Positions 1-64,000 of a stretch of 64,000 nt of DNA are shown piece by piece. The stretch lies in assembly GCA_951812805.1 (NCBI GenBank), contig CATOSZ010000003.1, forward strand, positions 822,557 through 886,556, in the 5' to 3' direction. The position numbers were made by a program, and so were the translations under genes. This DNA comes from an uncultured Alphaproteobacteria bacterium. GTDB lineage: Bacteria > Pseudomonadota > Alphaproteobacteria > GCA-2731375. Every line of letters begins with the position of its first letter. The stretch's first letter is position 1. The notes below the pieces were generated by a model. That model was given only the letters and a program-made list of their open reading frames with translations. It ran no database searches and was not told the origin of the DNA.

Positions 1-532
1 GTGGTGGCGGCGGGTCGACGTCGACGTCGCCACCGCCACCGGTCGGGCCGTTGGCGGCCGTCGCCGCGCCGAACAGGCCGGGCGCGGTCTCGGGGTCGTA
101 CCGCACGGCGACCGCGTCGCGGTCCAGCAGCGGATCGTAGCCGAGCGTGACCGTCACCCGCTCGTCGTCGTAGCGCACGTGCAGGACGTCCAGCACCGCC
201 TCCCATTCGATGGCGCGGCGCGCGGCGAGCACCAGCATTACCCGGCAGGTGGCGCCGGCGGCCCCACCCGCGCGCTCGATCCATTGCGTCAGATCGCGGC
301 CGACGTTGTCGAGCACGAGTTCGGCCGAGGGGGCGCGGCCCTCGACGTCGTCGGCCAGGCGCAGCATGAAGCCGAGCGCATCGTAACGGTGCCGGCCGAT
401 CGTGATCGGTGTCGTGTGGGAGACCACGCGCACCGGGTCGGTTATCGCCGGGTGGCGGATCTCCAGGGCGGCCAGCACCACGTCGTCGGCGCCGAGGGTG
501 GAGAGCGTGCGGCGGAATCGTGCTGTCGTCAT
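1..532 (-). CDS. DUF1833-type phage tail protein (3' end cut by window)
   Basis: ATG at 532 overlaps the stop of the upstream gene. The visible 177 residues begin MTTARFRRTLSTLG and contain the order typical of DUF1833 phage proteins: an IRHPAITDPVRVVSHT segment, a MLRLADDVEGRAPSAELVLDNVGR segment split over residues about 53-80, and a beta-rich C-terminal half ending in a Gly/Asp/Pro-rich stretch. It lies directly downstream of the tape measure block, where tail-tip or baseplate hub proteins are found. The exact role of DUF1833 is not established. The end of the gene is outside the window. Confidence 0.7.
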   Translation of the reverse strand, partial: MTTARFRRTLSTLGADDVVLAALEIRHPAITDPVRVVSHTTPITIGRHRYDALGFMLRLADDVEGRAPSAELVLDNVGRDLTQWIERAGGAAGATCRVMLVLAARRAIEWEAVLDVLHVRYDDERVTVTLGYDPLLDRDAVAVRYDPETAPGLFGAATAANGPTGGGGDVDVDPPPP

Positions 533-900
533 ATCCGGTCCGCCTCCAGGCCCTCGATTTCCAGGGCGGCCGCCCAGTAGCGTCTGTCCTGGGTGGGAGA
601 GCGCGCGGTGTAGCGGATGGCGCCGGCACCGCCGCGCACCCGCGCCCGGCGAAGGACGCCATCGTGCGGGTCGCGCCAGGCGAACCAGCGGTGGGCATGG
701 CGCGCCGCCCAGGCCCGGAAGCGCGCGAGATCGGCGTCGCTGTCGAGATGGACCCGCACGATGCGCACCAGCAGCGCCGAGGTCGACCGGCGGGCCTGGC
801 GCACCGCGCCGCTCTCGAACGCCGTGCGGCGGACGTCGGTGTCTTGAACGACCTCATAGCCATCGGCCTCGACGACCGCGTATGCGGGCCACGCGGTCAT
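529..900 (-). CDS. phage tail-module protein, unrecognised (123 aa)
   Basis: Start ATG at 900 overlaps the tape measure stop as ATGA and its own stop overlaps the next start, so translation is probably coupled. The 123-residue product (MTAWPAYAVVEADGYEV...) has a Trp/Arg-rich centre (RFRAWAARHAHRWFAWRDPHDG) and no membrane segment. Its place between tape measure and the DUF1833 protein suggests a minor tail or tail-tip assembly role. An upstream in-frame ATG at 990 exists but would overlap the tape measure gene by 94 bases and is less likely. Confidence 0.7.
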   Translation of the reverse strand: MTAWPAYAVVEADGYEVVQDTDVRRTAFESGAVRQARRSTSALLVRIVRVHLDSDADLARFRAWAARHAHRWFAWRDPHDGVLRRARVRGGAGAIRYTARSPTQDRRYWAAALEIEGLEADRI

Positions 901-3653
901 CGGGCGCCGCCACGCCTCATGATCGTCTTGACCATACCCTCGACAATGCCGCCGTTCAGGCCGTCGGTGACGACCAGGTCGATCACCCATTGCCCGTCCT
1001 CAAAGCGCGCGGTGCGGCTCACCTCGCGCTGTGGCGTGCCCTGATTGCTGATGTTGATGACGGGGGCGGCCGGCGGCGGCACGGCGGGCGCGCGGGCCTT
1101 CGCCGCCGCATCGCCGGCCGGTGCATCGCCGCGCGGCACCACTTCGTAGGCGACGGGGATCTGCTCGGACCGCAGCCGGTCCGCGAAGTGGCGCCCGCGC
1201 GGCGGGGCGAATAGCCCGGCCAGATCGTCCTTCACACGCTCGGGCAGCGTCAGCGCCACCTCGGCCCTGACGGCGAGGTCGAGGGGGAGGGCGCCCGGCA
1301 TCCGGGCGAGGTTGTCGCGGTGGCGCGGGTCCCGCGCCGTCAGCACCTCCTCGCCCTTCTCCAGGATCGCCGGCATCTCCCGAGGCCCAATGCCCACGAC
1401 CCCGCCGGTGTGCCAGCGCCGGGCCTGGGCGAAGATCGCGGGCGGCACGGCGCGCCGGGCGCCGCCGGGGGCGCCGACGATGCCGCCGGCGTGGAATAGC
1501 CGGAAGTCGTGTGGCCCGACGCCGCCCGGGTTGTCGAACCCGACGCCGGAGTCGGCGAGGGCGTTCCCGCCGCCGAACAGGCTACCGAGCATATCGCCGA
1601 AGCCGCTCGCCAGCGGCCCGGTGATGTTCTGCCGGATGGCGGCCCGCGCCATCTCGGCGATGATGTGGTCGGCGAGATCGCTGACCTCGAGCTTGCCCGA
1701 CGTCACGAAGCCGGTGAGTGCGTCCTCCATGCGCTTGGCGCCGTCGCCCACGGCGTCCTCGGCCCGCTGGCCGGCGTCCGTCGCCGCTTCGCCATAGTCT
1801 TTCAAGCCCCGAATCGCGCCGTCTTGCCAGTGCCGGGAGGCGCGCAGCCGGCGTTCAGCCTCTTCCTCGGCCGCCTCGATCGCCTTGTTTCGGTGCCCCT
1901 CTTCCTCGGCCGCCAGATCGCGCCGGCGCTTGGCCTCGGCCTCGTCCAGCTCGCGGATCTTCTCGGCGGCGATCCGCTCGACCTCGGCCCGCCGGGCGGC
2001 CTGCTCCTCCCGAGTCGTGGCCACCCCCTCGAGCGCGGCGAGGGTCTCCGTCTTCCAGGCCTCGATCTCGGCCCGCTCGCGCTGGTAGGCGGGCAGCAGC
2101 GCGAGCGCCTGGGCCTTCAGATCCTTGAGCGCCGCCGCGCGCGCCTGTGTGGCGGCCTTGTCCTTCCGCCTGGCCTCTTCGGCGCCACGCCCCTCCTTAG
2201 CCAGCTGATCCAGCCGCCGGGCGCCCGCCAGCAGGCGCTCCTGCGTCGCCTGGCTCTCGGCCTTCCAGCGGCCCTCCGCGATCTCCCAGGCAGTGGTCTG
2301 CTCTTGGCTTAGATCGCCGGTGAGCGCGATTCGCCGCGCCAGCTGGGCAAGCGCTTTCTCGGCCGCCTTCGTCGGGGCGGCGGTGGTATCTCGGCTGTAA
2401 TGATCGAGCGTCGTGTCGGCGGTAAACGCGTCCGCCTCGGCGGCAATCTCGGCGCTGAATTTCTCCAGCTCTCGGCGCCACCTCTTTATCTGCGCCTCGA
2501 TGTTCCGACGCGTGCTCCCGGCCATAGGTCCACCGAGCGCTGTCTCCGCGACGGAGATGTTGCTCTCCAGACCCACGCGCGACAGATCGCCGCCCGGCGT
2601 CGCGAACCGGACCACCGCCGTGGCCGCCGTGGCCAGGCCCGCGGCAAGATCGAGCACGCCGCTCTCGGCGATCGCCACGCCGAGGTCCCAAATCGCGTTC
2701 TCCAGCCGGGTGATCGCCGCGTCAGCCCCCTCCGTCGCTCCCGGCAGAGCCTCGGCGACCGAGGCGCGGAGCTCCCGCGCCAGCTTGGGCAACAGATCCT
2801 CGGCGAGGATCTCGCCGCGTTGCAGCATCTCGCCGAGCTGCTTGGTGGTCACCCCCATGGCGCGCGCGGCCAGCTGGAAAGCGCCCGGCAGCCGCTCACC
2901 GAGCTGGCCGCGGAGCTCCTCCGCCGAGACCACGCCCTTGGAGATCATCTGCTCTAGGGCCAGTAACGCACCCTGCTGCTGGTCGGCGGAAAGCCCCATC
3001 GCCCGGCCCGCCTCGGCCACCGCCGTGAAGATCTCCCGCGCCGCCTCGCCCTCGAGCGCCGTGCCCTTGGCCGCCGCCGCGAAGCCAGAATAGGCCGCCG
3101 CCGCGCCTTGGAAAGCGATCCCGAGCCGCTCGGCCTCGGCGCGCACGAAGGCCAGCTCCGCCGCGCCCGCCTCGGCACTGCCCGCCGCCGCGCGGAAGCG
3201 GAACTCGAGCCGCTCCATCGCCCGGCCGCTCTCGACAATCTCCTTGGCGAGGCCCAACGCCACCAGCGCCGCGGCGGCCGGCGCGAACGCGCGAAGCGCC
3301 CCGGCGAAGCGCCCCGCGCCACGCCCGGCGCCGCCCATGTCATCGCCGGCGCGCTTGGCTTTCTTGCCCAAGCCGCCGACTTCAGCCCCTGTCTTCCTCG
3401 CCTTCTTGCCGAGGCCTTCGACGTCCGCGCCCGTCTTCTTGGCTTTCTTGCCGAGCCCATCGACTTGGCTCGCGGCCTGGGACGCCTCGTCGCCGAGCCC
3501 GTCGATGTCCTTGCCGGTCTTCTTGGCCCGCTTGCCCGTCTTGCCGGCCGCCTCGCCGGTCTTCGCGAGATCGCGTCTAAGCGTCTTGATCTCGGCCGTC
3601 GCCTCGTCGAGGTCCGCCTTGATCCGCAGCGCCAGGATCAGGTCCTTGCTCAT
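897..3653 (-). CDS. tail tape measure protein
   Basis: 918 residues. It sets tail length and lines the tail tube in siphoviruses. The N-terminus (1-110) is Lys/Gly rich and holds four 14-residue repeats; residues about 150-310 match the lambda-family tape measure N-terminal domain (pattern ending in EELRGQLGERLPGAFQLAARAMG and LLPKLARELRASV); residues about 500-620 are a charged alpha-helical coil; residues about 640-720 resemble the C-terminal lambda-type segment (GFVTSGKLEVSDLADHIIAEMAR). The start ATG at 3653 overlaps the stop of the frameshifted chaperone product. It is the longest gene of the tail block, as expected. Confidence 0.93.
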   Translation of the reverse strand: MSKDLILALRIKADLDEATAEIKTLRRDLAKTGEAAGKTGKRAKKTGKDIDGLGDEASQAASQVDGLGKKAKKTGADVEGLGKKARKTGAEVGGLGKKAKRAGDDMGGAGRGAGRFAGALRAFAPAAAALVALGLAKEIVESGRAMERLEFRFRAAAGSAEAGAAELAFVRAEAERLGIAFQGAAAAYSGFAAAAKGTALEGEAAREIFTAVAEAGRAMGLSADQQQGALLALEQMISKGVVSAEELRGQLGERLPGAFQLAARAMGVTTKQLGEMLQRGEILAEDLLPKLARELRASVAEALPGATEGADAAITRLENAIWDLGVAIAESGVLDLAAGLATAATAVVRFATPGGDLSRVGLESNISVAETALGGPMAGSTRRNIEAQIKRWRRELEKFSAEIAAEADAFTADTTLDHYSRDTTAAPTKAAEKALAQLARRIALTGDLSQEQTTAWEIAEGRWKAESQATQERLLAGARRLDQLAKEGRGAEEARRKDKAATQARAAALKDLKAQALALLPAYQRERAEIEAWKTETLAALEGVATTREEQAARRAEVERIAAEKIRELDEAEAKRRRDLAAEEEGHRNKAIEAAEEEAERRLRASRHWQDGAIRGLKDYGEAATDAGQRAEDAVGDGAKRMEDALTGFVTSGKLEVSDLADHIIAEMARAAIRQNITGPLASGFGDMLGSLFGGGNALADSGVGFDNPGGVGPHDFRLFHAGGIVGAPGGARRAVPPAIFAQARRWHTGGVVGIGPREMPAILEKGEEVLTARDPRHRDNLARMPGALPLDLAVRAEVALTLPERVKDDLAGLFAPPRGRHFADRLRSEQIPVAYEVVPRGDAPAGDAAAKARAPAVPPPAAPVINISNQGTPQREVSRTARFEDGQWVIDLVVTDGLNGGIVEGMVKTIMRRGGAR
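3333..3500 (-). repeat. 14-codon tandem repeat inside tape measure gene
   Basis: Four consecutive 14-residue units occupy residues 52-107: GLGDEASQAASQVD (diverged), GLGKKAKKTGADVE, GLGKKARKTGAEVG and GLGKKAKRAGDDMG. The last three are nearly identical at the protein level and similar at the DNA level. Such units in tape measure genes can expand or contract by slippage or recombination and would change N-terminal helix length. Confidence 0.85.
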
Positions 3654-3952
3654 GCCATCTCGATTCCCGGGTCGCGGGCCGCCAGCGCCGCCAGAGCGTC
3701 GCCGCCCGACGTGGCGGAGCGAGGCGAGCCGCCGCCGACCAATAGCGCCTCGGCCGCATCACCGGCGCTCTCGACCCTGCGAATCTCCGCCTCTTCCCAA
3801 AATAGCAGCATCTGCCGCCAGGTCAGTCGCCGGCAGAGCGCGGCGTGACCCCGTCCGTGGCCCGCGCGGACAAGTGCATCCAGGACCCGAGCGAGCCCCA
3901 CGGTCCGGCCGCCAGATCGCCCGTCACGGCGCCCGCGACGACCCGGCGTATG
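3650..3952 (-). CDS. tail assembly chaperone, -1 frame extension (GT-like part)
   Basis: An open frame lies -1 relative to the upstream chaperone gene and runs through its stop at 3823 to a stop at 3650 that overlaps the tape measure start. It has no good start of its own before the overlap; an internal ATG at 3811 is possible but lacks a clear ribosome site. If ribosomes slip at the T TTT TTC heptamer, residues 1-152 of the upstream product are joined to 100 residues, giving a 252-residue fusion. After the zero-frame stop the sequence reads TWRQMLLFWEEAEIRR, typical of the T domains that contact the tape measure in lambda-like tails. Confidence 0.75.
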   Translation of the reverse strand, partial: HTPGRRGRRDGRSGGRTVGLARVLDALVRAGHGRGHAALCRRLTWRQMLLFWEEAEIRRVESAGDAAEALLVGGGSPRSATSGGDALAALAARDPGIEMA

Positions 3953-4407
3953 AAAAAATGCAGGTTGGCGCCCCACATCGCCCCCGTCACCTCGCGGGCA
4001 TCCTTGTCCGAGAGCGCCGCCAGCCAGGCGGCATCCCGCCCGCTGGCCAACGCGACCAGATCCAGCCAGAGTTCGCCATGCCGGCCCACGACCGCCTCCA
4101 GCGCCGCCAGATCGACGCCCGCGGTCGATTCCCCCTCGCCGTCAGTCGCGTCTTCGCCCCCCGCCGTCGCGGCCCGTCCGGCCAGGAGGGCCAGATCCCG
4201 GATCAGAGGCTCGCCCAGCGCCTGCGCCTTAAGTCCGTCCAAAAACCGGTATTCCGCGACCGTCAACGTGACCGCCTTGCCCGTTGCCGGGTCGGTGACC
4301 TCGACAGTGACATCGGGAAACAGCACTTTCATTTGCTCCGCCGGATCGGCGGGAGCGGTAGTCGCCGCCCGCCGGCGCGGGGTCTTGTTTCCAGTTGCCG
4401 CCATCAC
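3823..4407 (-). CDS. tail assembly chaperone (G-like), zero-frame product
   Basis: 194 residues, located between major tail protein and tape measure, the fixed position of tail assembly chaperones in long-tailed phages. It is acidic in the middle (residues about 90-120, Asp/Glu/Gly) and ends ...DGVTPRSAGD. The beginning MMAATGNKTPRRR is basic; residues 26-60 (MKVLFPDVTVEVTDPATGKAVTL) are beta-rich. The start overlaps the stop of the major tail gene (ATGA). A slippery heptamer at codons 151-152 allows production of the longer GT-type fusion. Homology was assigned from position and frameshift architecture, not from a recognised motif. Confidence 0.75.
   Translation of the reverse strand: MMAATGNKTPRRRAATTAPADPAEQMKVLFPDVTVEVTDPATGKAVTLTVAEYRFLDGLKAQALGEPLIRDLALLAGRAATAGGEDATDGEGESTAGVDLAALEAVVGRHGELWLDLVALASGRDAAWLAALSDKDAREVTGAMWGANLHFFIRRVVAGAVTGDLAAGPWGSLGSWMHLSARATDGVTPRSAGD
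3952..3958 (-). promoter_or_regulatory. programmed -1 frameshift heptamer T TTT TTC
   Basis: On the minus strand the zero frame reads CAT TTT TTC ATA (His-Phe-Phe-Ile). The heptamer T TTT TTC fits the canonical X XXY YYZ slip site exactly, is in the right frame, and lies at the beginning of the roughly 150-base overlap between the chaperone frame and its -1 extension. After slippage the next codon is CAT ACG CCG. The run of six T in a GC-rich gene stands out. Confidence 0.8.
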
Positions 4408-5180
4408 GCGTCGCCGTAAACGTAAAGGGCGGGCGAGCCGTCCGCCGGGTTAAGCACTTCCGCCGCGAGCTGGATCTGCTGCTCGCCGTCGCGCGACATC
4501 AGCGTCAGATCCCCCGCCGGCCGGACGGAGCACCGAGGCGCGTAGTAGTGCCGAGCGACGCCGTGCAGCGGGCAATCCTCAACGTACCGCAGCGCGGCCA
4601 GCACGTCGCGCTCCCCGCAGGCCGCGAGCCCTCGGCCCACCGCGATTTTCCCGCGCGCGGCGGCCTTAACGGTGTAGGTCACGACGATGTCTGCGTCCTC
4701 CTTCACGATCTCGATGCGGCCGTGCTTGGCATCTACCATGTAATCGTGACCCTTGTTCCAGACCATCCCACCCTTTTTCGAGACACGGACGGTCTCCAAC
4801 TCCCCAGCACCCGCTTCAGCGAGCGTGTACCATCGGCCCTTCAGCACGGTGTGCTCCTCGTCGACGACGAGGACGTGATCGACGTCGGCCGGCTCGCCCT
4901 CGCCGAAAAATAGCGCCAGGTTATCGAGCGAGAGATCGTGCAGCGTGAAGTTAAGCGTGCGCGTCACCGAGCGCGGCTTGTCCACCATCTTGCGCTCGGG
5001 CCCGGAGCCCGACATCACCACCACGCGCTCCTCGGCAACGCTCAACGCGGCCGAGACCGCGTCGCCCAGATCGCGCGCGCCGGTCAGCCGCTCCGCGCCG
5101 TCCGCGCCGCTCTCGATCAGGTCGAGATAGAGCCGGCCCTGGCCGATCAGGATGTTGTCGTTGTGTTTCGAGATTGCCAC
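4404..5180 (-). CDS. major tail (tube) protein
   Basis: 258 residues, starting MAISKHNDNILIGQGRLYLDL, a beginning commonly seen in tail tube proteins of Mu-like siphophages (an index of what the protein is plus a DLI(E) segment). The rest is beta-rich with repeated Val/Thr strands (VTRTLNFTLHDLSLDNLALFFGE; IVVTYTVKAAARGKIAVGR) and a C-terminal domain ending in an AEVLNPADGSPALYVYGDA tail. It precedes the chaperone and tape measure genes. The call rests on position and general fold character; no single diagnostic motif was seen. Confidence 0.75.
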   Translation of the reverse strand: MAISKHNDNILIGQGRLYLDLIESGADGAERLTGARDLGDAVSAALSVAEERVVVMSGSGPERKMVDKPRSVTRTLNFTLHDLSLDNLALFFGEGEPADVDHVLVVDEEHTVLKGRWYTLAEAGAGELETVRVSKKGGMVWNKGHDYMVDAKHGRIEIVKEDADIVVTYTVKAAARGKIAVGRGLAACGERDVLAALRYVEDCPLHGVARHYYAPRCSVRPAGDLTLMSRDGEQQIQLAAEVLNPADGSPALYVYGDA

Positions 5181-5190
5181 GCCCCGCCTC

Positions 5191-5643
5191 CTATTCGCCG
5201 TCCGCCGCGAAGGCCGCCGCGGCCTTCGTCGCCCGCTCGCCGATCTCCGTCACTACGCCCGCTCGACCGCCCGGCTTCACGACATATGGCAGCTCGACGC
5301 TTTCATTCGCGACGCCCGTCACCAGGGGGGCGAGTGCCTCGGCGAGTGGCGCCGCCGCCGCCTTCATCGCCGCCAGGTTCGGCGCGGCCTGGATCGCGGC
5401 GGCCATCCGGCCGGCCTCATAGAGCAGCAGGTGGACGCCATCCAGCGCCGTGCCGACCAGCGTGCCCTGGTCGCCGACAGTGGCGGCGATCTTCGTGCGC
5501 GCGGCCAGCCGCAGATCGTCGACCGTCGCCTCGATTCTGACGTCCGCCGCCTCCACGCCCATCTCCGCGAGCCAGCCATCGATCTCCGAAAGCGGCGCCG
5601 CGGCTATCACCGCGCCGTCCGATGCCTGCTTAATCACCGCCAT
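5191..5643 (-). CDS. hypothetical phage protein (150 aa)
   Basis: Starts MAVIKQASDGAVIAAAPLSEIDG and is Ala-rich and mostly helical by appearance (IATVGDQGTLVGTALDGVHLLLYEAGRMAAAIQAAPNLAAMKAAAAPLAEAL). It overlaps the upstream gene by 14 bases and is followed after 10 bases by the major tail gene, so it belongs to the virion operon. No recognisable motif, signal peptide or membrane segment. It could be a head-tail joining or tail accessory protein; this is inferred from position only. Confidence 0.7.
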   Translation of the reverse strand: MAVIKQASDGAVIAAAPLSEIDGWLAEMGVEAADVRIEATVDDLRLAARTKIAATVGDQGTLVGTALDGVHLLLYEAGRMAAAIQAAPNLAAMKAAAAPLAEALAPLVTGVANESVELPYVVKPGGRAGVVTEIGERATKAAAAFAADGE

Positions 5644-6430
5644 AAATCACACCCTCCTTGTGGAAGTACGAGCCGCCCAGGCTCTGGGCGTAGACATAAG
5701 CGCCGCCGTGATCGCCGGCGCCGACATAGAGCAGCGCCAGCGCGACCTTCATCCGGCCCCGACCCCGAAAGCCCGCCCGGAACTCGCCGCCCCAACCAGT
5801 ACGCGTCGCGTGCTTGTGGAGCCAGCCCTGGCCCGCGTCGCCCGCCACGACCTCGATCGTGGCCGACATGTTCGTCGAGGGGAAAAACACGATGTCGCCG
5901 GATTGCGAGACGACATTCACGAAACACGCCGCCTGGGTCGCGAACTCGCCCCGGCCCCAGCCGGAGTAGTGGCCCAACCCCCTTTTCGAGAGCACGAAAA
6001 ACCAGCCCGGCGATCCGTCCGCCTGGCCGCGGGCGATATCCGCATCGAACAGCAGAACCCTGAACCGGCTGCCGTCCCAGGGCGGGTTACCGTCGGGGCC
6101 GTTGGTCGCCTTCTTCAGATCGCCGCCGAAGCCGATACCCTTGCCGGCAAGCTTGTCGAGCGTCACCACTTCCAGTGTCCCGCTCGCCGCCGTGCCATTG
6201 TAGGTGTACGCCGAGAGGCGCGAGCCGTTGTGCGCGGCGATAATCTGCTTCGGCGCGTTAACCTCGCCACCACAGAGTCCGGTCCAGGCATAGGTGTCCG
6301 GGATGAGGTTCGGCGTCACCGGCCGCCTCGCCGGCACCTCTTTCCAGAACTTCTCGCGGGCTTCATCGATATAGGTCTTCTGCTCCTCGGCGGCGGTGAT
6401 CAGATCCGTGATCTTCTGTGCGCTGCTCAT
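5630..6430 (-). CDS. putative virion structural protein, unrecognised (266 aa)
   Basis: Residues 1-40 are helical and charged (MSSAQKITDLITAAEEQKTYIDEAREKFWKEV). From residue about 45 the protein is Gly/aromatic rich (DTYAWTGLCGG, WFFVLSKRGLGHYSGWGRGEF, GAYVYAQSLGGSYFHKEGVIYGGD) like a compact beta domain found in receptor-binding or decoration proteins. It lies between head-completion genes and the tail tube gene. I do not recognise the family. Confidence 0.7.
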   Translation of the reverse strand: MSSAQKITDLITAAEEQKTYIDEAREKFWKEVPARRPVTPNLIPDTYAWTGLCGGEVNAPKQIIAAHNGSRLSAYTYNGTAASGTLEVVTLDKLAGKGIGFGGDLKKATNGPDGNPPWDGSRFRVLLFDADIARGQADGSPGWFFVLSKRGLGHYSGWGRGEFATQAACFVNVVSQSGDIVFFPSTNMSATIEVVAGDAGQGWLHKHATRTGWGGEFRAGFRGRGRMKVALALLYVGAGDHGGAYVYAQSLGGSYFHKEGVIYGGD

Positions 6431-6433
6431 CGA

Positions 6434-6739
6434 CTATCCTCCCCCCACCGCGCCGGCGGCGATCGCCGCGTCGCGCGCGCGCCACCACGCCGTCTGCGCC
6501 GCGATCAGCGCCGCGCCCACACGCGCTAGGCGGCCGAGCGTCGCATCCGCCGATTCTAGATAGCCACTCTCGTCGATATCCGTGAGATGATCGGGCCTGA
6601 GCCAGACGACATCGCCCGCAGCCCTGGCCCGGCCGTTCCACACTAGCGGCTTCGCCAGAAGCTCTGGAGTCCGCTCGGTAACTACGCCGCTGCCATCCGT
6701 GTAGGTCTTCGGCAGGCTGCTATTAGGCACAGTGGCCAT
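6434..6739 (-). CDS. hypothetical small phage protein (101 aa)
   Basis: Start chosen at ATG 6739 (MATVPNSSLPKTYTDGSGVV), overlapping the end of the upstream gp37-like gene by 17 bases; a longer frame to 6883 would overlap far more. The N-terminal part is Pro/Thr rich, the C-terminal part is an Ala-rich helix (ARVGAALIAAQTAWWRARDAAIAAGAVGGG). No recognised family. Position suggests a tail completion or connector accessory role. Confidence 0.6.
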   Translation of the reverse strand: MATVPNSSLPKTYTDGSGVVTERTPELLAKPLVWNGRARAAGDVVWLRPDHLTDIDESGYLESADATLGRLARVGAALIAAQTAWWRARDAAIAAGAVGGG

Positions 6740-7310
6740 TATCTGTCTCCCTAAGCGCACCACCGCCGACCCAGTACGTCGCGGCATATACATCGCGCCA
6801 GATCGCCCTGCCTTCGGCCACCTCGGCGAGTTCGCCCCGGCGGAATTGGAGCGTAGAGGGCCGCGGCGGCGGCGGGCACACACACGTCCCGACTACTGGC
6901 GCCCAGCCGATTAACGCCGCGCGGGTCGCCGCCAGCGCCGCCGACAGATCCTCCCTGCACCGCGCACGCCGCCCGCTCGGGTCGTTCGCCGTCCCCACGA
7001 TCGCGTAAACGGCGATCTCCGCCGTCACCCGCTGCACCGCGCTGGCGCGCCCGCCGACGCTGTCGCCGGCGGTCTCGGAGAGCGGCAGCACCGCCGCCAG
7101 TGGCGGGCGGAGCTTCGTGTCGTCGGCCACGGTGAGGGCGTCGAAAACTTCACGGAAGCCGCCGGTTAATGCGACGAACTCGTCCACGAACTCGGGTAGA
7201 TCCTTCCTCGCGCCGCGCGCCTCCCGATAACACTTCCGCGTCAGCAGGCTCTCCAGGCGCCCGTGGACCGCCGCCGCGATTCCGAAGTCCATCTTCGCCG
7301 CCACGCTCAC
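6723..7310 (-). CDS. Mu gp37-like tail completion protein
   Basis: Start GTG at 7310 overlaps the gpG stop (GTGA). The 195-residue product begins VSVAAKMDFGIAAAVHGRLESLL and resembles the Mu Gp37-type family that follows gp36 and gpG in Mu-like head-completion modules: an N-terminal helix that addresses a target number of residues, a central EIAVYAIVGTANDPSGRRAR strand-helix and a C-terminal ...LAEVAEGRAIWRDVYAATYWVGG strand pair common in tail terminator proteins. An extended frame to 7649 lies within gpG and is a shadow. Family assignment is by position plus overall pattern. Confidence 0.6.
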   Translation of the reverse strand: MSVAAKMDFGIAAAVHGRLESLLTRKCYREARGARKDLPEFVDEFVALTGGFREVFDALTVADDTKLRPPLAAVLPLSETAGDSVGGRASAVQRVTAEIAVYAIVGTANDPSGRRARCREDLSAALAATRAALIGWAPVVGTCVCPPPPRPSTLQFRRGELAEVAEGRAIWRDVYAATYWVGGGALRETDNGHCA

Positions 7311-7828
7311 GCCACGGCCTCCGACAGCCGCCGCGCGACCGTATCCACGATCATCGCCTCGTCGCCTGAGTCCAGACCCAGGAACGGCCGGGCTGGAATC
7401 GTCGAGCCCGGGTGCCGGACCTGTTTCACCGGATGCCGCGCACCGGGCCAGAACAGCGCCTTCTTCTGCCGTGCCCGGATCGTGCGCGGCTTGGTCCGCC
7501 CGCCGAACTGGTGGATCGCCGCGTAGTCCACCTTGGTGCCAACCTCGACGCCGTCGCGGCTCGCGTTGTGCGTGATCGAGCCGACTAGGCGGCCCGTCCT
7601 CACCAGGGTCTGGCCGCTCTCGCGCTTGGCCCGACCGGAAATCGGCCACGCCCCGCCCGACGGGCCCTGGCCGCGCTCGAAGCGATGCTGTACCGAGGTC
7701 GCCAGCCGGCCGCCGATCTCGTCGAATACCGGTCTCGGATTCGCCAGCGCGCGGGCGAAGCTCATCAAGGCCCGGCCGGCCGCGGAATCGTCGTATTCGA
7801 GATCCAGCTTCACGCCCGCGCCCGCCAT
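7307..7828 (-). CDS. phage virion morphogenesis protein (Mu gpG-like)
   Basis: 173 residues. Start at ATG 7828, which shares its A with the stop of gp36 (TGATG). The sequence has the characters of the virion morphogenesis family (Phage_tail_S): FDEIGGRLATSVQHRFERGQGPSGGAWPISGRAKRESGQTLVRTG split over residues about 36-80, then GRLVGSITHNASRDGVEVGTKVDYAAIHQFGG and a conserved IPARPFLGL near residue 144. Known homologues act in head completion or tail attachment. Confidence 0.88.
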   Translation of the reverse strand: MAGAGVKLDLEYDDSAAGRALMSFARALANPRPVFDEIGGRLATSVQHRFERGQGPSGGAWPISGRAKRESGQTLVRTGRLVGSITHNASRDGVEVGTKVDYAAIHQFGGRTKPRTIRARQKKALFWPGARHPVKQVRHPGSTIPARPFLGLDSGDEAMIVDTVARRLSEAVA

Positions 7829-8310
7829 CAGCCCAGCACCCACGCCAGCCTGTCGTAGGTCATCACGGGCGCGGGGCCCGTGACCGCATGCGCCGTCACA
7901 CGCCGGGGCACGGCCGCACCGTCAGCCCCCAGAAGCGCGGACCTCCCCGATGCGAGCGCCGACAGTCGCTTACGCGCCCGCCGCGCCCGGGCATCCACCG
8001 CCTCCGTGCTAACCTCCTCGTGCAGACGCTGATAGGCCAGATCGCAGGCGATCGCCACCAGCGCCGGATAGGGTGCGTCGCCCCCGAGCGGCAGCGCGTA
8101 GGAGATCGACAGACCGGCGTCGATCTCCGACGAGGCGTCCGTTAGGGCCGCCGTCACGCGGGCCGTCGTCGCTTTGGCCGCCACCTCGGCCGCCGCCGCG
8201 ACCGCATCCTCGTCGTCCGCGTCCACTGCGGCGGGGCATACGGCGATCAGGCGCCGCAGATCCTCGTCGTGCAGCCGCTCCGCTAGATCCTCGCGCGAGG
8301 CGTAAGTCAT
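7828..8310 (-). CDS. Mu gp36-like protein (DUF1320)
   Basis: 160 residues, beginning MTYASREDLAERLHDEDLRRL, the signature opening of DUF1320/gp36 proteins, followed by an Ala-rich helix, ALTDASSEIDAGLSISYALPLGG, CDLAYQRLHEE and the C-terminal RARRARKRLSALASGRSALLG pattern. Start at 8310 overlaps the upstream stop as ATGA; the nine codons upstream are not used. Head-tail connector function is inferred for this family from its fixed place after the capsid gene. Confidence 0.9.
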   Translation of the reverse strand: MTYASREDLAERLHDEDLRRLIAVCPAAVDADDEDAVAAAAEVAAKATTARVTAALTDASSEIDAGLSISYALPLGGDAPYPALVAIACDLAYQRLHEEVSTEAVDARARRARKRLSALASGRSALLGADGAAVPRRVTAHAVTGPAPVMTYDRLAWVLG

Positions 8311-8684
8311 GCCGAGCCGTCCTGATAAGCGGCCCACGCCGCGTCACGCTCGGCCGCCGTCACATTACCCAGCCCCGGCGCCGCATTAAGCGCCCGCACC
8401 TCGGGCTTGCCGGACGTCGTCCAGTGATCCTCGCGCCCAGGCTCGAGGGCCGAGATAGCGGCGAAGAGGGCCGCCGTGCGGTCATCCCCCTCGCCGTCGG
8501 CCGTGCGGGCGTCGGTGGCGTCGGTGGCCTCGGGGAGGCTGGCGGTGGGCAGCGCCTCGATAACGCCGGCCGCCAGCAGCGGCTCGGCGGCAGTCGCGTC
8601 GAGATCGACCACCTCGCCCGGCGCGTACTCTCGCTGGTCGTGGTCGAGCGGGCTCGACACCCGGTAGGCGGCGCGACGCATCAC
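8307..8684 (-). CDS. Mu gp35/HI1506-like protein
   Basis: 125 residues. The N-terminus (YRVSSPLDHDQREYAPGEVVDLDATAAEPLLAAGVIE over residues 7-44) matches the small domain found in HI1506-type proteins, and the C-terminus (GREDHWTTSGKPEVRALNAAPGLGNVTAAERDAAW) matches the FluMu gp35 tail motif. The middle is an acidic Asp/Thr linker. It is coupled to the capsid gene by ATGA and is probably a minor head protein. Confidence 0.82.
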   Translation of the reverse strand: MMRRAAYRVSSPLDHDQREYAPGEVVDLDATAAEPLLAAGVIEALPTASLPEATDATDARTADGEGDDRTAALFAAISALEPGREDHWTTSGKPEVRALNAAPGLGNVTAAERDAAWAAYQDGSA

Positions 8685-9616
8685 GCCACCGCCGCGTCGA
8701 ACAGATAACCGGCCCGGCTGGCGATAATCCGTTCATCCACGCTCTCGCCGACGATCAGCCCCGTGCCGCCGCGCAGACCACCGAGCTTGTCCTCGTGGCC
8801 GACCCGCGTCACCCGGTCGCCATACTGCGCCGTCACCCCGAAGGTCGGCGGCCCGGCGAGGCCGGCGTTCGGGCTGTCGTGGAACATCAGCGCCTTCTTG
8901 CCCCAGAGCCGCGCCAGCGTCGGCGGCTGGCCCGGCTTGCTCGACGTCGCCCACGCGAGGCCGACGCGCACCTCCAGCTGCAGGATGTCGCCCACCTGCG
9001 CCGGCGTCGCCACGCCCGCGTCGCCCGACGAACGGTTCACCGCCTTCAGCACCCTCGGGTGCGTCGAGACCTTGCGCCAGACGTCCGGGCCGAACAGCAG
9101 CTTCGTCGGCATCATCAGCATCGAATACTTCGCGTCCTCGATCGCGCGGATCGGGTCCGCGTTCGCGTGACTCCACTGCGAATCGCCCGACAGCGTCACC
9201 TTATTCGTGTCGCCGAACTTACTGGAGTCGAAGGCCAGGCCCGCGACGCGCTGCTCGCGGTCGAGCGCGATCAGATCCGAGAGCAGCATCACCGATCGGT
9301 CCACCGGATCGGCGCCGCGCGGCGCGTTCCGGATGTCGTCGTGGGGCACTATGTCGGCGAGCGCGTAGTCGACACAGGACGAGGTCTGCTCGCTGGCCGT
9401 GAAATGCACCATGTTCGGCGCGCTGCGCCGGCCGATCCGCGTCTCCGGAATCGTGAAACTCTCGGCTAGCGGATATTCCATGTACTTGTAGGTCTGCAGA
9501 TTAACCGGTACCCGCGGGAATACCCAGTCGGCCAGATACTGCGCGTTCCGGTAGGCGACGGCGATCTCCGTCCGCGCCTCGTCGACCGGATAGGTCGAGG
9601 TCGATGAATTAGCCAT
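8681..9616 (-). CDS. major capsid protein (phage E/Mu T type)
   Basis: 311 residues. Contains hallmarks of this capsid family: YRNAQYLADWVFPRVPVNLQ near the N-terminus, the loop YPLAESFTIPETRIGRRSAPN, DYALADIVPHDDI, LDREQRVAGLAFDSSKF and the C-terminal WGKKALMFHDSPN with ATSSKPGQPPTL. It forms the icosahedral shell. A good Shine-Dalgarno (AAGGAGG on the minus strand, 9621-9627) precedes the ATG. Upstream is the decoration-like protein, as usual. Confidence 0.92.
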   Translation of the reverse strand: MANSSTSTYPVDEARTEIAVAYRNAQYLADWVFPRVPVNLQTYKYMEYPLAESFTIPETRIGRRSAPNMVHFTASEQTSSCVDYALADIVPHDDIRNAPRGADPVDRSVMLLSDLIALDREQRVAGLAFDSSKFGDTNKVTLSGDSQWSHANADPIRAIEDAKYSMLMMPTKLLFGPDVWRKVSTHPRVLKAVNRSSGDAGVATPAQVGDILQLEVRVGLAWATSSKPGQPPTLARLWGKKALMFHDSPNAGLAGPPTFGVTAQYGDRVTRVGHEDKLGGLRGGTGLIVGESVDERIIASRAGYLFDAAVA

Positions 9617-9628
9617 CTCACGGCCTCC

Positions 9629-10204
9629 TTAAACCCGCTGCGGCGCCAGCAGCACCGGGACGATGTCGCCGTCCGCCGTCGCCGCCGCTAATGCGATGCC
9701 GACCGCTTTCGCGGGCCTCCGCCACGAAACCAGCAGCTTCTTCCCCGTCGTCGATGTGGTGCAGGTAATCGTCCCAGCCTCCTTAATACTCGCATCGGCC
9801 GTGCGGCTCACGACCGCCGTCGCGTCCGCCGCGAGTTCGATAACGGCCGCGATCTCATCACCGGCGGCGATACCGGCCACCGCGATATCCGCGTTCGCGC
9901 CAGCGCCGTCGAGCACCGCCGTATGCGAGGATGCCGTCGCCGCGACCGCGCGTCCGTCGGAGTCACTCGCCAGCGGCGCGCCCCGCTCGACGGCGCCTCC
10001 GGCCTCGATATTCACGACGCCCACCAGGTGCACATCGACGCGCGCGCCGTTCACGGCCCCGAGTTCGCCCGAAACCCCGATCGGGGTTTCGGTCCCCGCA
10101 CCGGCCTGTGCCACGGCCCCGTCGGCCGCGCCGGCCCGGACGATCCGCCGCGCCGCGATGGCACCGCCAGCGGTGAAGTTCAGCGTCAAGGTCGGCCTAT
10201 GCAT
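9629..10204 (-). CDS. capsid decoration/DUF2190-like protein
   Basis: 191 residues. ATG at 10204 lies 8 bases inside the end of the protease gene. The sequence is Ala/Gly/Val rich with alternating strands (GGAIAARRIVRAGAADGAVAQAG; GVVNIEAGGAVERGAPLASDSDGRAVAA; AGDEIAAVIEL), the pattern of DUF2190 capsid cement proteins found between protease and major capsid in Mu-like phages. An insert (TADASIKEAGTITCTTSTTGKKLLVSWRR) near residues 145-175 is additional to the usual length of about 110-130 residues. Confidence 0.75.
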   Translation of the reverse strand: MHRPTLTLNFTAGGAIAARRIVRAGAADGAVAQAGAGTETPIGVSGELGAVNGARVDVHLVGVVNIEAGGAVERGAPLASDSDGRAVAATASSHTAVLDGAGANADIAVAGIAAGDEIAAVIELAADATAVVSRTADASIKEAGTITCTTSTTGKKLLVSWRRPAKAVGIALAAATADGDIVPVLLAPQRV

Positions 10205-11393
10205 CGCTCTCGCCCTCCGCCGCGCGCCGCTGGCGCACCGCCTGTGCGATGTTGGTCTCACCCGTCTCGTCGGCCGCCAGAAGCGCCCGCGAGCGCCGCG
10301 CCTTGGCCTGGAGGTCGCCGCCGCCGATCGGCGCCGTGTCGTCGCCCGCCACCTCGTCGTAGCGTATGCGTGCCGGCACCGCCGCCATAAAACGCTCGAG
10401 AACCGCCCCCGGCGCCGTCTCGACGGCGGCCCCGTCCGGCCCGGCGAGCCGGATCGTCCGGTCCGCCGGTAGGCTCGCCAGCAGTGCCGCCAGGCCCGCC
10501 CGTTCCGCCGGCAGCACCCGGCCGGCCTGGACGTGGCCCTCCAGCGCCGCCTCCGCCGTCGCCAGGCGGCGGGCCGCCTCGGTCGCCGCCCGCTCGGCTT
10601 CGATCCGCTCGCGCTCGGCGGCGAGTTCCGCGCGCTCCGCTTCCAGCGCCTCGCGTTCCGCGGCCAGCGCCGCGCTATCGGCTCCAGGAGAGCCCGTCTC
10701 GGTGGTGATGGCCTCGGGCACGGCGCCCTCCTTTTTGGGTTGGTTGTCCTTGCTGGGTGCCGCGAGCGCGCGGGCGCCTTGTGTCTCGTCGGCCGCCGCG
10801 TCGCGGATGGCCTCGATATCCCAGTCCGGGATCAGGTTGTCGGCTTTCTCCACCCCGTCTTTTTCGATGATCCAGTCGCGTAAACTCCGCAGCGTCCGCG
10901 CCACCGCCCGCCAGCCCCATCGCTCTGTATCGGAGGTGGCGAGGTCGGCGGCCGCGAACGCGATCACCTGCGCCGCGGCGCTCGAGAACCGGGTTGGCGC
11001 CAGGCCCGGCACCGCCGGTGCCGCGCCGCCCAGAAAACCGATATGGCGCAACACGTCCCCATCGAACGCGATCGAGCGATTGGTGTAACGCTGGGCCTCG
11101 ACGGCGGCGCGGAAGGCATCGTCGATATCCGAAAACCGCGCTTGCAACCGATCGCCCACACGGCGCAGGGACGACACCCAGCCATAGGCCGGCGCGTCCG
11201 TCTCGGGATGGCCCACCACCACCGGCGCGGGGTCGGCCGCGGCGTAAACCGCAACGAGGCGGTCGAGCAGCGCCGCGTCGACCGCGACGTCCCGGCCGCT
11301 CATGTCTTGATATTCCCCCGTCCGGCAGACGTCGACCCAGCCGTCGAGCGCGCTCAAGGAGGCGGGGGGTTGGCTCGTGTTCTCATCTTCCAT
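10197..11393 (-). CDS. phage protease/scaffold (Mu gpI-like)
   Basis: 398 residues starting MEDENTSQPPASLSALDGW. N-terminal half resembles Mu gpI: GRDVAVDAALLDRLVAVY, VVVGHPETDAPAYGWVSSLRR, FRAAVEAQRYTNRSIAF and GFLGGAAPAVPGL. The C-terminal half has a long Glu/Ala/Arg coil (residues about 235-290) like a scaffold domain, in line with the Mu I/Z arrangement in which the C-terminal part acts as scaffold. No strong ribosome site is visible before ATG 11393; the frame extends upstream through the palindrome but that part is unlikely to be coding. First gene of the leftward late block. Confidence 0.88.
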   Translation of the reverse strand: MEDENTSQPPASLSALDGWVDVCRTGEYQDMSGRDVAVDAALLDRLVAVYAAADPAPVVVGHPETDAPAYGWVSSLRRVGDRLQARFSDIDDAFRAAVEAQRYTNRSIAFDGDVLRHIGFLGGAAPAVPGLAPTRFSSAAAQVIAFAAADLATSDTERWGWRAVARTLRSLRDWIIEKDGVEKADNLIPDWDIEAIRDAAADETQGARALAAPSKDNQPKKEGAVPEAITTETGSPGADSAALAAEREALEAERAELAAERERIEAERAATEAARRLATAEAALEGHVQAGRVLPAERAGLAALLASLPADRTIRLAGPDGAAVETAPGAVLERFMAAVPARIRYDEVAGDDTAPIGGGDLQAKARRSRALLAADETGETNIAQAVRQRRAAEGESDA

Positions 11394-11427
11394 GGCCCGG
11401 ACCATGGCACACCCGGAAACCCCTGTG

Positions 11428-11447
11428 CAGCGGACCATGGTCCGCTG
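11428..11447. promoter_or_regulatory. palindrome copy 1, candidate late activator site
   Basis: A perfect 20-bp palindrome, CAGCGGACCATGGTCCGCTG, lies 34 bases upstream of the protease gene on its minus-strand side and about 68 bases upstream of the small + strand gene at 11,515. A degenerate half copy (CGGACCATGG) occurs at 11,399-11,408. The 16-bp core is identical to two other sites in the prophage. It may serve one or both divergent transcripts. Confidence 0.7.
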
Positions 11448-11514
11448 TAACCCAAGCCCGGAATGTGATGGGATCGCCGCGATCCACGACCCCCGGCAAC
11501 CCATGGAGACCGAC

Positions 11515-11649
11515 ATGTGCGAGCAACGCCAACCCACCAAGGGAAAGATCGACACCCTGATCCAAGCCCTCGACAGGCTCTCGGATCGGATGGACGCCCT
11601 GGTTAAAGCCGCCGAGGATCAGCGCGAAGGCGCTGGCCGGAAGGAGTAG
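11515..11649 (+). CDS. small hypothetical phage protein (44 aa)
   Basis: MCEQRQPTKGKIDTLIQAL... is a charged amphipathic helix (DTLIQALDRLSDRMDALVKAAEDQ) compatible with a coiled coil. GGAG at 11,505-11,508 is 6 bases upstream of the ATG. It lies just right of palindrome copy 1 and just before the small Cys protein, so these two form a short rightward unit. Function unknown. Confidence 0.5.
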   Translation: MCEQRQPTKGKIDTLIQALDRLSDRMDALVKAAEDQREGAGRKE

Positions 11650-11652
11650 ACG

Positions 11653-11811
11653 GTGTTTAGGAAAGCAATCGCCTCAATCGTCAGAGTGATCCGCGCGATC
11701 CTTCGCCGTCCTTGCCCGCACGATAACGCCGTGCGCCATCGCGATGGCGGGTGGATGGTTTGTGGGGACTGCGGACACGCCGAGATCAAGGCGATCGGCG
11801 CCGGCGCCTGA
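11653..11811 (+). CDS. small zinc-knuckle-like protein (52 aa)
   Basis: A GTG start at 11,653 follows AAGGAG (11,641-11,646) by 6 bases. The product begins VFRKAIASIVRVIRAILRR (basic amphipathic helix) and then has CPHDNAVRHRDGGWMVCGDCGH, a possible Cx1H...CxxCxH zinc site. In size and zinc-site placement it recalls small phage proteins such as Mu Com, but there is no mom-type modification gene next to it and sequence similarity is not evident. Second gene of the short unit after palindrome copy 1. Confidence 0.55.
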   Translation: MFRKAIASIVRVIRAILRRPCPHDNAVRHRDGGWMVCGDCGHAEIKAIGAGA

Positions 11812-11828
11812 AGCAAGCCCTCTCCACG

Positions 11829-11844
11829 GCGGACCATGGTCCGC
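11829..11844. promoter_or_regulatory. palindrome copy 2, candidate late activator site
   Basis: GCGGACCATGGTCCGC, perfect 16-bp palindrome, followed by TGCAAATAG. It lies 60 bases upstream of the + strand gene at 11,905. A weak -10-like GAATAG at 11,870-11,875 is about 33 bases from the palindrome centre, similar to the spacing at copy 3. Confidence 0.65.
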
Positions 11845-11904
11845 TGCAAATAGAGATTGAAACATGGTGGAATAGGTCCATCCTCAGCCAAGGACCAGAT
11901 TTCC

Positions 11905-12132
11905 ATGGACGAAAAAACGCTCCGCCACGCGCTCCGCGACATCGGCCTCGCTCTCAACGCCAGCCATAACACCGTGGCCACCGACCGCCCCGACGCCGAG
12001 CCCGACGAGATGAGCTGGCGCATCGATCACAGTCAGGAAATCGCGTTGGTGTGCGAACTGGAGCGCATGTTGTTGCCTAGCACTGATAGCGTCCCCGTAT
12101 ATACAGATCGTAGTACTGGCCCTTCGAGCTAG
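11905..12132 (+). CDS. hypothetical small protein (75 aa)
   Basis: MDEKTLRHALRDIGLALNASHN opens a helical protein with an acidic middle (DRPDAEPDEMSWRIDHSQEIALVCELERMLL). AAGGA 10 bases before the ATG is a possible ribosome site. It is the only gene directly downstream of palindrome copy 2 and converges on the metallopeptidase gene. Bases 12,133-12,183 after it hold no gene. No family recognised. Confidence 0.45.
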   Translation: MDEKTLRHALRDIGLALNASHNTVATDRPDAEPDEMSWRIDHSQEIALVCELERMLLPSTDSVPVYTDRSTGPSS

Positions 12133-12183
12133 CCGACAACAAACCCTCGAAAATACGGGCCGGCATACGGCAGAACGTACATG

Positions 12184-13383
12184 TTACGATCTTCGTTTGT
12201 TGAACGGGATTACTTGAGCGCCGGAGGCATGTGTAGAGTCAGTGCCTTTCAGGGATGGAAAGTCCACCACATCCGCTTCGCTGGCGCCAATGAAGCCGCG
12301 AGGCAAGCCGCATAGGGACTCTACGTCAGAACCATACAGGCGAAAGTCACTGAGTAAATCACCCTTCGTTCGCACGCCTTCGTCGAGCAGCAGGCGGACG
12401 GACCGCGCCAGAAGGCACGGCTCCTCCGAGGCCAGCACATCGTCAAGCGGCTCACTCTTGCGCCACCCGCGCGCGCTGTAGTGCTTCCAAAGGCGGCGCT
12501 CATATTCTCCGCTTGTTATCCCGAGATTGGAGCAGCGCATCATCATTGCACCCACCGACACCTTCCAGCGCTCCTTGAGGGCCGCAAAGGCATTGAGCGA
12601 CGGCGACCAGATCTCCGAAGCGAAGCTCTCGGCTGGCATCAGGAATGCTCCAGCAAAATAGAAGGCCTGCCGCTCGATTTCCTTGAAGTCGCTTGTGCTG
12701 TTCAGTGTCCGAGCGCTTAGGTGGCGATGAAGAACCAGGTGTCCGAGTTCGTGCGCCGCATCCATTCGGGAGCGAACGCATGTCGCTTTATCGCAGGCGA
12801 TCAACGTGTAGGGACGACCGTCAGCCGTCGACCAATTGGATACGCCGTCCATCTTCGTTGTACCAACCTCTTCTTTAACCACGACGGTGCCCGCGTTCTC
12901 CAGAACGCGGATCACATCCGAGATCGGCCCTTTCCCGAGACCCCACAGAGTCCGGCACTCGTTAGCGATGCACTCGATGTCGTCATCGTGGACTTCCCGG
13001 TGGTCTTCGGTATCAAGCTTCGGAATATTGGGCTCGGGCAAGTCGACCCACTCCTGAAGGGTAAGCGAGATATCCTGGGCCCAGCGGAGCCGAGCCTGGC
13101 TCCGCTTCCGCACGCTTTGAGTCGTGCTCGCCATCGAACGGAAGAACATCGGGGTCGGACCATGATCCGGTTGATGCCGAAGAAAGAAGGCAATCGGAAG
13201 GTTCGTCGCCTTCGCCAGTGCCTCAAGAGCGTCTGGCTCCGGAGACTGGTCCCCAGCTTCCCAGCGGGAAATGCTCGAACTGGTCCTGTTGATCAGATCG
13301 GCGAGGGCAACTTGCGTGAGTTCTCTGGAGTTTCTCGCCTCTACCAGCCGCTCCGCTTGAAACCCCGGCGTCCCATTGCGCAT
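12184..13383 (-). CDS. XRE-family regulator fused to ImmA/IrrE metallopeptidase
   Basis: 399 residues. Residues about 8-65 are a helix-turn-helix (LVEARNSRELTQVALADLINRTSSSISRWEAGDQSPEP). Residues about 140-260 form the ImmA/IrrE (COG2856) domain with the zinc motif HELGH at 211-215 and downstream Glu/ExxAFYFAGAFLMP typical of the third ligand helix. Proteins of this type cut phage or stress repressors and many act as metalloprotease antitoxin or defence components. The C-terminal 140 residues are of unknown fold. Starts 9 bases after the partner gene. The pair is lower in GC than the phage structural genes, suggesting acquisition as a cargo unit. Confidence 0.88.
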   Translation of the reverse strand: MRNGTPGFQAERLVEARNSRELTQVALADLINRTSSSISRWEAGDQSPEPDALEALAKATNLPIAFFLRHQPDHGPTPMFFRSMASTTQSVRKRSQARLRWAQDISLTLQEWVDLPEPNIPKLDTEDHREVHDDDIECIANECRTLWGLGKGPISDVIRVLENAGTVVVKEEVGTTKMDGVSNWSTADGRPYTLIACDKATCVRSRMDAAHELGHLVLHRHLSARTLNSTSDFKEIERQAFYFAGAFLMPAESFASEIWSPSLNAFAALKERWKVSVGAMMMRCSNLGITSGEYERRLWKHYSARGWRKSEPLDDVLASEEPCLLARSVRLLLDEGVRTKGDLLSDFRLYGSDVESLCGLPRGFIGASEADVVDFPSLKGTDSTHASGAQVIPFNKRRS

Positions 13384-13392
13384 TGTTGTCTC

Positions 13393-14070
13393 CTATGCGT
13401 CCCCCTCAAGGGGGCTGGTTGTCGAGGCCCGGCGCTTGAGCTTTGGCACTGCGTTGTCCTTGACCTCGACCGGAGCTTCCATCAATGACCGCGCCGCTGT
13501 CTCAAGATCGTGGTAACGACCGATTAGGGCGGTTAGCGACTCCAACTGCACCCAGTCGGACATGTCTGTGCGTGGGATACCGAGACCCACGAACGCAGGA
13601 ACGCTTGGGTCACCGCCCCGACCATACGCCGTCGAAACCAGCATTCCGCATAGTCCGTCAGCGGGCGGCTCCTCAACCTTGATGAGCAAGTCGAGTTGCA
13701 CCGGGCTGAGCCAGGCGTTCAGGGCTGACTTTTCTTTTCGGAACCGGGTAGCGCGCGGCGGGCCGCAATGCGTCTGGATGTTGCAGCGGATCAAACAGAC
13801 GCCTTCGCTATTCACGAGGCTGTAGCGACCGCCAGGCGGCTTCGTATGGCAGGGAAGCGGCGCAAGCCCTGCATCCTGCGCGGCGATTCGGAAACCCTCT
13901 TCCGCGTAGGCGTGCCTGAGTTGCCCAAGCATGTTGCGCCGCTCCGGCTCCGCTATGCTCTGTTCCGTCAGACGCGCCGCCTTCATGAAGGCGGCGTCGA
14001 ACTGTTCGAGCACGCCTTGAAAAAACGACACTGGGATGGTGCGGACAATGCGGTCAATTGAAGCAGACAT
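13393..14070 (-). CDS. unknown partner of the ImmA/IrrE protein (225 aa)
   Basis: MSASIDRIVRTIPVSFFQGVLEQFDAAFMKAARLTE... is a soluble protein with no recognised domain. Visible features are an LRHAYAEEGFRIAAQDAG helix, three Cys between residues 70 and 105 (CHTKPPGGRYSLVNSEG, CLIRCNIQTHCGPPRATRFRK) and a C-terminal VPAFVGLGIPRTDMSDWVQLESL segment. Transcribed first, 9 bases before the HTH-metallopeptidase. Its own upstream region carries a repeated TTGCGTTA element. The gene pair is not part of Mu core functions; it is probably a toxin-antitoxin-like or defence cargo, which is an inference from architecture only. Confidence 0.7.
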   Translation of the reverse strand: MSASIDRIVRTIPVSFFQGVLEQFDAAFMKAARLTEQSIAEPERRNMLGQLRHAYAEEGFRIAAQDAGLAPLPCHTKPPGGRYSLVNSEGVCLIRCNIQTHCGPPRATRFRKEKSALNAWLSPVQLDLLIKVEEPPADGLCGMLVSTAYGRGGDPSVPAFVGLGIPRTDMSDWVQLESLTALIGRYHDLETAARSLMEAPVEVKDNAVPKLKRRASTTSPLEGDA

Positions 14071-14089
14071 GGGCTCTCCGATGGTCGAA

Positions 14090-14127
14090 TTGCGTTAAAG
14101 CGGATGTAGCATGTAAATTTTGCGTTA
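14090..14127. promoter_or_regulatory. direct repeat TTGCGTTA x2, candidate operator of cargo pair
   Basis: TTGCGTTA occurs at 14,090-14,097 and 14,120-14,127, exactly 30 bases apart (three helical turns), 20-58 bases upstream of the 13,393-14,070 gene. On the coding strand they read TAACGCAA. The XRE domain of the downstream protein is a natural candidate ligand. The rest of 14,071-14,205 shows nothing else recognisable. Confidence 0.45.
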
Positions 14128-14205
14128 TCAAGGGCGGCAATATCATCGCCCCATAATCACCAACAACCACTGTCGCTTGTCAGCTCCCATCGCCCTGTCC
14201 CTCAA

Positions 14206-15048
14206 TCACAGACTGGCCCCCATCCAGCGAACTTCGCCAAGGGTCTCCGCGTCGTCGGGCCAAGGAAGCGATTCAAGGGCGGGATTGTCGCTGGCCAGAA
14301 GCCACGCGCCCCCGTCGTCCTTGTGCGCCCGCTTGACCACCATCCCCTCCCACGTCGTCACGACGAAAATGCGATCGGCTCTCCGCCGCCGCCTTGTCTT
14401 GTCCACCAGGACAGAACAGCCATCCGGCAAGGTCGGTTCCATCGACTCGCCCTTGACGCCAATCACCAGGCACTGCGTCGGATCGATAGCGCGTTTGTCC
14501 AGCCAGTCTCGGCGGAACCAGGCCTGGCCGTCAGGTGGGGCGTCCTCTATGAACGCACCGCCACCGGCCGCCGCGGCGATCTGAAAGACGCCGACGGGGC
14601 GGGAGCTCGGAGGGTTGACGTCGTCGTTTGCCGGAGGAGCGAGCGCTGAAGGGTCGGCGAGGGCGGACGGTCGTGACGGGCGAATGATCCCTCGCCGTTC
14701 TTCGAGTATAGGCCATAGGTCCTCAGGAATCGGATCGCCGCCAGCGTCCGCCGTAAGGCGCGCCAGTCCTTGTGCTGAGGCTTCCAACCCCCGTAAGTGA
14801 GACGGTGGGACAGCGCCAGCCTCGCGAGCCTTGTTGATAGGGTCGACTGCCTCACGTGGCGGGCCGATATAGAACTCCAAGCCAAGAGCGCGGCAGATAT
14901 CGACGGTCCTTGAGAGTCTGGGGTCATGACCGGTTAGCACGCTACGGATTGCATCTCGCGGCAGCCCCGCAGCCGTCGCCGCGCCAGCAAGCGACCGCCC
15001 CTTGGTGGCGTCAAGCAACGCTTCACGAAATTTCTCCACAGCCTTCAT
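14206..15048 (-). CDS. prophage repressor, LexA/CI-type S24 peptidase
   Basis: 280 residues from ATG 15,048. Residues 1-65 are a DNA-binding domain (SLAGAATAAGLPRDAIRSVL as turn-helix). Residues 150-280 are the S24 peptidase fold: self-cleavage site Ala161-Gly162 (AAAAGGGAF), catalytic Ser202 in KGESMEPTLPDG and Lys239 in GMVVKRAHK. It should keep the early operon silent and be inactivated with RecA under DNA damage. It is transcribed away from the early operon across the palindromic operator region. The frame upstream to 15,216 overlaps the operators and is unlikely to be used. Confidence 0.9.
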   Translation of the reverse strand: MKAVEKFREALLDATKGRSLAGAATAAGLPRDAIRSVLTGHDPRLSRTVDICRALGLEFYIGPPREAVDPINKAREAGAVPPSHLRGLEASAQGLARLTADAGGDPIPEDLWPILEERRGIIRPSRPSALADPSALAPPANDDVNPPSSRPVGVFQIAAAAGGGAFIEDAPPDGQAWFRRDWLDKRAIDPTQCLVIGVKGESMEPTLPDGCSVLVDKTRRRRRADRIFVVTTWEGMVVKRAHKDDGGAWLLASDNPALESLPWPDDAETLGEVRWMGASL

Positions 15049-15087
15049 AATGGCATTTATGCCACGGTCCCCGCGATGAGGAAAGGG

Positions 15088-15159
15088 TGTCGAAAATTTT
15101 CGACAATCCTCTTGTCCATCCGTCGAATTTATTCTATGTTCGTCGCATGTATTCGACGG
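15088..15159. promoter_or_regulatory. operator region between repressor and early operon
   Basis: A perfect 18-bp palindrome TGTCGAAAATTTTCGACA lies at 15,088-15,105. A second inverted repeat has arms CCGTCGAAT (15,120-15,128) and ATTCGACGG (15,151-15,159). All four arms share GTCGAA/TTCGAC. The last arm overlaps the first codons of the early gene at 15,147, so binding there could block both initiation and elongation of the early transcript. Confidence 0.75.
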
Positions 15160-15401
15160 AACAAACGCTACGCCTCTCGGACGCCTACTGTGGTGCCCGC
15201 AAAATCGCGCGGTCAACGCTTGGGCGGAAAGCCGTTGGCAGCTCGACCGTGTTCGAGCGGATTGAACACGACTTGGCGACAGTCAGGGTGATCAAACGCC
15301 TCATCGGGTACATCTCTGACCGCTGGCCCGCCGACACCCCCTGGCCTTCGGACATCCCGCGCCCCGCGCCATCATCGACCGATCCCAAGGAGGCGGCGTG
15401 A
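15147..15401 (+). CDS. early regulator candidate (Cro/Ner position), 84 aa
   Basis: MYSTEQTLRLSDAYCGARKIARSTLGRKAVGSSTVFERIEHD... is a small basic protein with a C-terminal VIKRLIGYISDRWPADTPWP tail. This pattern (short HTH-like helix pair, then a helix ending in SDxWP) is frequent in small phage and plasmid regulators of Alphaproteobacteria. First gene of the rightward early operon, divergent from the repressor, where Ner or Cro would sit. Start codon chosen at 15,147 because the earlier GTG at 15,087 lies inside the operator palindrome. Confidence 0.6.
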   Translation: MYSTEQTLRLSDAYCGARKIARSTLGRKAVGSSTVFERIEHDLATVRVIKRLIGYISDRWPADTPWPSDIPRPAPSSTDPKEAA

Positions 15402-15808
15402 TGGGTATGGTGAAGACCAAGCGCCGCTCGATGAGCGCTGCCCGCCGCCGGCGCATCTTCTCCGCCCATGACGGCGTCTGCGGCTACTGCCACGAACTCA
15501 TCGAGGACGGCGCGGCGTTCGAGATCGACCACGCGGTTCCCCTTGCCCTTGGCGGTACGGACGACGACGGCCCGAACGCCTATCCCATTCACGGCGACTG
15601 TCACCGGCTCAAGACCTTCGGCCGGAAGGGTGGGTCCCGCCTGCCTTCCGATATTTCGGCCATCGCCAAGGCGAAACGGTTGCGGGCGAAGCGCCTGGGC
15701 CTCGCCCGTCCCAAGCGCTCGTGCCTCACGGATCCCCGCTGGGTGCGCAAGGTGGACGGGACGGTGGTTCCGCGCGCGCCGGCATCCGAGCACGGGGAGG
15801 CGGCGTGA
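15401..15808 (+). CDS. HNH endonuclease
   Basis: 135 residues. AAGGAGG at 15,387-15,393 sets the start at ATG 15,401. Zinc/HNH motif: CGYCHE (residues about 26-31), then FEIDHAVPLALGGTDDDGPNAYPIHGDCHRLKT, giving the His-Asn-His metal finger with a second Cys. Basic tail (AKAKRLRAKRLGLARPKR). In phages such proteins nick or cut DNA during packaging or act as homing-like endonucleases; its early position argues against packaging. Coupled to flanking genes. Confidence 0.85.
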   Translation: MGMVKTKRRSMSAARRRRIFSAHDGVCGYCHELIEDGAAFEIDHAVPLALGGTDDDGPNAYPIHGDCHRLKTFGRKGGSRLPSDISAIAKAKRLRAKRLGLARPKRSCLTDPRWVRKVDGTVVPRAPASEHGEAA

Positions 15809-15984
15809 TGGTGGACGTCACGGCGATTGTCGACGCGGCGGCTGCCCGGATGGGCAAGGGCGAGTCCGGCATTGCCTGCTTGGTGGATGCGGTGACGCGC
15901 CACGGGCTGGCCGACTACGAGATCCTGGAGTTGATCGCGCGGGCGGCGGAGATCGCCAACCGGCGGCAGGCGGGGGCAATGTGA
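15808..15984 (+). CDS. small early protein, paralogue of 16,746-17,177 C-terminus
   Basis: 58 residues, MVDVTAIVDAAAARMGKGESGIACLVDAVTRHGLADYEILELIARAAEIANRRQ split over the whole length. Start overlaps the HNH stop (TGATG). The C-terminal 50 residues align along their length with the end of the gene at 16,746-17,177 (shared GKG..., ...CL...A..H.L...E.L.LI..A....NRRQ). After it, bases 15,984-16,061 contain a 25-codon frame that ends in the start of the next gene; it could be a leader peptide but is not supported as a gene. Function unknown. Confidence 0.6.
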   Translation: MVDVTAIVDAAAARMGKGESGIACLVDAVTRHGLADYEILELIARAAEIANRRQAGAM

Positions 15985-16057
15985 TGGCGTCCCGCAAGGT
16001 CGACGACAGCGCGGTTGCGCGCGAGCACCCTTCCTTCACCAGACCTGGAGAGATCAG

Positions 16058-16465
16058 ATGACCAAGGATGTTGCATCGACAGAGACCAGCCAGCACGAGG
16101 GCGATCGCGCCCTGCCCGACGCGCCGGCCGAGAAGAATAGCGGTCCCCACGACATGGATCAGGCGGCGCCGCAGGATGCGGTGATCATGCGGCGGGTTGG
16201 GCGCGTGGGGATTTTCGTCGACGGCTTTGTCTACGCGTCGCCGGAACTGGCGCTCCACACCGGCAGCACGGTCACGCTTTCCCGTCCTCCGAAGCCGGGT
16301 TCCAAAGCCTTGGAAGTCTCTGTGCCATCATCGTCTCGAGAGAGGCAATGTGGTCTAGGATGCTGTTCACGCAGCGGTTCGACACTTCGAGTGTCTCGCA
16401 TCGCTCGTCGTAGTGCCCCATCAGCTCGCACCGCCAAGCGGACTCGCACCGGGAGTCGTGTTTGA
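16058..16465 (+). CDS. hypothetical early protein, C-terminus probably replaced
   Basis: The first 70 residues (MTKDVASTETSQHEGDRAL..., then VIMRRVGRVGIFVDGFVYASPELALHTGSTVTL) look like a normal phage protein. From about 16,272 the frame runs antisense through the zinc-ribbon gene at 16,272-16,622 and becomes Ser/Arg rich (SSSRERQCGLGCCSRSGS), which is the look of a non-coding frame. The simplest reading is that insertion of the opposite-strand gene removed the original 3' end. Confidence 0.45.
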   Translation: MTKDVASTETSQHEGDRALPDAPAEKNSGPHDMDQAAPQDAVIMRRVGRVGIFVDGFVYASPELALHTGSTVTLSRPPKPGSKALEVSVPSSSRERQCGLGCCSRSGSTLRVSRIARRSAPSARTAKRTRTGSRV

Positions 16466-16622
16466 TGGCGTGCAGATTGCCTCCGATCAGCCGCTCCTGG
16501 TCGGCGAAATACAGCGTGCACCCGCAGCGCGGGCAGAAATTGTACGGCTCCGTTGTGGCAAAGCAGCAACTCTTCGAAGGACACGCCGCCAAGAATACGA
16601 CACCACTATCATCGTCAGCCAT
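16272..16622 (-). CDS. zinc-ribbon protein on the opposite strand (116 aa)
   Basis: MADDDSGVVFLAACPSKSCC... starts after GGAGGGTGAATTA, a strong ribosome site on the minus strand. Cysteine pairs at CPSKSCC and CPRCGC (FCPRCGCTLYFADQERLIGG) with further Cys in SRCESAWRCELMGHYDERCETLE suggest one or two zinc sites. It is the only minus-strand gene inside the rightward early operon and overlaps the 3' part of the 16,058 frame. No family recognised beyond zinc ribbon; it looks like an inserted accessory gene. Confidence 0.6.
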   Translation of the reverse strand: MADDDSGVVFLAACPSKSCCFATTEPYNFCPRCGCTLYFADQERLIGGNLHAIKHDSRCESAWRCELMGHYDERCETLEVSNRCVNSILDHIASLETMMAQRLPRLWNPASEDGKA

Positions 16623-16745
16623 TAATTCACCCTCCATCGGTTGGTTCGCATCTCCGATGGTAGCGGCGGCGGGGTCCGGCGTCACCATCCCACGCCGGCT
16701 CCCCGCCGCCGCGCGCCCTTCCTTCCCCAGCCCTGGAGAGACGAG

Positions 16746-17177
16746 ATGAGCGACAAGAGCACTGCCGCGCCGACTGGACAAGACAGCGATCCCGATGATC
16801 GTGCGGCGCACATCATCGCCGCAATCGTCGACGACTTAAAGAGCGAAGGACCGGTTGCCGATGCAGTCAGGTTGGCGGTTTCTCGCCCAGAAAAAAATCG
16901 CGTCCCGCCCGAGGCCGCCCAGGCCACCGAAGCGCTCGCGGCCCACGCCGCCGAGGTGGATTCCGCGCCGGGCGTGATCCCGAAAGCCGTCGTGTCCAAC
17001 CTCGATATCGACATGGTTATCCGGGATGCCGTCGAAGCCCTCGGGAAGGGAAAAGCCGCTCCGGACTGCTTGGCGGCGTTCGCCCGAGAACATGCCCTGA
17101 CGAACGAAGAGGTATTGGTGCTGATCGTTCAGGCGGTCGACGTGGTCAATCGCCGCCAAGGGAGCGCAGCGTCTTGA
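16746..17177 (+). CDS. early acidic protein (143 aa), repeat relative of 15,808-15,984
   Basis: MSDKSTAAPTGQDSDPDDRAAHII... with an N-terminal acidic region and two similar helical segments: residues about 18-45 (DDRAAHIIAAIVDDLKSEGPVADAVRLAV) and 85-143 (LDIDMVIRDAVEALGKGKAAPDCLAAFAREHALTNEE...NRRQGSAAS split). The C-terminal half matches the 58-residue protein upstream. Its untranslated leader (CCTTCC...CCTGGAGAGA...ATGA) also matches that of the gene at 16,058. Function unknown. Confidence 0.6.
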   Translation: MSDKSTAAPTGQDSDPDDRAAHIIAAIVDDLKSEGPVADAVRLAVSRPEKNRVPPEAAQATEALAAHAAEVDSAPGVIPKAVVSNLDIDMVIRDAVEALGKGKAAPDCLAAFAREHALTNEEVLVLIVQAVDVVNRRQGSAAS

Positions 17178-17289
17178 TGGCGGCCTCCCATCTCAGGCGC
17201 GCCACATCAAGGCGGGCCTCGGCCTTGCCCTGGGCCGACGCCTCCCCCACCGCCGCGTTTCTTTCCCCACCCTGCCGGAGGGCCGCCTG

Positions 17290-17547
17290 ATGCACGCGGC
17301 CCGCCTCGCTTCCTCGCCCCGGCTCAAGCGCGTGCACGCACTGCTGGCCGACGGCCGCGAGCGCTCGACCTTGGATATCGTGGAGGCGGCGCGGGTCTGC
17401 GCCGTCAATTCCTGCATCGCCGAGCTCCGGGCCAACGGGGCGGAGATCCATTGCCGCCAGATCGTCAACCCGGCGACGCGCGAGCGGATGTGGCTCTACT
17501 GGATGGCGCGGGCAGCCGCATTAACGGATGAGGGAGGTGCGTCGTGA
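17290..17547 (+). CDS. helix-turn-helix protein (winged helix type)
   Basis: 85 residues: MHAARLASSPRLKRVHALLADGRERSTLDIVEAARVCAVNSCIAELRANGAEIHCRQ then a short C-terminal strand ERMWLYWM. The order (helix, turn TLDIVEAARVCAVNSCIAELRANG, wing with IxCRQ) fits the small HTH proteins often encoded in phage and plasmid early regions. It may control the early operon or recruit replication proteins. ATG is reached by a TGATG overlap with a 37-codon frame. Confidence 0.7.
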   Translation: MHAARLASSPRLKRVHALLADGRERSTLDIVEAARVCAVNSCIAELRANGAEIHCRQIVNPATRERMWLYWMARAAALTDEGGAS

Positions 17548-18320
17548 CGGACCGCCCGGATCTCCACCTGGTCGAGGAGGCCGCCAGTGAGGTTGCCGGG
17601 GGCGCGCGGGTCTGGTCGACGCGCGAGGGCTGGCTGGCCGAGGGCCGGCGCCTCGGGTCCCGTGCACGGCGAGACCGCTGGGCGTTGGGCGACTGGGCCG
17701 CGGAAGGCGCGCGCTGCCATGGCGATCTGACGGCAGCCGCGGCGGAGATCGGGTTGTCCGCGGGCGCTTTGTTCAATCTCGCCAGCGTTGCCCGGAAAAT
17801 CAAACCCTCACGCAGGCGTGAGGTTTTGTCCTGGGACCACCACGCGGCGGTAGCGTCGCTGCCCGCGGCGGCAGCCGATCGACTACTAGATCGCGCCGAG
17901 GCGGAGGGCTGGTCGCGCGAGGTCATGCGCGAGGAGGCCCATGCGACCTCGGCCGAGGGTCAACTGGCACGGGCGAGGGCACGGATCGCCGAGCTCGAAG
18001 GCCAGGCAACGAGCGATCCACGGGACCGAACAGCGCGGGCCCGCCACGCCATGGCCCGGCGCCAGGCGCGCGTGCGAGCGCTGCTTGGCGAGGCCGCGCT
18101 GTTGTATCGCGAGATCTTCGACGTACTGAAAGACCCCAAGGCCATTGCCGACGCCCGAGCGCTGCACGGGAACACCGATGTTCGCCGCGCGTTCGAGCGC
18201 ATCATGAACTCGGGGTTGGACAAGTGCGACCGCATCATGCGCGATCGTATTGACCCGGCGCTCAATGCACTCGAGGACGCGACGCGACGTTCGGATGGCG
18301 TTTCGGGACGCGAAGAATGA
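17544..18320 (+). CDS. hypothetical early phage protein with coiled C-terminus (258 aa)
   Basis: Residues about 75-130 hold a pattern seen in several plasmid and phage DNA-associated proteins: AAAEIGLSAGALFNLASVARKIKPSRRREVLSWDHHAAVASLPAAAADRLLDRAEAEGWSREVMREE (a helix-turn-helix-like step followed by WDHHAAVASLP). C-terminal part is a basic coil (ARARARIAELEGQ..., RARHAMARRQARVRALLGEAALLYREIFDVL). Start overlaps the previous stop. Probably binds DNA; specific role unknown. Confidence 0.6.
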   Translation: MTDRPDLHLVEEAASEVAGGARVWSTREGWLAEGRRLGSRARRDRWALGDWAAEGARCHGDLTAAAAEIGLSAGALFNLASVARKIKPSRRREVLSWDHHAAVASLPAAAADRLLDRAEAEGWSREVMREEAHATSAEGQLARARARIAELEGQATSDPRDRTARARHAMARRQARVRALLGEAALLYREIFDVLKDPKAIADARALHGNTDVRRAFERIMNSGLDKCDRIMRDRIDPALNALEDATRRSDGVSGREE

Positions 18321-18976
18321 GCATGGGGGATTTGGTGCGACAGGATCTGCCATGGTGGGACTTGGCTCCAGAATTATCGCCCTATGCGACGGCGCTCGAT
18401 CGGGCGGTGCGGCGGCTCGAGATCGCGGAATACGCGATCGGAGGGCGTGGCCCGCGTGATGGCATCCGCGAATCCGCCACGTTGACCGGCTGGGATTTTG
18501 GCGTGAAACCGGCGGCGGTGCGCCGGTTGTGCGCGCGCGTATGGAGCCTGCCGGTGAGGGATTGGCTGCCGGTGCTGCTGGCGGATGAGCCGCCGGCCTA
18601 TATCAGTGGCGAGGAGCGGCGATTGACGGCTGCCCTCTACGCGCAGCGTTTCCAGGGTGGCCGGCGCCCTGGCGTTGGCGATGCCCGTGCCGCCGAAGTT
18701 TTCGCGTGCTTCTCTGTTTCGGCGAGCGTGATCGGTCGTGCGCGTCGCTCGCTTGTGTTCTGGCCTTCGGAGGACCGGCTCTGGTCGGCTCTCGGACGAA
18801 AGACGGAACCGGCACCCTACGGCCTGCGGAAGGAAATCGAGGCCTTCGGTCTCTATATCCGGCACGATACGGAACCGGAAATTGCGTCGCGGGCCCTGGG
18901 TCGCCTGCATGGTGTCGCCGCGCCTCCGGATCTTGTGAGGCAGTGGACAGGCCAAATTCAGGCGGTGTGCCCGTGA
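18317..18976 (+). CDS. hypothetical early phage protein (219 aa)
   Basis: MSMGDLVRQDLPWWDLAPELSPYATALDRAVRRLEIAEYAIGG... is Trp/Arg rich with no membrane segment and no recognised motif. It is the gene directly before the transposase and overlaps both neighbours, so it is co-translated with transposition genes. A transposition or replication accessory role is a guess from position. Confidence 0.6.
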   Translation: MSMGDLVRQDLPWWDLAPELSPYATALDRAVRRLEIAEYAIGGRGPRDGIRESATLTGWDFGVKPAAVRRLCARVWSLPVRDWLPVLLADEPPAYISGEERRLTAALYAQRFQGGRRPGVGDARAAEVFACFSVSASVIGRARRSLVFWPSEDRLWSALGRKTEPAPYGLRKEIEAFGLYIRHDTEPEIASRALGRLHGVAAPPDLVRQWTGQIQAVCP

Positions 18977-20859
18977 TGCGTCTCGCCGCCAGGCCGGGCG
19001 GTAAGGGCCCCTGCACAACCCCTGACCCGGTCGTTCCCGGCCCTGTCACGCCCCCTGAACCGGCTTCCGGTCTCCGGGCGGGTCAACAGCCCAGCCCCCC
19101 GGCGGCCGCGCCCGATGCCCCAGCGCCCTCGACAGCTTCGCCCGCCGCCTGGGAGACCGCCGACGAGGCGAACCGCGAGCGGGCGCGGGCGCGCCTGGCG
19201 GCGGTGGTGCGTTCAGACGCCTTACATGCGGCCGGCATGCCGCGCGGCGAGGCCGACCGGGTGGCGGCCGGGGAGAGCGGCGTTTCGCCCCAGGCGGTCG
19301 CCGGCTGGCGCCGCCGGGTGGCGGGCCTGCCCGCCGGCGGCCGCGTGGCCGCGCTGCTGGACCGGCCGGGCCGGGGCCGGCGGGCCGCGCTCGACCTCGC
19401 CCCGGAGATGGCCGAGACGGTCGAGGCCCTGCTCACCGCCGGCGGCAAGCACTGCACGGCGAGCCATGCCCGCCGGGTCCTCGCCGCGCGCTTCGGCGAG
19501 GGCGTCACGATACCCACGATATCCGCGATTACGCGCTGGATGCGGCGCTTCCGGGCCGAGCGGGCCCGCGAGCTCTCGGCGGTCCGGCGGCCCGACCGCC
19601 ACCGGGGCGCGCGCATGCCGGCCTTCGGGCGCGGCGGCGGCGACGCGTTCGCGCTGAACGCGCTCTGGGAACTGGATTCGACCCCGGCCGACGCGATCTG
19701 CGCCGACCCGCTCACCGGCGAGTTCCGCCGGTATGCCGTCGTCGGCTGCATCGACGTGTTCAGCCGCCGGGCCATGGTGCTGGTGACGCCGACCAGCCGC
19801 GCGGTGGCGATCGCGGCGCTGTTGCGGCGCTGCCTGCTGGAATGGGGCGTGCCGCTCGCCGTGAAGACGGACCGGGGCAATGACTACGTCAGCCAGCACG
19901 TCACCCGGGTCCTGGCCGACCTGGAGATCGAGCACGATATCTGCCCGCCCTACACGCCCGAGGCCAAGCCCTATATCGAGCGGTTCTTCGGCACGCTGAC
20001 ACGGGACCTGTTCGCCCACCTGCCGGGCTTCACCGGGCACAATGTCGCCGAGGCCCAGGCGCTGCGAGAGCGCGAGGCCTTCGCCACGCGGCGCGGCAAG
20101 AAGAAAAGCAAGAAGGCCGGCGCCGAGAAGAGCGAAGAGCGGGCGGCCTTCGAGCTCCACTTGACGGCCGACGAGCTGCAGCGGCGCTGCGATCTCTGGC
20201 TGTCGTCCGAATACGAAGTGCGCGGCCACCGTGGCCTCGACGGCGAGAGCCCCCGCCAGCGCGCCGCCTCGTGGACCGGCGAGGTGCGCTGGATCGAGAC
20301 CCCGCGCGCGCTCGACGCCCTGTTGGCGCCGGCGGCGGGCCAGAGCGGCACGCGCGTTGTCACGAAGAAGGGCATCTCGGTCGGCGGCATTCGCTACATC
20401 GCGGCGGAGCTCGGGCCGCACATCAAGGAGCGGGTGCGGATCCGCGAGGACGCCGCCGACCCGGGCCGCCTGCACGTCTACCGGATGGACGGCAGGTTCC
20501 TCTGTATCGCCGAGGACCCGGGCCGCACCGGCCTGTCCTTGCGCCAGACGGCCCTGGAGGCCAAGGCGCTGGCCAGGCGGCACGACCGGGTGGCCCGGGC
20601 CCATTCCCGCAAGCTGCTGCGCCGGCGCAAGCCGGAGGCGGCGATGGACGAGGTCTTGGCGCATGGCGAGGCCGAGGCCTCGAAGATCGTCGTCCTGCCC
20701 CGCGCGGGCACGGCGCACGAGACACCGGCGCTGCAACAGGCGGCCCGGGCCGCCGAGGCCACCGAGAGCGCGGCCCGCGCCGCCGATCCGACGACCCCGC
20801 CGCGCGGCGGCCGCGCGCTCGCCGCCGCCGCCAAGCTCTATCTGGAGGACGAGACATGA
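18976..20859 (+). CDS. A: MuA-type DDE transposase
   Basis: 627 residues from ATG 18,976 (sharing its A with the preceding TGA). It catalyses strand transfer of the phage ends for integration and replicative transposition. N-terminal DNA-binding part (residues about 60-210) with HTH segments; catalytic core with Asp234 (WELDSTPADA), Asp299 (VKTDRGNDYVSQH) and Glu335 (EAKPYIERFFGTL); C-terminal beta domain (VVTKKGISVGGIRYIAAELG) and a basic tail (KALARRHDRVARAHSRKLLRRRK) likely contacting MuB. Length is close to Mu A (663). Confidence 0.95.
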   Translation: MRLAARPGGKGPCTTPDPVVPGPVTPPEPASGLRAGQQPSPPAAAPDAPAPSTASPAAWETADEANRERARARLAAVVRSDALHAAGMPRGEADRVAAGESGVSPQAVAGWRRRVAGLPAGGRVAALLDRPGRGRRAALDLAPEMAETVEALLTAGGKHCTASHARRVLAARFGEGVTIPTISAITRWMRRFRAERARELSAVRRPDRHRGARMPAFGRGGGDAFALNALWELDSTPADAICADPLTGEFRRYAVVGCIDVFSRRAMVLVTPTSRAVAIAALLRRCLLEWGVPLAVKTDRGNDYVSQHVTRVLADLEIEHDICPPYTPEAKPYIERFFGTLTRDLFAHLPGFTGHNVAEAQALREREAFATRRGKKKSKKAGAEKSEERAAFELHLTADELQRRCDLWLSSEYEVRGHRGLDGESPRQRAASWTGEVRWIETPRALDALLAPAAGQSGTRVVTKKGISVGGIRYIAAELGPHIKERVRIREDAADPGRLHVYRMDGRFLCIAEDPGRTGLSLRQTALEAKALARRHDRVARAHSRKLLRRRKPEAAMDEVLAHGEAEASKIVVLPRAGTAHETPALQQAARAAEATESAARAADPTTPPRGGRALAAAAKLYLEDET

Positions 20860-21842
20860 GCACCATCACGCCGATCCGCGACCCCGCGCCCACCCCGGAC
20901 GCGCCCGACACAATCGAGGCGGCCCGTCTTGCTGCCGCCCAGGCCTGCGAGGCCGAGCTCCAGGCGCGCGGCCTGTCGCGCGGCCGGGCGGCGCGGGAGA
21001 TCGACATCTCCGCCCCGCGCCTCTCGCGCTGGCTCGCGGGCACCTACCCGGCGGCGGGGGTGCCGGGGACCACGGCCAGGGTCGAGGCCTGGCTGGCCCG
21101 GATCGCCGAGGGCGACGCGCTCTCCATCGCCGGCGCCGGGCTCGACCGGCACGCCCGGCTGGAGGCGACGCGGGACGTCCACGCCGCGCTGGCCCAGGCC
21201 CAGGCGACCGGCGACGTGGCCCTGGTGACCGGCCCGTCGGGCGCCGGCAAGACCTGGGCGGCGCAACGTTACTGCGCGCGGCGGGCCAGCGCGATCTATC
21301 TCGAGGTCTGCGGCGCCACGGTGAGCCATGCCGGCCTGCTCGGCCTGGTGGCCGAGGCGGTGGGCGCGGGCCCGCGCCATGCCTCGGCGCTGGCGGCGCG
21401 GATCGCCGCCGTCGCCGCGCTGCGGGACCGGGGCGCCCTGCTGGTGGTCGACGAGGCGCACCACCTCTCGGCCGCCCTGGTCGACGACCTACGCCGAGTG
21501 CGCGACATGTCGGGGGCCGGGCTGGCGCTGATCGGCGGCGCGGGCCTGGCCATGACGGTGGCGAGCCGGGCGGAGATCGCCGGACGGATCGGCGCGCGGC
21601 TGACACTGAAGGCGGCGGCGGAGACAGACGTGCGAGCGCTCGCCCAGAACGTGTTGGGCCGGCGCCCGGACAAGGCCGAACGCGCGGCGCTGCTGGCCGC
21701 GGCGCGGGGTCCCGGCGGACTGCATGCGCTGCGCCGCCTGCTGACCCGGGCCTGGACCATAGCGCGGGCCGAGGGAATGGAGCACATCGGCCGGGAAGAG
21801 CTGCTCGCCGCCGCCGAGGACGGCGCGGGAGGTGGGGTATGA
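20856..21842 (+). CDS. B: MuB-type transposition ATPase (AAA)
   Basis: 328 residues. N-terminal HTH (LSRGRAAREIDISAPRLSRWLAGTYPA), then AAA ATPase with Walker A GPSGAGKT at 126-133 and Walker B LLVVDEAHH near 195-203, followed by a sensor-like ALIGGAGLAMTV. It should bind target DNA, deliver it to the transposase and confer target immunity. ATGA overlap with A. Residues 203-328 resemble the MuB/TniB C-terminal helical part. Confidence 0.93.
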   Translation: MSTITPIRDPAPTPDAPDTIEAARLAAAQACEAELQARGLSRGRAAREIDISAPRLSRWLAGTYPAAGVPGTTARVEAWLARIAEGDALSIAGAGLDRHARLEATRDVHAALAQAQATGDVALVTGPSGAGKTWAAQRYCARRASAIYLEVCGATVSHAGLLGLVAEAVGAGPRHASALAARIAAVAALRDRGALLVVDEAHHLSAALVDDLRRVRDMSGAGLALIGGAGLAMTVASRAEIAGRIGARLTLKAAAETDVRALAQNVLGRRPDKAERAALLAAARGPGGLHALRRLLTRAWTIARAEGMEHIGREELLAAAEDGAGGGV

Positions 21843-22099
21843 GGGCCCGGCGGGCGATTCCCCCGGGGCCCGGGGACTGCCTTCGGGGGATGGCCACGTC
21901 GCCGGGCGTGCCTTGCGACCGCGCCCTTCTCTGGCGCGGCCTGGCGGTCTTCCTAGGGGAGGGGTGCGGCACGCCAGCCTTCCGGGCCGCCGTCGTGGCC
22001 GAACTGGCCGGGCTGGCCCGGCGCTGTGGGGAGGTGGATCTGGCCGATGCCTGGGAGGTCGAGGCCGGGGCGATGCGCGCGGCGGGAGACGGCTCATGA
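21839..22099 (+). CDS. hypothetical small phage protein (86 aa)
   Basis: MRARRAIPPGPGDCLRGMATSPGVPCDRALLWRGLAVFLGEGCG..., a Cys- and Arg-containing protein with a helix FRAAVVAELAGLARRCGEVDLADAWEVEAGAM. It overlaps the B stop and the start of the IS21-interrupted gene. No recognised family. Last gene before the IS21 insertion. Confidence 0.6.
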   Translation: MRARRAIPPGPGDCLRGMATSPGVPCDRALLWRGLAVFLGEGCGTPAFRAAVVAELAGLARRCGEVDLADAWEVEAGAMRAAGDGS

Positions 22100-22181
22100 T
22101 CGCCCACGACTGTCAATCAGCATTTAATTCTGACCCCCTATCGGCGTGCAAAATTGACCCCCCCCCCCTTGCTTCGACGGA

Positions 22182-22288
22182 GGTTGTCCCGGTAGTCCAC
22201 GGGAGGGCCCCGCGCGGCTTCGTGTAGCGCTTTGCGTTACGCGGAGCGAAGCCGCGTGGGAGGGGCCTGTGGGCCCACCGGGACAACC
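22182..22288. repeat. 107-nt imperfect hairpin inside the IS21
   Basis: Outer arms GGTTGTCCCGGT (22,182-22,193) and ACCGGGACAACC (22,277-22,288) are perfect complements; inner arms CGCGGCTTCG (22,213-22,222) and CGAAGCCGCG (22,247-22,256) are also perfect, with further GC pairing between. A run of 11 C lies just upstream (22,158-22,168). No coding capacity. It may be a small non-autonomous repeat element or a structured RNA captured by the IS. Confidence 0.7.
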
Positions 22289-22351
22289 GGGCCGGCGGCG
22301 GAACGTGGGGATCAGGTGGGGTTCTTGAAGTGGCAATGAGCTTTTGAAGTA

Positions 22352-22653
22352 GTGTCCAGACTGTTCTGCAAGTTTGTCATGGCTGCCGATGAGGGCCACC
22401 GGCATGCCTGGCGCGGAGATTTCGATTGCTCGGAGCGCCAGGCATGCCGAGCCGCCGTCAGGCGGCTTTCTGGATGCGTTCGCTTTTGCTCTCCTTGAGA
22501 TGGATCATGTTGAGCTAGCGGTTGGCATCCAGCCAGTCCTCATGGATTTCGATCGCGAGAGCCCGGACCAGCCGGAGGCAGCTCATCCACCCCATCGGCC
22601 CGGACTTGTGCCCCAGCTACGAAACCCCTTTTGCAGAACAATCTGTACAGGAC
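22352..22653 (-). pseudogene. internally deleted IS256-family remnant
   Basis: Terminal inverted repeats: GTGTCCAGACTGTTCTGCAA at 22,352 and, on the other strand, GTCCTGTACAGATTGTTCTG from 22,653. Between them the minus strand encodes an IS256/Mutator transposase C-terminus (RLVRALAIEIHEDWLDANR, a stop, then LNMIHLKESKSERIQKAA). Almost the whole transposase gene is missing. It sits inside the IS21 passenger segment. Confidence 0.7.
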
Positions 22654-22681
22654 CCGTTTTGATTTGCCCGCCTTTGCGATG

Positions 22682-22730
22682 AAAGCCCCCAGGCTGATTG
22701 GCTCCATATAGCGGATCAGCCTGGGGCTTT
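22682..22730 (-). terminator. hairpin after istB
   Basis: Arms AAAGCCCCCAGGCTGAT (22,682-22,698) and ATCAGCCTGGGGCTTT (22,715-22,730) pair over 16 bases with one bulged C and a 16-base loop. It begins 13 bases beyond the istB stop on the transcribed strand, where a terminator is expected; a T-run is short. Confidence 0.6.
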
Positions 22731-22743
22731 GCTTACAGGGCGG

Positions 22744-23475
22744 CTACTTTTGTCGTCGCTGTTTGCTTTGTGCGAAGCGGTAAGACATGTTGCCTGTTTC
22801 GATGATTGCGCAGTGATGCGTTACACGATCCAGCAACGCGGTTGTCATTTTTGCATCTCCGAAGACGGAGACCCATTCCCCGAACTCCAGATTGGTGGTG
22901 ATGATGACGCTGGTCTTCTCATAGAGTTTGCTGATCAGGTGGAACAAGAGCGCACCGCCGGATTTGGGGAATGGGATATAGCCCAGTTCGTCGATGATGA
23001 CGCAATCCATGGCCGTCAGTTGCCGGATGATCTTGCCGGCGTTGCCTTCGGCCTGTTCCTTGATCAGCGCATTGATCAGATCGACGGCGTTGAAGAAACG
23101 GACCTTCTTTCCCTGATTGATCAACAGCGTCCCCAGAGCAATGGCGATGTGGGTTTTGCCCGTACCGGTTCCGCCCACCAGAATGAGGTTGTGGGCCTCC
23201 TGGGTGAACTGCCCTGAGCAGAAGGGGTCGATTTGCGCTTGGGTGACGGCGGCTAGGCCGTAATCGAAAGTGGCGAAGTCCTTATGGTGGGGGAACTTCG
23301 AGGCCCGCATTTGGTGCTGGATAGAGCGCACCCGGCGCTCTACAGTCTCGGCGTCGATCAGTTGCTTTATCGCAGTGGTCAGACTTGGCGGCTTGCGCGC
23401 GGCCAGCAAAGCTTCGGCGCAAGCCGCCATTCCATACAGCCTCAGGGCGATCAGTTGGTCTATCAAAGCTTTCAT
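22744..23475 (-). CDS. istB: IS21 ATP-binding protein IstB
   Basis: 243 residues from ATG 23,475, overlapping the istA stop (ATGA). DnaC/DnaA-like helper ATPase of IS21 transposition: Walker [10 protein letters not shown] and the downstream [12 protein letters not shown] Walker B with [20 protein letters not shown]-terminal helical region [24 protein letters not shown] is typical for IstB. Appears intact. Confidence 0.95.
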
Positions 23476-24971
23476 GCGACGGCCTCCCCGGCAACGCACA
23501 GCGTCTCATAGCGCTTGCAGTCCGCTTCGGGCCGCAAGGTCAGTTGCGGATAGGCGTGGCTCTCGCCCCATGGCGCGATGACCGGCTCCACCAGTTGGTT
23601 GATCAGATTGATGATGGCCGGAAGGCGCAGCGTGTTCTGCTCCACGGCCAGTTCACAGGCTATCTCGACCACCTCGATCCCGTGATCCTGGGCCAGCAGG
23701 AGCAGATCGACAAACTCCCGGTCCCCGCCTTTGCCGGCCATGTAATGCGCCCTGACCCGGTGCATCGCCTCAGGCAATTGCCAACCCACAAAGGGCGCGC
23801 CATCTCTCAGCGCGCCGGGCTTGCGGTCGAGTAGGGGCAGGTAATGCCAGGGCTCGAAATAGCTGGCGTTGCGGGTAAAGCGGCGCTTGTGCTCGGCAAT
23901 CACATTCTGCCCTGACACAACCACGATCCGGTCCGCATAGGCGCGCAGAGAGACAAGCTCCCCGGCGAACCGGGAGGGGACGCTATAGCGATTGGTGGCA
24001 TATTGGACCAGACAGGTAGAGCGGACACGAGCGGCCTTCTCAACATAGCCGTCAAAAGCCCGGCCCAGGGGACGCAGTTCGGCGCACTCGTCTGCGAACA
24101 CGTCCGAGATCTTGCGATCCGATTGTTCGGGGTGGGCGCGATTCGCCAATTCCTCGCAGCGCAGACGCAACCAGCCGTTCAGCGCATCCAGATCGTCAAA
24201 GGCGGGCTTGGGCGCAAACAGCTGTCCCCGCAGGAACCCAACCTGGTTCTCAATCTGACCCTTCTCCCACCCCGCCGCGGGTGTGCAAGCAACCGGTTCC
24301 ATCACATAGTGGTTCATCAACGCCAGAAAGCGCGGATGGAACACACGGTCCTTAGAGCGCGAAACATAGGTTACCATCGTCTTGGGGTTGTCGATGATCA
24401 CCCGGCGCGGTACGCCGCCATAGAAAGACATCGCCCGTGCAAAGGCGTCCAGCACCATCTCCTGAGATTCGCTGGGATAGGCAACAACAAAGGGCTTGCG
24501 GCTATGACATAGGCGGAAGTGGGCAACCTTTACCTTCTGCTCGACACCGCCCAGGACAGCGTATTCCGTGCTCCAGTCAAACTGGAGCGCGTCACCTGCC
24601 GTAAAGTGCAACGGAATGAACGCATCCCCCGATCCGGCGCCAGAACGCTTCAGGTCGCGGACAAACCTCTGAACCGTCGAGTAGGATCCGCTATAGCCTT
24701 CCGACACAAGCTGCTCATAAAGCTTCTTGGCCGTCCGGCGCTCACGGCGCGGGCGCCCCAGGTCCTGCTCAAAGAGCGCCCGAAGCCGGCTGGCGAAGCC
24801 ATCGCTAAGCTTACGCCGGACGGGTGAAACGCGCCGCTGATAGCTCGGTGGATCGCCGTCCTTCAGATACTTCTTAATCGTGTTCCGCGACAAACCAGTC
24901 TGACGAGATACAGATCGGATACTCCGACCCTCCCGTAATATCCAACGTCGGATCTTCAATACGCTTTCCAT
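23472..24971 (-). CDS. istA: IS21 transposase IstA
   Basis: 499 residues from ATG 24,971, which follows GGAGGAAAGAGC; an upstream GTG (24,998) lies before that ribosome site. HTH ([26 protein letters not shown]) then DDE integrase-like core with [14 protein letters not shown] (first Asp), [15 protein letters not shown] (second Asp) and [19 protein letters not shown] (Glu). C-terminal beta domain ([26 protein letters not shown]). Appears intact, so the element may still move. Confidence 0.95.
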
Positions 24972-25371
24972 CAATACCACCTGCTCTTTCCTCCGCACTG
25001 TTCCGTGCGGATGCTAGCGTTCCAGGTGGGTCAATTCTTACCGCTCATAACCCACCAAAGTGGGTCAGTTTTGCATGCCGATTCACAGCCCACGACCTCC
25101 GCCGCCAGGTGGCGGGCCTGCGTGAGCTGCTGGCGAGCGGCCAGATCACCACCTTCGACCTGACGCGGGGCCTGGAGGCCATCGAGGAGGCCGCCGACCG
25201 GGTGGCGAAGATCGAGGCGGCCCCGGTGCCCCTGGCGCGGCGGTGCGCCGGTGACGAGGGCGTCGTCGATTTCCGGGCCCGTAAGGCGGCGCGCGAGCTG
25301 GAGGGCTATCTGGCGGCGCGCGGCGTGACGGCGACCGCCCGGGCGCCGGAGGACGATCCGGAGGGCGCGGC

Positions 25372-25725
25372 ATGAAGCGGCCGGGAATAGACCTCGGCCG
25401 GGACGTCGACGTTCTGCTCGGCGTCGTGCTCGGCCTGACCCTGGCGCTGCTCGTTCTGCCGGTCTCCCTGCCCGCCTCGGCCCGGCCGCGCGGCGTTCTC
25501 GCCTGTGGCGAGGCGGCGGCGGTCGAGCGGCGCCTCGGGGAGCGCCACGGCGAGGCCCCAGTCTGGCGTGGCCTGCTCGCCGACGGCCGCCTGGCCGTGC
25601 TCTACCAATCGCCGGCCGGCCGCTGGACGCTGGTCGCGATTATTCCCGGCGGCCCGGCCTGCATCGTCGCCCTGGGCGAGGCCGGCGCGGTACTCGCCCC
25701 GCCGATGCCGGGCAAGGGCTCGTGA
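25372..25725 (+). CDS. small membrane-anchored phage protein (117 aa)
   Basis: MKRPGIDLGRDVDVLLGVVLGLTLALLVLPVSLPASARPRG has one hydrophobic segment at residues about 14-36 that is either a signal anchor or a cleavable signal. The remainder (GLLADGRLAVLYQSPAGRWTLVAIIPGGPACIVALGEAGAVL) is beta-rich and small. Coupled to both neighbours. No family recognised; may act at the membrane during early infection, for example in superinfection exclusion, but that is a guess. Confidence 0.6.
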   Translation: MKRPGIDLGRDVDVLLGVVLGLTLALLVLPVSLPASARPRGVLACGEAAAVERRLGERHGEAPVWRGLLADGRLAVLYQSPAGRWTLVAIIPGGPACIVALGEAGAVLAPPMPGKGS

Positions 25726-26144
25726 TGCCGCCGCGCGCGATTTCCCGCATCCAGGCCGCCGTCGCGGCCTATTACGGCCTGCGCGTCCAGGACCTGACCG
25801 GCCGCCGCCGAACCCGCCACTTGGCGCGGCCGCGCCAAGTGGCGATGTATCTGGCGCGGCGGCACACGAACTATTCCTACCCGGCGATCGGCCGCTGCTT
25901 CGGTGGGCGCGACCACACCACAGTGCTGGATGCCTGCCGTGTCGTCGAGAGACAGGCCCGGACCGACCCGGAGATCGCACGCGACCTGGCCCGGCTGGAG
26001 GTGGCGCTGCGCTCGGAATCCGGCGGCGCCCTAGCCGCCGGTCTCGCCGAGCTCGGCCGCGAGGCCGCACTTCTCGCCGGCCAGGTGGCGGGGCTGGAGG
26101 CCCGGATCGCGGGCCTGATGGCGGCGGAGGCCGGCGATGGTTGA
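25725..26144 (+). CDS. DnaA domain IV-like DNA-binding protein
   Basis: 139 residues. Residues about 8-77 match the C-terminal DnaA DNA-binding domain: RIQAAVAAYYGLRVQDLTGRRR, ARPRQVAMYLARRHTNYSYPAIGRCF and the signature GGRDHTTVLDACRVV. There is no AAA module, so it would recognise DnaA-box-like DNA without ATPase activity. The C-terminal part is an Ala/Leu coil (AGLAELGREAALLAGQVAGLEARIAGL). Located between B and the Gam-like gene; it may steer replication or titrate host DnaA boxes. Confidence 0.88.
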   Translation: MPPRAISRIQAAVAAYYGLRVQDLTGRRRTRHLARPRQVAMYLARRHTNYSYPAIGRCFGGRDHTTVLDACRVVERQARTDPEIARDLARLEVALRSESGGALAAGLAELGREAALLAGQVAGLEARIAGLMAAEAGDG

Positions 26145-26159
26145 CCGGAGGAGAACGCG

Positions 26160-26699
26160 ATGACGGCGGTTGAGGTAAAGAGCGGCACGATCCTGGCGAA
26201 GATTGCCGATCTCGCGCGGGACTATTTCGAGGCGCGCGAGCGGCTGGCGGAGACCGGAGAGGCAATCCGCGAGGAACAACGCGGCGCCGTCCGCCGGCGT
26301 CTGCCGGTGCTGAAACGCCGTATCGCCGAGGTCCAGGCGGCGAAGGACGCCTTGGTCGCGGCCCTGGCGGCGGCGCGCGAGCTGTTCCGGAGCCCCCGCA
26401 CCCGGGCGCTGCATGGCATTAAGGTCGGCTTCCGCAAGCTCCCGGGGCGGATCGAGTGCGCCGACGAGGGCCGGGCGATCCAGCGGATCCGCGCGCGCTG
26501 GCCGGAGCGGGTGGACGAACTGGTCCGCGTGAAGGAAACGCTGGACCGGACGGCCGTGCGCAAGCTCACCGCCCGCGAGCTGGCGGCGATCGGTGTCAGG
26601 ATCGTCGAGGTCGACGACGAGGTCGTGGTCCGCGCCGCCGGCGACGATCTCGACAAGCTGGTCGACGCGCTGATGGCCGACGGCGGAGACGCCCGGTGA
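26160..26699 (+). CDS. Gam-like host nuclease inhibitor (candidate)
   Basis: 179 residues with an N-terminal coil (ARDYFEARERLAETGEAIREEQR, RIAEVQAAKDALVAALAAAR) and a C-terminal half HGIKVGFRKLPGRIECADEGRAIQRIRARWPERVDELVRVKETLDRTAVRKLTARELAAIGVRIVEVDDEV that parallels the Mu Gam pattern (strand, then KTA/RxL helix, then a final strand). Mu Gam binds DNA ends and protects them from RecBCD-type nucleases. It is the only gene here preceded by a clear gap and ribosome site (GGAGGAGAACGCG before ATG). Assignment by pattern and by position after B. Confidence 0.6.
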   Translation: MTAVEVKSGTILAKIADLARDYFEARERLAETGEAIREEQRGAVRRRLPVLKRRIAEVQAAKDALVAALAAARELFRSPRTRALHGIKVGFRKLPGRIECADEGRAIQRIRARWPERVDELVRVKETLDRTAVRKLTARELAAIGVRIVEVDDEVVVRAAGDDLDKLVDALMADGGDAR

Positions 26700-27052
26700 G
26701 CGGGGTCACCCGAGAGATCCCGCCCCCGCGGCGACCGCTTCTCACCGGCCGGATCGCGGGCGGCGGGATGGCGGCGCATGCCAGCGCCGGCTGGGTGCTG
26801 GACGCGGAGGGCCGAGCGGTGGTGCGCGAAGTGTTCCTGCGCCCGAGCGGCGGAGCCAAGACCGGCTCGGCGATCGACGCGCTGGTCGACGACCTGGCGG
26901 TGATCGTTTCCGTCGCACTCCAGCACGGCGTGCCGCTTGCCGCGCTCGCCCGTTCGCTCGGGCGGGAGCCGGCGGGCCGGCCGGCCAGTATCGCCGGTGC
27001 CGCGCTCGAGCTGCTGGCGGAGTTCCAGGCGGATCTGGAGGCCGAGATATGA
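26696..27052 (+). CDS. stand-alone TSCPD-like protein
   Basis: 118 residues from GTG 26,696 (GTGA overlap). The part VVREVFLRPSGGAKTGSAIDALVDDLAVIVSVALQHGVPLAALARSLGREPAGRPASIAGAALELL follows the TSCPD domain that ends class II ribonucleotide reductases (residues GSD/GSA near the start, LQHG in the middle, RPASIxGAALDLI at the end). TSCPD domains also occur alone in phages. No catalytic residues are visible; role unknown. Confidence 0.7.
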   Translation: MSGVTREIPPPRRPLLTGRIAGGGMAAHASAGWVLDAEGRAVVREVFLRPSGGAKTGSAIDALVDDLAVIVSVALQHGVPLAALARSLGREPAGRPASIAGAALELLAEFQADLEAEI

Positions 27053-27711
27053 GCGCCGCCCTGAAGCGCGCCGTGCACGCGGCCTGCCACGAGCACGGCC
27101 TCGACACCGACGCCCGGCGCGACCTGCAGCGCCGCGTCACCGGGAAGGACTCGCTCACGGAGATGACGCCGGACGAGATCCGCGCGCTGCTCGACCATCT
27201 GAACGGCGGTGCGGCGCGGCGCGGCCAGGCCCGCGATACCCTGCCGCGCGGGGCGACGACGGGCAAGCTGCGCGCGCTGTGGATCTCCGGCTGGCACCTG
27301 GGCGCGGTGCGAGACCGTACCGACCGCGCGCTCGCCAGCTTCATCCGCCGCCAGGCCGGCCTGGACGCGGCCCGGTGGGCGCACGATCCCGCCGACGCGG
27401 CCAAGGCGATCCATGGCCTGGAGGCCTGGCTCGCCCGCGAGGCCGGCGTCGACTGGGCGCCCTACGCCACGCCCTTGGGGGTCTGGGAGCGTCCGCGCGC
27501 CCGCGTGCTGGAGGCACAATGGCGCATACTGCACCGCCTGGGCAGGGTGCGGATCGGCAACTTGGCCGCGCTCGACGCTTATGCCGACCGCCACGTCAAG
27601 GCGCCCGGACGGCGTGGATACCTACTGATGACGGATACGGCCGCCGACGCGCTAATCCGCCACTTCGGTGACCGGATTCGGCAGGCCAAGACACGGGAGG
27701 CCCAGACGTGA
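27049..27711 (+). CDS. gemA: regulatory protein GemA
   Basis: 220 residues. Matches the GemA/DUF1018 family of Mu-like phages: KRAVHAACHEHGLDTDARRDLQRRVTGKDSLTEMTPDEIRALLDHL near the N-terminus, and ATTGKLRALWISGWHLGAVRDRTDRALASFIRRQAGLDAARWAHDPADAAKAIHGLEAWL in the centre. In Mu, GemA affects DNA supercoiling and host gene expression. Position after the Gam-like gene and before the activator agrees. Confidence 0.9.
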   Translation: MSAALKRAVHAACHEHGLDTDARRDLQRRVTGKDSLTEMTPDEIRALLDHLNGGAARRGQARDTLPRGATTGKLRALWISGWHLGAVRDRTDRALASFIRRQAGLDAARWAHDPADAAKAIHGLEAWLAREAGVDWAPYATPLGVWERPRARVLEAQWRILHRLGRVRIGNLAALDAYADRHVKAPGRRGYLLMTDTAADALIRHFGDRIRQAKTREAQT

Positions 27712-27884
27712 GCGCGTCTCCCTACCGGCACTTAACGGACAGAGAGCTACTCACCTACGGGCCGCGTAATGGCGCTGATCCCCTGGTCGCGGAACTTATG
27801 GCCCGGCTCGCCGAGGCGTTGGACGAGATTGACAACCTTCGTGCGGATCTCGCACCCTATTGCCTTCAGGGCTCTTTCTTGTGA
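27708..27884 (+). CDS. hypothetical small protein (58 aa)
   Basis: GTG at 27,708 overlaps the gemA stop; product VSASPYRHLTDRELLTYGPRNGADPLVAELMARLAEALDEIDNLRADL... ends where the methyltransferase begins (GTGA). The DPLVAELMARLAEALDEIDNLRADL part is an amphipathic helix. Small proteins beginning with a HLTDxELL motif are frequent in phage early regions; function unknown. Confidence 0.6.
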   Translation: MSASPYRHLTDRELLTYGPRNGADPLVAELMARLAEALDEIDNLRADLAPYCLQGSFL

Positions 27885-28642
27885 ACAACGCGTACCGCAT
27901 CGGCGAGGCGACCATCTACCGGGGCGATTGCCTGGATCTCCTGCCCACGCTCGGCCCGGTCGACCACGTGATCACGGACCCGCCCTACGAGGCCGCCCTG
28001 CACCGGGCCGCGGCGGAGGGCCGGATCCAACGCGCCGACGGCCAGGCGCCGCCGCGCGGGTTCGAGTTCGCCGGCATCGACGCGATCCGCGAGGAGGCGG
28101 CCCGGACCATGGTGACGGCCGCGCGGGGCTGGCTCCTGGCGTTCGCCCTCGCCGAGGGCGTCGGCGCCTGGCGCGACGCCATCCAGGCGGCCGGCGGCAA
28201 GTGGGACACGACGCTCTGCTGGGTGAAGCCGGACTCGGCCCCCAGGTTCAACGGCCAGGGCGCGGCGCGCGGCTTCGAATGTATCGTCTCCGCCTGGTGC
28301 GGCACCGGCCATCGGCGCTGGAATGGCGGCGGGCGGCGCGGTGTGTTCACCTATCCGACCGCCAAGGGCGGCCATCCGACGGCCAAGCCGCTGGCGCTGA
28401 TGATGGCGCTGATCCAGCTCTACACCCAACCGGGCGATCTAATCTGCGATCCCTTCATGGGCTCGGGCACGACGGGCGTGGCGGCCATCGCGCTCGGCCG
28501 GCGCTTCCTCGGCATCGAGATCGAGCCTGGATACCACGAGATCGCACGCCGCCGGCTCGAGGCCCGCGTGGCCCAGCCACTGCTGCCGTTCGACGTCCCC
28601 GCCACCCAACAGGCTCCACTGCCGCTGGAGGACGCGGGGTGA
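27881..28642 (+). CDS. DNA (adenine-N6 or cytosine-N4) methyltransferase, beta class
   Basis: 253 residues from GTG 27,881. Motif IV DPPY at 33-36 comes before motif I DPFMGSGTTGVAAIALGRRFLGIEIE (from about 190), the order of beta-class N6A/N4C enzymes. GGHPTAKPLALMMALI is the typical helix before motif I. No restriction partner is adjacent, so it is an orphan enzyme that may protect phage DNA from host restriction or modulate expression. The target sequence cannot be read from the gene. Confidence 0.93.
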   Translation: MNNAYRIGEATIYRGDCLDLLPTLGPVDHVITDPPYEAALHRAAAEGRIQRADGQAPPRGFEFAGIDAIREEAARTMVTAARGWLLAFALAEGVGAWRDAIQAAGGKWDTTLCWVKPDSAPRFNGQGAARGFECIVSAWCGTGHRRWNGGGRRGVFTYPTAKGGHPTAKPLALMMALIQLYTQPGDLICDPFMGSGTTGVAAIALGRRFLGIEIEPGYHEIARRRLEARVAQPLLPFDVPATQQAPLPLEDAG

Positions 28643-28971
28643 CGACGCTACCGGGCGTCCTGGCCGAGATCGAGGCGCTCGCGGGGCGCGAGGCGGCGCT
28701 CGGAATCGCACTGCACCATGGCGGCGACGACGGTTGGGACGTGCCGCGCGCACTCGATACGCCGCCGGGCCGAGCGCTGGCAGACCTCGTCGGCGCCGAA
28801 GCGGCGGCCGCGATCGTCGGCCGCTTCGGTGGCGGGGCGATTGCCGTGCCGCTCGCGCGGCGCGCCCTGGTGCGACATCTCGCGGCACAAGGCATGAGCA
28901 CGGCCGAGATCGCGCGGCGGCTCGCCATCACCCGGCGCACCGCGCGGCGCTACCGGCGGCACGGCGCGTAA
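28639..28971 (+). CDS. Mor/C-family transcription activator
   Basis: 110 residues from GTG 28,639. N-terminal dimerisation part (VLAEIEALAGREAALGIALHHG..., RALADLVGAEAAAAIVGRFGGGAIAVP) and C-terminal HTH (ALVRHLAAQGMSTAEIARRLAITRRTARRYRR) follow the Mu Mor/C layout, in which a dimer binds a dyad-symmetric site near -43. It is the last early gene and ends 13 bases before palindrome copy 3, which stands in front of the lysis/head operon. It is the obvious candidate to bind that palindrome. Confidence 0.85.
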   Translation: MTTLPGVLAEIEALAGREAALGIALHHGGDDGWDVPRALDTPPGRALADLVGAEAAAAIVGRFGGGAIAVPLARRALVRHLAAQGMSTAEIARRLAITRRTARRYRRHGA

Positions 28972-28984
28972 GACCGCCTGTGCG

Positions 28985-29000
28985 GCGGACCATGGTCCGC
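28985..29000. promoter_or_regulatory. palindrome copy 3 and candidate late promoter
   Basis: GCGGACCATGGTCCGC followed by TGCAACC. A GATAAT hexamer at 29,024-29,029 is a good -10 candidate; no -35 hexamer is visible. The palindrome centre (28,992.5) would sit near -43 to -44 from a start about 7 bases after the -10, matching the placement of Mor and C sites in Mu. Confidence 0.7.
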
Positions 29001-29061
29001 TGCAACCGCCTGCCGGGATGCGCGATAATCCCCTCCCGACCCCAGCCCGACAGGACACGCG

Positions 29062-29559
29062 ATGATCATCTCCCTGATTTCCACCGGCCTCGGCATGCTC
29101 GGCGGCGTCATCCCTGACCTCCTGAAGGAGTTCCGCGAGAGCCGCGAGCACGGGCGCGAGATGGACCGCATGGACAAGCAGGCTGAGCTGCAACTGAAGC
29201 TGCTGGCGCACCGGACCGACGCCCGCCTTCAGGAGATCGAGGGCCAAGCGCAGATGGAGGAGGTGCGCGCCTTCCGCACCCAGATGTCGGAGATCTACAA
29301 ATCCCAGGCGCCGGTCGGCGTGAAGTGGGTCGACGCCTGGAACGCCGCCCTGCGGCCCGGCGCCTGCACCGTCATCATCGCGCTGTTCACCGCGATCGCC
29401 GGCACGTACGCCTACGGGATGTATTTTGGCGCGCCGCATCTGGCCGAGATCTCCACGGTGATCTGGGGTTCGCTGGTCGGCGATGCGATCCAGGCCGTGC
29501 TCGGCTATCTGTTCGGCTACCGCTCCGGCGCGAAGCTCTCGGCGGCGGTCAGGCGATGA
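29062..29559 (+). CDS. putative holin-like membrane protein (165 aa)
   Basis: N-terminal hydrophobic start (MIISLISTGLGMLGGVIPDLL), a long charged helix (residues 22-80, KEFRESREHGREMDRMDKQAELQLKLLAHRTDARLQEIEGQ), then two membrane segments (ACTVIIALFTAIAGTYAYGMYF; VIWGSLVGDAIQAVLGYLFGY). It is the first gene of the rightward late operon and precedes the lysozyme, as holins do. Family not recognised with certainty. Confidence 0.6.
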   Translation: MIISLISTGLGMLGGVIPDLLKEFRESREHGREMDRMDKQAELQLKLLAHRTDARLQEIEGQAQMEEVRAFRTQMSEIYKSQAPVGVKWVDAWNAALRPGACTVIIALFTAIAGTYAYGMYFGAPHLAEISTVIWGSLVGDAIQAVLGYLFGYRSGAKLSAAVRR

Positions 29560-30017
29560 GCCGGCGCCGCGCCCCGGTCTGCCGCCGGGCAGTCCGCCTG
29601 ATCAAGCACTTCGAGGGCTTCTCGGCGGAACCCTATCTCTGCCCCGCCGGGGTCTTGACCATCGGCCACGGCGCCACCTATGGCGTCGATGGGCGCCGCG
29701 TCGGCCTGGACCACCCGCCGCTCGACGCGGCGGGCGCGGAAGCGCTGCTGCGGCGCGATCTCGCGCGCTTCGCTCTCGCGGTCGACCGCATGGTGGTCGT
29801 GCCGATCGGCACCAACCAGCACGGCGCGCTGACCTCTTTCGCCTTCAACCTCGGATCGGGCGCACTGCGCGCCTCGACCCTGCTGCGCCGCGTCAACGCC
29901 GGCGCGTGGGACGACGTGCCGGATCAGTTCCGCCGCTGGGTGTTCGCCGGCGGGCGGCGGCTTGCCGGCCTGGTCCGCCGGCGCGAGGCCGAAGCCGCTC
30001 TCTGGGGGATGACATGA
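29556..30017 (+). CDS. endolysin, GH24 lysozyme
   Basis: 153 residues from ATG 29,556. Catalytic layout E-8-C-5-T: Glu20 in KHFEGF, Cys29 in YLCPAG and Thr35 in VLTIGHG. This is the known variant of T4-type lysozymes with Cys in place of Asp. Further family marks: NQHGALTSFAFNLGSGALRASTLLRRVNAG and FRRWVFAGGRRLAGLVRRREAE. No signal-arrest-release segment at the N-terminus (MSRRRAPVCRRAVRL), so release should depend on the holin. Confidence 0.93.
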   Translation: MSRRRAPVCRRAVRLIKHFEGFSAEPYLCPAGVLTIGHGATYGVDGRRVGLDHPPLDAAGAEALLRRDLARFALAVDRMVVVPIGTNQHGALTSFAFNLGSGALRASTLLRRVNAGAWDDVPDQFRRWVFAGGRRLAGLVRRREAEAALWGMT

Positions 30018-30325
30018 GCGCCGAGGAGATCACCGGCTGGCTGGTGCGCGCCGCTGTCGCCGCGATCGTCGCTGCCATCGTGCTGCTGTTCCGCCGCATG
30101 CGCGAGGCCGAGGCCAGGCTGGCCGAGACGAAGGTGCGCCTCGCGGCGGTCGAGAAGCAGGACAACTCGGCGACCTTCGGCGCACTGCGGAATCGGATCG
30201 AGGAGCTCGACCGTATCTCGGCGGAAACCCGCGCCGATGTCGCCGCCGTCAAGGCCTCGGTCGCCGCCATCGAACGGACGCTACACCTGATTCATGAGCA
30301 TCTGATGGACAAGGGGGTGCCGTGA
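30014..30325 (+). CDS. DUF2730-type phage membrane/coiled protein
   Basis: 103 residues: one membrane segment (residues about 10-26, VRAAVAAIVAAIVLLFRRM) followed by coiled coil (REAEARLAETKVRLAAVEKQ, TRADVAAVKASVAAIERTLHLIHEHLMDKG). It matches the DUF2730 layout found after lysis genes in Mu-like phages. It might be a spanin-like or lysis accessory protein; not shown. Confidence 0.7.
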   Translation: MSAEEITGWLVRAAVAAIVAAIVLLFRRMREAEARLAETKVRLAAVEKQDNSATFGALRNRIEELDRISAETRADVAAVKASVAAIERTLHLIHEHLMDKGVP

Positions 30326-30624
30326 GCTCTTACGCCCGCATCGTGGCCGAGGATATGCGCCTCGTCGTTCTGCAGCTCCTGGCGCAAGCCGAAGGCTTCG
30401 ATCTCAACGACCGCATCCTGGCCAGCGCGCTGACCGCGTTCGGCCACCGCCCGAGCCTCGACAGGCTCGCCACCGAGCTCGCCTGGCTGGCCGAACAGGG
30501 CCTGATCGAGACCCGCGACGTCGAGGGCTTCACCGTCGCCGCGCTTCTGGCCCGGGGCCAGGATGTCGTCGAGGGCCGCACCGCCGCGCCCGGGGTCCGC
30601 CGCCCGCGCCCGGACGAACTCTGA
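30322..30624 (+). CDS. VpaChn25_0724-type small phage protein (winged-helix like)
   Basis: 100 residues from GTG 30,322. Pattern YARIVAEDMRLVVLQLLAQAEGFDLNDRILASALTAFGHRPSLDRLATELAWLAEQGLIETRDVEGFTVAALLARGQDVVEGRTAAPGVRRP is the well-conserved family that precedes DUF3486 in Mu-like phages and looks like a winged helix. Exact role unknown; perhaps DNA binding during packaging. Confidence 0.85.
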   Translation: MSSYARIVAEDMRLVVLQLLAQAEGFDLNDRILASALTAFGHRPSLDRLATELAWLAEQGLIETRDVEGFTVAALLARGQDVVEGRTAAPGVRRPRPDEL

Positions 30625-30627
30625 ACC

Positions 30628-31167
30628 ATGCCGCGCCGCGCTCTGATCGACCGCCATTTCTCGGCCGAGGAGCAGGCCAGTATCGCCGCCTTCCTCGACG
30701 CCAACCCCACGATCAGCGTCGACGACTTCCGCGCCCTGCTGCGCGAGCGCGGCGCCGAGCTCTCCCGCTCCACCGCGCATGCCGCCAAGCGCAAGCTCGA
30801 GGCGATGGGCGGCCGGCTGCGCGAATCGCGGAGGATGATGGATGCCATCGCCACGGATCTCGAGGGCGAGGACGAGAGCCGGCGCCACCGCGCGTTGTTG
30901 GAGATCGCGCGCACACTGTGCTTCGAGTTCCAGCAGGCACTGCTCGATGGCGACGCCAGCACCCTGAAGGCCGGCGATCTCGCCCACCTGGGGCGCTCCC
31001 TCAAGGATCTGATGCAGGCTGCCCGCCTCGATCAGGACTATGCCGCCCGCCTGGTCGAGCAGGCCACCAAGCGCGCCGCCCAGGCGGCCGGCCAACAGGC
31101 CCGCAAGCTCGGCCTCTCCGAGGAGGGCGCCGCCTCGATCCGCGCGTTCGTGGAGGGCGGCGCATGA
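30628..31167 (+). CDS. small terminase subunit (Mu gp27, DUF3486)
   Basis: 179 residues, MPRRALIDRHFSAEEQASIAAFLDANPTISVDDFRALLRERG... with the HTH-like SRSTAHAAKRKLEAMG and C-terminal coil. DUF3486 proteins occupy this position before gp28 and act with it in DNA packaging. ATG follows the previous stop by three bases. Confidence 0.88.
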   Translation: MPRRALIDRHFSAEEQASIAAFLDANPTISVDDFRALLRERGAELSRSTAHAAKRKLEAMGGRLRESRRMMDAIATDLEGEDESRRHRALLEIARTLCFEFQQALLDGDASTLKAGDLAHLGRSLKDLMQAARLDQDYAARLVEQATKRAAQAAGQQARKLGLSEEGAASIRAFVEGGA

Positions 31168-32603
31168 AGGACGCGCGCACCTTGCTCCCTTACCAGCAGC
31201 GCTGGGTCGCCGAGACGAGCGGATTGGCGGCGATCCAGAAGTCCAGACGGATCGGCATCTCCTGGGCCGAGGCATATAACGCGGTAATGCACGCCGGCCT
31301 CGGGCGCGGCGACGTGTACTACCAGTCCTATTCCCTCGACATGGCGCGCGGCTTCGTCGCCGACTGCGCCGAGTGGGTCGAGCACTGCCAGGGCATCGCG
31401 ATCGAGACCGCCGGCGAGACCTTGATCGACACCGGTGATTCCCACGCCGTGCAGGCCTTCCGCCTGCGCCTCGCCGCGGGCAAGACCATCACCGCCCTCG
31501 CGTCCAGTCCACGGGCCTGGCGCTCCAAGGGTCGGCCCGGCGATATTGCCGTCATCGACGAGGCCGCCTTCATCGACGATCTCGAGGCCGTGCTGACCGC
31601 CGCGCTGGCGACCCGCATGTGGGGCGGCGCGGTGCGCGTGATCTCCACTCATAACGGCGAGGCCAACCCCTTCGCCGCGCTCTGCCGCGATATCGCCGAG
31701 CGCCGCCAGCCGGGCGCGCTGCATACCGTCACGCTGGCCGACGCACTTCACGAGGGCCTTTACAAGCGCATCTGCATGGTTACCGGGCAGCACTGGACGG
31801 GCGCGGCCGAGGCGGCCTGGGAGGCGGGGTTGCGTGCCGAATACGGCGCCCGCGCCGCCCAGGAGCTCGACTGCGTGCCCTCGGCCGGCTCGGGCGCCTG
31901 GCTCGCCTGGAAGGCGATCACCGATGCCGAGGACGCGGAGGCCGGCAAAGCGGAACTGTATGCGGGCGGCACCACCTATATCGGCGTCGATGTCGCGCGG
32001 CGGCGCGATCTCTGGGTCGCCGCCGTCATCGAGAAGGTCGGCGATGTCCTGTGGCTGCGCGAGCTCCAGACGGCGCGCGATATCTCCTTCTCCGAACAGC
32101 GCGCGATCGTGCGCACGCTCGCCGCTCGCTACCGCCCACTCCGCATCGCCGTCGATCAGACCGGCATGGGCGAGGCCGTCGTCGAGCAGCTGGCCGAGGA
32201 TCACGGCGGCCTCACCGTCGAGGGCGTGCTGATGACGACCCCCAAACGGCTCGACGTCGCCACCGCGCTGCGCGAGGCCTTCGAGGACAACCGTATTCGT
32301 ATCCCCGCCGACGAGGCGCTGCGGCGCGACCTGCACAGCCTGCGCGCCGAAGCCGGGCCCACGGGCGCACCCCGGCTGACCGCCGAGCGAGCCGACACCG
32401 ACGGCCACGGCGACCGCTTCTGGGCCCTCGCGCTCGCCTGCGCCGCTGCTGCCCAGGCCCGCGGCCCCTTCGAGGCCTGGACCACGGACCGCCGGCACGC
32501 CGCCTTCCGCGCGCCCGATGGACTGGGGCCCGGCAGTGGCCATGAGATCGACTACGAACTCGGCGTCGTGCGCTCGCCCCTCTCGGCTCTGAACGGGTGG
32601 TGA
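31164..32603 (+). CDS. large terminase (Mu gp28-like)
   Basis: 479 residues. ATPase: Walker A-like QKSRRIGIS at 25-33, Walker B AVIDEAAF at 129-136, coupling STHNGEAN. Nuclease (RNase H fold): Asp276 in YIGVDVARRRD, Asp331 in RIAVDQTGMGE and a late Asp in DTDGHGDRFWALALA. It cuts and packages the phage genome into proheads by headful. Start ATG 31,164 overlaps the small subunit stop. Confidence 0.95.
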   Translation: MKDARTLLPYQQRWVAETSGLAAIQKSRRIGISWAEAYNAVMHAGLGRGDVYYQSYSLDMARGFVADCAEWVEHCQGIAIETAGETLIDTGDSHAVQAFRLRLAAGKTITALASSPRAWRSKGRPGDIAVIDEAAFIDDLEAVLTAALATRMWGGAVRVISTHNGEANPFAALCRDIAERRQPGALHTVTLADALHEGLYKRICMVTGQHWTGAAEAAWEAGLRAEYGARAAQELDCVPSAGSGAWLAWKAITDAEDAEAGKAELYAGGTTYIGVDVARRRDLWVAAVIEKVGDVLWLRELQTARDISFSEQRAIVRTLAARYRPLRIAVDQTGMGEAVVEQLAEDHGGLTVEGVLMTTPKRLDVATALREAFEDNRIRIPADEALRRDLHSLRAEAGPTGAPRLTAERADTDGHGDRFWALALACAAAAQARGPFEAWTTDRRHAAFRAPDGLGPGSGHEIDYELGVVRSPLSALNGW

Positions 32604-32605
32604 GC

Positions 32606-34093
32606 ATGGCGAAAGACCTCCCCGCGACGCCCGACACGGCCGAGATCGCCGCGCCCGAGGCCGGCCGCGAGGGCATCGGCGCCTGGGCCGGCGCCTGGCT
32701 CGACGAGATGGGCGCGTTCGCCGCCGATCCCCGTCAGTGGCGAAGCGGCCCCGCCTCGATCTCCGCCGCCACGGCGGCGCTCACCGACCCCCACGCCCGC
32801 GCCGTGCTCGACCAGCGCCTCGACGCCGGCACCGCCGCGCCGCTCGAGGTCGAACCCGGCGGCACGGGCCGGCGCGACCGCATCGCCGCCGAGGACCTCG
32901 CCGGGCAACTCGAGGCCATCGAGATCGACCGCGTCAGCCGGGAACTGCTACACGCCGTCTGGTACGGCTACGCCATCGCCGAGTGCCTCTGGGAGATCGA
33001 CGGCGCCCGTGCCCGCCTCGCCGATCTCAAGGTGCGCGACCCCGCCCGATTCCGCTTCCGCCCCGACGGCACGCCGTTGCTGATCGCCCGGGACCGGCCG
33101 CGCGGAATCGAGCTGCCGCCGGCCAAGTTCACCGTCCTGCGCCAGCCCCGCCAGCACGGCGGCCAGCCGCACGGCCCCGGTGTCGCCCGCTGGTGCCTCT
33201 GGCCCGTCTGGTTGAAGCGGCAGGGTGTCCGCTTCTGGTCGACCGCGCTGGAGAAGTTCGGCATGCCCGCCCTCGTGATCTCGCTCCGGGGCGACGCCCC
33301 GCCCGAAGAGGTCGCCTTGGCGCTCGAAACCGTAAGCGCCGTCATCGGCGGCGCCGGCGTCGTGACCAAGGAGGGCCAGAAGATCGAGACCCTCGACTCC
33401 CAGCGCCGCGCCGGCGGCGACTACAAGGAGTTCACCGCCGCCATGGACGGCATGATCGCCGACGCCGTGCTCGGCCAGCGCGCCACCAGCGAGATCGGCC
33501 CCTGGCAGGCCACGGCCGAGGTCCATGCCGAGGTGCTGCAACGCCTCGTCGCCGCCGACGCACGACGCCTCTCCGCCGCCCTCCAGCACTCCCTCGCCAC
33601 CTGGCTCACCCACTGGAACCACCCAGGCGCCGCCGTGCCGCGCTTGATCCGCGACACCGCCCCGCCGGAAGACCTGGAGCGCCGCGCGAACCGCGATGAC
33701 ATCGTCGCCCGGATGTCCGAGCTCAAGCCGACCCAAGCCTATGTCGAGCGCACCTACGGGGGAGAATGGGAAGCGGCGGCGCCCTCGACGCCGCCCGCGC
33801 GGGCCGAGGAGGAGCGTCTGGCGCTCGCGGGACCCAGGCGGGCGGGCGACGCTATCGATCGGGCCGTCGACGCGCTGATCGAAGACGAAGGCTGGACACG
33901 CATCATGGAGCCCATCGTCCAGCCGGTGCTCGACGCCGCCACCGACGCCCCTGGATTCGCGACATTCCGCCAAAGGCTCGACGGCGAGGCGTTGCAAAAC
34001 GCCATGGACACGAGCGAGCTGGCCACCACGTTGCACCGCACGACCTTCTCGGCCGAGATCGCCGGACAGGGCGAACCCGAGGGCGGAGAGTAG
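32606..34093 (+). CDS. portal protein (Mu gp29, DUF935)
   Basis: 495 residues. DUF935 marks: ISAATAALTDPHARAVLDQRL, WYGYAIAECLWEIDG, VLRQPRQHGGQPHGPGVARWCLWPVWLKRQGVRFWSTALEKFGMP, and GTxxVVTKEGQKIETLDSQ-like segment. Forms the packaging vertex ring. C-terminal 80 residues are acidic with a helical tail. ATG 32,606 is three codons into the longest frame and fits spacing after the terminase stop. Confidence 0.95.
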   Translation: MAKDLPATPDTAEIAAPEAGREGIGAWAGAWLDEMGAFAADPRQWRSGPASISAATAALTDPHARAVLDQRLDAGTAAPLEVEPGGTGRRDRIAAEDLAGQLEAIEIDRVSRELLHAVWYGYAIAECLWEIDGARARLADLKVRDPARFRFRPDGTPLLIARDRPRGIELPPAKFTVLRQPRQHGGQPHGPGVARWCLWPVWLKRQGVRFWSTALEKFGMPALVISLRGDAPPEEVALALETVSAVIGGAGVVTKEGQKIETLDSQRRAGGDYKEFTAAMDGMIADAVLGQRATSEIGPWQATAEVHAEVLQRLVAADARRLSAALQHSLATWLTHWNHPGAAVPRLIRDTAPPEDLERRANRDDIVARMSELKPTQAYVERTYGGEWEAAAPSTPPARAEEERLALAGPRRAGDAIDRAVDALIEDEGWTRIMEPIVQPVLDAATDAPGFATFRQRLDGEALQNAMDTSELATTLHRTTFSAEIAGQGEPEGGE

Positions 34094-34096
34094 GCC

Positions 34097-34303
34097 ATGG
34101 CCGGACGCGAAGACGCACAAGACGATATCCAGCCCGGCCACTGGATGCGCTGGCCGGCGGGGCGGCGCAATGGCCGCGTTCGACACCTACTCCACGACGA
34201 CCATGGCGACCTCGCCGGCGCCGTGCTGGAGGCCGACGGCGGCGGATGGATCGCCACCGCCGTCGGCGAGCTCACGCCTATCTCCCCCCGCGGCCTGAAC
34301 TGA
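34097..34303 (+). CDS. hypothetical small protein (68 aa)
   Basis: MAGREDAQDDIQPGHWMRWPAGRRNGRVRHLLHDDHGDLAGAVLEADGGGWIATAVGELTPIS is a small beta-rich protein between portal and head morphogenesis genes. Starts 3 bases after the portal stop. A small beta barrel with repeated Trp/Gly is plausible. No recognised family. Confidence 0.55.
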   Translation: MAGREDAQDDIQPGHWMRWPAGRRNGRVRHLLHDDHGDLAGAVLEADGGGWIATAVGELTPISPRGLN

Positions 34304-34312
34304 AGACCGATC

Positions 34313-35074
34313 ATGGCGGACCCCGAGATCCTCGACGTCCCGCCCCGGGAGGCGATCGAGCATTTCCGCGCCAAAGGCTACCATATCGGCTACCACTGGC
34401 TCGACACCGACGCCGCACGGCACACCGCCTCTTTCACCGTCGCCAAGGTGGCGCAGCTCGACATTCTCGAGGACATCCGCGCCGCCGTGGACGCGGCGAT
34501 CGCCGAGGGAAAGACCTACGACTGGTTCCAGGGCGAACTCGAACCCATTCTGCGCCGCAAGGGCTGGTGGGGCCGCGAGCGCATGATCGATCCCCTGACC
34601 GGCGAGAGCCAGATCGTCCAACTCGGCTCGCCCCATCGTCTGCGCATCATCTTCGACACCAATCTCCGCATGGCCTACGCCCATGGCCGCTGGGAAAAGA
34701 TCGAACGGCTCGCCGGCCGATTATCCTATCTCCGCTACGTCGCCGTTCAGGACAGGCGCACCCGGCCCGAACACATGGCCTGGCATGGCACCGTGCTGCG
34801 CTGGGACGACCCCTTCTGGCACAGCCACTATCCGCCCAACGGCTGGAAATGCCGTTGCATCGTCCAGCAGCTCGGCGAAGACGATCTCGAGCGCTACGGT
34901 CACGCCGTCTCCGATCGCCCACCCGACGGCTGGGACCGGACCCGGGATTGGCTCGACAGGCGCAACGGACAGATCCACCGGATCCCGGTCGGCATCGATC
35001 CGGGCTTCGCCCACAACGTCGGACTCGTCGATCCCGCCGCGCAGGCCCAGCGCCTGCTCGATCAAAGGACGTAG
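34313..35074 (+). CDS. head morphogenesis protein (Mu gp30/gpF, SPP1 gp7 type)
   Basis: 253 residues with N-terminal REAIEHFRAKGYHIGYHWLD, then LRIIFDTNLRMAYAHGRWEKIERLAGRLSYLRYVAVQDRRTRPEHMAWHGTVLRWDDPFWHSHYPPNGWKCRCIVQQL, the conserved core with Cys pair CRC and HxxxxG. Minor head protein ejected with or protecting DNA. Last phage gene of the right arm; in Mu it would be followed by gpG, I and capsid, which here are at 1-11.4 kb on the other strand. Confidence 0.93.
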   Translation: MADPEILDVPPREAIEHFRAKGYHIGYHWLDTDAARHTASFTVAKVAQLDILEDIRAAVDAAIAEGKTYDWFQGELEPILRRKGWWGRERMIDPLTGESQIVQLGSPHRLRIIFDTNLRMAYAHGRWEKIERLAGRLSYLRYVAVQDRRTRPEHMAWHGTVLRWDDPFWHSHYPPNGWKCRCIVQQLGEDDLERYGHAVSDRPPDGWDRTRDWLDRRNGQIHRIPVGIDPGFAHNVGLVDPAAQAQRLLDQRT

Positions 35075-35355
35075 TCCCGGCCGCCGTTCCTCGGTTTGGC
35101 AACCGCGAATCGACGCTCCCGGAAATGGCCGATTTTGGCGCGAATTCAGGGGGCTGAAAATGGGCCTTTTCGATCCGTTTCCAGCCGATTCATGGCCTCT
35201 GAACGGCCATTTCGACAAATATTTTCGATTAACCGATTCCGGCCTCGATAGGCCCGCCGATCACCTCCAACCTACTGATCCGACAAGGCTTTGTTCGGAA
35301 TAGTCCGACCTCATCCGAGATAGTCCGGATTCTTAGTCTTTTCTGTCTCCCCACA
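35075..35355. other. non-coding right end of prophage
   Basis: No gene is supported. The segment is less GC rich and contains GAAATGGCCG/CGGCCATTTC as inverted copies (35,123-35,132 and 35,200-35,211 approx.) and several TTTCGAT words. Two direct copies of ATAGTCCG lie near the presumed end. Read from the right, the end begins TGTGGGGAGACAGAAAAGAC, compatible with a TG...CA transposable end. Such regions carry transposase-binding sites in Mu-like phages. Confidence 0.5.
35294..35329. repeat. two direct repeats, candidate transposase end-binding sites
   Basis: TTCGGAATAGTCCGA (35,294-35,308) and TCCGAGATAGTCCGGA (35,314-35,329) share ATAGTCCG, exactly 20 bases apart (two helical turns), about 28-60 bases from the presumed prophage terminus. 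Each is also a partial dyad. This is the expected layout of MuA-type subterminal sites. Confidence 0.5.
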
Positions 35356-35394
35356 GACGACTTCGAACGGGTGTTCTTCCGCAAGACGGTCTGA
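35356..35394 (+). pseudogene. possible 3' remnant of a host gene at the prophage junction
   Basis: Immediately after the presumed end the + strand reads DDFERVFFRKTV and a stop, converging on mscS (stop at 35,404). This looks like the C-terminus of a normal protein and would be the 3' piece of a gene split by the prophage; the 5' part would lie beyond the left end. Short length makes it tentative. Confidence 0.35.
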
Positions 35395-35403
35395 ACCGCC
35401 CCC

Positions 35404-36237
35404 TCAGTCCTCTTTCACCAGATGCACCGTGCGTTGCGGATAGGGGATGGAAATCCCCGCCGCGTCGAGGGCGAGCTTGATGTTCTTGAAGAGATCGACC
35501 CGCATCGCGAAGTAGTCCGAGGCGGCGCACCAGACGCGGACCGTGATGTCGACGGCGTTGTCGCCGAGCCCGGTGACCGCCACGAAGGGCGCAGGCTCGC
35601 CCATGTGGCGCGCGTCGGCCTCGATCACGCCACGAATGACCACCATCGCCTGCTCGATGTCGTCCTCGTAGCCGACGCCGATGACCATGTCGCAACGCCG
35701 TGTGTCGTTGATCGAGAAGTTGATGACCGCCGCACCCCAGACCTGGGCGTTGGGAATGACGACGCGCACATTGTCGAGCGTATCGAGCTCGGTGACGAAC
35801 AGGGTGATGGCCCGAACCGTGCCCATATGGCCGGCGACGTCGACGACATGGCCGACCCGGATCGGCCGGAACAGCAACAGCATGACACCGGCCGCCACGC
35901 TCGACAGCGTGCCCTGCAAGGCCAGGCCGATGGCCAGGCCGGCGGCGCCGAGCACGGTGATCAGGCTCGCCGTCTGTACGCCGAACTGCGCCAACACGGC
36001 GAGGCCGGTGATGATCAGGACCAGATAACGGACCAGGCTCGCCGCGAAACGGCGCAGCGTCAGGTCCAGCCGGTCCATGCGATCCAGCGTCCGCCCCACC
36101 GCACGGCTCAGCCAGCCGGCGGCGAGGAAGCCGACGACGAGGATGAGCACCGCGCCGACCACACTCATGCCCCAGGTCGTCGCCGCGGCGAGCACCTGGT
36201 CCGCGACGCCGTTCGCGCCTTCTTGCAGCTTGTCCAT
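35404..36237 (-). CDS. mscS: small-conductance mechanosensitive channel MscS-type
   Basis: 277 residues. Three membrane helices (residues about 20-45, 62-85, 92-130), the third carrying the pore-lining Gly/Ala pattern GAAGLAIGLALQGTLSSVAAGVMLLLFRPI, followed by the beta domain GHVVDVAGHMGTVRAITLFVTELDTLDNVRVVIPN and C-terminal alpha/beta domain. It opens on hypo-osmotic membrane tension. Starts 8 bases after the AsmA gene, so probably co-transcribed. Confidence 0.93.
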   Translation of the reverse strand: MDKLQEGANGVADQVLAAATTWGMSVVGAVLILVVGFLAAGWLSRAVGRTLDRMDRLDLTLRRFAASLVRYLVLIITGLAVLAQFGVQTASLITVLGAAGLAIGLALQGTLSSVAAGVMLLLFRPIRVGHVVDVAGHMGTVRAITLFVTELDTLDNVRVVIPNAQVWGAAVINFSINDTRRCDMVIGVGYEDDIEQAMVVIRGVIEADARHMGEPAPFVAVTGLGDNAVDITVRVWCAASDYFAMRVDLFKNIKLALDAAGISIPYPQRTVHLVKED

Positions 36238-36245
36238 GTCGCCCC

Positions 36246-39200
36246 CTACTTCTTGAACAGGCCTTTGATCTGGCCGAGCGGATTGCTGCCCGAGTCGGCC
36301 GGCTTCTCTTCACCCTCGGTTCCGCTGGCCCCCGTGCCGCCGGCGCCGGTGATCGACTTCAAGGCGTCGCCGATCCCCTTGCCGGCCTGGCCGGCCAGGA
36401 CCGCCGCGAAGTCGATGTTGATCTTCGGATCGTCCCAACCGCCGGTCACCTTGACCGGGATCGGCACGCCCTGCAGATCACTCTTGCCGCCCTGGCCCTT
36501 GAGGGAGCCGACCAGCTTGGCGGTGACGCCATAATCCACCTTGCGCGGCGGCATCGGCACGGTGCCTTTGCCGTCCATGCGCAGCAGCGGCGCGAGCATC
36601 TTCAGGTCGTCGTTGCGCAGCACGCCCTTCGCCATGGTGTAGGTCCCCGACAACTCGGCGAAGTCGGTCTTTTGCTCGCGCCCGTCGCCGTCGCCGGCCC
36701 CCAGCATGCGGGCCTGGCGAATGCTCTCGGCGACGTTGATGCCATGGATGGCGCCGTCGAGGAACTTGAACGCCCCCTTGCCGGCAAGCGAGGAGACAAT
36801 CGCCTTTTCGCTGCCGCCGGCACCCGTGCCCTCGGCCTCGAACTGCAACGTACCGCTGATCCGATCCAGATCGGCGAAGGCCGTCAGGAAGGGCCGGGCG
36901 GCGATGTTGCTGCCCGACGTCTTGTAGCGCATCGCCGCGGCCGGCTTGGAGCCGTCCACCGTCGCATCGAGCGCCAACGTGCCGCCTGAGATGCCCGCCT
37001 GCGGGATCTTCACCGTCATGACGCCCTTTTCCAGCGCCACGCCGACATTCGCCTTGGAGACGTCGATCCCCTTCACGCGGAGCTTGCCGATCACGACCTC
37101 GACCAGGACGTTGACCCGATGCAGCGCTTCTAGCGGCAGCGGGTCCGTGCTCCAGCCCGCGGACTTCTTCGCCTTGGCCTTTTTCGCCTTCTTCTCCGGC
37201 GGCAGGTAGGCGTCGAGATCGGCCTCGGCGATGTTCACCTTCGCTTCGATCCGTGGCACCCGGCCGGCGACGAAGCGGCCGCTGGCCGTCGCCTTCAAAG
37301 CCTTGCCGTCGATCGTCGCCGACTTCAGCGCGGTGGTCGGGCCGTCGCTGGCGAAGACGGCATCGATCTTCAACTTGCCCGGATCCGGCTGCCCCTTCGG
37401 CAGGGCGGCGCCGAGCCACGCCGCGAGCTTGCCGATGGAAGCGATATCGAGCCCGAGCTTGCCGTCGGCCGAGGGCGCGTCCCCGCCCTTCAGCTTGCCG
37501 TCGAAGCCAAAGACGATCGGCTTCGACGTGAGATCCAGCTTGGCCATGAACACCTCGCCCGACAGGATCTTCGCGGCCGGATCCGAGGTCAGCTTCAGGC
37601 TCACCGGCTCCTTGTTGAAGACCAGGCTCGCATCCAGGCTCGGCTGCTTGTCGAGACCGGGCGCGTCGAGCTTCAGCGCGAGCTTCTCGATCGGCGGCGC
37701 GCCGGGCGCCGAAACCTTGCCAACCGCCAACGCCAGTTTGCCGATCGCACTCTTGGCGAGCGCGCGCGGGCTGGCGCCGGTGGCCTTCAGGTCGGCATCG
37801 ACGTTCAGGGCGCCGCTGAGCAGCGGCTGGCGCAGCACGACCTTGGAAAACGGCCCCGCCTTCACCTTGGCGAGCGCGAGTTTCAGATCGAGGGCCAGCG
37901 CCTTGCCGGCGCCATCCAGGGCCAGGTCACCATCGACGGTGCCACCGAAGAAGCCGGCCGCGGCGATTTTCGCCGTCGCCTTGCCCGCCTTGGACCTGAG
38001 CGTCGCCACGGTCTTGCCGAGGCTCAGCTGCCGCGCCTTCACGCCACCGAGATCGAGATCGATTTCGGCATCCAGCATTTTCAGCGGCTCGAGGTCGAGC
38101 GCTTCGTCCGAGAGGGCGTCGAGCGGGTTGCCGCCCTTCGCCGCCGCCGTCTCGGCGGGTTTCTTCTCAGGTGCCGCGGCACTCGGCGCCGGCAGGTAGC
38201 GATCTAAATCGAGCACGCCGCTCTTTACCTTGAGGCGCACGACCTTGACCGCCTTGCCGCCGTCGAAGCTGCCGGAGGCGTTGACGTCCAGCGCCTTGCC
38301 TTTGAGGGTCGCGCTTTCCAGCGTCACCGCCGTGCCTTCGCCCTTGAACACCGCCTTCAGATCCAGCGGGCCCGGATCGCGCTGCCCTTTGGGCAGCGGT
38401 TGGCCGACCCAACGCGCGAGGCCGGCGACGGACGGCACGGACAGCGCCAGGGTGCCGTCCAGGCTCGGCGCCTCGCCCCCCTTCACCTTGCCGTCGTAGC
38501 CGAGCTTCACCCGCTTGGCCGCCAGATCCAGCTTCGCCTTGAAGGCGTCGCCGGACAGTACCTTGGCGATCGGATCGAGGCTGGCGGCCAGCGTCACCTT
38601 CTCCTTGTTGAGCAGCAGGCTGCCCTCGAGCTTCGGGCTCTTGTCGATGCCGGGCGCGTCGATGTTCAGCGCCACCTTGGAAATCGCAGGGCCGTCCTTG
38701 ACGAGGACCCGGCCGACCGCCAGCGCGAGCTTTCCGGTCGCCGCCTGGGCCAAGGCGCGCGGGCTTTCGCCCTTGGCCTGGACCGAGAGGGTCAGGTTCA
38801 GCTTGCCGCCGAGGGTCTTTTCACCGCCACCCATCTGGCTGAGCGGGCCGGCGTTCACCTTGACGAGCTTCGCCGACAGATCCAGCGCCAGATCTCCGCC
38901 GGCGCCGTCGAGCGCCAGGGCAGCGTCGACCGCACCGCCGACGAAGCCCGCGGCCTTCACCTCGGCGTTCAGCTTGCCACCCTTGGCGCGGACCGCCACC
39001 GTGGTCTTGCCCAGCTTCAATTCGCGCGCCTTCACGCCGCCGATGTCGATATCGATCTCCGCATCCAGCATCTTCAGCGCATCGAGTTCGATCGGTTCGT
39101 CCGACAGTTCCGCAAACGGAGACCCGTGCTTCTTTCGCGCCTTCTTGGCCTTGCCGGGCGAAGCGCCCTTGGCCGGCGGCGGCAGATACTTATCGATGTC

Positions 39201-40205
39201 GAGCACGCCGCTCGTCACCTTCAGGCGTACCACCTTGGTTTCCTTGGAGGCATCGACGCTGCCGCTCGCCTTGACGTCGAGTGCCTTGCCGGTGAGGGCC
39301 GCCTCCTGCAGGGTCACCACCGCACCGTCACTCTTGAACACGGCCTTCAGGTTGACCGCGCCGGGGTCCGCCTGCCCTTTGGCCAGCGGACGCTCCAGCC
39401 AGGCGGCGAGCTTCGCGACCGAGGGCACGTCGAGGGAGAGGGTACCGTCGACGCCGGCGACCTCGCCCTTCACCACGCGGCCATCGAAGCCGGATTTGGC
39501 GTGGGTGGTATCGAGGGAGAAATCGACGTCCGCGCCCGGGCCGTCCATCAGACCGCGCGGCACGCTCACCACCGTCTTCAGGGTGACCGGTTCACCGTTC
39601 AGGGTCATCTTGCCGTCGAGGGCGAGGGGGCTGTCGAGGCTTTCGAGCTTCAACCCCAGGGCGATGTCGCTGGCGGCGATTTTCTGCCCGCTCGCCGCAT
39701 TGGCGAAGTTCAGCGCACCGTCGCGCACCGCCAGATTGCGGATCACCAGATCGCCGTCGAAGCCATCATCCGAGTCGTGCCGGTCATCGCGGGCCGGCGC
39801 CGCCCCGCCCGGTGCCGGCGCCCAGTTGGCCCGGCCCTTATCGTCGACCCTGAGGTCGAAGCGGGGTTTGACGATCGTCAGGTCCAGCACTTCCAGGTTG
39901 CCGGAGATGAGCGGGAACAACGCCACCTCACCCTCGACGCTTTCGATCGCGGCAACCTCGCTGGTCGCGCCCTCGTGCTTGTCGATCAGCTTGATGCCGT
40001 CGATACGGAACGTCGCGGTCGTGGTCCAGGCGATGGCGATATCCCCGTCGACGCGCAGCTCCTTGCCGCTGGCCTTCGCCACTTCGGCCGCGATCTCGCC
40101 CTTGTAGCCGTTCCAGTCGATGACATGGGGCGCCACGAAAAACCCGACGATGGCCAGCACCACCAGGCCAACGAGTCCGAACCCGACAAATTTCAACGCG
40201 CGCAT
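36246..40205 (-). CDS. AsmA-family protein with triplicated internal domain
   Basis: 1319 residues. Residues 1-28 are an N-terminal inner-membrane anchor (LKFVGFGLVGLVVLAIVGFFVAPHV) followed by AsmA N-terminal domain (WNGYKGEIAAEVAKASGKELRVDGDIAIAW). Residues about 240-570, 570-900 and 900-1060 are similar copies, each with DGTLxLxxPSVAxLAxWL, PKGQxDPGxLxLKAVF, GKALDVxASGSF and LDxDxYLPPP. The C-terminus has the usual AsmA end (LRNDDLKMLAPLLRMDGKGTVPMPPRKVDYGVTAKLVGSL). Family members bridge the periplasm for lipid transport or outer-membrane maintenance. Two of the three linkers carry Lys/Ala-rich inserts. Confidence 0.92.
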   Translation of the reverse strand: MRALKFVGFGLVGLVVLAIVGFFVAPHVIDWNGYKGEIAAEVAKASGKELRVDGDIAIAWTTTATFRIDGIKLIDKHEGATSEVAAIESVEGEVALFPLISGNLEVLDLTIVKPRFDLRVDDKGRANWAPAPGGAAPARDDRHDSDDGFDGDLVIRNLAVRDGALNFANAASGQKIAASDIALGLKLESLDSPLALDGKMTLNGEPVTLKTVVSVPRGLMDGPGADVDFSLDTTHAKSGFDGRVVKGEVAGVDGTLSLDVPSVAKLAAWLERPLAKGQADPGAVNLKAVFKSDGAVVTLQEAALTGKALDVKASGSVDASKETKVVRLKVTSGVLDIDKYLPPPAKGASPGKAKKARKKHGSPFAELSDEPIELDALKMLDAEIDIDIGGVKARELKLGKTTVAVRAKGGKLNAEVKAAGFVGGAVDAALALDGAGGDLALDLSAKLVKVNAGPLSQMGGGEKTLGGKLNLTLSVQAKGESPRALAQAATGKLALAVGRVLVKDGPAISKVALNIDAPGIDKSPKLEGSLLLNKEKVTLAASLDPIAKVLSGDAFKAKLDLAAKRVKLGYDGKVKGGEAPSLDGTLALSVPSVAGLARWVGQPLPKGQRDPGPLDLKAVFKGEGTAVTLESATLKGKALDVNASGSFDGGKAVKVVRLKVKSGVLDLDRYLPAPSAAAPEKKPAETAAAKGGNPLDALSDEALDLEPLKMLDAEIDLDLGGVKARQLSLGKTVATLRSKAGKATAKIAAAGFFGGTVDGDLALDGAGKALALDLKLALAKVKAGPFSKVVLRQPLLSGALNVDADLKATGASPRALAKSAIGKLALAVGKVSAPGAPPIEKLALKLDAPGLDKQPSLDASLVFNKEPVSLKLTSDPAAKILSGEVFMAKLDLTSKPIVFGFDGKLKGGDAPSADGKLGLDIASIGKLAAWLGAALPKGQPDPGKLKIDAVFASDGPTTALKSATIDGKALKATASGRFVAGRVPRIEAKVNIAEADLDAYLPPEKKAKKAKAKKSAGWSTDPLPLEALHRVNVLVEVVIGKLRVKGIDVSKANVGVALEKGVMTVKIPQAGISGGTLALDATVDGSKPAAAMRYKTSGSNIAARPFLTAFADLDRISGTLQFEAEGTGAGGSEKAIVSSLAGKGAFKFLDGAIHGINVAESIRQARMLGAGDGDGREQKTDFAELSGTYTMAKGVLRNDDLKMLAPLLRMDGKGTVPMPPRKVDYGVTAKLVGSLKGQGGKSDLQGVPIPVKVTGGWDDPKINIDFAAVLAGQAGKGIGDALKSITGAGGTGASGTEGEEKPADSGSNPLGQIKGLFKK

Positions 40206-40224
40206 GGCACCCTATCTCCCTTAT

Positions 40225-40245
40225 GTGACGGCAAATCGACGTCAC
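40225..40245. promoter_or_regulatory. inverted repeat in asmA leader
   Basis: GTGACG (40,225-40,230) and CGTCAC (40,240-40,245) are separated by 9 bases, 19 bases upstream of the asmA start. The same half-sites recur at 40,334-40,347. Confidence 0.35.
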
Positions 40246-40332
40246 TTGCGTAGTTCGCTAGCATCGCGAGTCGAAGGCGGCCCCTTCATCTCCCGACATG
40301 CCCAGGCGATACCAGACAATGTAGACCCGAAC

Positions 40333-40348
40333 TGTGACGGCCGTCACG
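40333..40348. promoter_or_regulatory. CRP/FNR-type box upstream of asmA
   Basis: TGTGACGGCCGTCACG matches the CRP consensus TGTGA-N6-TCACA with one mismatch and has a perfect 14-bp palindromic core. It overlaps the stop of the UPF0280 gene and is about 130 bases upstream of asmA. No regulator gene of this family is in the window. Confidence 0.45.
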
Positions 40349-41204
40349 ATTTTGCGATAGCACCCGGTCCTCGCACCTCGATGTCGCCCTGCACGGCGAG
40401 CGAAACCCCCAGCACCTCGCCGCGCGCCATCGCCGCCTCGGCCAGGTCCAGGCCGCGGTCCAGCGCGCGCCGCCGCTCGTCCGCCGACAGCGGGCCGACG
40501 GCGACGACGACCGGGCGATGGCCGAGGTCGCTGTCCGGATCGAGGTCGCGGGCCGGGCGCCGATCGATCCGTGGGCTGGCGATATCGGTGGCGCTGGCGA
40601 TCGCGGTCGCCGCCGCATCGGCCCGCGCCGCGGTTTCGGCGACGACCGTCACCGCGTCCGCGATGCCGAGGGAATGCGACCGGCCGCGCCAGCCCGACGT
40701 CGCGACGCCGCCGACCCCGTGGCCGGCCCGAAAGCGGACATCGCCGGCCAGATGAACCTCACCGGTCTCGCCGGCGAACGGCAGCAGGCCGACGGTAAAC
40801 TCGGCGGCCGGGCCCAAGCGGAAGGCGATGTCGCCGCCGTTGTTCACATAAAGCTTGTCGAGGCCGCCGTCGGCCCAGGCCGCGTCCAGCACCTCGTCGG
40901 CGACGGCCCCGGCGACGGCGGCCATCGGCGTGATGAAGCGGTTGGCGAAGGGGGCCACCGCATGTTTCATACGACGCGCGATGCGGCCTTCGAAGACCAT
41001 CTCCAGCGCGTAAGGCCAGCGCAGCGTGGGCAGTTCCGCCACCAGTTCGTCGAGCACGGTTTCGAAGCGGGTGCAGGCGCGCCGGTAGGCGGCCGTGAGC
41101 ACGTCCGCCTCGCCCTCACCCGCCATGACGATATCGATCGGGCCGTGGTTCAGGTGCCATCGACGCCCGTCGTCCAGCAGCCGCGCGCTCGCCCCTTCGA
41201 CCAT
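40344..41204 (-). CDS. UPF0280 family protein (ApbE-like superfamily)
   Basis: 286 residues from ATG 41,204. UPF0280 marks: MVEGASARLLDDGRRWHLNHGPIDIVM, MAAVAGAVADEVLDAAW, LYVNNGGDIAFRL (NGGD resembles the ApbE NxGG(D) loop), GVATSGWRGRSHSLGIADAVTVVAETAARADAAATAIAS. The ApbE superfamily transfers FMN to proteins, but UPF0280 members have no proven activity. It is the last gene of the MarR/Hnr/dehydrogenase cluster and might handle a cofactor for it; that is inference. Confidence 0.88.
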   Translation of the reverse strand: MVEGASARLLDDGRRWHLNHGPIDIVMAGEGEADVLTAAYRRACTRFETVLDELVAELPTLRWPYALEMVFEGRIARRMKHAVAPFANRFITPMAAVAGAVADEVLDAAWADGGLDKLYVNNGGDIAFRLGPAAEFTVGLLPFAGETGEVHLAGDVRFRAGHGVGGVATSGWRGRSHSLGIADAVTVVAETAARADAAATAIASATDIASPRIDRRPARDLDPDSDLGHRPVVVAVGPLSADERRRALDRGLDLAEAAMARGEVLGVSLAVQGDIEVRGPGAIAKS

Positions 41205-41211
41205 CCCCACC

Positions 41212-41655
41212 TCACCCGATGGCGGCCAGCAGCTGCAGCAGGCGGCGGCGGTCCGCGGGCGCGAGCGGCACCAGAGTCCGGCGCGATACCTCGGCGGCAT
41301 GCGCCGTCATTTCCGCCACCAGGGCGAGGCCGGACCCGCTCGGGCGCAGCAGGCGGCGACGGCGATCGTCGGGGTCGGCGCGCATGTCGATGAGGCCGCG
41401 CTCGCGCAGCCGGCCGACGACGCCGAGGGTGGTCGCCGGGTCCATCGCCACCATGCGGCCAAGCCGGTTCTGCGAGGTTTCACCGACGCCCGCGAGCTTG
41501 ACCAGGGTGGTGAACTGGGTCGGCGTCACGTCATGGCGGGCCATGACCTGGTGGAAAATATCGCTCGCCCGCTGGTGCGCCTTGCGCAACAGAAACCCGA
41601 TCTGCGCCTCGACCTCGTAGACCTCGCCCTCGGGGGCCGCCGGTTCTGCGCTCAT
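41212..41655 (-). CDS. MarR-family transcription regulator
   Basis: 147 residues, ATG 41,655 overlapping the Hnr stop. N-terminal helix (VEAQIGFLLRKAHQRASDIFHQVMARHDVTPTQFTTLVKL) and winged HTH (GETSQNRLGRMVAMDPATTLGVVGRLRERGLIDMRADPDDRRRRLLRPSGSG with the conserved DxRRR wing). It would sense a small aromatic ligand. As the only regulator in the cluster it is the candidate for the TTTGTATACAAA operator ahead of hyuA. Confidence 0.92.
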   Translation of the reverse strand: MSAEPAAPEGEVYEVEAQIGFLLRKAHQRASDIFHQVMARHDVTPTQFTTLVKLAGVGETSQNRLGRMVAMDPATTLGVVGRLRERGLIDMRADPDDRRRRLLRPSGSGLALVAEMTAHAAEVSRRTLVPLAPADRRRLLQLLAAIG

Positions 41656-43151
41656 CCCCCGCCAGCCCCGTGCGGCCAGGGGTTGTGCGGGCGCCAGGGC
41701 TCGATACGGGCGCCGGCGGCGTAGCTGCGGATGACCTCCTCGACCGGCACCACGGCCTCCATATGCCCGCCACTCGCCGCATAGAGGTCGCGCGGCATGG
41801 TGAACTCCAGCGGTGCGACCAGGGCCGGCGTCGGCACATAACCGAAGGCCTCGTCCGGCAGGTCCAGCACGTCGGCCATGACCGTGATGCCGCCGCCCGG
41901 CCAGACATAGGTCGGCGCGCCGCCGAGGGTGACGCGGGCGCGGCCTTCGGCGATGGCCCGGGTCAACAGCACCGGATTGCGGGTGGCGCCGGCGCGGAGC
42001 GAGCCGCCGGCCCCCGCCATGAACATCACCGTGGCGAGCGAGGGTTCGCAGTTCTCTCCGATCCGGTTCACCACCTCGCCGACGGCGCCCGGCATCGACG
42101 CCGGTGTCGGGCGCAGCTCGTCGTCCAGCACGCAATAGAGCGCATCCTCCCCCGTCGTCGAAACCATCAACAGCCGCAGGCCCGGCCAGGCGGTCTTGCC
42201 GTCGATCCGCTCCACGATCTCCAGCGGGTCGGTGACGTCCGTCCCGCCCCAGCCGGAACCGGGCTCCGCCACCTGGAAATAACGCCCCGGCGTCGAGCGG
42301 CGCCCGCGCACCCGGATGCCAGCCGCCGGCATGCCGAGGGTCTTGCCCGCCTGGTGCTCGGTCAGCACGCCGGTGATGTGATCGTCGACGACGATGACCT
42401 CGTCCACCTCGCCGAACCACTGCTGAGCGAAGATCCCGATGGTCGCCGAGCCGCAGCCGACGCGCATCCGTTCCTCCGGCTTGCCGTCGACGACGGGCGC
42501 CCGTCCGGCCTGCACCCGGAGGTGCGAGCCGTCGTCGATCTCCAACTCCACGGCCTGCTTGGCGCAAAGCGCCAACAAGGTCTCGCAGGTCACCGTGCCC
42601 TCGCGCTTGCCGCCGCCGGTCAGATGGCGCACGCCACCGAGAGACAGCATCTGCGAGCCGTATTCCGCCGTCGTGACATGGCCAACCGGCTCCCCCTTGG
42701 CACGAACGGTCGCGGTTTCCGGGCCGAGGTGGCGGTCGGTGTCGATCTTCACCTTGACGCCGCAGTAGCTGAAGATGCCCTCGGTGATGACGCTCACCGT
42801 ATCGACGCCGTCGTGTGTCGCCCCGACGATGAAGGGGGCGGGCTTGTAGTCGGGATAGGTGGTGCCCGCACCGACGCCGGTGACGAAGGTCTCGGCGGGA
42901 CGTAGCAGATTGCCGTCCCAGTCCGCCTCGCCCTCCAGGAACGGCACCATCTCGCCCGCCGCGTCCGCCACCCGCTGGTGCAACAACAACGCATCGGTGC
43001 GGACCAGCTCGCCGTCCCGGTTGGCATAGCGCGAACAGGCGCCGCTGCGCCCCGGTCGGATTCGGCAGAGCACGGGACAGGCGTCGCAACGGACGATCCC
43101 GTCGTCGCCCTCGCGGGCGCCGAACATCTCGGTGCGGTCGGGGGTGCTCAT
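41652..43151 (-). CDS. 6-hydroxynicotinate reductase-like iron-sulfur protein
   Basis: 499 residues. N-terminal ferredoxin-like Cys set C22-x2-C25-x3-C29-x9-C39 (CDACPVLCRIRPGRSGACSR) then a long domain with VGAGTTYPDYKPAPFIVG, GIFSYCGVKVKIDTDRHLGPE, GHVTTAEYGSQMLSLGGVRHLTGG and MRVGCGSATIGIF. This matches proteins annotated as 6-hydroxynicotinate reductase (in Eubacterium barkeri, ferredoxin-dependent reduction of 6-hydroxynicotinate to 6-oxo-tetrahydronicotinate). Here it is flanked by molybdenum dehydrogenase and hydantoinase genes, so it may reduce a related ring. True substrate unknown. Confidence 0.8.
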   Translation of the reverse strand: MSTPDRTEMFGAREGDDGIVRCDACPVLCRIRPGRSGACSRYANRDGELVRTDALLLHQRVADAAGEMVPFLEGEADWDGNLLRPAETFVTGVGAGTTYPDYKPAPFIVGATHDGVDTVSVITEGIFSYCGVKVKIDTDRHLGPETATVRAKGEPVGHVTTAEYGSQMLSLGGVRHLTGGGKREGTVTCETLLALCAKQAVELEIDDGSHLRVQAGRAPVVDGKPEERMRVGCGSATIGIFAQQWFGEVDEVIVVDDHITGVLTEHQAGKTLGMPAAGIRVRGRRSTPGRYFQVAEPGSGWGGTDVTDPLEIVERIDGKTAWPGLRLLMVSTTGEDALYCVLDDELRPTPASMPGAVGEVVNRIGENCEPSLATVMFMAGAGGSLRAGATRNPVLLTRAIAEGRARVTLGGAPTYVWPGGGITVMADVLDLPDEAFGYVPTPALVAPLEFTMPRDLYAASGGHMEAVVPVEEVIRSYAAGARIEPWRPHNPWPHGAGGG

Positions 43152-45880
43152 GTCGCGCGCTCCTGCTCGGCCCGGCGGATGGTTTCCAGGACCCGGTGCG
43201 GCAGGGCCGGCACCCGGGTGATCGGCGCCCCGATTGCATGCGCGATGGCGCCCAGGATCGCCGGCGCCGTCGGGATCAGCGCCGGTTCGCCGATGCCCTT
43301 GGCCCCGCTCGGGCCGAGCGGTTCGGGATCCTCGATCAGGTGGATCTCGATCTCCGGCATGTCGCCCACGGTCGGGATCAAATAGTCGTGCAGGTTCTCG
43401 GTCCGGCCGGGAAGATATTCCTCCATCAAGGCCAGGCCCAGTCCCTGGGCGATGCCGCCCTGGATCTGCCCTTCCACCTGGGTCGGATTGACGGTCCGGC
43501 CGACGTCGTGCGCGGCCGCGATACGGTGCACCTTCACCGTGCCGAGTTCCCTATCGACCGACACCTCGGCGATCTGCGCCGCGAAGCCGTAGGTGGCGTA
43601 GGGCACGCCCTGGCCGTCCGCATCCAGCGCCGTCGTCGGCGGATCGAAGCTGCCCGCGCCCTCGAGGCGGATCTCGTCGAGCGGCAGGGCACGGCGCAGT
43701 TCCCCCTCCTCGACCATCAAGGCGGCACCGTCGAGGCGCAGGGTCGCGTCCGCACCGGCGTTGGCCTGGCTTAGAATGCGGCGACGCAGGTCCAACGCCG
43801 CCAGCTCCGCCGCCTTGCCGGAAATGAAGGTCTGGCGCGAGGCCGAGGTTTTGCCGGCATCCGCCGTCAGCCCGGTATCGCCGGTGACCATGGCGATCGC
43901 GCCGGCCGGCAGGCGCAGCGCATCGGCGACGATCTGGGTCAGGATGGTGTTGACCCCCTGGCCGATGTCGACGGCGCCTGAATGCAAGGTAATGCCGGCG
44001 GCATCGAGGGTGACGCGCATGATCGACGGGTTCGACATCGAGGTGTTGCCGCAGCCGTACCACATGCAGCCGATCCCGGCGCCGTGTCGGATCGCGCCGC
44101 CCGCCGCGTTCGCCGCGTCGACGCGGGCCAGCATCGCCTGCCAGCCCGGGGCCAGCGCGTCGAGGCAGGCGACCAGGCCGCAGCTCGCGCTGAGCACCTG
44201 CCCGCTCGAGGTCTCGTCGCCGGCGCGCAGTGCATTCCGCCGGCGGATCTCCAGCCGGTCCAGGCCCAGCTCGGCCGCGACCGCGTCGAGCGCCGCCTCC
44301 TGCGCGATGGCCGCCTGCGGCACGCCGAAGCCCCGGAATGCACCGGCGGGCGGCCCGTTGCTGTAGATCCCCCGCGTCAAATTGCGGACATGCGCGACCC
44401 GGTAGGGCCCGGTCGCATGCACCGGCACCCGCCCCGTCACCGTCGGGCCCCAGGAGGCATAGGCGCCGGTATCGAAATCGCCCTCGAAATCGAAGGCCTG
44501 CATCCGGCCCTCGCCGTCGACGCCGAGGCGGGCGCGGATCCGCGTCGGATGCCGCTTGGGGCTCGCGGCCATGCTCTCCGGCCGGGTCCAGGCGCAGCGC
44601 ACCGGCCGCCCGGTGAGCCAGGCGGCAATCGCCAGCAAGGGCTGTACCGAGAGGTCCAGCTTGCCGCCGAAACCGCCGCCGCAGGCCGTCGGAATAATGC
44701 GCACCTGTTCCGGCGCCAGGCCCATGATCCCGGCAACGCTGTCGCGATCCATATAGGGCGACTGGGTGCAGGCGGTGATGTGGATTTCCGGCACCGCGCC
44801 GTCCACGCGCACGGCGAAGCCGGCCTCGGGCTCGATATAGGCATGTTCGACGAAGGCGGTCTCGACCCGGCCTTCGGCGATCGCCGCCGCCCCGGCGAAG
44901 CCCGCCTCGACATCCCCCTTCACCAGCCGGCCCCGGGCCAGCACATTGTCGGCGTGGCCTTCATGCACCGGCCCGCCCCGGACGGCGAGCGCCGCCGCCA
45001 GGCCGAGGGCCGGCGTCTCCGGCCGCCAGTCGATCGGCAGCCTGTCGACGTCGATCGCCTCGACCGCCTCGCGGGCGCCGACCAGCGCCAGCACCGCCTC
45101 GCCCCGGTGGCGCACCAGGCCGTCGGCCAGGACCTGCTGGTCCTTGAGATCAGGATAGACGCCATGGGCGTTCGAGCCCGGCACGTCGGCGACGCTCAAA
45201 ATCCGCTCCAGACCCGGATGGGCCCGCAGAAAGCCATCGAGATCGCCGACCGTAAAGCGCGCCCGGTCGTGCGGTGAGCGCACGACGCGAAGCCAGAGCG
45301 CGTCCGCCGGCGCCCGGTCGGCACCGAAGGCTTCCGTACCCGCCACCTTGCCGGCGCCATCGACCTTGGCCAGGCGTCCACCAACGGCCTCGCCGGCCGC
45401 GGGTATCTCGCTGATGGTGCCGGCCTCCAGCACCGCCTCGACGATCTTCACATAGCCGGTACAACGGCAGAGCACCCCGCCGAGCGCGTCTTCGACCTGC
45501 GCGCGGCTCGGCGCCGGCGTGCTCTCCAGCAGGGCACGAGCCGCCATCAGCATGCCGGGCGTGCAGATGCCGCATTGCGCCGCCCCCCGGGTGAGGAACG
45601 ACTCCTTCAGGCGGTCGAGCACGGGGTCGCGAGCTTCGACGGTCAGCACCTCGCGGCCGACTACCTGGCCGCCGGCGACGAGACAGGCGCAGACCTGCTC
45701 GCCGTCGACCAGCACGGTACAGGCCCCGCAATCGCCCGCATCACAGCCGACCTTGGTTCCGGTCAGGCCCAACCGGTCGCGCAGGATGCGGCTCAGCCGT
45801 TCCTCGGCCGGTGCCGGGATGTCGTGTCGCTCGCCGTTGACGGCGAGCTGCAGGCGCGGTCTCGCGCTCACGTCGTTCAT
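43148..45880 (-). CDS. xanthine dehydrogenase-family [2Fe-2S]/molybdopterin fusion subunit
   Basis: 910 residues from ATG 45,880. Residues 1-155 form the two [2Fe-2S] domains: CDAGDCGACTVLVDGEQVCAC and CGICTPGMLMAARALL with CRCTGYVKIVEA. Residues about 165-910 form the molybdopterin-binding subunit (GRLAKVDGAGKVAGTEAFGAD; CGGGFGGKLDLSV; AFRGFGVPQAAIAQE; GQGVNTILTQIVADAL; catalytic Glu in GAKGIGEPALIP). The fusion is as in Mop-type aldehyde oxidoreductases; FAD is on the separate neighbour. It hydroxylates an aldehyde, purine or N-heterocycle using water. Confidence 0.92.
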   Translation of the reverse strand: MNDVSARPRLQLAVNGERHDIPAPAEERLSRILRDRLGLTGTKVGCDAGDCGACTVLVDGEQVCACLVAGGQVVGREVLTVEARDPVLDRLKESFLTRGAAQCGICTPGMLMAARALLESTPAPSRAQVEDALGGVLCRCTGYVKIVEAVLEAGTISEIPAAGEAVGGRLAKVDGAGKVAGTEAFGADRAPADALWLRVVRSPHDRARFTVGDLDGFLRAHPGLERILSVADVPGSNAHGVYPDLKDQQVLADGLVRHRGEAVLALVGAREAVEAIDVDRLPIDWRPETPALGLAAALAVRGGPVHEGHADNVLARGRLVKGDVEAGFAGAAAIAEGRVETAFVEHAYIEPEAGFAVRVDGAVPEIHITACTQSPYMDRDSVAGIMGLAPEQVRIIPTACGGGFGGKLDLSVQPLLAIAAWLTGRPVRCAWTRPESMAASPKRHPTRIRARLGVDGEGRMQAFDFEGDFDTGAYASWGPTVTGRVPVHATGPYRVAHVRNLTRGIYSNGPPAGAFRGFGVPQAAIAQEAALDAVAAELGLDRLEIRRRNALRAGDETSSGQVLSASCGLVACLDALAPGWQAMLARVDAANAAGGAIRHGAGIGCMWYGCGNTSMSNPSIMRVTLDAAGITLHSGAVDIGQGVNTILTQIVADALRLPAGAIAMVTGDTGLTADAGKTSASRQTFISGKAAELAALDLRRRILSQANAGADATLRLDGAALMVEEGELRRALPLDEIRLEGAGSFDPPTTALDADGQGVPYATYGFAAQIAEVSVDRELGTVKVHRIAAAHDVGRTVNPTQVEGQIQGGIAQGLGLALMEEYLPGRTENLHDYLIPTVGDMPEIEIHLIEDPEPLGPSGAKGIGEPALIPTAPAILGAIAHAIGAPITRVPALPHRVLETIRRAEQERAT

Positions 45881-46740
45881 GCGGCCACCCTCCCCGAGTG
45901 GGATTCCATCAACAGGCGGCGCACCAGCACGCAAGCCGCCTCGCGCCGGTAATCGGCGCTGCCCCGCGCGTCGTCGATCGGCGAAAGGGCCGGCGGTACC
46001 GTCTCCGCGACCAGCGGCACCAAACCACCGTCGATGTGACGGCCGACGAGCGCCGCCTCCAGCGCCGTCAGGCGACAGGCGACGGGCGAGCAGGCCCCGA
46101 CGGCGATGCGCGCCGTCGCGATCGCACCCGCCCCGTCGAGCGCCACAAGACCGGCGACAGCGGCGATCGAGATCACCAGATAATGCCGGCTGCCCAGCTT
46201 GAGAAAGCGGCTGGGCACATCGCCCGGCGGGCGGGGGATATGCAGCGCGACGGCCAGCTCGTCGGGGGCGAGCGTCGTCCGTCGGTTGCCGGTGACGAAT
46301 TCGTCGAGCAGCAGGCGGCGGCGGCGGCGCCGGCTCGCCAGTTCGATCTCGGCCTCCAGCAGCAGCAGCATCGGCAACCCGTCGGCGGCGGGCGAGGCGT
46401 TGCAGAGATTGCCGACGAGGGTGCCGCGGTTCTGGATCTGATGGCCGCCGACCTCCCGTGCCGCCTGCTTCAGGCCGTCGAAGCCCGCCGGCAACTCGGC
46501 CCGAATAACGTCGCTCCAGGTGGCGAGCGTGCCGACGCGATAGCCATCGTCGGTCTCCGCGATGCCACGAAGCTCGAACAGGCCGCTCAAATCCAGCAGC
46601 GGAAGCGCCGCCGGGCGGCCCCAGGCCTCGTCCACGGCGCGGGCGGGAAAGACATCCGTCCCACCGGCGAGCGGCAGGACCTCCCGCTCGGCCCGAAGCG
46701 CCAGCGCGTCATCCAAATTCTCAGGCCGGAACATCGTCAT
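45877..46740 (-). CDS. FAD-binding subunit of xanthine dehydrogenase-family enzyme
   Basis: 287 residues. CO dehydrogenase flavoprotein (CoxM-like) fold: FRPENLDDALAL, LAGGTDVFP, LDLSGLFELRGIAE, then the FAD-binding IQNRGTLVGNLCNASPAADGLPMLLLLEAEIEL and a C-terminal ...ARIAVGACSPVACRLTALEAALVGR. Accepts electrons from the [2Fe-2S] domains and passes them on to NAD or another acceptor. ATGA overlap to both neighbours. Confidence 0.92.
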   Translation of the reverse strand: MTMFRPENLDDALALRAEREVLPLAGGTDVFPARAVDEAWGRPAALPLLDLSGLFELRGIAETDDGYRVGTLATWSDVIRAELPAGFDGLKQAAREVGGHQIQNRGTLVGNLCNASPAADGLPMLLLLEAEIELASRRRRRRLLLDEFVTGNRRTTLAPDELAVALHIPRPPGDVPSRFLKLGSRHYLVISIAAVAGLVALDGAGAIATARIAVGACSPVACRLTALEAALVGRHIDGGLVPLVAETVPPALSPIDDARGSADYRREAACVLVRRLLMESHSGRVAA

Positions 46741-48497
46741 GACGCCGCTGCCGCCGGGTCGGCGCGAAGGGCGCGCGTCGCCGCCTCGTCGACCGCAAGA
46801 TCGTCGCCGGCGAGGCGCACGGCGAACAGCCGTTCCGCCGCCTCGGCCGTGTAATAGCCGCGCTGGACGTCGCGCCGTACCGCATCGGGCGATCGCTCGA
46901 AGGCCGGGCCGTAGCCGCCGCCGCCGGGCGTCAGCACCTCGACCCGGTCGCCGGGGCCGACCTCGATGTCCTGGTCCTTCGACAGGTGCGGCGGCACATA
47001 GTCCTCGTCGCCGCGGATCACCCGGATCCGGTTGCGCGCGCCCTCGCCGCCGCCGAGCGCGCCCTGCGGGCCGACCCGGCCGTGGTCCATGATGAAGGAT
47101 GCCCGCGCCTCGCCGCGCAGGATCTCCACCTCGTATTCGAGGCCGAAACCGCCGCGCCGGCGCCCGGCGCCGCCGCTGCCCTCGCGGAGCGCGTATTTGC
47201 GGAACAAAACGGGATAGTACTGCTCCAACACCTCGACCGGCTGGGCCTTGGAGATGCCGATGGTGGAACAGCCGTTGGTCAGGCCGTCGTGCTGGGCGTT
47301 GCCGCCGTAGCCGCCCCCGGTCAGCTGGTACATGACGTAGCTCCGCGCCTTGGCCGGGTCGTGGCCGCCAAGCGCGAAGTTGCCGCTGGTCCCGGCCGGC
47401 GCCGCCGTCACCACGTCGGGGATGGCCTGCACGAGGGCGGCGAAGACCGCCTCAGCGATCCGCTGCGAGACCTCCGCCGCGCAGCCCGAGACCGGGCGTG
47501 GATAGCGGGCATCGAGGAAGGTGCCCTCGGGCCGGCGGATCTTCAGCGGCTCGAACACGCCGGCGCTGATCGGCACGTCGGGAAAGATGTGCTTGATCGC
47601 CAGATAGACCGAGGAATAGGTCGTCGCGATGACCGAATTCATCGGCCCGCGACACGGCGGGCTGGAGCGGGAAAAGTCGAAATCCAACTCGTCCCCCGCG
47701 ACCGTCAGGGTCAGCGCGATGACCAGTGGCGCGTCGACGACGCCGTCCGAATCGACGATGGCCTCGCTCTCGTACACGCCGTCCGGGATCTCGGCGATAT
47801 AGCTCCGCATCAGCTTGTCCGAGCGCCGGCGCATCTCGCGGATCGCCTCGTCGACCGTCTCGGTGCCGTGGCGCTCCAACAGCTCACCCAAGCGCCTGGC
47901 GCCGACGTGCAGGGCGGCGGCCTGGGCCTTGATGTCGCCGATCCGCTGGTCGGCGATGCGGATATTGCTCTGGATGATGGCCAGGATCTCGGCGTCCATC
48001 TCGCCGCGTTTGAACAGCTTCACCGGCGGCAGGCGCAGGCCTTCCTGCTCGACCTCCGTCGCCCGGGCCGAGAAACCGCCCGGCACGGCGCCGCCGGTAT
48101 CGGGCCAATGTCCGGTGTTGGAGAGCCAGCAGAACATTTCGCCCCGGAAGTAGAAGGGCATGGCGAAGCGCACGTCCATCAGATGGGTGCCGCCGAGATA
48201 GGGATCGTTGACGATGTAGATGTCGCCGTCCTCCGGCGGCGCCGTCACGCCCTGGGCGATCCGCTCGATGATGGTCATGGTCGAGTGCTGCATGGTGCCG
48301 ACGAAAACCGGCAGGCCGCCCTCGCCCTGGGCGATCAACTCACCGCTGTCCCGGTGATAGATCCCGTCGGAACGATCGTCGGCCTCCGCGATCACCGGCG
48401 AAAAGGCGGAACGCGAGAACGCCAGGTCCATCTCGTTGCAGACCTGTTGCAGACCGTTCTGCACCACGGCCAGGGTCAGGGGATCGAGCGTGGTCAT
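46737..48497 (-). CDS. hyuB: hydantoinase B/oxoprolinase family protein
   Basis: 586 residues, starting MTTLDPLTLAVVQNGLQQVCNEMDLAFSRSAFSPVIAEADDRSDGIYH. Family marks: QGEGGLPVFVGTMQHS, DIYIVNDPYLGGTHLMDVRFAMPFYF, GHWPDTGGAVPGGF, GGGGYG near the C-terminus. With HyuA it forms an ATP-dependent amidohydrolase for hydantoins, 5-oxoproline, N-carbamoyl or related cyclic amides. Located right after HyuA (12-base gap) and before the FAD subunit. Confidence 0.93.
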   Translation of the reverse strand: MTTLDPLTLAVVQNGLQQVCNEMDLAFSRSAFSPVIAEADDRSDGIYHRDSGELIAQGEGGLPVFVGTMQHSTMTIIERIAQGVTAPPEDGDIYIVNDPYLGGTHLMDVRFAMPFYFRGEMFCWLSNTGHWPDTGGAVPGGFSARATEVEQEGLRLPPVKLFKRGEMDAEILAIIQSNIRIADQRIGDIKAQAAALHVGARRLGELLERHGTETVDEAIREMRRRSDKLMRSYIAEIPDGVYESEAIVDSDGVVDAPLVIALTLTVAGDELDFDFSRSSPPCRGPMNSVIATTYSSVYLAIKHIFPDVPISAGVFEPLKIRRPEGTFLDARYPRPVSGCAAEVSQRIAEAVFAALVQAIPDVVTAAPAGTSGNFALGGHDPAKARSYVMYQLTGGGYGGNAQHDGLTNGCSTIGISKAQPVEVLEQYYPVLFRKYALREGSGGAGRRRGGFGLEYEVEILRGEARASFIMDHGRVGPQGALGGGEGARNRIRVIRGDEDYVPPHLSKDQDIEVGPGDRVEVLTPGGGGYGPAFERSPDAVRRDVQRGYYTAEAAERLFAVRLAGDDLAVDEAATRALRADPAAAAS

Positions 48498-48509
48498 GCA
48501 CCAGCCTCC

Positions 48510-50591
48510 CTATTCCGCTGCGCGCCGCGTGGGCTGGGCGAGCGGTACGTCGACGACGATATTGCCGATGTCGTCGAGCCGCGCCGTCGTCCCCGGCTCG
48601 ATGACGATGGTGGTGTCCATCTGTTCGATGATCGCCGGGCCCGCCACGTCGGCGCCCGCCGGGAGTCGTTCGCGGGAGAAGACCGGCGTCTCCCGCCAGG
48701 CGTCGGCGAAATAGACGGGACGGCGGCTCGTCACTGCGGCCTCGAGCGATGCGGCGCGGCCGGTGGGATCGGCCAGCGCCGCGAGGTCGACCGGTTCCCG
48801 ATAGCCGATGACCGTGGTGTTGGCGTTGACCAGAACCGCGCGGATCTCCGGCAGGCGTACCGCGAAGCGCTCGAAGTAGGCCTCGGCGAAACGGGCCGCC
48901 AGGCTCTCGCGGGTCAGCGCGCCTTCGGGTGCGGCCACCGTCAGGATATGGGTCTGGCCGACGAACTGCATGTCGAAGCTGTGGCGGACGTCGCTCTCGG
49001 TGATCTCGCCCCGTTCCTCCGCGTTCGCCGCCTCGCCGCGGGCGCGCTGGTCGGCCAGCAAGGCGCCCAGCTCGTCGAAGTCGACCTCGTCCAGCGGCCG
49101 GTTCACCGTGTTGACGTAGTCCTGCCGCAGGTCGGCGACCAGGCAGCCGAGCGCGTTGGTCATGCCCGGCCGGGCCGGGATCAGCACCCGGGGCAGGCCC
49201 ATTTCGGCGGCGAGCGCGCCGGCGTGCATCGGGCCCGCGCCGCCGAAGGCGAAGAGGGCGAAATCGCGCGGGTCGTGGCCGCGCGCCAGGCTGACCATGC
49301 GGATGGCGCCGGCCATCTGGGTATTGGCGATGGTCAGCATGGCGGAGGCCGCCGCGTCGACCGAAAGGCCGAGGGGGCGGGCGAGTTCCGCCTGGAAGAT
49401 CGCCTCGACGTCACCCCGCGTCACCGCCGCGTCGACCGCCAGCAGCCCCTCGGGGTCGAGCCGGCCGAGCAGCATGTTCGCATCCGTCACCGTCGGCCGC
49501 GTCCCGCCCCGGCCATAGCAGATCGGCCCCGGCCGGGCCCCGGCGCTTTCCGGTCCGACCTTCAGGATGCCGCCGGCGTCAATCCAGCCGATCGAGCCGC
49601 CGCCGGCGCCGATGGTCTTCACGTCGATCATCGGCAGATGCACCGGCAGGCCATAGGCGATCTGCAATTCGGAGCTGACCTCCGGTTCGCCACCGCGGAT
49701 GAGCGCGACGTCCGTCGAGGTGCCGCCCATATCGTAGGAGATCACGTCCGCCATGCCAGCGGCCCGCGCCGTATAGGCCGCCGCCTTCACGCCGGAGGCG
49801 GGCCCGCTCATCACCGTTTTCGCCGCCGAGGCCGCGACCAGGCGGCTGGCGACGGTGCCGCCGTTGCCGTTCATGACGAGGAAATCGCGCCCGTAGCCGC
49901 CGTCGGCCAGTTCCGAACGCAGGCGCGCGAGGTAGCGTTCCAGGATCGGCTGCACCGCCGCATTGATCGAGGCGGTGGTGCCCCGCTCGTACTCCCTGAA
50001 TTCCGAGAGCAGCTCGTGGCCGAGGGTGATGTAACCGTTCGGCCAGATCTCGGCCGCGATCTCGCCGACGCGGCGCTCGTGCGCCGGGTTGGCATAGGCG
50101 TGCAGGAAATGGATCAGCAGGCTTTCGCAGCCCATTTCCCGCAACTCCAGGATCCGCGCCCGCGCCTCCGCCTCGTCGAGGGGGATATGCACCTGGCCGT
50201 CGACCCGCATCCGCTCGGTGACCTCGAGGCGGCGTTCGCGCGGCACCAGCGGCTCGAACTCGCCGCGCATGCCGTAGGCGGCGGGGCGGGTCCGCCGGCC
50301 GAGTTCCAGAATGTCGCGAAAGCCCCGGGTGGTGACCAGGCCGACCTTGGCGACTTTGCGCTCCAGCACCGCGTTGGTCGTGGTCGTGGTGCCGTGCAGC
50401 ACCAGGTCCAGGGCCGCGGGCGCGATACCCGCCTCGCCGATCGCCCGCATGACGCCGTGGGCCTGGTTCTCCGGCGTCGTCGGCGTCTTGGCGACCCGCA
50501 CCCGCGCCGGCACACCGTCGCCCGCCGCCTCCAGCAACACGAGATCCGTGAAGGTCCCGCCGACATCGATGCCGGCCATCATCCGCGCCAT
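48510..50591 (-). CDS. hyuA: hydantoinase A/oxoprolinase family protein
   Basis: 693 residues from ATG 50,591, preceded by GGGGAGAGG on the minus strand; a longer frame to 50,648 overlaps the operator and is not used. Actin-like ATPase: MARMMAGIDVGGTFTDLVLLE, VLHGTTTTTNAVLERKVAKVGLVTTRGFRD, MNGNGGTVASRLVAASAAKTVMSGPASGVKAA, DMGGTSTDVALI, FGGAGPMHAGALAAEMG. It activates the cyclic amide by ATP. First gene of the catabolic operon. Confidence 0.93.
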   Translation of the reverse strand: MARMMAGIDVGGTFTDLVLLEAAGDGVPARVRVAKTPTTPENQAHGVMRAIGEAGIAPAALDLVLHGTTTTTNAVLERKVAKVGLVTTRGFRDILELGRRTRPAAYGMRGEFEPLVPRERRLEVTERMRVDGQVHIPLDEAEARARILELREMGCESLLIHFLHAYANPAHERRVGEIAAEIWPNGYITLGHELLSEFREYERGTTASINAAVQPILERYLARLRSELADGGYGRDFLVMNGNGGTVASRLVAASAAKTVMSGPASGVKAAAYTARAAGMADVISYDMGGTSTDVALIRGGEPEVSSELQIAYGLPVHLPMIDVKTIGAGGGSIGWIDAGGILKVGPESAGARPGPICYGRGGTRPTVTDANMLLGRLDPEGLLAVDAAVTRGDVEAIFQAELARPLGLSVDAAASAMLTIANTQMAGAIRMVSLARGHDPRDFALFAFGGAGPMHAGALAAEMGLPRVLIPARPGMTNALGCLVADLRQDYVNTVNRPLDEVDFDELGALLADQRARGEAANAEERGEITESDVRHSFDMQFVGQTHILTVAAPEGALTRESLAARFAEAYFERFAVRLPEIRAVLVNANTTVIGYREPVDLAALADPTGRAASLEAAVTSRRPVYFADAWRETPVFSRERLPAGADVAGPAIIEQMDTTIVIEPGTTARLDDIGNIVVDVPLAQPTRRAAE

Positions 50592-50618
50592 GGGCCGATC
50601 CTCTCCCCGTCCGGCCAT

Positions 50619-50648
50619 ATTGTTTGTATACAAATGAGTTTCTGTCAA
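50619..50648 (-). promoter_or_regulatory. promoter and operator of the hyuA operon
   Basis: On the minus strand TTGACA (50,643-50,648) is a perfect -35; AACAAT (50,619-50,624) 18 bases further is a weak -10. The palindrome TTTGTATACAAA (50,623-50,634) lies between them, so a bound repressor would block the promoter. MarR and GntR family regulators use sites of this kind; the MarR gene of the operon is the nearest candidate. Confidence 0.6.
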
Positions 50649-50657
50649 GCGGGATCG

Positions 50658-51356
50658 TCAGACACCGACGTAGCGATGGACCAGGCTTTCGTCCGCCCGC
50701 AGCGCGTCGGGCGTGGTGTCGAGCGCGAGGCGGCCGTTCTCCAGGAAGGCGACCCGGTCGGCGATCTCCAGCACCGCTTCGACCCGTTGCTCGACCAGCA
50801 GAACGGCGACACCGCCGGCCGCGAGCGCCGAGGCCGCATCGCGAATGAGCGCGATCATCGAGGGTTGCAGGCCCTCCGTCGGCTCGTCCAGCAACAGCAC
50901 GCGCGGTCCCAGGCACAGCGCCCGGGCCATGGCCAGCATCTGCTGCTCACCGCCCGAGAGCGTATCGGCACGCTGTCCCAGCCGTTCTTCCAGGCGGGGA
51001 AACATCGCCAACGCTGAATTGCGCGTCGCCTCATCCCCGTCGCCCGCCAACTGGCCGATGCGCAGGTTCTCCGCCACCGTCATCTCGCCGAACAGACGCC
51101 GGCCCTGGGGGACGTAGCCGACGCCCAGGCGCGGGATGCGGTAGGCCGGCATCGTGCCGATCTCGACGCCGTCGAGACGGATCGAGCCCGCCCGCCGATC
51201 GGCGAGGCCCAGGATCGTTTTCATCAAGGTCGTCTTGCCGGCCCCGTTCCGCCCCAGCAGGCAGAGCACTTCGCCCGCCGCCAGCTGCAACGACAGCCCG
51301 CGCAGGACCTGGACCGTGCCGTAACCGGCGTCGATATCGCGAAGTTCCAGCATCAT
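50658..51356 (-). CDS. livF: branched-chain amino acid-type ABC transporter ATPase (LivF)
   Basis: 232 residues. Walker A GRNGAGKTTL near residue 34, signature LSGGEQQMLAMARAL and Walker B RVLLLDEPTEGLQPSMI with H-loop LLVEQRV. LivF-type (short, without the LivG insert). Overlaps livG (ATGA). Energises uptake of an amino acid or amide-like compound; the cluster with HyuAB suggests that the pathway substrate is imported. Confidence 0.93.
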   Translation of the reverse strand: MMLELRDIDAGYGTVQVLRGLSLQLAAGEVLCLLGRNGAGKTTLMKTILGLADRRAGSIRLDGVEIGTMPAYRIPRLGVGYVPQGRRLFGEMTVAENLRIGQLAGDGDEATRNSALAMFPRLEERLGQRADTLSGGEQQMLAMARALCLGPRVLLLDEPTEGLQPSMIALIRDAASALAAGGVAVLLVEQRVEAVLEIADRVAFLENGRLALDTTPDALRADESLVHRYVGV

Positions 51357-52057
51357 CCGCCGAGATAGGCCTCCTGTACCACGGGGTCGGCGCGGATCTC
51401 CGCCGGCGCGCCCTCGGCGATCACCCGGCCGAAGTTCAGCACCGTGATGCGGTCCGCGAGCGCCATCACCACGTCGATGTTGTGTTCGATCAGCAGCACG
51501 GTGGTCTCCCGGGCGACCGCGCGGATCAGGGCCACGAAGCCGGCGACCTCGCCGTCGGAAAGGCCCTGGGTCGGCTCGTCCAGGATCAACAGGCGCGGCG
51601 CCTGACCGAGGCCCATCGCCACCTCCACCAGGCGCTGATGGCCGTAGGCGAGGTCGCCGGCGCGCTGATCGGCCCGCCCCTCCAGCCCGACGCAGGCGAG
51701 CGTCTCCGCCACCCGCAGCTCAAGCGCCGCGTCGTCGGCGACGCGCTGGACGGCGAGGCGGACGTTCTCGCGCACCGTCAGCTCGGCGAAGATGGAGGTG
51801 ATCTGGAAGGTATAGGCCATGCCCATCCGGATCCGCCGGTGCGCCGGCAGCCGGGTGACCTCGCGGCCCGCGAAGTGGATGCGGCCCGAACTGGCGGCGA
51901 TCCGGCCACACAGCATCGAGACGAGCGTCGTCTTGCCCGCCCCGTTCGGGCCGATCAGCGCCCGCACCTCGCCCTCGCGGAGCGCCAGGTCGACGTCGCG
52001 TACCGCCTCCAGCCCGCCGAAGCGCCGGCCGAGCCCTTCCGTCAGCAGCAGGCTCAC
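51353..52057 (-). CDS. livG: branched-chain amino acid-type ABC transporter ATPase (LivG)
   Basis: 234 residues from GTG 52,057 (GTGA overlap with livM). Walker A GPNGAGKTTLVSMLCG, the LivG-type YTFQITSIFAELTVRENV (Q-loop), LAYGHQRLVEVAMGLG signature and RLLILDEPTQGLSDGE Walker B. Partners with LivF on the cytoplasmic side of LivHM. Confidence 0.93.
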   Translation of the reverse strand: MSLLLTEGLGRRFGGLEAVRDVDLALREGEVRALIGPNGAGKTTLVSMLCGRIAASSGRIHFAGREVTRLPAHRRIRMGMAYTFQITSIFAELTVRENVRLAVQRVADDAALELRVAETLACVGLEGRADQRAGDLAYGHQRLVEVAMGLGQAPRLLILDEPTQGLSDGEVAGFVALIRAVARETTVLLIEHNIDVVMALADRITVLNFGRVIAEGAPAEIRADPVVQEAYLGG

Positions 52058-52989
52058 GGCAGCCACCCGGCCCAGCGCGCGCGCACCAGGCCCATCAGGC
52101 CGCGGCGCGCGAACAAGGTCAGCGCGATCAACGCCGCGCCCGCAACCAGCATGTGGGCGTCGGTCACCGTGCCCGCCAAATCGCGGAGGTAGAACATGAA
52201 GGCGGTGCCGACGAACGGCCCGATCACGGTGCCCGCGCCACCCGCCAGAACATAAAGCAAGGGCAGGATCGAGAACGGCACCTCGGCAAAGCTGGCGCCG
52301 ACGCTGCCGAAGAGGGCGCCGTAGGCGGCGCCGGCCGCACCCGCCACGCTGCCGGAGAGGACGACGGCGCCGAGCTTGTGCGCCCAGACGTCGTAGCCGA
52401 GCAGGCGGGCGCGTTCCTCGTTCTCGCGGATCGCCACCAGCACCCGGCCCAGGCGCGAGAGCACCAGCCGGTGACAGGCCAGCAGGACGACCGAGAACAA
52501 CACCAGCGCCGCCAGGTAGCGGTTCATCGGATCGGAGAGGTCGAGGCCGGCGAGGCGGCGCGCCGCCTGCGGGATGACGAAGCCTTCGTCGCCCCGGGTG
52601 ATGGGATTGAAATAGAGGATGACCAGGAAGCCCGCCTGGCTGAACATCAAGGTGACGATCATGAAGGCGACGCCGGCCGTGCGCAGCGCCAGGACCGCCA
52701 CCAGAAGCGCGAGCGCCGCCGCCGCCAAGGTGCCGAACGGCAGGGCGAGGATCATCGGCCAGTCCCAGTACCTGACCGTCAGGCCCATGCCGTACATGCC
52801 CGCCGCGAAGAACATCGCATGCCCGAGGGAGAGCAGGCCGGCATAGCCGAACAGGATGTTGTAGCCCATGGCATAGACTGCCAGGACCATGATCCGCGCC
52901 AGGTTGCCGTGGTGGTAGGCTGGCAGCAGGAACGCCGCCGCGAACAGCACCGCGATCAGGCCGAGGTGCAGGACGAGCGCCCGGCTCAT
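52054..52989 (-). CDS. livM: ABC transporter permease LivM-type
   Basis: 311 residues with about 9-10 hydrophobic segments; the central GYAGLLSLGHAMFFAAGMYGMG motif and AIRENEERARLLGYDVWAHKLGAVVLSGSVAGAAGAAYG (EAA-like loop) are diagnostic for LivM. Start overlaps the livH stop (ATGA). Confidence 0.92.
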   Translation of the reverse strand: MSRALVLHLGLIAVLFAAAFLLPAYHHGNLARIMVLAVYAMGYNILFGYAGLLSLGHAMFFAAGMYGMGLTVRYWDWPMILALPFGTLAAAALALLVAVLALRTAGVAFMIVTLMFSQAGFLVILYFNPITRGDEGFVIPQAARRLAGLDLSDPMNRYLAALVLFSVVLLACHRLVLSRLGRVLVAIRENEERARLLGYDVWAHKLGAVVLSGSVAGAAGAAYGALFGSVGASFAEVPFSILPLLYVLAGGAGTVIGPFVGTAFMFYLRDLAGTVTDAHMLVAGAALIALTLFARRGLMGLVRARWAGWLP

Positions 52990-53912
52990 GCCGGCTTCGC
53001 CCCGAACAGGCCACCCGGCCGGTAGACCAGCACCAGGGCGACCAGCAAGGTCGCCAGGATCTTCGCCAGGGTCGGCGAGAAGAACACGGAGACGATGCCG
53101 TCGCTCATCCCGATCAACAGGGCCGCCCAGACGGTGCCGCGCAGCGAGCCGAGGCCGCCGATGATGACGACGATGAAGGAGAGCAGCAGCGGATCACCGC
53201 CCATCAGATAGTGCGCCTGCCGGATCGGCACGACCAGCACCGCGCCCAGCGCCGCCAAACCTGCCCCCAGCGCGAAGACGAAGCCGTAGACCTGGTGCAC
53301 CGGGATGGCGAAGGCCTGCGCGGTTTCCCGGTCCAGCTGCGTCGCCCGCAGGACGAGGCCCACCCGGCCCCGCGCCATCATCAGCCAGACCCCGGCGCTG
53401 GCGGCGAAGGCAGCGACAACCACGAACAGCTTGTAGGAGGTCGTCGACAGGCCCCAGGGGAAATAGAACGAAAGGCCCGCCGCCGTCGTCTCGATCCAGG
53501 GAATGGCGATACGGTGATTGAATGGCGCGGTCACCGGCCGCGCCTCCGGCCCGAAGGTCATCAGGGTCAGCTGCTGGATGACATAGAGCAGGCCGATGGT
53601 GGCGACGATGGTGCGTTCCGGGTCATGGCCCAGGCGATGCAGCACGGTCCGGTCGAAGGCCAGCGCCGCCAGCGCCACCAGGGGCGGCGCCAGCAGCAAC
53701 GCGGCGATGAAGCCGAGCGCCGGATGGGCGCCGAACCAGCCGGCGACGACATGGGCCAGCACCGCCCCCAGCATGAAGAACTCGCCGTGCGCGACGTTGA
53801 CCACGCGCATGACGCCGAAAACGAGGCTGAGGCCGAGCGCCGTCAGCATCAGCACCGAGGCCTGCACCAACCCCTCCAGCAGGGCGAGGATCAGGTGCGG
53901 TCCGAACTCCAT
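52986..53912 (-). CDS. livH: ABC transporter permease LivH-type
   Basis: 308 residues. LivH marks: LEGLVQASVLMLTALGLSLVFGVMRVVNVAHGEFFMLGA and ATQLDRETAQAFAIPVHQVYGFVFALGAGLAALGAVLVVP, plus GGLGSLRGTVWAALLIG. About 8 membrane helices. Downstream of the binding protein by 21 bases. Confidence 0.93.
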   Translation of the reverse strand: MEFGPHLILALLEGLVQASVLMLTALGLSLVFGVMRVVNVAHGEFFMLGAVLAHVVAGWFGAHPALGFIAALLLAPPLVALAALAFDRTVLHRLGHDPERTIVATIGLLYVIQQLTLMTFGPEARPVTAPFNHRIAIPWIETTAAGLSFYFPWGLSTTSYKLFVVVAAFAASAGVWLMMARGRVGLVLRATQLDRETAQAFAIPVHQVYGFVFALGAGLAALGAVLVVPIRQAHYLMGGDPLLLSFIVVIIGGLGSLRGTVWAALLIGMSDGIVSVFFSPTLAKILATLLVALVLVYRPGGLFGAKPA

Positions 53913-53933
53913 GCCCGGCGGGCGCGGGGCGGC

Positions 53934-55211
53934 CTACAGCGGCCGGGTCGTGTAGTCGACCTCGTCCGGATAGAGCGTGTCCTCGATGCTGGTGCGATGG
54001 CGCAGCACCAGGCGGCCGCCCTCGACCTGGCTGATGAACTGGTGGCCGAAGGTCTGGTGCGTCTTGCCGTTGAAGCGCTTGGCCCCCTGGGGATGCGCGC
54101 GGCTCTCCGCCATCGGGCCCATCGCCTCGATCGCCTCGATCAGCTTCGCCCGGTCGGCCGGCCCCTGGTAGCCCGCCGCCTCCATGCCGGCCTTGATGAC
54201 ATGCAAGGTCTCCCAGCAGCCGAACATGTGGGAGTAGGTCGAGACGTCCTTGGCATCGCTCACCGAGGCGCCGTTGGCATCGACGCCGACCGCCTCGCGG
54301 AAGAACTTGTCGTGCGCCGACTGATCGGCCTGCGCATAGCGTGGATTGCCCTCCCAGAAGTAGGTCCCGTCGAGGAATTCGAGCCCGGGCGTCGCCAGGT
54401 CGACGGCTTCGAGGGAATCGAGGAAGCCGAAGATCTCCGGGCGGGAGGCGCCGAAGAACTCGCCCATCTCCTTGACGAAGGTCAGGACGGCCGGGCCGAC
54501 CATGACGTGGTAGAGCACTTCGGTATCGCGCGGGATGCGGGCGAAATACTTGGTGAAGGAGGACTCGGTCGGCGGAATGGCGATTTTGGCGACGACCTCG
54601 CCGCCCTGCTTGGCGATCGCGGCCGAGAAGAAGTCACGATGATCGTGGCCGAAGGCGAAGTCGGGAAAGATCATGGCGACCTTCTTGCCGAGATTGTCGG
54701 CGACGAAGGGCGCCATCGCCTGCACCTGGCTCTTCACGTCGGTGATGCCCGGCTGCAGGGTATAGCGGTTGAGCATGCCGCTCGCGACATGGTGGCCTTC
54801 CGAGACGACGAAATAGGGCAGCTTCAACTCCCCCGCCCTGGGCGCGGAGCCGATGACGACATGGCTGAACAGCGTGCCGAACACCACGTCGGCCCGGTGC
54901 GCGGTGGCGAACTTCTCGACCACCTCGGCGCCGCGCTTGGGATCCGTGCCGTCGTCCTCGGTGACCAGCTCGATGGGCCGCCCATTGATGCCGCCGGCGG
55001 CGTTGATGACCTTCACCGCCGCCTTGCTGGTTCGGTCGTACCAGCGCCCGTAGGCGGCACCGATGCCGGTGCGATGGACCTGGAAGCCGATCCGGATCGG
55101 CTCGGAACTCTGGGCCTGGACATAGCGGGTCAAGCCCGGCATCGCCGCCGCCGCGCCCAGCCCCGCCAGCACCGCGCGCCGTCCCACCTTCGATGTCGCG
55201 CTCTTTGTCAT
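53934..55211 (-). CDS. periplasmic substrate-binding protein, LivK/UrtA-type
   Basis: 425 residues. N-terminal twin-arginine-like signal (SKVGRRAVLAGLGAAAAMPGLTRYVQAQ) then the type I periplasmic fold (IRIGFQVHRTGIGAAYGRWYDRTSKAAVKVINAAGGINGRPIELVTEDDGTDPKRGAEVVEKF). FADNLGKK... and FGHDHRDFF segments form the second lobe. It delivers the ligand to LivHMGF. Ligand unknown; amides, urea-like compounds and amino acids are usual for this group. First gene of the transporter operon. Confidence 0.92.
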   Translation of the reverse strand: MTKSATSKVGRRAVLAGLGAAAAMPGLTRYVQAQSSEPIRIGFQVHRTGIGAAYGRWYDRTSKAAVKVINAAGGINGRPIELVTEDDGTDPKRGAEVVEKFATAHRADVVFGTLFSHVVIGSAPRAGELKLPYFVVSEGHHVASGMLNRYTLQPGITDVKSQVQAMAPFVADNLGKKVAMIFPDFAFGHDHRDFFSAAIAKQGGEVVAKIAIPPTESSFTKYFARIPRDTEVLYHVMVGPAVLTFVKEMGEFFGASRPEIFGFLDSLEAVDLATPGLEFLDGTYFWEGNPRYAQADQSAHDKFFREAVGVDANGASVSDAKDVSTYSHMFGCWETLHVIKAGMEAAGYQGPADRAKLIEAIEAMGPMAESRAHPQGAKRFNGKTHQTFGHQFISQVEGGRLVLRHRTSIEDTLYPDEVDYTTRPL

Positions 55212-55279
55212 TTCCTGTCCCTCCCTCGGTTCGCCGTCGCCCCATATCAGCAGATTGCGCCCGGCCTGTCGACGGTGAT

Positions 55280-56617
55280 TCAGAGCGCCACCGGCGTCGA
55301 TAGCAGCCAGAGCCCGAACAGCGTGTAGAGCACCATGAAGGCCGCGACCGGCGCCTGCGAGAGCAACGCGGCGCGCCGGTTGCCGAGCGCGCGAAGCGCC
55401 ACCGCGTGCGCCAGCAGCACGGCCAGCATATGCGCCCCGACGATCGCCGCGGCCTGGACCAGCCAGATCGCCTGCACGGTGTGGCGCTGGTTGAAGAAGC
55501 TGGTGGTGACGTGAAACTCGGTGATTCCGAGCCAGGCGGCGCCTTGGGCGAGCGGATCGTTGGCAGCCGCGACGAGGTATTGCAGGTTGACCAGGGCCGC
55601 CGTCAGCAGGTGCGCCAGGTGATAGCCGAGCGCGATCGCAATCAGGCTCAGGGCCAACCGGGGCCAGAGCCCTGCGAAAGCGTCCGTGCGGCCGGTCAGG
55701 CGCAGGCCGGCGTAAACGCAGGCGGCGAAGACCAGGTTCAGCGCCAGCGCCGCAGCCAGCAGACCCCCGACGTTGGTCCCGATGAGCGCGGTGCGCCCCG
55801 GAAAGGCCAGCGGATTGACGTCGATCAGGCCGAGCCACCAGAAGCTCTCGTTCAGGCCGTCGAAAGAGCCGACGGCGAGCGCGGTGACGCAGAAAACGGC
55901 GAGCGATCCCGACAACGGCACAGACAATGCCGGGGTCCGGCGAAAGGGCGCCAGGCGGGCAACGAGGGTGAGGAACAGCGTCAACCCTTCGCCCCGGCGC
56001 AGCCAATCCGCGCCGAACAGCAGCCCCATGGCGAAGGTGAAGAGCCAGTAGCCGGCCACGACCGCCGCGAGGCGGGCCGGGTCGTCCGGCGCCGGATCGG
56101 CCAGCGCATAGAGGCCGGCCAGGACATAGCTCGCCACCGCCGGCCAGACACCGAGCCATGCCGGCATCGCCCATCGTCGCCGCCCCCGGCCGAGCAACGC
56201 CAGCGGCCCGCGCCAGGGATCAAGCCAGGCCCAGAGATCGCCGAACAGGGCCTGCGCCACCGGCAGGCAGATCCACCAGAGCGTCAACAGCCCCAACGGC
56301 AGCAGGTTCGCCAGCGGATCACGGGGACCGAAGAGACCGAGGACGACCAGCGCCGACAGGACGACGAAACTCGCGCAACTCGTGGCGAGGGCGGCACGGC
56401 GGGGTGCTTCGCTCTCCAGTCCGGGTGACAAGAAGCGTTGGAAAAGGCCGGCGGGCGCCAGAACCGTCAGAAGCACGGTGGCGACGACGGCGGCCACACC
56501 GGCGACGATGTAGATATCCGTCGGCAACAACAGCACCAGCGCGCGCTCCGCCACATGCGCCGCCGCGGGCGTCGCCGTCGCGGCGAGCGCCAGGCCGAGG
56601 AAAAGTCGTCGTGACAT
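55280..56617 (-). CDS. polytopic membrane protein of unknown function (445 aa)
   Basis: N-terminal signal-like segment (MSRRLFLGLALAATATPAAAHVAERALVLLLPTDIYIVAG) and about 10-11 membrane helices. Charged loops hold WLDPWRGPLALLGRGRRRWAMPAW and a conserved-looking LGITEFHVTTSFFNQRHTVQ near residue 365 and ALGYHLAHLLTAALVNLQYLV near 335, both with His. This group is sometimes labelled fenitrothion hydrolase in databases, which I regard as unproven. Lies downstream of soxG on the same strand. Confidence 0.7.
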   Translation of the reverse strand: MSRRLFLGLALAATATPAAAHVAERALVLLLPTDIYIVAGVAAVVATVLLTVLAPAGLFQRFLSPGLESEAPRRAALATSCASFVVLSALVVLGLFGPRDPLANLLPLGLLTLWWICLPVAQALFGDLWAWLDPWRGPLALLGRGRRRWAMPAWLGVWPAVASYVLAGLYALADPAPDDPARLAAVVAGYWLFTFAMGLLFGADWLRRGEGLTLFLTLVARLAPFRRTPALSVPLSGSLAVFCVTALAVGSFDGLNESFWWLGLIDVNPLAFPGRTALIGTNVGGLLAAALALNLVFAACVYAGLRLTGRTDAFAGLWPRLALSLIAIALGYHLAHLLTAALVNLQYLVAAANDPLAQGAAWLGITEFHVTTSFFNQRHTVQAIWLVQAAAIVGAHMLAVLLAHAVALRALGNRRAALLSQAPVAAFMVLYTLFGLWLLSTPVAL

Positions 56618-56637
56618 GGCCGACAGTATATCGGCGC

Positions 56638-57261
56638 TCAGAGCACTCGGTAGCCATACTCCGCGCAGGCATCGCCCAGGCTTTCCCACAGGGAGCGGGC
56701 GAACCCCCGGGGCGCGTGGATCTCGAAGGCCGGGCGGTCGTCGAGGCAGGCGATCAGAACGGCGACATGGAACAACGCCGTCTGCGCCGTCGCCTTGGGC
56801 GCGAACGCGCCGTGGTGCAAATCGATGCCCGTGCCCTTGGCCAATACCTCGCGGACCATCCGGCCGGTCAACCGAATGGCCGTTCGCCCGTGCGAGAGGT
56901 CGACGACCGCCGCGCCCGTGCCCGTGAGACCGGCACGCAACGGCCCCTCGAGGTCCCGCGTCGCCGGTGCTACCGCCAGCCAGCGATTGGGCCCGATCCA
57001 ATGGATCGCCAGGGCGTCGTCGCCGACGAAGCGGCCGGGATCGGCCGGGGGCGCCAGGCCGATCGAGCCGGCGACCGCCTCGATCACGCGCGCGGCGCGA
57101 TCGGAATCGCTCTCCACCTGCACCATCGACAGGGGATGACGCTCGCTCAGCACCAGGCCCGGCGTGCGGGCGACCTCGGTCCCGTGATGGCCGGGCACCC
57201 GGGCGGCGCCCAAGGGCGAGGCGCGTTCGATCTCAACCACGCTGGCGCCCTCCGTCCGCAT
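56638..57261 (-). CDS. soxG: sarcosine oxidase gamma subunit
   Basis: 207 residues from ATG 57,261, overlapping soxA. Marks: LSMVQVESDSDRAARVIEAVAG, WIGPNRWLAVAP, VVDLSHGRTAIRLTGRMVREVLAKGTGIDLHHGAFAPKATAQTALFHVAVLI, FEIHAPRGFARSLWESL. It belongs to the aminomethyltransferase-like fold and completes the heterotetramer. Last of soxBDAG. Confidence 0.9.
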   Translation of the reverse strand: MRTEGASVVEIERASPLGAARVPGHHGTEVARTPGLVLSERHPLSMVQVESDSDRAARVIEAVAGSIGLAPPADPGRFVGDDALAIHWIGPNRWLAVAPATRDLEGPLRAGLTGTGAAVVDLSHGRTAIRLTGRMVREVLAKGTGIDLHHGAFAPKATAQTALFHVAVLIACLDDRPAFEIHAPRGFARSLWESLGDACAEYGYRVL

Positions 57262-60175
57262 CGTAGAATACCGGATCGGCGAGGCGGACCTTGACCCGCT
57301 GGCCATGCACCGGGCTCAGCGCCCAGACCTCGTCGCCGATCCGTTTCTCCCCGCCCTTGCAGAAGCCGAGCGCGATCGGATGGCCGAGCGTCGGCGAAAG
57401 GTAGGCGGAGGACGAGACATGGCCGAGGCGGGGTATCGGCGGCGGTCGATCGGGGTCCTCCACCAGATGCGCGCCGGCCCGGATCCGCGTCGTGCCGTCG
57501 ACCGGCACCAGGCCGACGAAGCGCGGTCGCATGACGTCTTCGATGCCCTCGCGGTCGACCATGGCGAGGCCGATATAGTCCTTGCGCCGGCTCATCATCC
57601 GGCCGAGGCCGAGATCCTCGGCCGTGGTCTGGCCGTCCAGCTCGCCGCCCGCGACATGGCCCTTCTCGATCCGCATGATGCCCATGGCCTCGGTGCCGTA
57701 GGGCCGGAGGCCGTGCGCGGCGCCGGCCTCGACGATGGCGCGCCAGGCCACCTCGCCCCAGTCGGCACCGACGTTGATCTCGTAGGACAGCTCGCCCGAG
57801 AAGCTGATGCGGAAGATCCGCGCCGGCACGCCGGCCACCTCGGCGAAACGCACGCCCATGAAGGGGAAGGCCTCGTTGGAGACGTCGAAGTCCGGGACGA
57901 CGGCCGCCAGCACGTCGCGCGCCTTCGGCCCGGCGAGCGCCATGGCCGCCCACTGCTCCGTCACCGAAACCGCCTTCACGTCGAGGTCCGGCCAGACGAG
58001 CTGGAGATAGTATTCGAGGTGCGACATGACCGCGCCGGCGTTGGTCGTCGTCGTGGTCATCAGATAGTGGTTCTCGTCGAGGCGCGAGGTGGTGCCGTCG
58101 TCCCAGACCAGCCCATCCTCGCGCAGCATCAGGCCATAGCGTGCGCGCCCGACCGCCAGCCCCTTCCAGCCGTTGGTATAGAGACGGTTCAGGAACTCCG
58201 CCGAGTCCGGTCCCTGGATGTCGATCTTGCCGAGGGTCGAGACGTCGACCAGGCCGACGCCGTTCCGCGTCTCCACCACCTCCCGCGTGATCGCCCGGTC
58301 CATGGCGGCCCGCGTGTCCTTCTGGCCGGCGTCGAGATAATATTGCGGGCGCAGCCAGGCGCCGGCCTCGACGAAGACCGCGCCGTTCGCCTGATGCCAG
58401 TCGTGCATGGCGCTACGCCGCACCGGCGCCTCGTGCTGGCCGACGTCCCGGCCGACCAGCGCGCCGATCGACACCGGCACATAGGGCGGCCGGTAGGTCG
58501 TGGTGCCGACCTGGCCGATTTCCGCCCCGCGCGCCTCCGCCATCAGGGCCAGGCCGTTGACGTTGCCGAGCTTGCCCTGGTCCGTGCCCATGCCGAGCGT
58601 GGTGTAGCGCTTCAAATGCTCGACCGAGATGTAACCCTCCCGGTGGGCAAGCTCGATATCGCCGGCGGTGACGTCGTTCTGCGGATCGACGAAGGCCTTG
58701 CCCTTGGCGCCCGGCACCCGCCAGAGCGCCACGGGCCGGCCCCGGGCCGGCGCCTCCAGGGCCGGCGCCTCACCGCCCGCCTCGCGGATCGCGGCGGCGA
58801 GGTCGAAGGTGCCGTTGGCGGCACCCACGGCCCGGATGTCGCCCCGCGCGCCGGCGCCGGGCCTGAGCGCGGCGATCTCGGGATCGTACTCGGCAACCGC
58901 GCCCGCATGGCTCAACAGATGCAGCGCCGGGTCGTGGCCGCCGGACATCGCCAGCAGGTCGCAGGCGATGCGCCGCACCGGCCCGCCGCCCGCCATGGCG
59001 GCGACTTCGACCGACCGGACCCCGCGGCCGCCACGGGCCCGGATCACGACGTGGCCCGAGAGGACTTCGATCCCCGCCGCCCGCGTCCGGGCGCGCCATT
59101 CGCCGTCCTCGCCCCGCGCATCGATGACCGCGGCGACGGTGATACCGGCCGCATGCAGGTCGAGGGCCGTCCGGTAACCATCGTCGTTGGTGGCGAAGAC
59201 CACGGCCCGCCGGCCCGGCGCCACGCCGTAGCGGTTGACGTAGGTGCGAACGGCGGAGGCCAGCATCACGCCCGGCCGGTCGTTGTCGCCGAAGACCAGC
59301 GGCCGCTCCAACGCCCCGGTCGCGCAGACGATGCGGCCGGCGCGAATGCGCCAGAAACGCTGGCGCGGCACGAAGGGCGCCGGCGTCGCGAGATGGTCGG
59401 AGACTCGCTCCAGCGCGCCGACCAGGTTCCCGTCGTAGATCCCGAAGGCCGTCGTCCGGGTCAGCACCCGGGTTTCCGGCCGCTGGGCCAGCGTCGTCGC
59501 CAGGTCCGCGACCCAATCGAGTGCCGGCGCGCCGTCGAGGTCCAACCGTTCGCCCAACAGGGAACCGCCCGGACGGTCGCCTTCGTCCAGCAGAATAACC
59601 CGCTGGTGCGCCCGGCCCGCCGCCTCCGCCGCCGCCAGGCCGGCCGGCCCGGCGCCGATCACCAGGACGTCGCAGTGCATGTTCTGCCGTTCGTAACGGT
59701 CGGGATCCGGCTCGTCCGCCGCGCTGCCGAGACCGGCGGCCCGGCGGATGAACTTCTCGTAGGTGAGCCAGGCCTGTGGCGGCCACATGAAGGTCTTGTA
59801 GTAGAAGCCCGCCGCAAGAAAGCGCGAGAACACGTCATTCACCTGCAACAGGTCGTGGCGCAGGCTGGGCCAGCGGTTCTGGCTCGCCGCGACCAGGCCG
59901 TCGAACAGCTCGATCTCGGTTGCCCGGGTGTTCGGCTCCCGCCGGCCGCCGGTACGCAGCTCGACCAGCGCGTTCGGCTCGGCCGAGCCTGCGGTGAGGA
60001 TGCCGCGCGGGCGGTGATACTTGAAGCTGCGCCCCACCAGATGCACGCCGTTCGCCAGCAGGGCCGAGGCGAGCGTGTCACCCGGATGGCCGGTGAGCTG
60101 CAATTCGTCGAAGCGGAAGCCGATCTCGCGACTGCGGTCGATCAGGCCGCCGTATGCCAGGCGATGGCCGGCCAT
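57233..60175 (-). CDS. soxA: sarcosine oxidase alpha subunit
   Basis: 980 residues from ATG 60,175 (TGATG with soxD). N-terminal 2Fe-2S-like ferredoxin fold (FRFDELQLTGHPGDTLASALLANGVHLVGRSFKYHRPRGIL), NAD(P)-binding Rossmann motif VLVIGAGPAGLAAAEAAG with the inserted domain, and C-terminal GcvT-like folate-binding part (KGLAVGRARYGLMLREDGLVWDDGTTSRL; ISFSGELSYEINV; GIMRIEKGHVAGGELDGQTTAEDLGLG). It oxidises sarcosine with tetrahydrofolate to glycine and methylene-tetrahydrofolate in the complex. Confidence 0.95.
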   Translation of the reverse strand: MAGHRLAYGGLIDRSREIGFRFDELQLTGHPGDTLASALLANGVHLVGRSFKYHRPRGILTAGSAEPNALVELRTGGRREPNTRATEIELFDGLVAASQNRWPSLRHDLLQVNDVFSRFLAAGFYYKTFMWPPQAWLTYEKFIRRAAGLGSAADEPDPDRYERQNMHCDVLVIGAGPAGLAAAEAAGRAHQRVILLDEGDRPGGSLLGERLDLDGAPALDWVADLATTLAQRPETRVLTRTTAFGIYDGNLVGALERVSDHLATPAPFVPRQRFWRIRAGRIVCATGALERPLVFGDNDRPGVMLASAVRTYVNRYGVAPGRRAVVFATNDDGYRTALDLHAAGITVAAVIDARGEDGEWRARTRAAGIEVLSGHVVIRARGGRGVRSVEVAAMAGGGPVRRIACDLLAMSGGHDPALHLLSHAGAVAEYDPEIAALRPGAGARGDIRAVGAANGTFDLAAAIREAGGEAPALEAPARGRPVALWRVPGAKGKAFVDPQNDVTAGDIELAHREGYISVEHLKRYTTLGMGTDQGKLGNVNGLALMAEARGAEIGQVGTTTYRPPYVPVSIGALVGRDVGQHEAPVRRSAMHDWHQANGAVFVEAGAWLRPQYYLDAGQKDTRAAMDRAITREVVETRNGVGLVDVSTLGKIDIQGPDSAEFLNRLYTNGWKGLAVGRARYGLMLREDGLVWDDGTTSRLDENHYLMTTTTTNAGAVMSHLEYYLQLVWPDLDVKAVSVTEQWAAMALAGPKARDVLAAVVPDFDVSNEAFPFMGVRFAEVAGVPARIFRISFSGELSYEINVGADWGEVAWRAIVEAGAAHGLRPYGTEAMGIMRIEKGHVAGGELDGQTTAEDLGLGRMMSRRKDYIGLAMVDREGIEDVMRPRFVGLVPVDGTTRIRAGAHLVEDPDRPPPIPRLGHVSSSAYLSPTLGHPIALGFCKGGEKRIGDEVWALSPVHGQRVKVRLADPVFYDADGGRQRG

Positions 60176-60456
60176 CACGCCTCCTCCGCGACCAGGGGGT
60201 CGCCCGGCAGGCCGCAGGCGAGGACCTCGTGGTTGTAGGTATCGCGCAGGACTTCGATATAGGCACGACAGCCCTGGACATGATGCCAGAGTTCCCGGTG
60301 CGGCCCGCGCGGATTGTCCCGCAGGTGGAGATAGTCGTGCCAGGCCGCCGCATCCACCGGCGCGCCGATCTCGGGGCGGCGCTTGGTGGCGTCGCCCGCA
60401 TAGGTGAATTCCTCGTGGCCACGGGGGCCGCAATAGGGGCAATGAAGCAGGATCAT
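60175..60456 (-). CDS. soxD: sarcosine oxidase delta subunit
   Basis: 93 residues: MILLHCPYCGPRGHEEFTYAGDA... with C6-x2-C9 and the downstream LWHHVQGCRAYIEVLRDT that supply the zinc ligands. Usual length for SoxD. Between soxB and soxA. Confidence 0.93.
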   Translation of the reverse strand: MILLHCPYCGPRGHEEFTYAGDATKRRPEIGAPVDAAAWHDYLHLRDNPRGPHRELWHHVQGCRAYIEVLRDTYNHEVLACGLPGDPLVAEEA

Positions 60457-60471
60457 CGCGGGCGGCCTTTC

Positions 60472-61728
60472 CTAATGCACCCAGGGGAAGGGACCGCCGC
60501 CCTTCTCGTCCAGCAGCCGCCCGGTCTCGAAACGGTCGAGCGTCATCTCGGCGTTCAGCGCGTGCGGCGCGCCGGTCGCGATTGTGTGGGCGAAGACCCA
60601 GCCCGAACCCGGCGTCGCCTTGAACCCGCCGTAGCACCAGCCGCAGTTCAGATAGAGGTTGGCGAGCGGCGACGTGCCGATGATCGGACTGCCGTCCATG
60701 CTCATGTCCATGACGCCGCCCCAGCCGCGCACGATGCGCAGCCGCGAGAGGTGCGGCACCATGGCGAGGCCGGCGGTCACCACATGCTCCACCATCGGCA
60801 GATTGCCACGCTGGGCATAGGAATTATAGAGATCGAGGTCGCCACCGAAGACCAGGCCGCCCTTGTCCGATTGGCTGACGTAGAAGTGCCCGGCCCCGTA
60901 GGTCACGACATGGTCGATGGTCGGCTTCAGCCCCTCGGAAACGAAGGCCTGCAGCACGTGGCTCTCGATCGGCAGGCGGAAGCCGGCCATCTCCGCGAGC
61001 CGGCCGGTGTTGCCGGCGACGCAGAAGCCCATCTTGTCGCAACCGATGAAGCCCCGCGAGGTCTCCACCCCGACGACGCGGTCGCCCTCGCGGCGCACGG
61101 CCAAGACCTCGCAGTTCTGGATCAGGTCGACGCCGTGGCGATCGGCGCCGCGGGCCAGCCCCCAGGCGACGGCGTCGTGCCGCGCGGTGCCGCCGCGCCG
61201 CTGCATCAGCCCGCCCTTGATCGGGAACCGCGCAGACTTGGAAAAATTGAGATAGGGGATCTCCTCCCGGATTTCGTCGCGGAACAGCAGCTCGGCGTCG
61301 ATGCCGTTCAACCGCATGACGTTGCCACGGCGTGCGAAGGCGTCCATCTGGCCGTCCGAATGCGCCAGGTTCAGCACGCCGCGCTGCGAGAACATCACGT
61401 TGAAGTTCAGGTCCTGGCTCAACCCCTCCCAGAGCTTGAGCGACTTTTCATAGAAGTGGCTGTTGCCGTCCAGCATGTAATTGGAGCGCACGATCGTCGT
61501 GTTGCGCCCCGTATTGCCGCCCCCGAGCCAGCCCTTCTCCAGCACCGCGACGTCGGTGATGCCGTGCTCCTTGGCGAGATAGTAGGCGGTCGCCAGGCCG
61601 TGGCCGCCGCCGCCGACGATGATGACGGAATAGTGCGGCCTCGGCTCCGGATCGCGCCAGGCACGATCCCAGCCGCGCTGGCCACCGAGGCCTTGCTTGA
61701 AGAGGTTCCAGGCTGAATAGCGGGACAT
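60472..61728 (-). CDS. soxB: sarcosine oxidase beta subunit
   Basis: 418 residues from ATG 61,728. FAD-binding VIIVGGGGHGLATAYYLAKEHG, LGGGNTGRNTTIVRSNYML, the LPIESHVLQAFVSE and C-terminal NLYLNCGWCYGGFKATPGSGWVFA (GxGxx flavin loop). The beta subunit holds the sarcosine site and covalent FMN in known enzymes; the covalent His is expected in the central region but I did not pin it. First gene of soxBDAG. Confidence 0.95.
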   Translation of the reverse strand: MSRYSAWNLFKQGLGGQRGWDRAWRDPEPRPHYSVIIVGGGGHGLATAYYLAKEHGITDVAVLEKGWLGGGNTGRNTTIVRSNYMLDGNSHFYEKSLKLWEGLSQDLNFNVMFSQRGVLNLAHSDGQMDAFARRGNVMRLNGIDAELLFRDEIREEIPYLNFSKSARFPIKGGLMQRRGGTARHDAVAWGLARGADRHGVDLIQNCEVLAVRREGDRVVGVETSRGFIGCDKMGFCVAGNTGRLAEMAGFRLPIESHVLQAFVSEGLKPTIDHVVTYGAGHFYVSQSDKGGLVFGGDLDLYNSYAQRGNLPMVEHVVTAGLAMVPHLSRLRIVRGWGGVMDMSMDGSPIIGTSPLANLYLNCGWCYGGFKATPGSGWVFAHTIATGAPHALNAEMTLDRFETGRLLDEKGGGPFPWVH

Positions 61729-61894
61729 CACTCCCCTCTCTCGCAACCGTCCCGGACGGCGCCGTCGGGTCCTTCATCTCGCATGGAATGGGACGGCGAA
61801 CAAGGGCCCCTCAGCCAGGGGTCGCACCGGACGGCGGGCGCGCATAGGATGGACGCCACAGCCGTGCAATCACCGCCAGGGAGTTGGCCTCATG

Positions 61895-62227
61895 ATGTCG
61901 CTGCTCGTCTTTCTGCTTCGGATCTTCATCGTCCTCGGCACCATCGCGCTCGTCGCCTTCGGGGCCCTCATCGGCTTTGCCGGCAGTCTCGATCCCTATT
62001 TCGCCCAGACCGGCGTTTCGCAGCTGATGGCCGACGACCCGACCATGCGGATCGTGCGCGCCGTCCTGGGCGGCGTCGGCGGGCTGGCCTGCGCGGCGGT
62101 AACGCTCGGCGCGCTTGCGACGATCGTCGACATGCGTGACAAGCTGGTGGAGATTCGCGACGCCATGACGACGGATCCGGCCTGGAAATCGACCGACAGC
62201 GGGCCGATGAAATGGGAACAATCCTGA
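61895..62227 (+). CDS. hypothetical membrane protein (110 aa)
   Basis: MSLLVFLLRIFIVLGTIALVAFGALIGFAGSLDPYF and a second hydrophobic segment IVRAVLGGVGGLACAAVTLGALATIV flank a short loop; the C-terminus is charged (DMRDKLVEIRDAMTTDPAW). Two membrane helices. Divergent from soxB; promoter region 61,729-61,894 shows nothing diagnostic. Function unknown. Confidence 0.65.
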   Translation: MSLLVFLLRIFIVLGTIALVAFGALIGFAGSLDPYFAQTGVSQLMADDPTMRIVRAVLGGVGGLACAAVTLGALATIVDMRDKLVEIRDAMTTDPAWKSTDSGPMKWEQS

Positions 62228-62257
62228 GGGGAGGTCAAGACGAATGGCATTGCTGGG

Positions 62258-63466
62258 CAGGGGAATCGCATTTGGAATTGCCTTGACGTGCGTGTTTGAT
62301 CTTGAGGTATTGGCGCGAATCGATTCTACCCGGTCTTTTCACGGGTGGAGGTTGCGATGGAAGGCTTTCTGGAGTGCTTTGAGGGTCTCGAGGATCCGCG
62401 GACTGGCAATGCCGGGCGTCACGATCTGCTGGAGATCTTGACGATCGCCCTGTGCACGGTCCTCTCGGGCGGTCAGACGGCGGTCGACATGGCGATCTTC
62501 GCGCGTGAAAAGGAGGCGTTCCTGCGGGAATTTCTCGTACTCGAACATGGCGTGCCGAGCCACGACACCTTCAGCCGGGTGTTCCGGTTGCTGGATCCGG
62601 AGGCGTTCGGCGCCTGCTTCCAGCGCTTCATGGCGCGCTTTTCCGAGACCTGCCAAGGGGTCATTGCGATCGACGGCAAGGTGGTGCGGCGATCCTACGA
62701 CAAGGCGAGCGGCACGTCGGCGCTGCATATGGTCTCGGCCTGGGGCTGTGATCAGCGGCTGGTGTTGGGGCAAGTCGCCACCGACGCCAAGTCCAACGAG
62801 ATCACCGCCGTGCCGAAGCTGTTGAAACTATTGAGCCTCGAGGGGACGATCGTGACCGTGGACGCCCTCAATTGCCAGCGCGCCATCGCCAGCCAGATTA
62901 TCGAGCAGGGGGGTGACTACGCCCTGGCGTTGAAGGGCAATCAAGGCACGCTGCATGACGACGTGAGAACCTTCCTCGACGATCCGAAAGCCGAAGCGAC
63001 CACCACCGACACCACGGTCGATGGCGATCATGGCCGCATCGAGACCCGTGCCGCTCTCGTCTCCAGCCACGTCGAGTGGCTGCAAGAGCGCCATCATTGG
63101 CCGGGCCTGAAGGCGGTCGCCAAAGTCACCCGGACCCGCGAGTGCGCGGAGAAGACGTCGAGCGAAACCGCCTACTACCTGCTCAGCCAGCCGCTCGACG
63201 CCGAGCGCTTCAATCCCGTTGCCCGGGCGCACTGGGGGGTCGAAAACCGCCTGCACTGGTGCCTCGATGTCCAAATGAACGAAGACCAAGACAGAACCCG
63301 CAAGGACAATGGACCGCACAATCTCGCCGTCCTGCGCCACATGGCGCTCAATGTCATGCGAAAGGATCCACGAAAAGACTCGCTGCGCGCCAAGTTCAAA
63401 ATCGCCGCTTGGAACAACGACTATCTCCTGTCACTCCTCGGCAAATTCTGAAATGCGATTGCCCTG
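62258..63466 (+). mobile_element. ISAs1-family insertion sequence
   Basis: 1,209 bp. Inverted ends CAGGGGAATCGCATTTGGAA at 62,258 and, reading inward from 63,466, CAGGGCAATCGCATTTCAGA. Flanked by the 10-bp direct repeat CATTGCTGGG (62,248-62,257 and 63,467-63,476), within the 8-10 bp usual for the family. Contains one transposase gene. Confidence 0.93.
62357..63451 (+). CDS. ISAs1-family transposase
   Basis: 364 residues from ATG 62,357 (MEGFLECFEGLEDPRTGNAGRHDLLEILTIALC). DDE transposase: VIAIDGKVVRRSYDKASG with the first Asp, IVTVDALNCQRAIASQII with the second and ARAHWGVENRLHWCLDVQMNEDQDRTRKDNGPHN with the Glu and the family end. Complete, so the element may be active. Confidence 0.93.
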   Translation: MEGFLECFEGLEDPRTGNAGRHDLLEILTIALCTVLSGGQTAVDMAIFAREKEAFLREFLVLEHGVPSHDTFSRVFRLLDPEAFGACFQRFMARFSETCQGVIAIDGKVVRRSYDKASGTSALHMVSAWGCDQRLVLGQVATDAKSNEITAVPKLLKLLSLEGTIVTVDALNCQRAIASQIIEQGGDYALALKGNQGTLHDDVRTFLDDPKAEATTTDTTVDGDHGRIETRAALVSSHVEWLQERHHWPGLKAVAKVTRTRECAEKTSSETAYYLLSQPLDAERFNPVARAHWGVENRLHWCLDVQMNEDQDRTRKDNGPHNLAVLRHMALNVMRKDPRKDSLRAKFKIAAWNNDYLLSLLGKF

Positions 63467-64000
63467 CATTGCTGGGCGCGGGCGCCATGGTGTTCTGGCA
63501 CGACATCGTCGGCGACGACGACGACTACAATCATTGGCACGGCTTCGAACACATGCCGGAACGGGTCGGCATCGATGGCTTCCATCGCGGCCGCCGCTAC
63601 CGGGCGTTCTGGGGCGGGCCCGAGTATTTCAACATGTACGAGACGGCCGGGCCCGAGACATTGACCTCGCCCGGCTACCTTGCCCGCCTGAACGATCCGA
63701 CACCCTGGACGCAAGCCTCGCTGCCGGCCTTCAAGAACTCCAACCGCACGCTCTGCCGGATCGCGGCGAGCCATGGGCGGGGTACCGGTGGATACCTGCT
63801 GACCCTGCGCCTCTCCCCGGGGATCGGCGGCGGTGCCGGCTTGCAGGGTGCGCTCGCCGACACTCTGCTGCCGGCATTCACCGAACGGCCCCATGTCGTC
63901 GGTGCCCACCTGCTGCTGGCGGACGAGGCCGCGAGCCGGCTGGAAACCGAGGAAAAGGCACTGCGCGACGCCCCCGACGAGGTCGCCGATTGGGTCGTGC

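Follow-up and report, generated by a model that had tools for sequence, protein, structure and literature searches.

A Prophage-Borne RosmerTA Toxin-Antitoxin Pair with a Candidate Operator and a Sliding-Clamp-Binding-Like Motif in Its Toxin

The gene pair and its prophage

The DNA analyzed, a contig segment of 64,000 nucleotides (C3:822557-886556) referred to here as the window, harbors most of a Mu-like prophage of ~40 kb, which carries two adjacent genes, rmrT and rmrA, separated by 9 nt (Table 1). The pair sits between the structural genes, which are located to its left on the minus strand, and the gene of the S24-type repressor. A previous reading, made from the letters of this DNA only (the sequence-only reading), had described an XRE-ImmA gene with a 225-residue partner in a region of lower GC content than the structural genes. 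Both open reading frames (ORFs) were confirmed, and the GC content is 0.60 to 0.62 around the pair versus about 0.69 to 0.72 in the structural genes to its left.

Table 1. Features of the rmrT-rmrA locus and its surroundings (window positions unless residues are indicated)
Feature	Position	Strand	Basis or remark
rmrT, toxin, 225 aa, first gene	13393-14070	-	PADLOC PDLC03934 RmrT, E 6e-53
rmrA, antitoxin, 399 aa, second gene	12184-13383	-	PADLOC RmrA, E 9e-164
RmrA XRE HTH	residues 15-67		HTH_3, Pfam 5.7e-10
RmrA M78 peptidase	residues 162-285		Peptidase_M78, Pfam 7.2e-15
QLDLL, rmrT codons 125-129, candidate sliding-clamp (DnaN) binding motif	13684-13698	-	Consensus, conservation, enrichment
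RmrT C-terminal tail, codons 203-225 and stop	13393-13464	-	Alignment, models
Operator box 1, AACGCAA (candidate)	14120-14126	-	Alignment of relatives
Operator box 2, AACGCAA (candidate)	14090-14096	-	30 bp from box 1
rmrT-rmrA promoter (predicted)	14103-14131	-	TTGATA (14131-14126), 17 bp, TACATC (14108-14103)
S24-type repressor	14206-15216	-	
MuA-type transposase	18706-20859	+	rve, Mu-transpos_C, phrog_310

The ends of the prophage were set by alignment with a sibling Mu-like prophage on the same contig (C3:1034343-1074009; L003 to L006), which was compared with window positions -4679 to about 35360. The prophage begins with TGTAGCGGGGCAGAAA... at window position -4679 and ends with ...TTTCTGTCTCCCCACA at ~35360; its termini are of the form TG...CA and constitute imperfect inverted repeats. 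The comparison revealed (i) zero differences in the segment from 11829 to 14610, which includes the RosmerTA block, (ii) an identity of 93.5% for the structural genes, and (iii) differences in the N-terminal half of the repressor and the control region (14661 to 15313). Because of the latter differences, the two prophages are probably heteroimmune, and since two probably heteroimmune phages have an identical toxin-antitoxin block in common, the data point to a recent exchange of this block. The antitoxin from either prophage copy should serve both.

A perfect palindrome, GGACCATGGTCC, is found at window positions 11432, 11831, and 28987 and also twice in the sibling prophage stretch. A gene with an HNH endonuclease domain (15398 to 15808, plus strand; Pfam HNH, 1.2e-07) is close to the early region of the prophage. 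An insertion at 22110 to 25088 contains two frames, of 508 and 251 aa, which, judged by reading the ORFs, presumably encode the transposase and the ATPase helper of an IS21-type element; the sibling prophage has the same element ~350 bp away in the reversed orientation, which indicates two insertions.

Assignment to the RosmerTA family

PADLOC models for both components matched the two proteins (Table 1), and, as judged by sequence, the pair is almost certainly a prophage-borne RosmerTA toxin-antitoxin system. The 225-residue RmrT found no match in Pfam, NCBIfam, or PHROGs and had been considered an unrecognized, new effector; the RmrT match rules this out and places it in a described family, so that no new effector family is involved. 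In RmrA, the HELGH motif of the peptidase (residues 211 to 215) is intact, and H211, E212, H215, and E237 are invariant in the alignment. Among solved structures, the closest sequence match of the peptidase is CapP.

At all 16 homologous loci with a readable neighborhood, originating from alpha- and gammaproteobacteria, viral contigs, and plasmids, rmrA follows the toxin gene, and none lacked the metallopeptidase; the partners thus stay together, the check that the sequence-only reading had proposed. The pair is rare, since it was present in 3 of 385 genomes of the class. Identity to a Pantoea pair is 24% for the toxin versus 40% for the antitoxin, and on the basis of such comparisons the toxin is evolving faster than the antitoxin. 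Single-sequence toxin scans of genome and viral contigs, as well as a phage tblastn search, gave no match; detection of toxin homologues needed alignments of near and far subsets, and the divergence of the full alignment (A1) was too high for pattern scans.

Several related loci deserve mention. Both genes are truncated at L029 (viral contig). The same genome contains another RmrA-like gene (L094; C5:404144-405130) of ~32% identity, whose upstream partner belongs to another toxin cluster and has NQGSLF in its middle. Several RosmerTA pairs from the group of the window and the Acinetobacter group (L015, L036, and L058) adjoin genes for UmuD/UmuC-type polymerase V, and the polymerase at L036 itself carries QLNLF, a motif of the clamp-binding type.

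RosmerTA systems consist of diverse RmrT toxins and an ImmA-domain RmrA antitoxin and act in phage defense (PMC10440598). They were found in Acinetobacter baumannii prophages (PMC12421847), and their activity in Streptococcus thermophilus is narrow (PMC12322248). The arrangement in the window resembles that of Gordonia phage Kita, in which a phage-borne toxin gene also lies beside a gene for an antitoxin with HTH and ImmA/M78 domains (PMC10440598). The families, the pairing, and the conserved operator described below support the earlier view of the pair as toxin-antitoxin-like or anti-phage cargo of the phage. That it is mainly an addiction or prophage-stability module, of no useful defense against other phages, is an explanation that could hold for all toxin-antitoxin pairs of mobile elements, and it is in line with a relative on a viral contig (L031) in which the toxin is split into two frames and the antitoxin is intact. 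However, other RosmerTA systems tested protect against phage (PMC10440598; PMC12322248, with a narrow range), and we consider a role restricted to addiction improbable.

Candidate operator and promoter

The direct repeat upstream of the pair, TTGCGTTA, is present at 14090 to 14097 and 14120 to 14127 with a spacing of 30 bp, and on the coding strand box 2 ends ~20 bp before the toxin start. Two AACG[CA]AA boxes at exactly 30-bp spacing were found in 13 of 15 relatives, and in the remaining two, one box is clear and the other is degenerate. In shuffles, such a box pair occurred in at most 0.35% of cases (probability ≤0.0035) per sequence. Since it is conserved across relatives, the repeat is more than a chance occurrence, and its proposed role as an operator stands as a candidate.

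The predicted promoter elements are conserved across relatives, as exemplified by TTGATA-17-TATTAT at L034; the -10 element of the window copy is weak, and generic promoter and terminator scans gave no signal above chance. Box 1 abuts TTGATA and box 2 lies after the -10-like hexamer, so that the two boxes bracket the -10 element, a predicted arrangement typical of autorepressed promoters. Autoregulation is usual in toxin-antitoxin operons, and because of this and of its HTH domain, we infer that RmrA is the protein that binds the AACGCAA boxes; the conserved boxes at 30-bp spacing provide a concrete candidate operator for it. The idea that the pair has its own transcript is supported by the conserved promoter, but the S24 repressor gene is upstream on the same strand, and read-through from it may occur.

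The position next to the S24 repressor could also suggest a switch of the phage itself, with RmrA as a second repressor or an antirepressor and with its peptidase cleaving the S24 repressor or that of another element, given that peptidases of the ImmA/PprI/CapP type cleave repressors (PMC10904395). The CapP/CapH and PprI/DdrO switches (PMC10904395) likewise bring an M78 peptidase together with an XRE HTH repressor. Unlike these switches, which consist of two separate proteins and, in the CapP/CapH type, control an immune operon, there is one fused protein here, its partner is RmrT, and a CBASS operon is absent. Furthermore, the same pair, in the same order and with the same operator, exists on plasmids and elsewhere without this repressor, and the sibling prophage keeps the pair unchanged while the N-terminal half of its repressor differs. 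Such a switch is consequently very improbable, and the cleavage of repressors of other elements, which the sequence-only reading had raised, found no support at the window locus.

A clamp-binding-like motif in the toxin

The sequence QLDLL in the middle of RmrT agrees at four of five positions with QL(S/D)LF, the consensus of bacterial proteins that bind the beta sliding clamp in its hydrophobic pocket (PMC9690074). At residues 125 to 129, near relatives possess QLDLL, QLDLF, QPDLL, or QYDLI, and the gammaproteobacterial branch has TPDLF or TPDMF, without Q; in the alignment of 13 sequences, D127 is invariant and L128 is at least 90% conserved. Two AlphaFold2 models were obtained with a mean pLDDT of 68 and 72, and the motif is inside their least confident segments (residues 99 to 135 and 108 to 135; pLDDT <50), in agreement with a flexible loop that is exposed and predicted to be disordered.

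We also inspected the toxin partners of far more distant RmrA proteins for this motif. Divergent toxins were found to contain, at the same place, QLSLF (L052), QLDLF (L051 and L069), QFDLF (L097), QLGLF (L076), QMELF (L071), QIDMF (L074), QLKLDL (L070), and QPSLL (L047). These toxins have no BLAST link to the window toxin or are linked to it only via intermediates. Matches to the regular expressions Q..[LMI][FL] or QL.L.[LF], which were chosen after the motif had first been seen, were counted at residues 110 to 155 and amounted to 18 of 51 non-redundant RmrT proteins versus 2.1 expected from shuffles (maximum of 6 in 1,000). The toxins in this count are relatives of one another; when each BLAST cluster was given a single weight, the value was 3.2 versus 0.6 expected, the shuffle maximum being 3.3 in 1,000. 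The same expressions gave only 1 to 6 matches in other stretches of the toxins and 9 matches among 235 neighboring ORFs used as a control (3.8%), and there was no motif excess in the RmrA antitoxins. The strict form QL[SD]L[FL] was present in 9 of 84 toxins versus none of the 235 neighbors. Many RmrT proteins are without any match to the regular expressions.

The literature offers two points of reference. (i) RipA (Spr1630) of Streptococcus pneumoniae, a Rosmer toxin held in check by the XRE-ImmA protein RipB (Spr1629), interacts with DnaN, and its suppressors H183, L185, Y249, Y333, and L371 are in the hydrophobic pocket of the clamp (PMC12795458). In the literature searched, this was the only article in which "Rosmer" occurs together with "sliding clamp," and the word "motif" is absent from it. 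The window pair resembles RipAB in its Rosmer family and XRE-ImmA antitoxin and in that RipA acts on DnaN and RmrT has a clamp-binding-like motif. In contrast, the window antitoxin scored 169.6 bits, below the 335-bit cutoff of the Spr1629 equivalog (NCBIfam NF052239), and the window toxin has no BLAST link to partners of Spr1629-type antitoxins. Eight antitoxins passed this cutoff (L059, L095, L107, L109, L112, L121, L126, and L127); several of their partners contain QLVLNL, QLQLEL, QLELEL, or QLDLF at residues 141 to 152, and others have stretches without Q, namely, FLTLF (L112), ILSIF (L121), and SILFNI (L095). (ii) SocB of Caulobacter crescentus, a toxin that blocks elongation via a clamp-binding motif, is a precedent for the action proposed here, in which a toxin fills the DnaN pocket via a short motif (PMC9690074). 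The described architecture of SocA/SocB (type VI, ClpXP dependent) is unrelated to that of RmrA/RmrT, and the two systems do not share family membership.

These data suggest that the window toxin and many distant relatives share a motif resembling those that dock on the clamp and that the cell would be stopped by jammed DNA replication. Overall, we regard docking of RmrT on DnaN as somewhat more probable than not.

Toxin core and C-terminal tail

The closest structural neighbor of the toxin core is EcoRV (Z 6.8, with Z below 8; rmsd 4.3; 137 residues aligned), followed at lower ranks by SwaI, Hjc, DrdV, BglI, RecU, and HincII, all PD-(D/E)XK enzymes. Foldseek gave no match for the toxin at E < 0.001, the toxin profile had one insignificant match only among the sequences of solved structures, and no member of Pfam PDDEXK_5 (PF11645) was found in the genomes searched. 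A degenerate nuclease-like core in RmrT is a reasonable guess from these models.

These neighbors are relevant to the possibility that RmrT has a different mode of action, such as that of a nuclease of the PD-(D/E)XK fold or one at the membrane, with QLDLL being structural or incidental. Apart from the structural neighbors, it is favored by the many RmrT proteins in which the motif is missing and by the Kita toxin, which has predicted membrane segments and depolarizes membranes (PMC10440598), so that Rosmer toxins have no one common mechanism. The window RmrT, unlike that of Kita, is in another toxin family (PDLC03934), has the clamp-like motif, and comes without a membrane description. As for a nuclease, no catalytic D...(E/Q)xK is conserved in the strands at positions 82 to 100 of the toxin alignment (A9), and a Z score under 8 is no proof of fold. 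The conservation of the motif in a loop predicted to be disordered and its enrichment at this site speak against an incidental QLDLL. We therefore judge another route to be unlikely, but worth keeping in mind.

The C-terminal tail of RmrT is basic and predicted to be disordered, yet D205, P209, and L211 are invariant in it; the tail may be the site recognized by RmrA.

Proposed mechanism and its significance

Our preferred explanation, to which we assign a probability only a little above even, is that RmrA represses the operon and neutralizes RmrT and that RmrT, once free, blocks replication by docking on DnaN. RmrA would bind the two AACGCAA boxes that bracket the -10 element and keep the expression of rmrT-rmrA low, and it would also neutralize RmrT, by either binding or cleavage. 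During infection or replication stress, RmrA would be overwhelmed or inactivated and RmrT freed; the trigger may be single-stranded DNA, which activates the analogous CapP and PprI (PMC10904395). The exposed QLDLL of freed RmrT would then occupy the hydrophobic pocket of DnaN in the host, displace polymerases, and stop replication, which would abort the cycle of the invading phage at the cost of the cell. RmrT may also penalize loss of the prophage.

The RosmerTA kind of system is already known, and what this study adds is the hypothesis of a clamp motif in RmrT toxins, together with the conserved operator. The motif matters because one motif site in toxins that BLAST cannot link provides a single testable hypothesis on toxin action for many RosmerTA systems. 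It would also explain the published genetics of RipA, in which the DnaN pocket was found and no motif was named. We see about an even chance that the RmrT families (PADLOC 03931, 03933, 03934, 03938, 03940, 03942, and others) are largely sliding-clamp-docking toxins with a degenerate nuclease-like core and the motif in an exposed mid-protein loop. If this is true, RosmerTA would be a widespread anti-phage system that acts by occupying DnaN, and pneumococcal RipA would be one case of a general rule.
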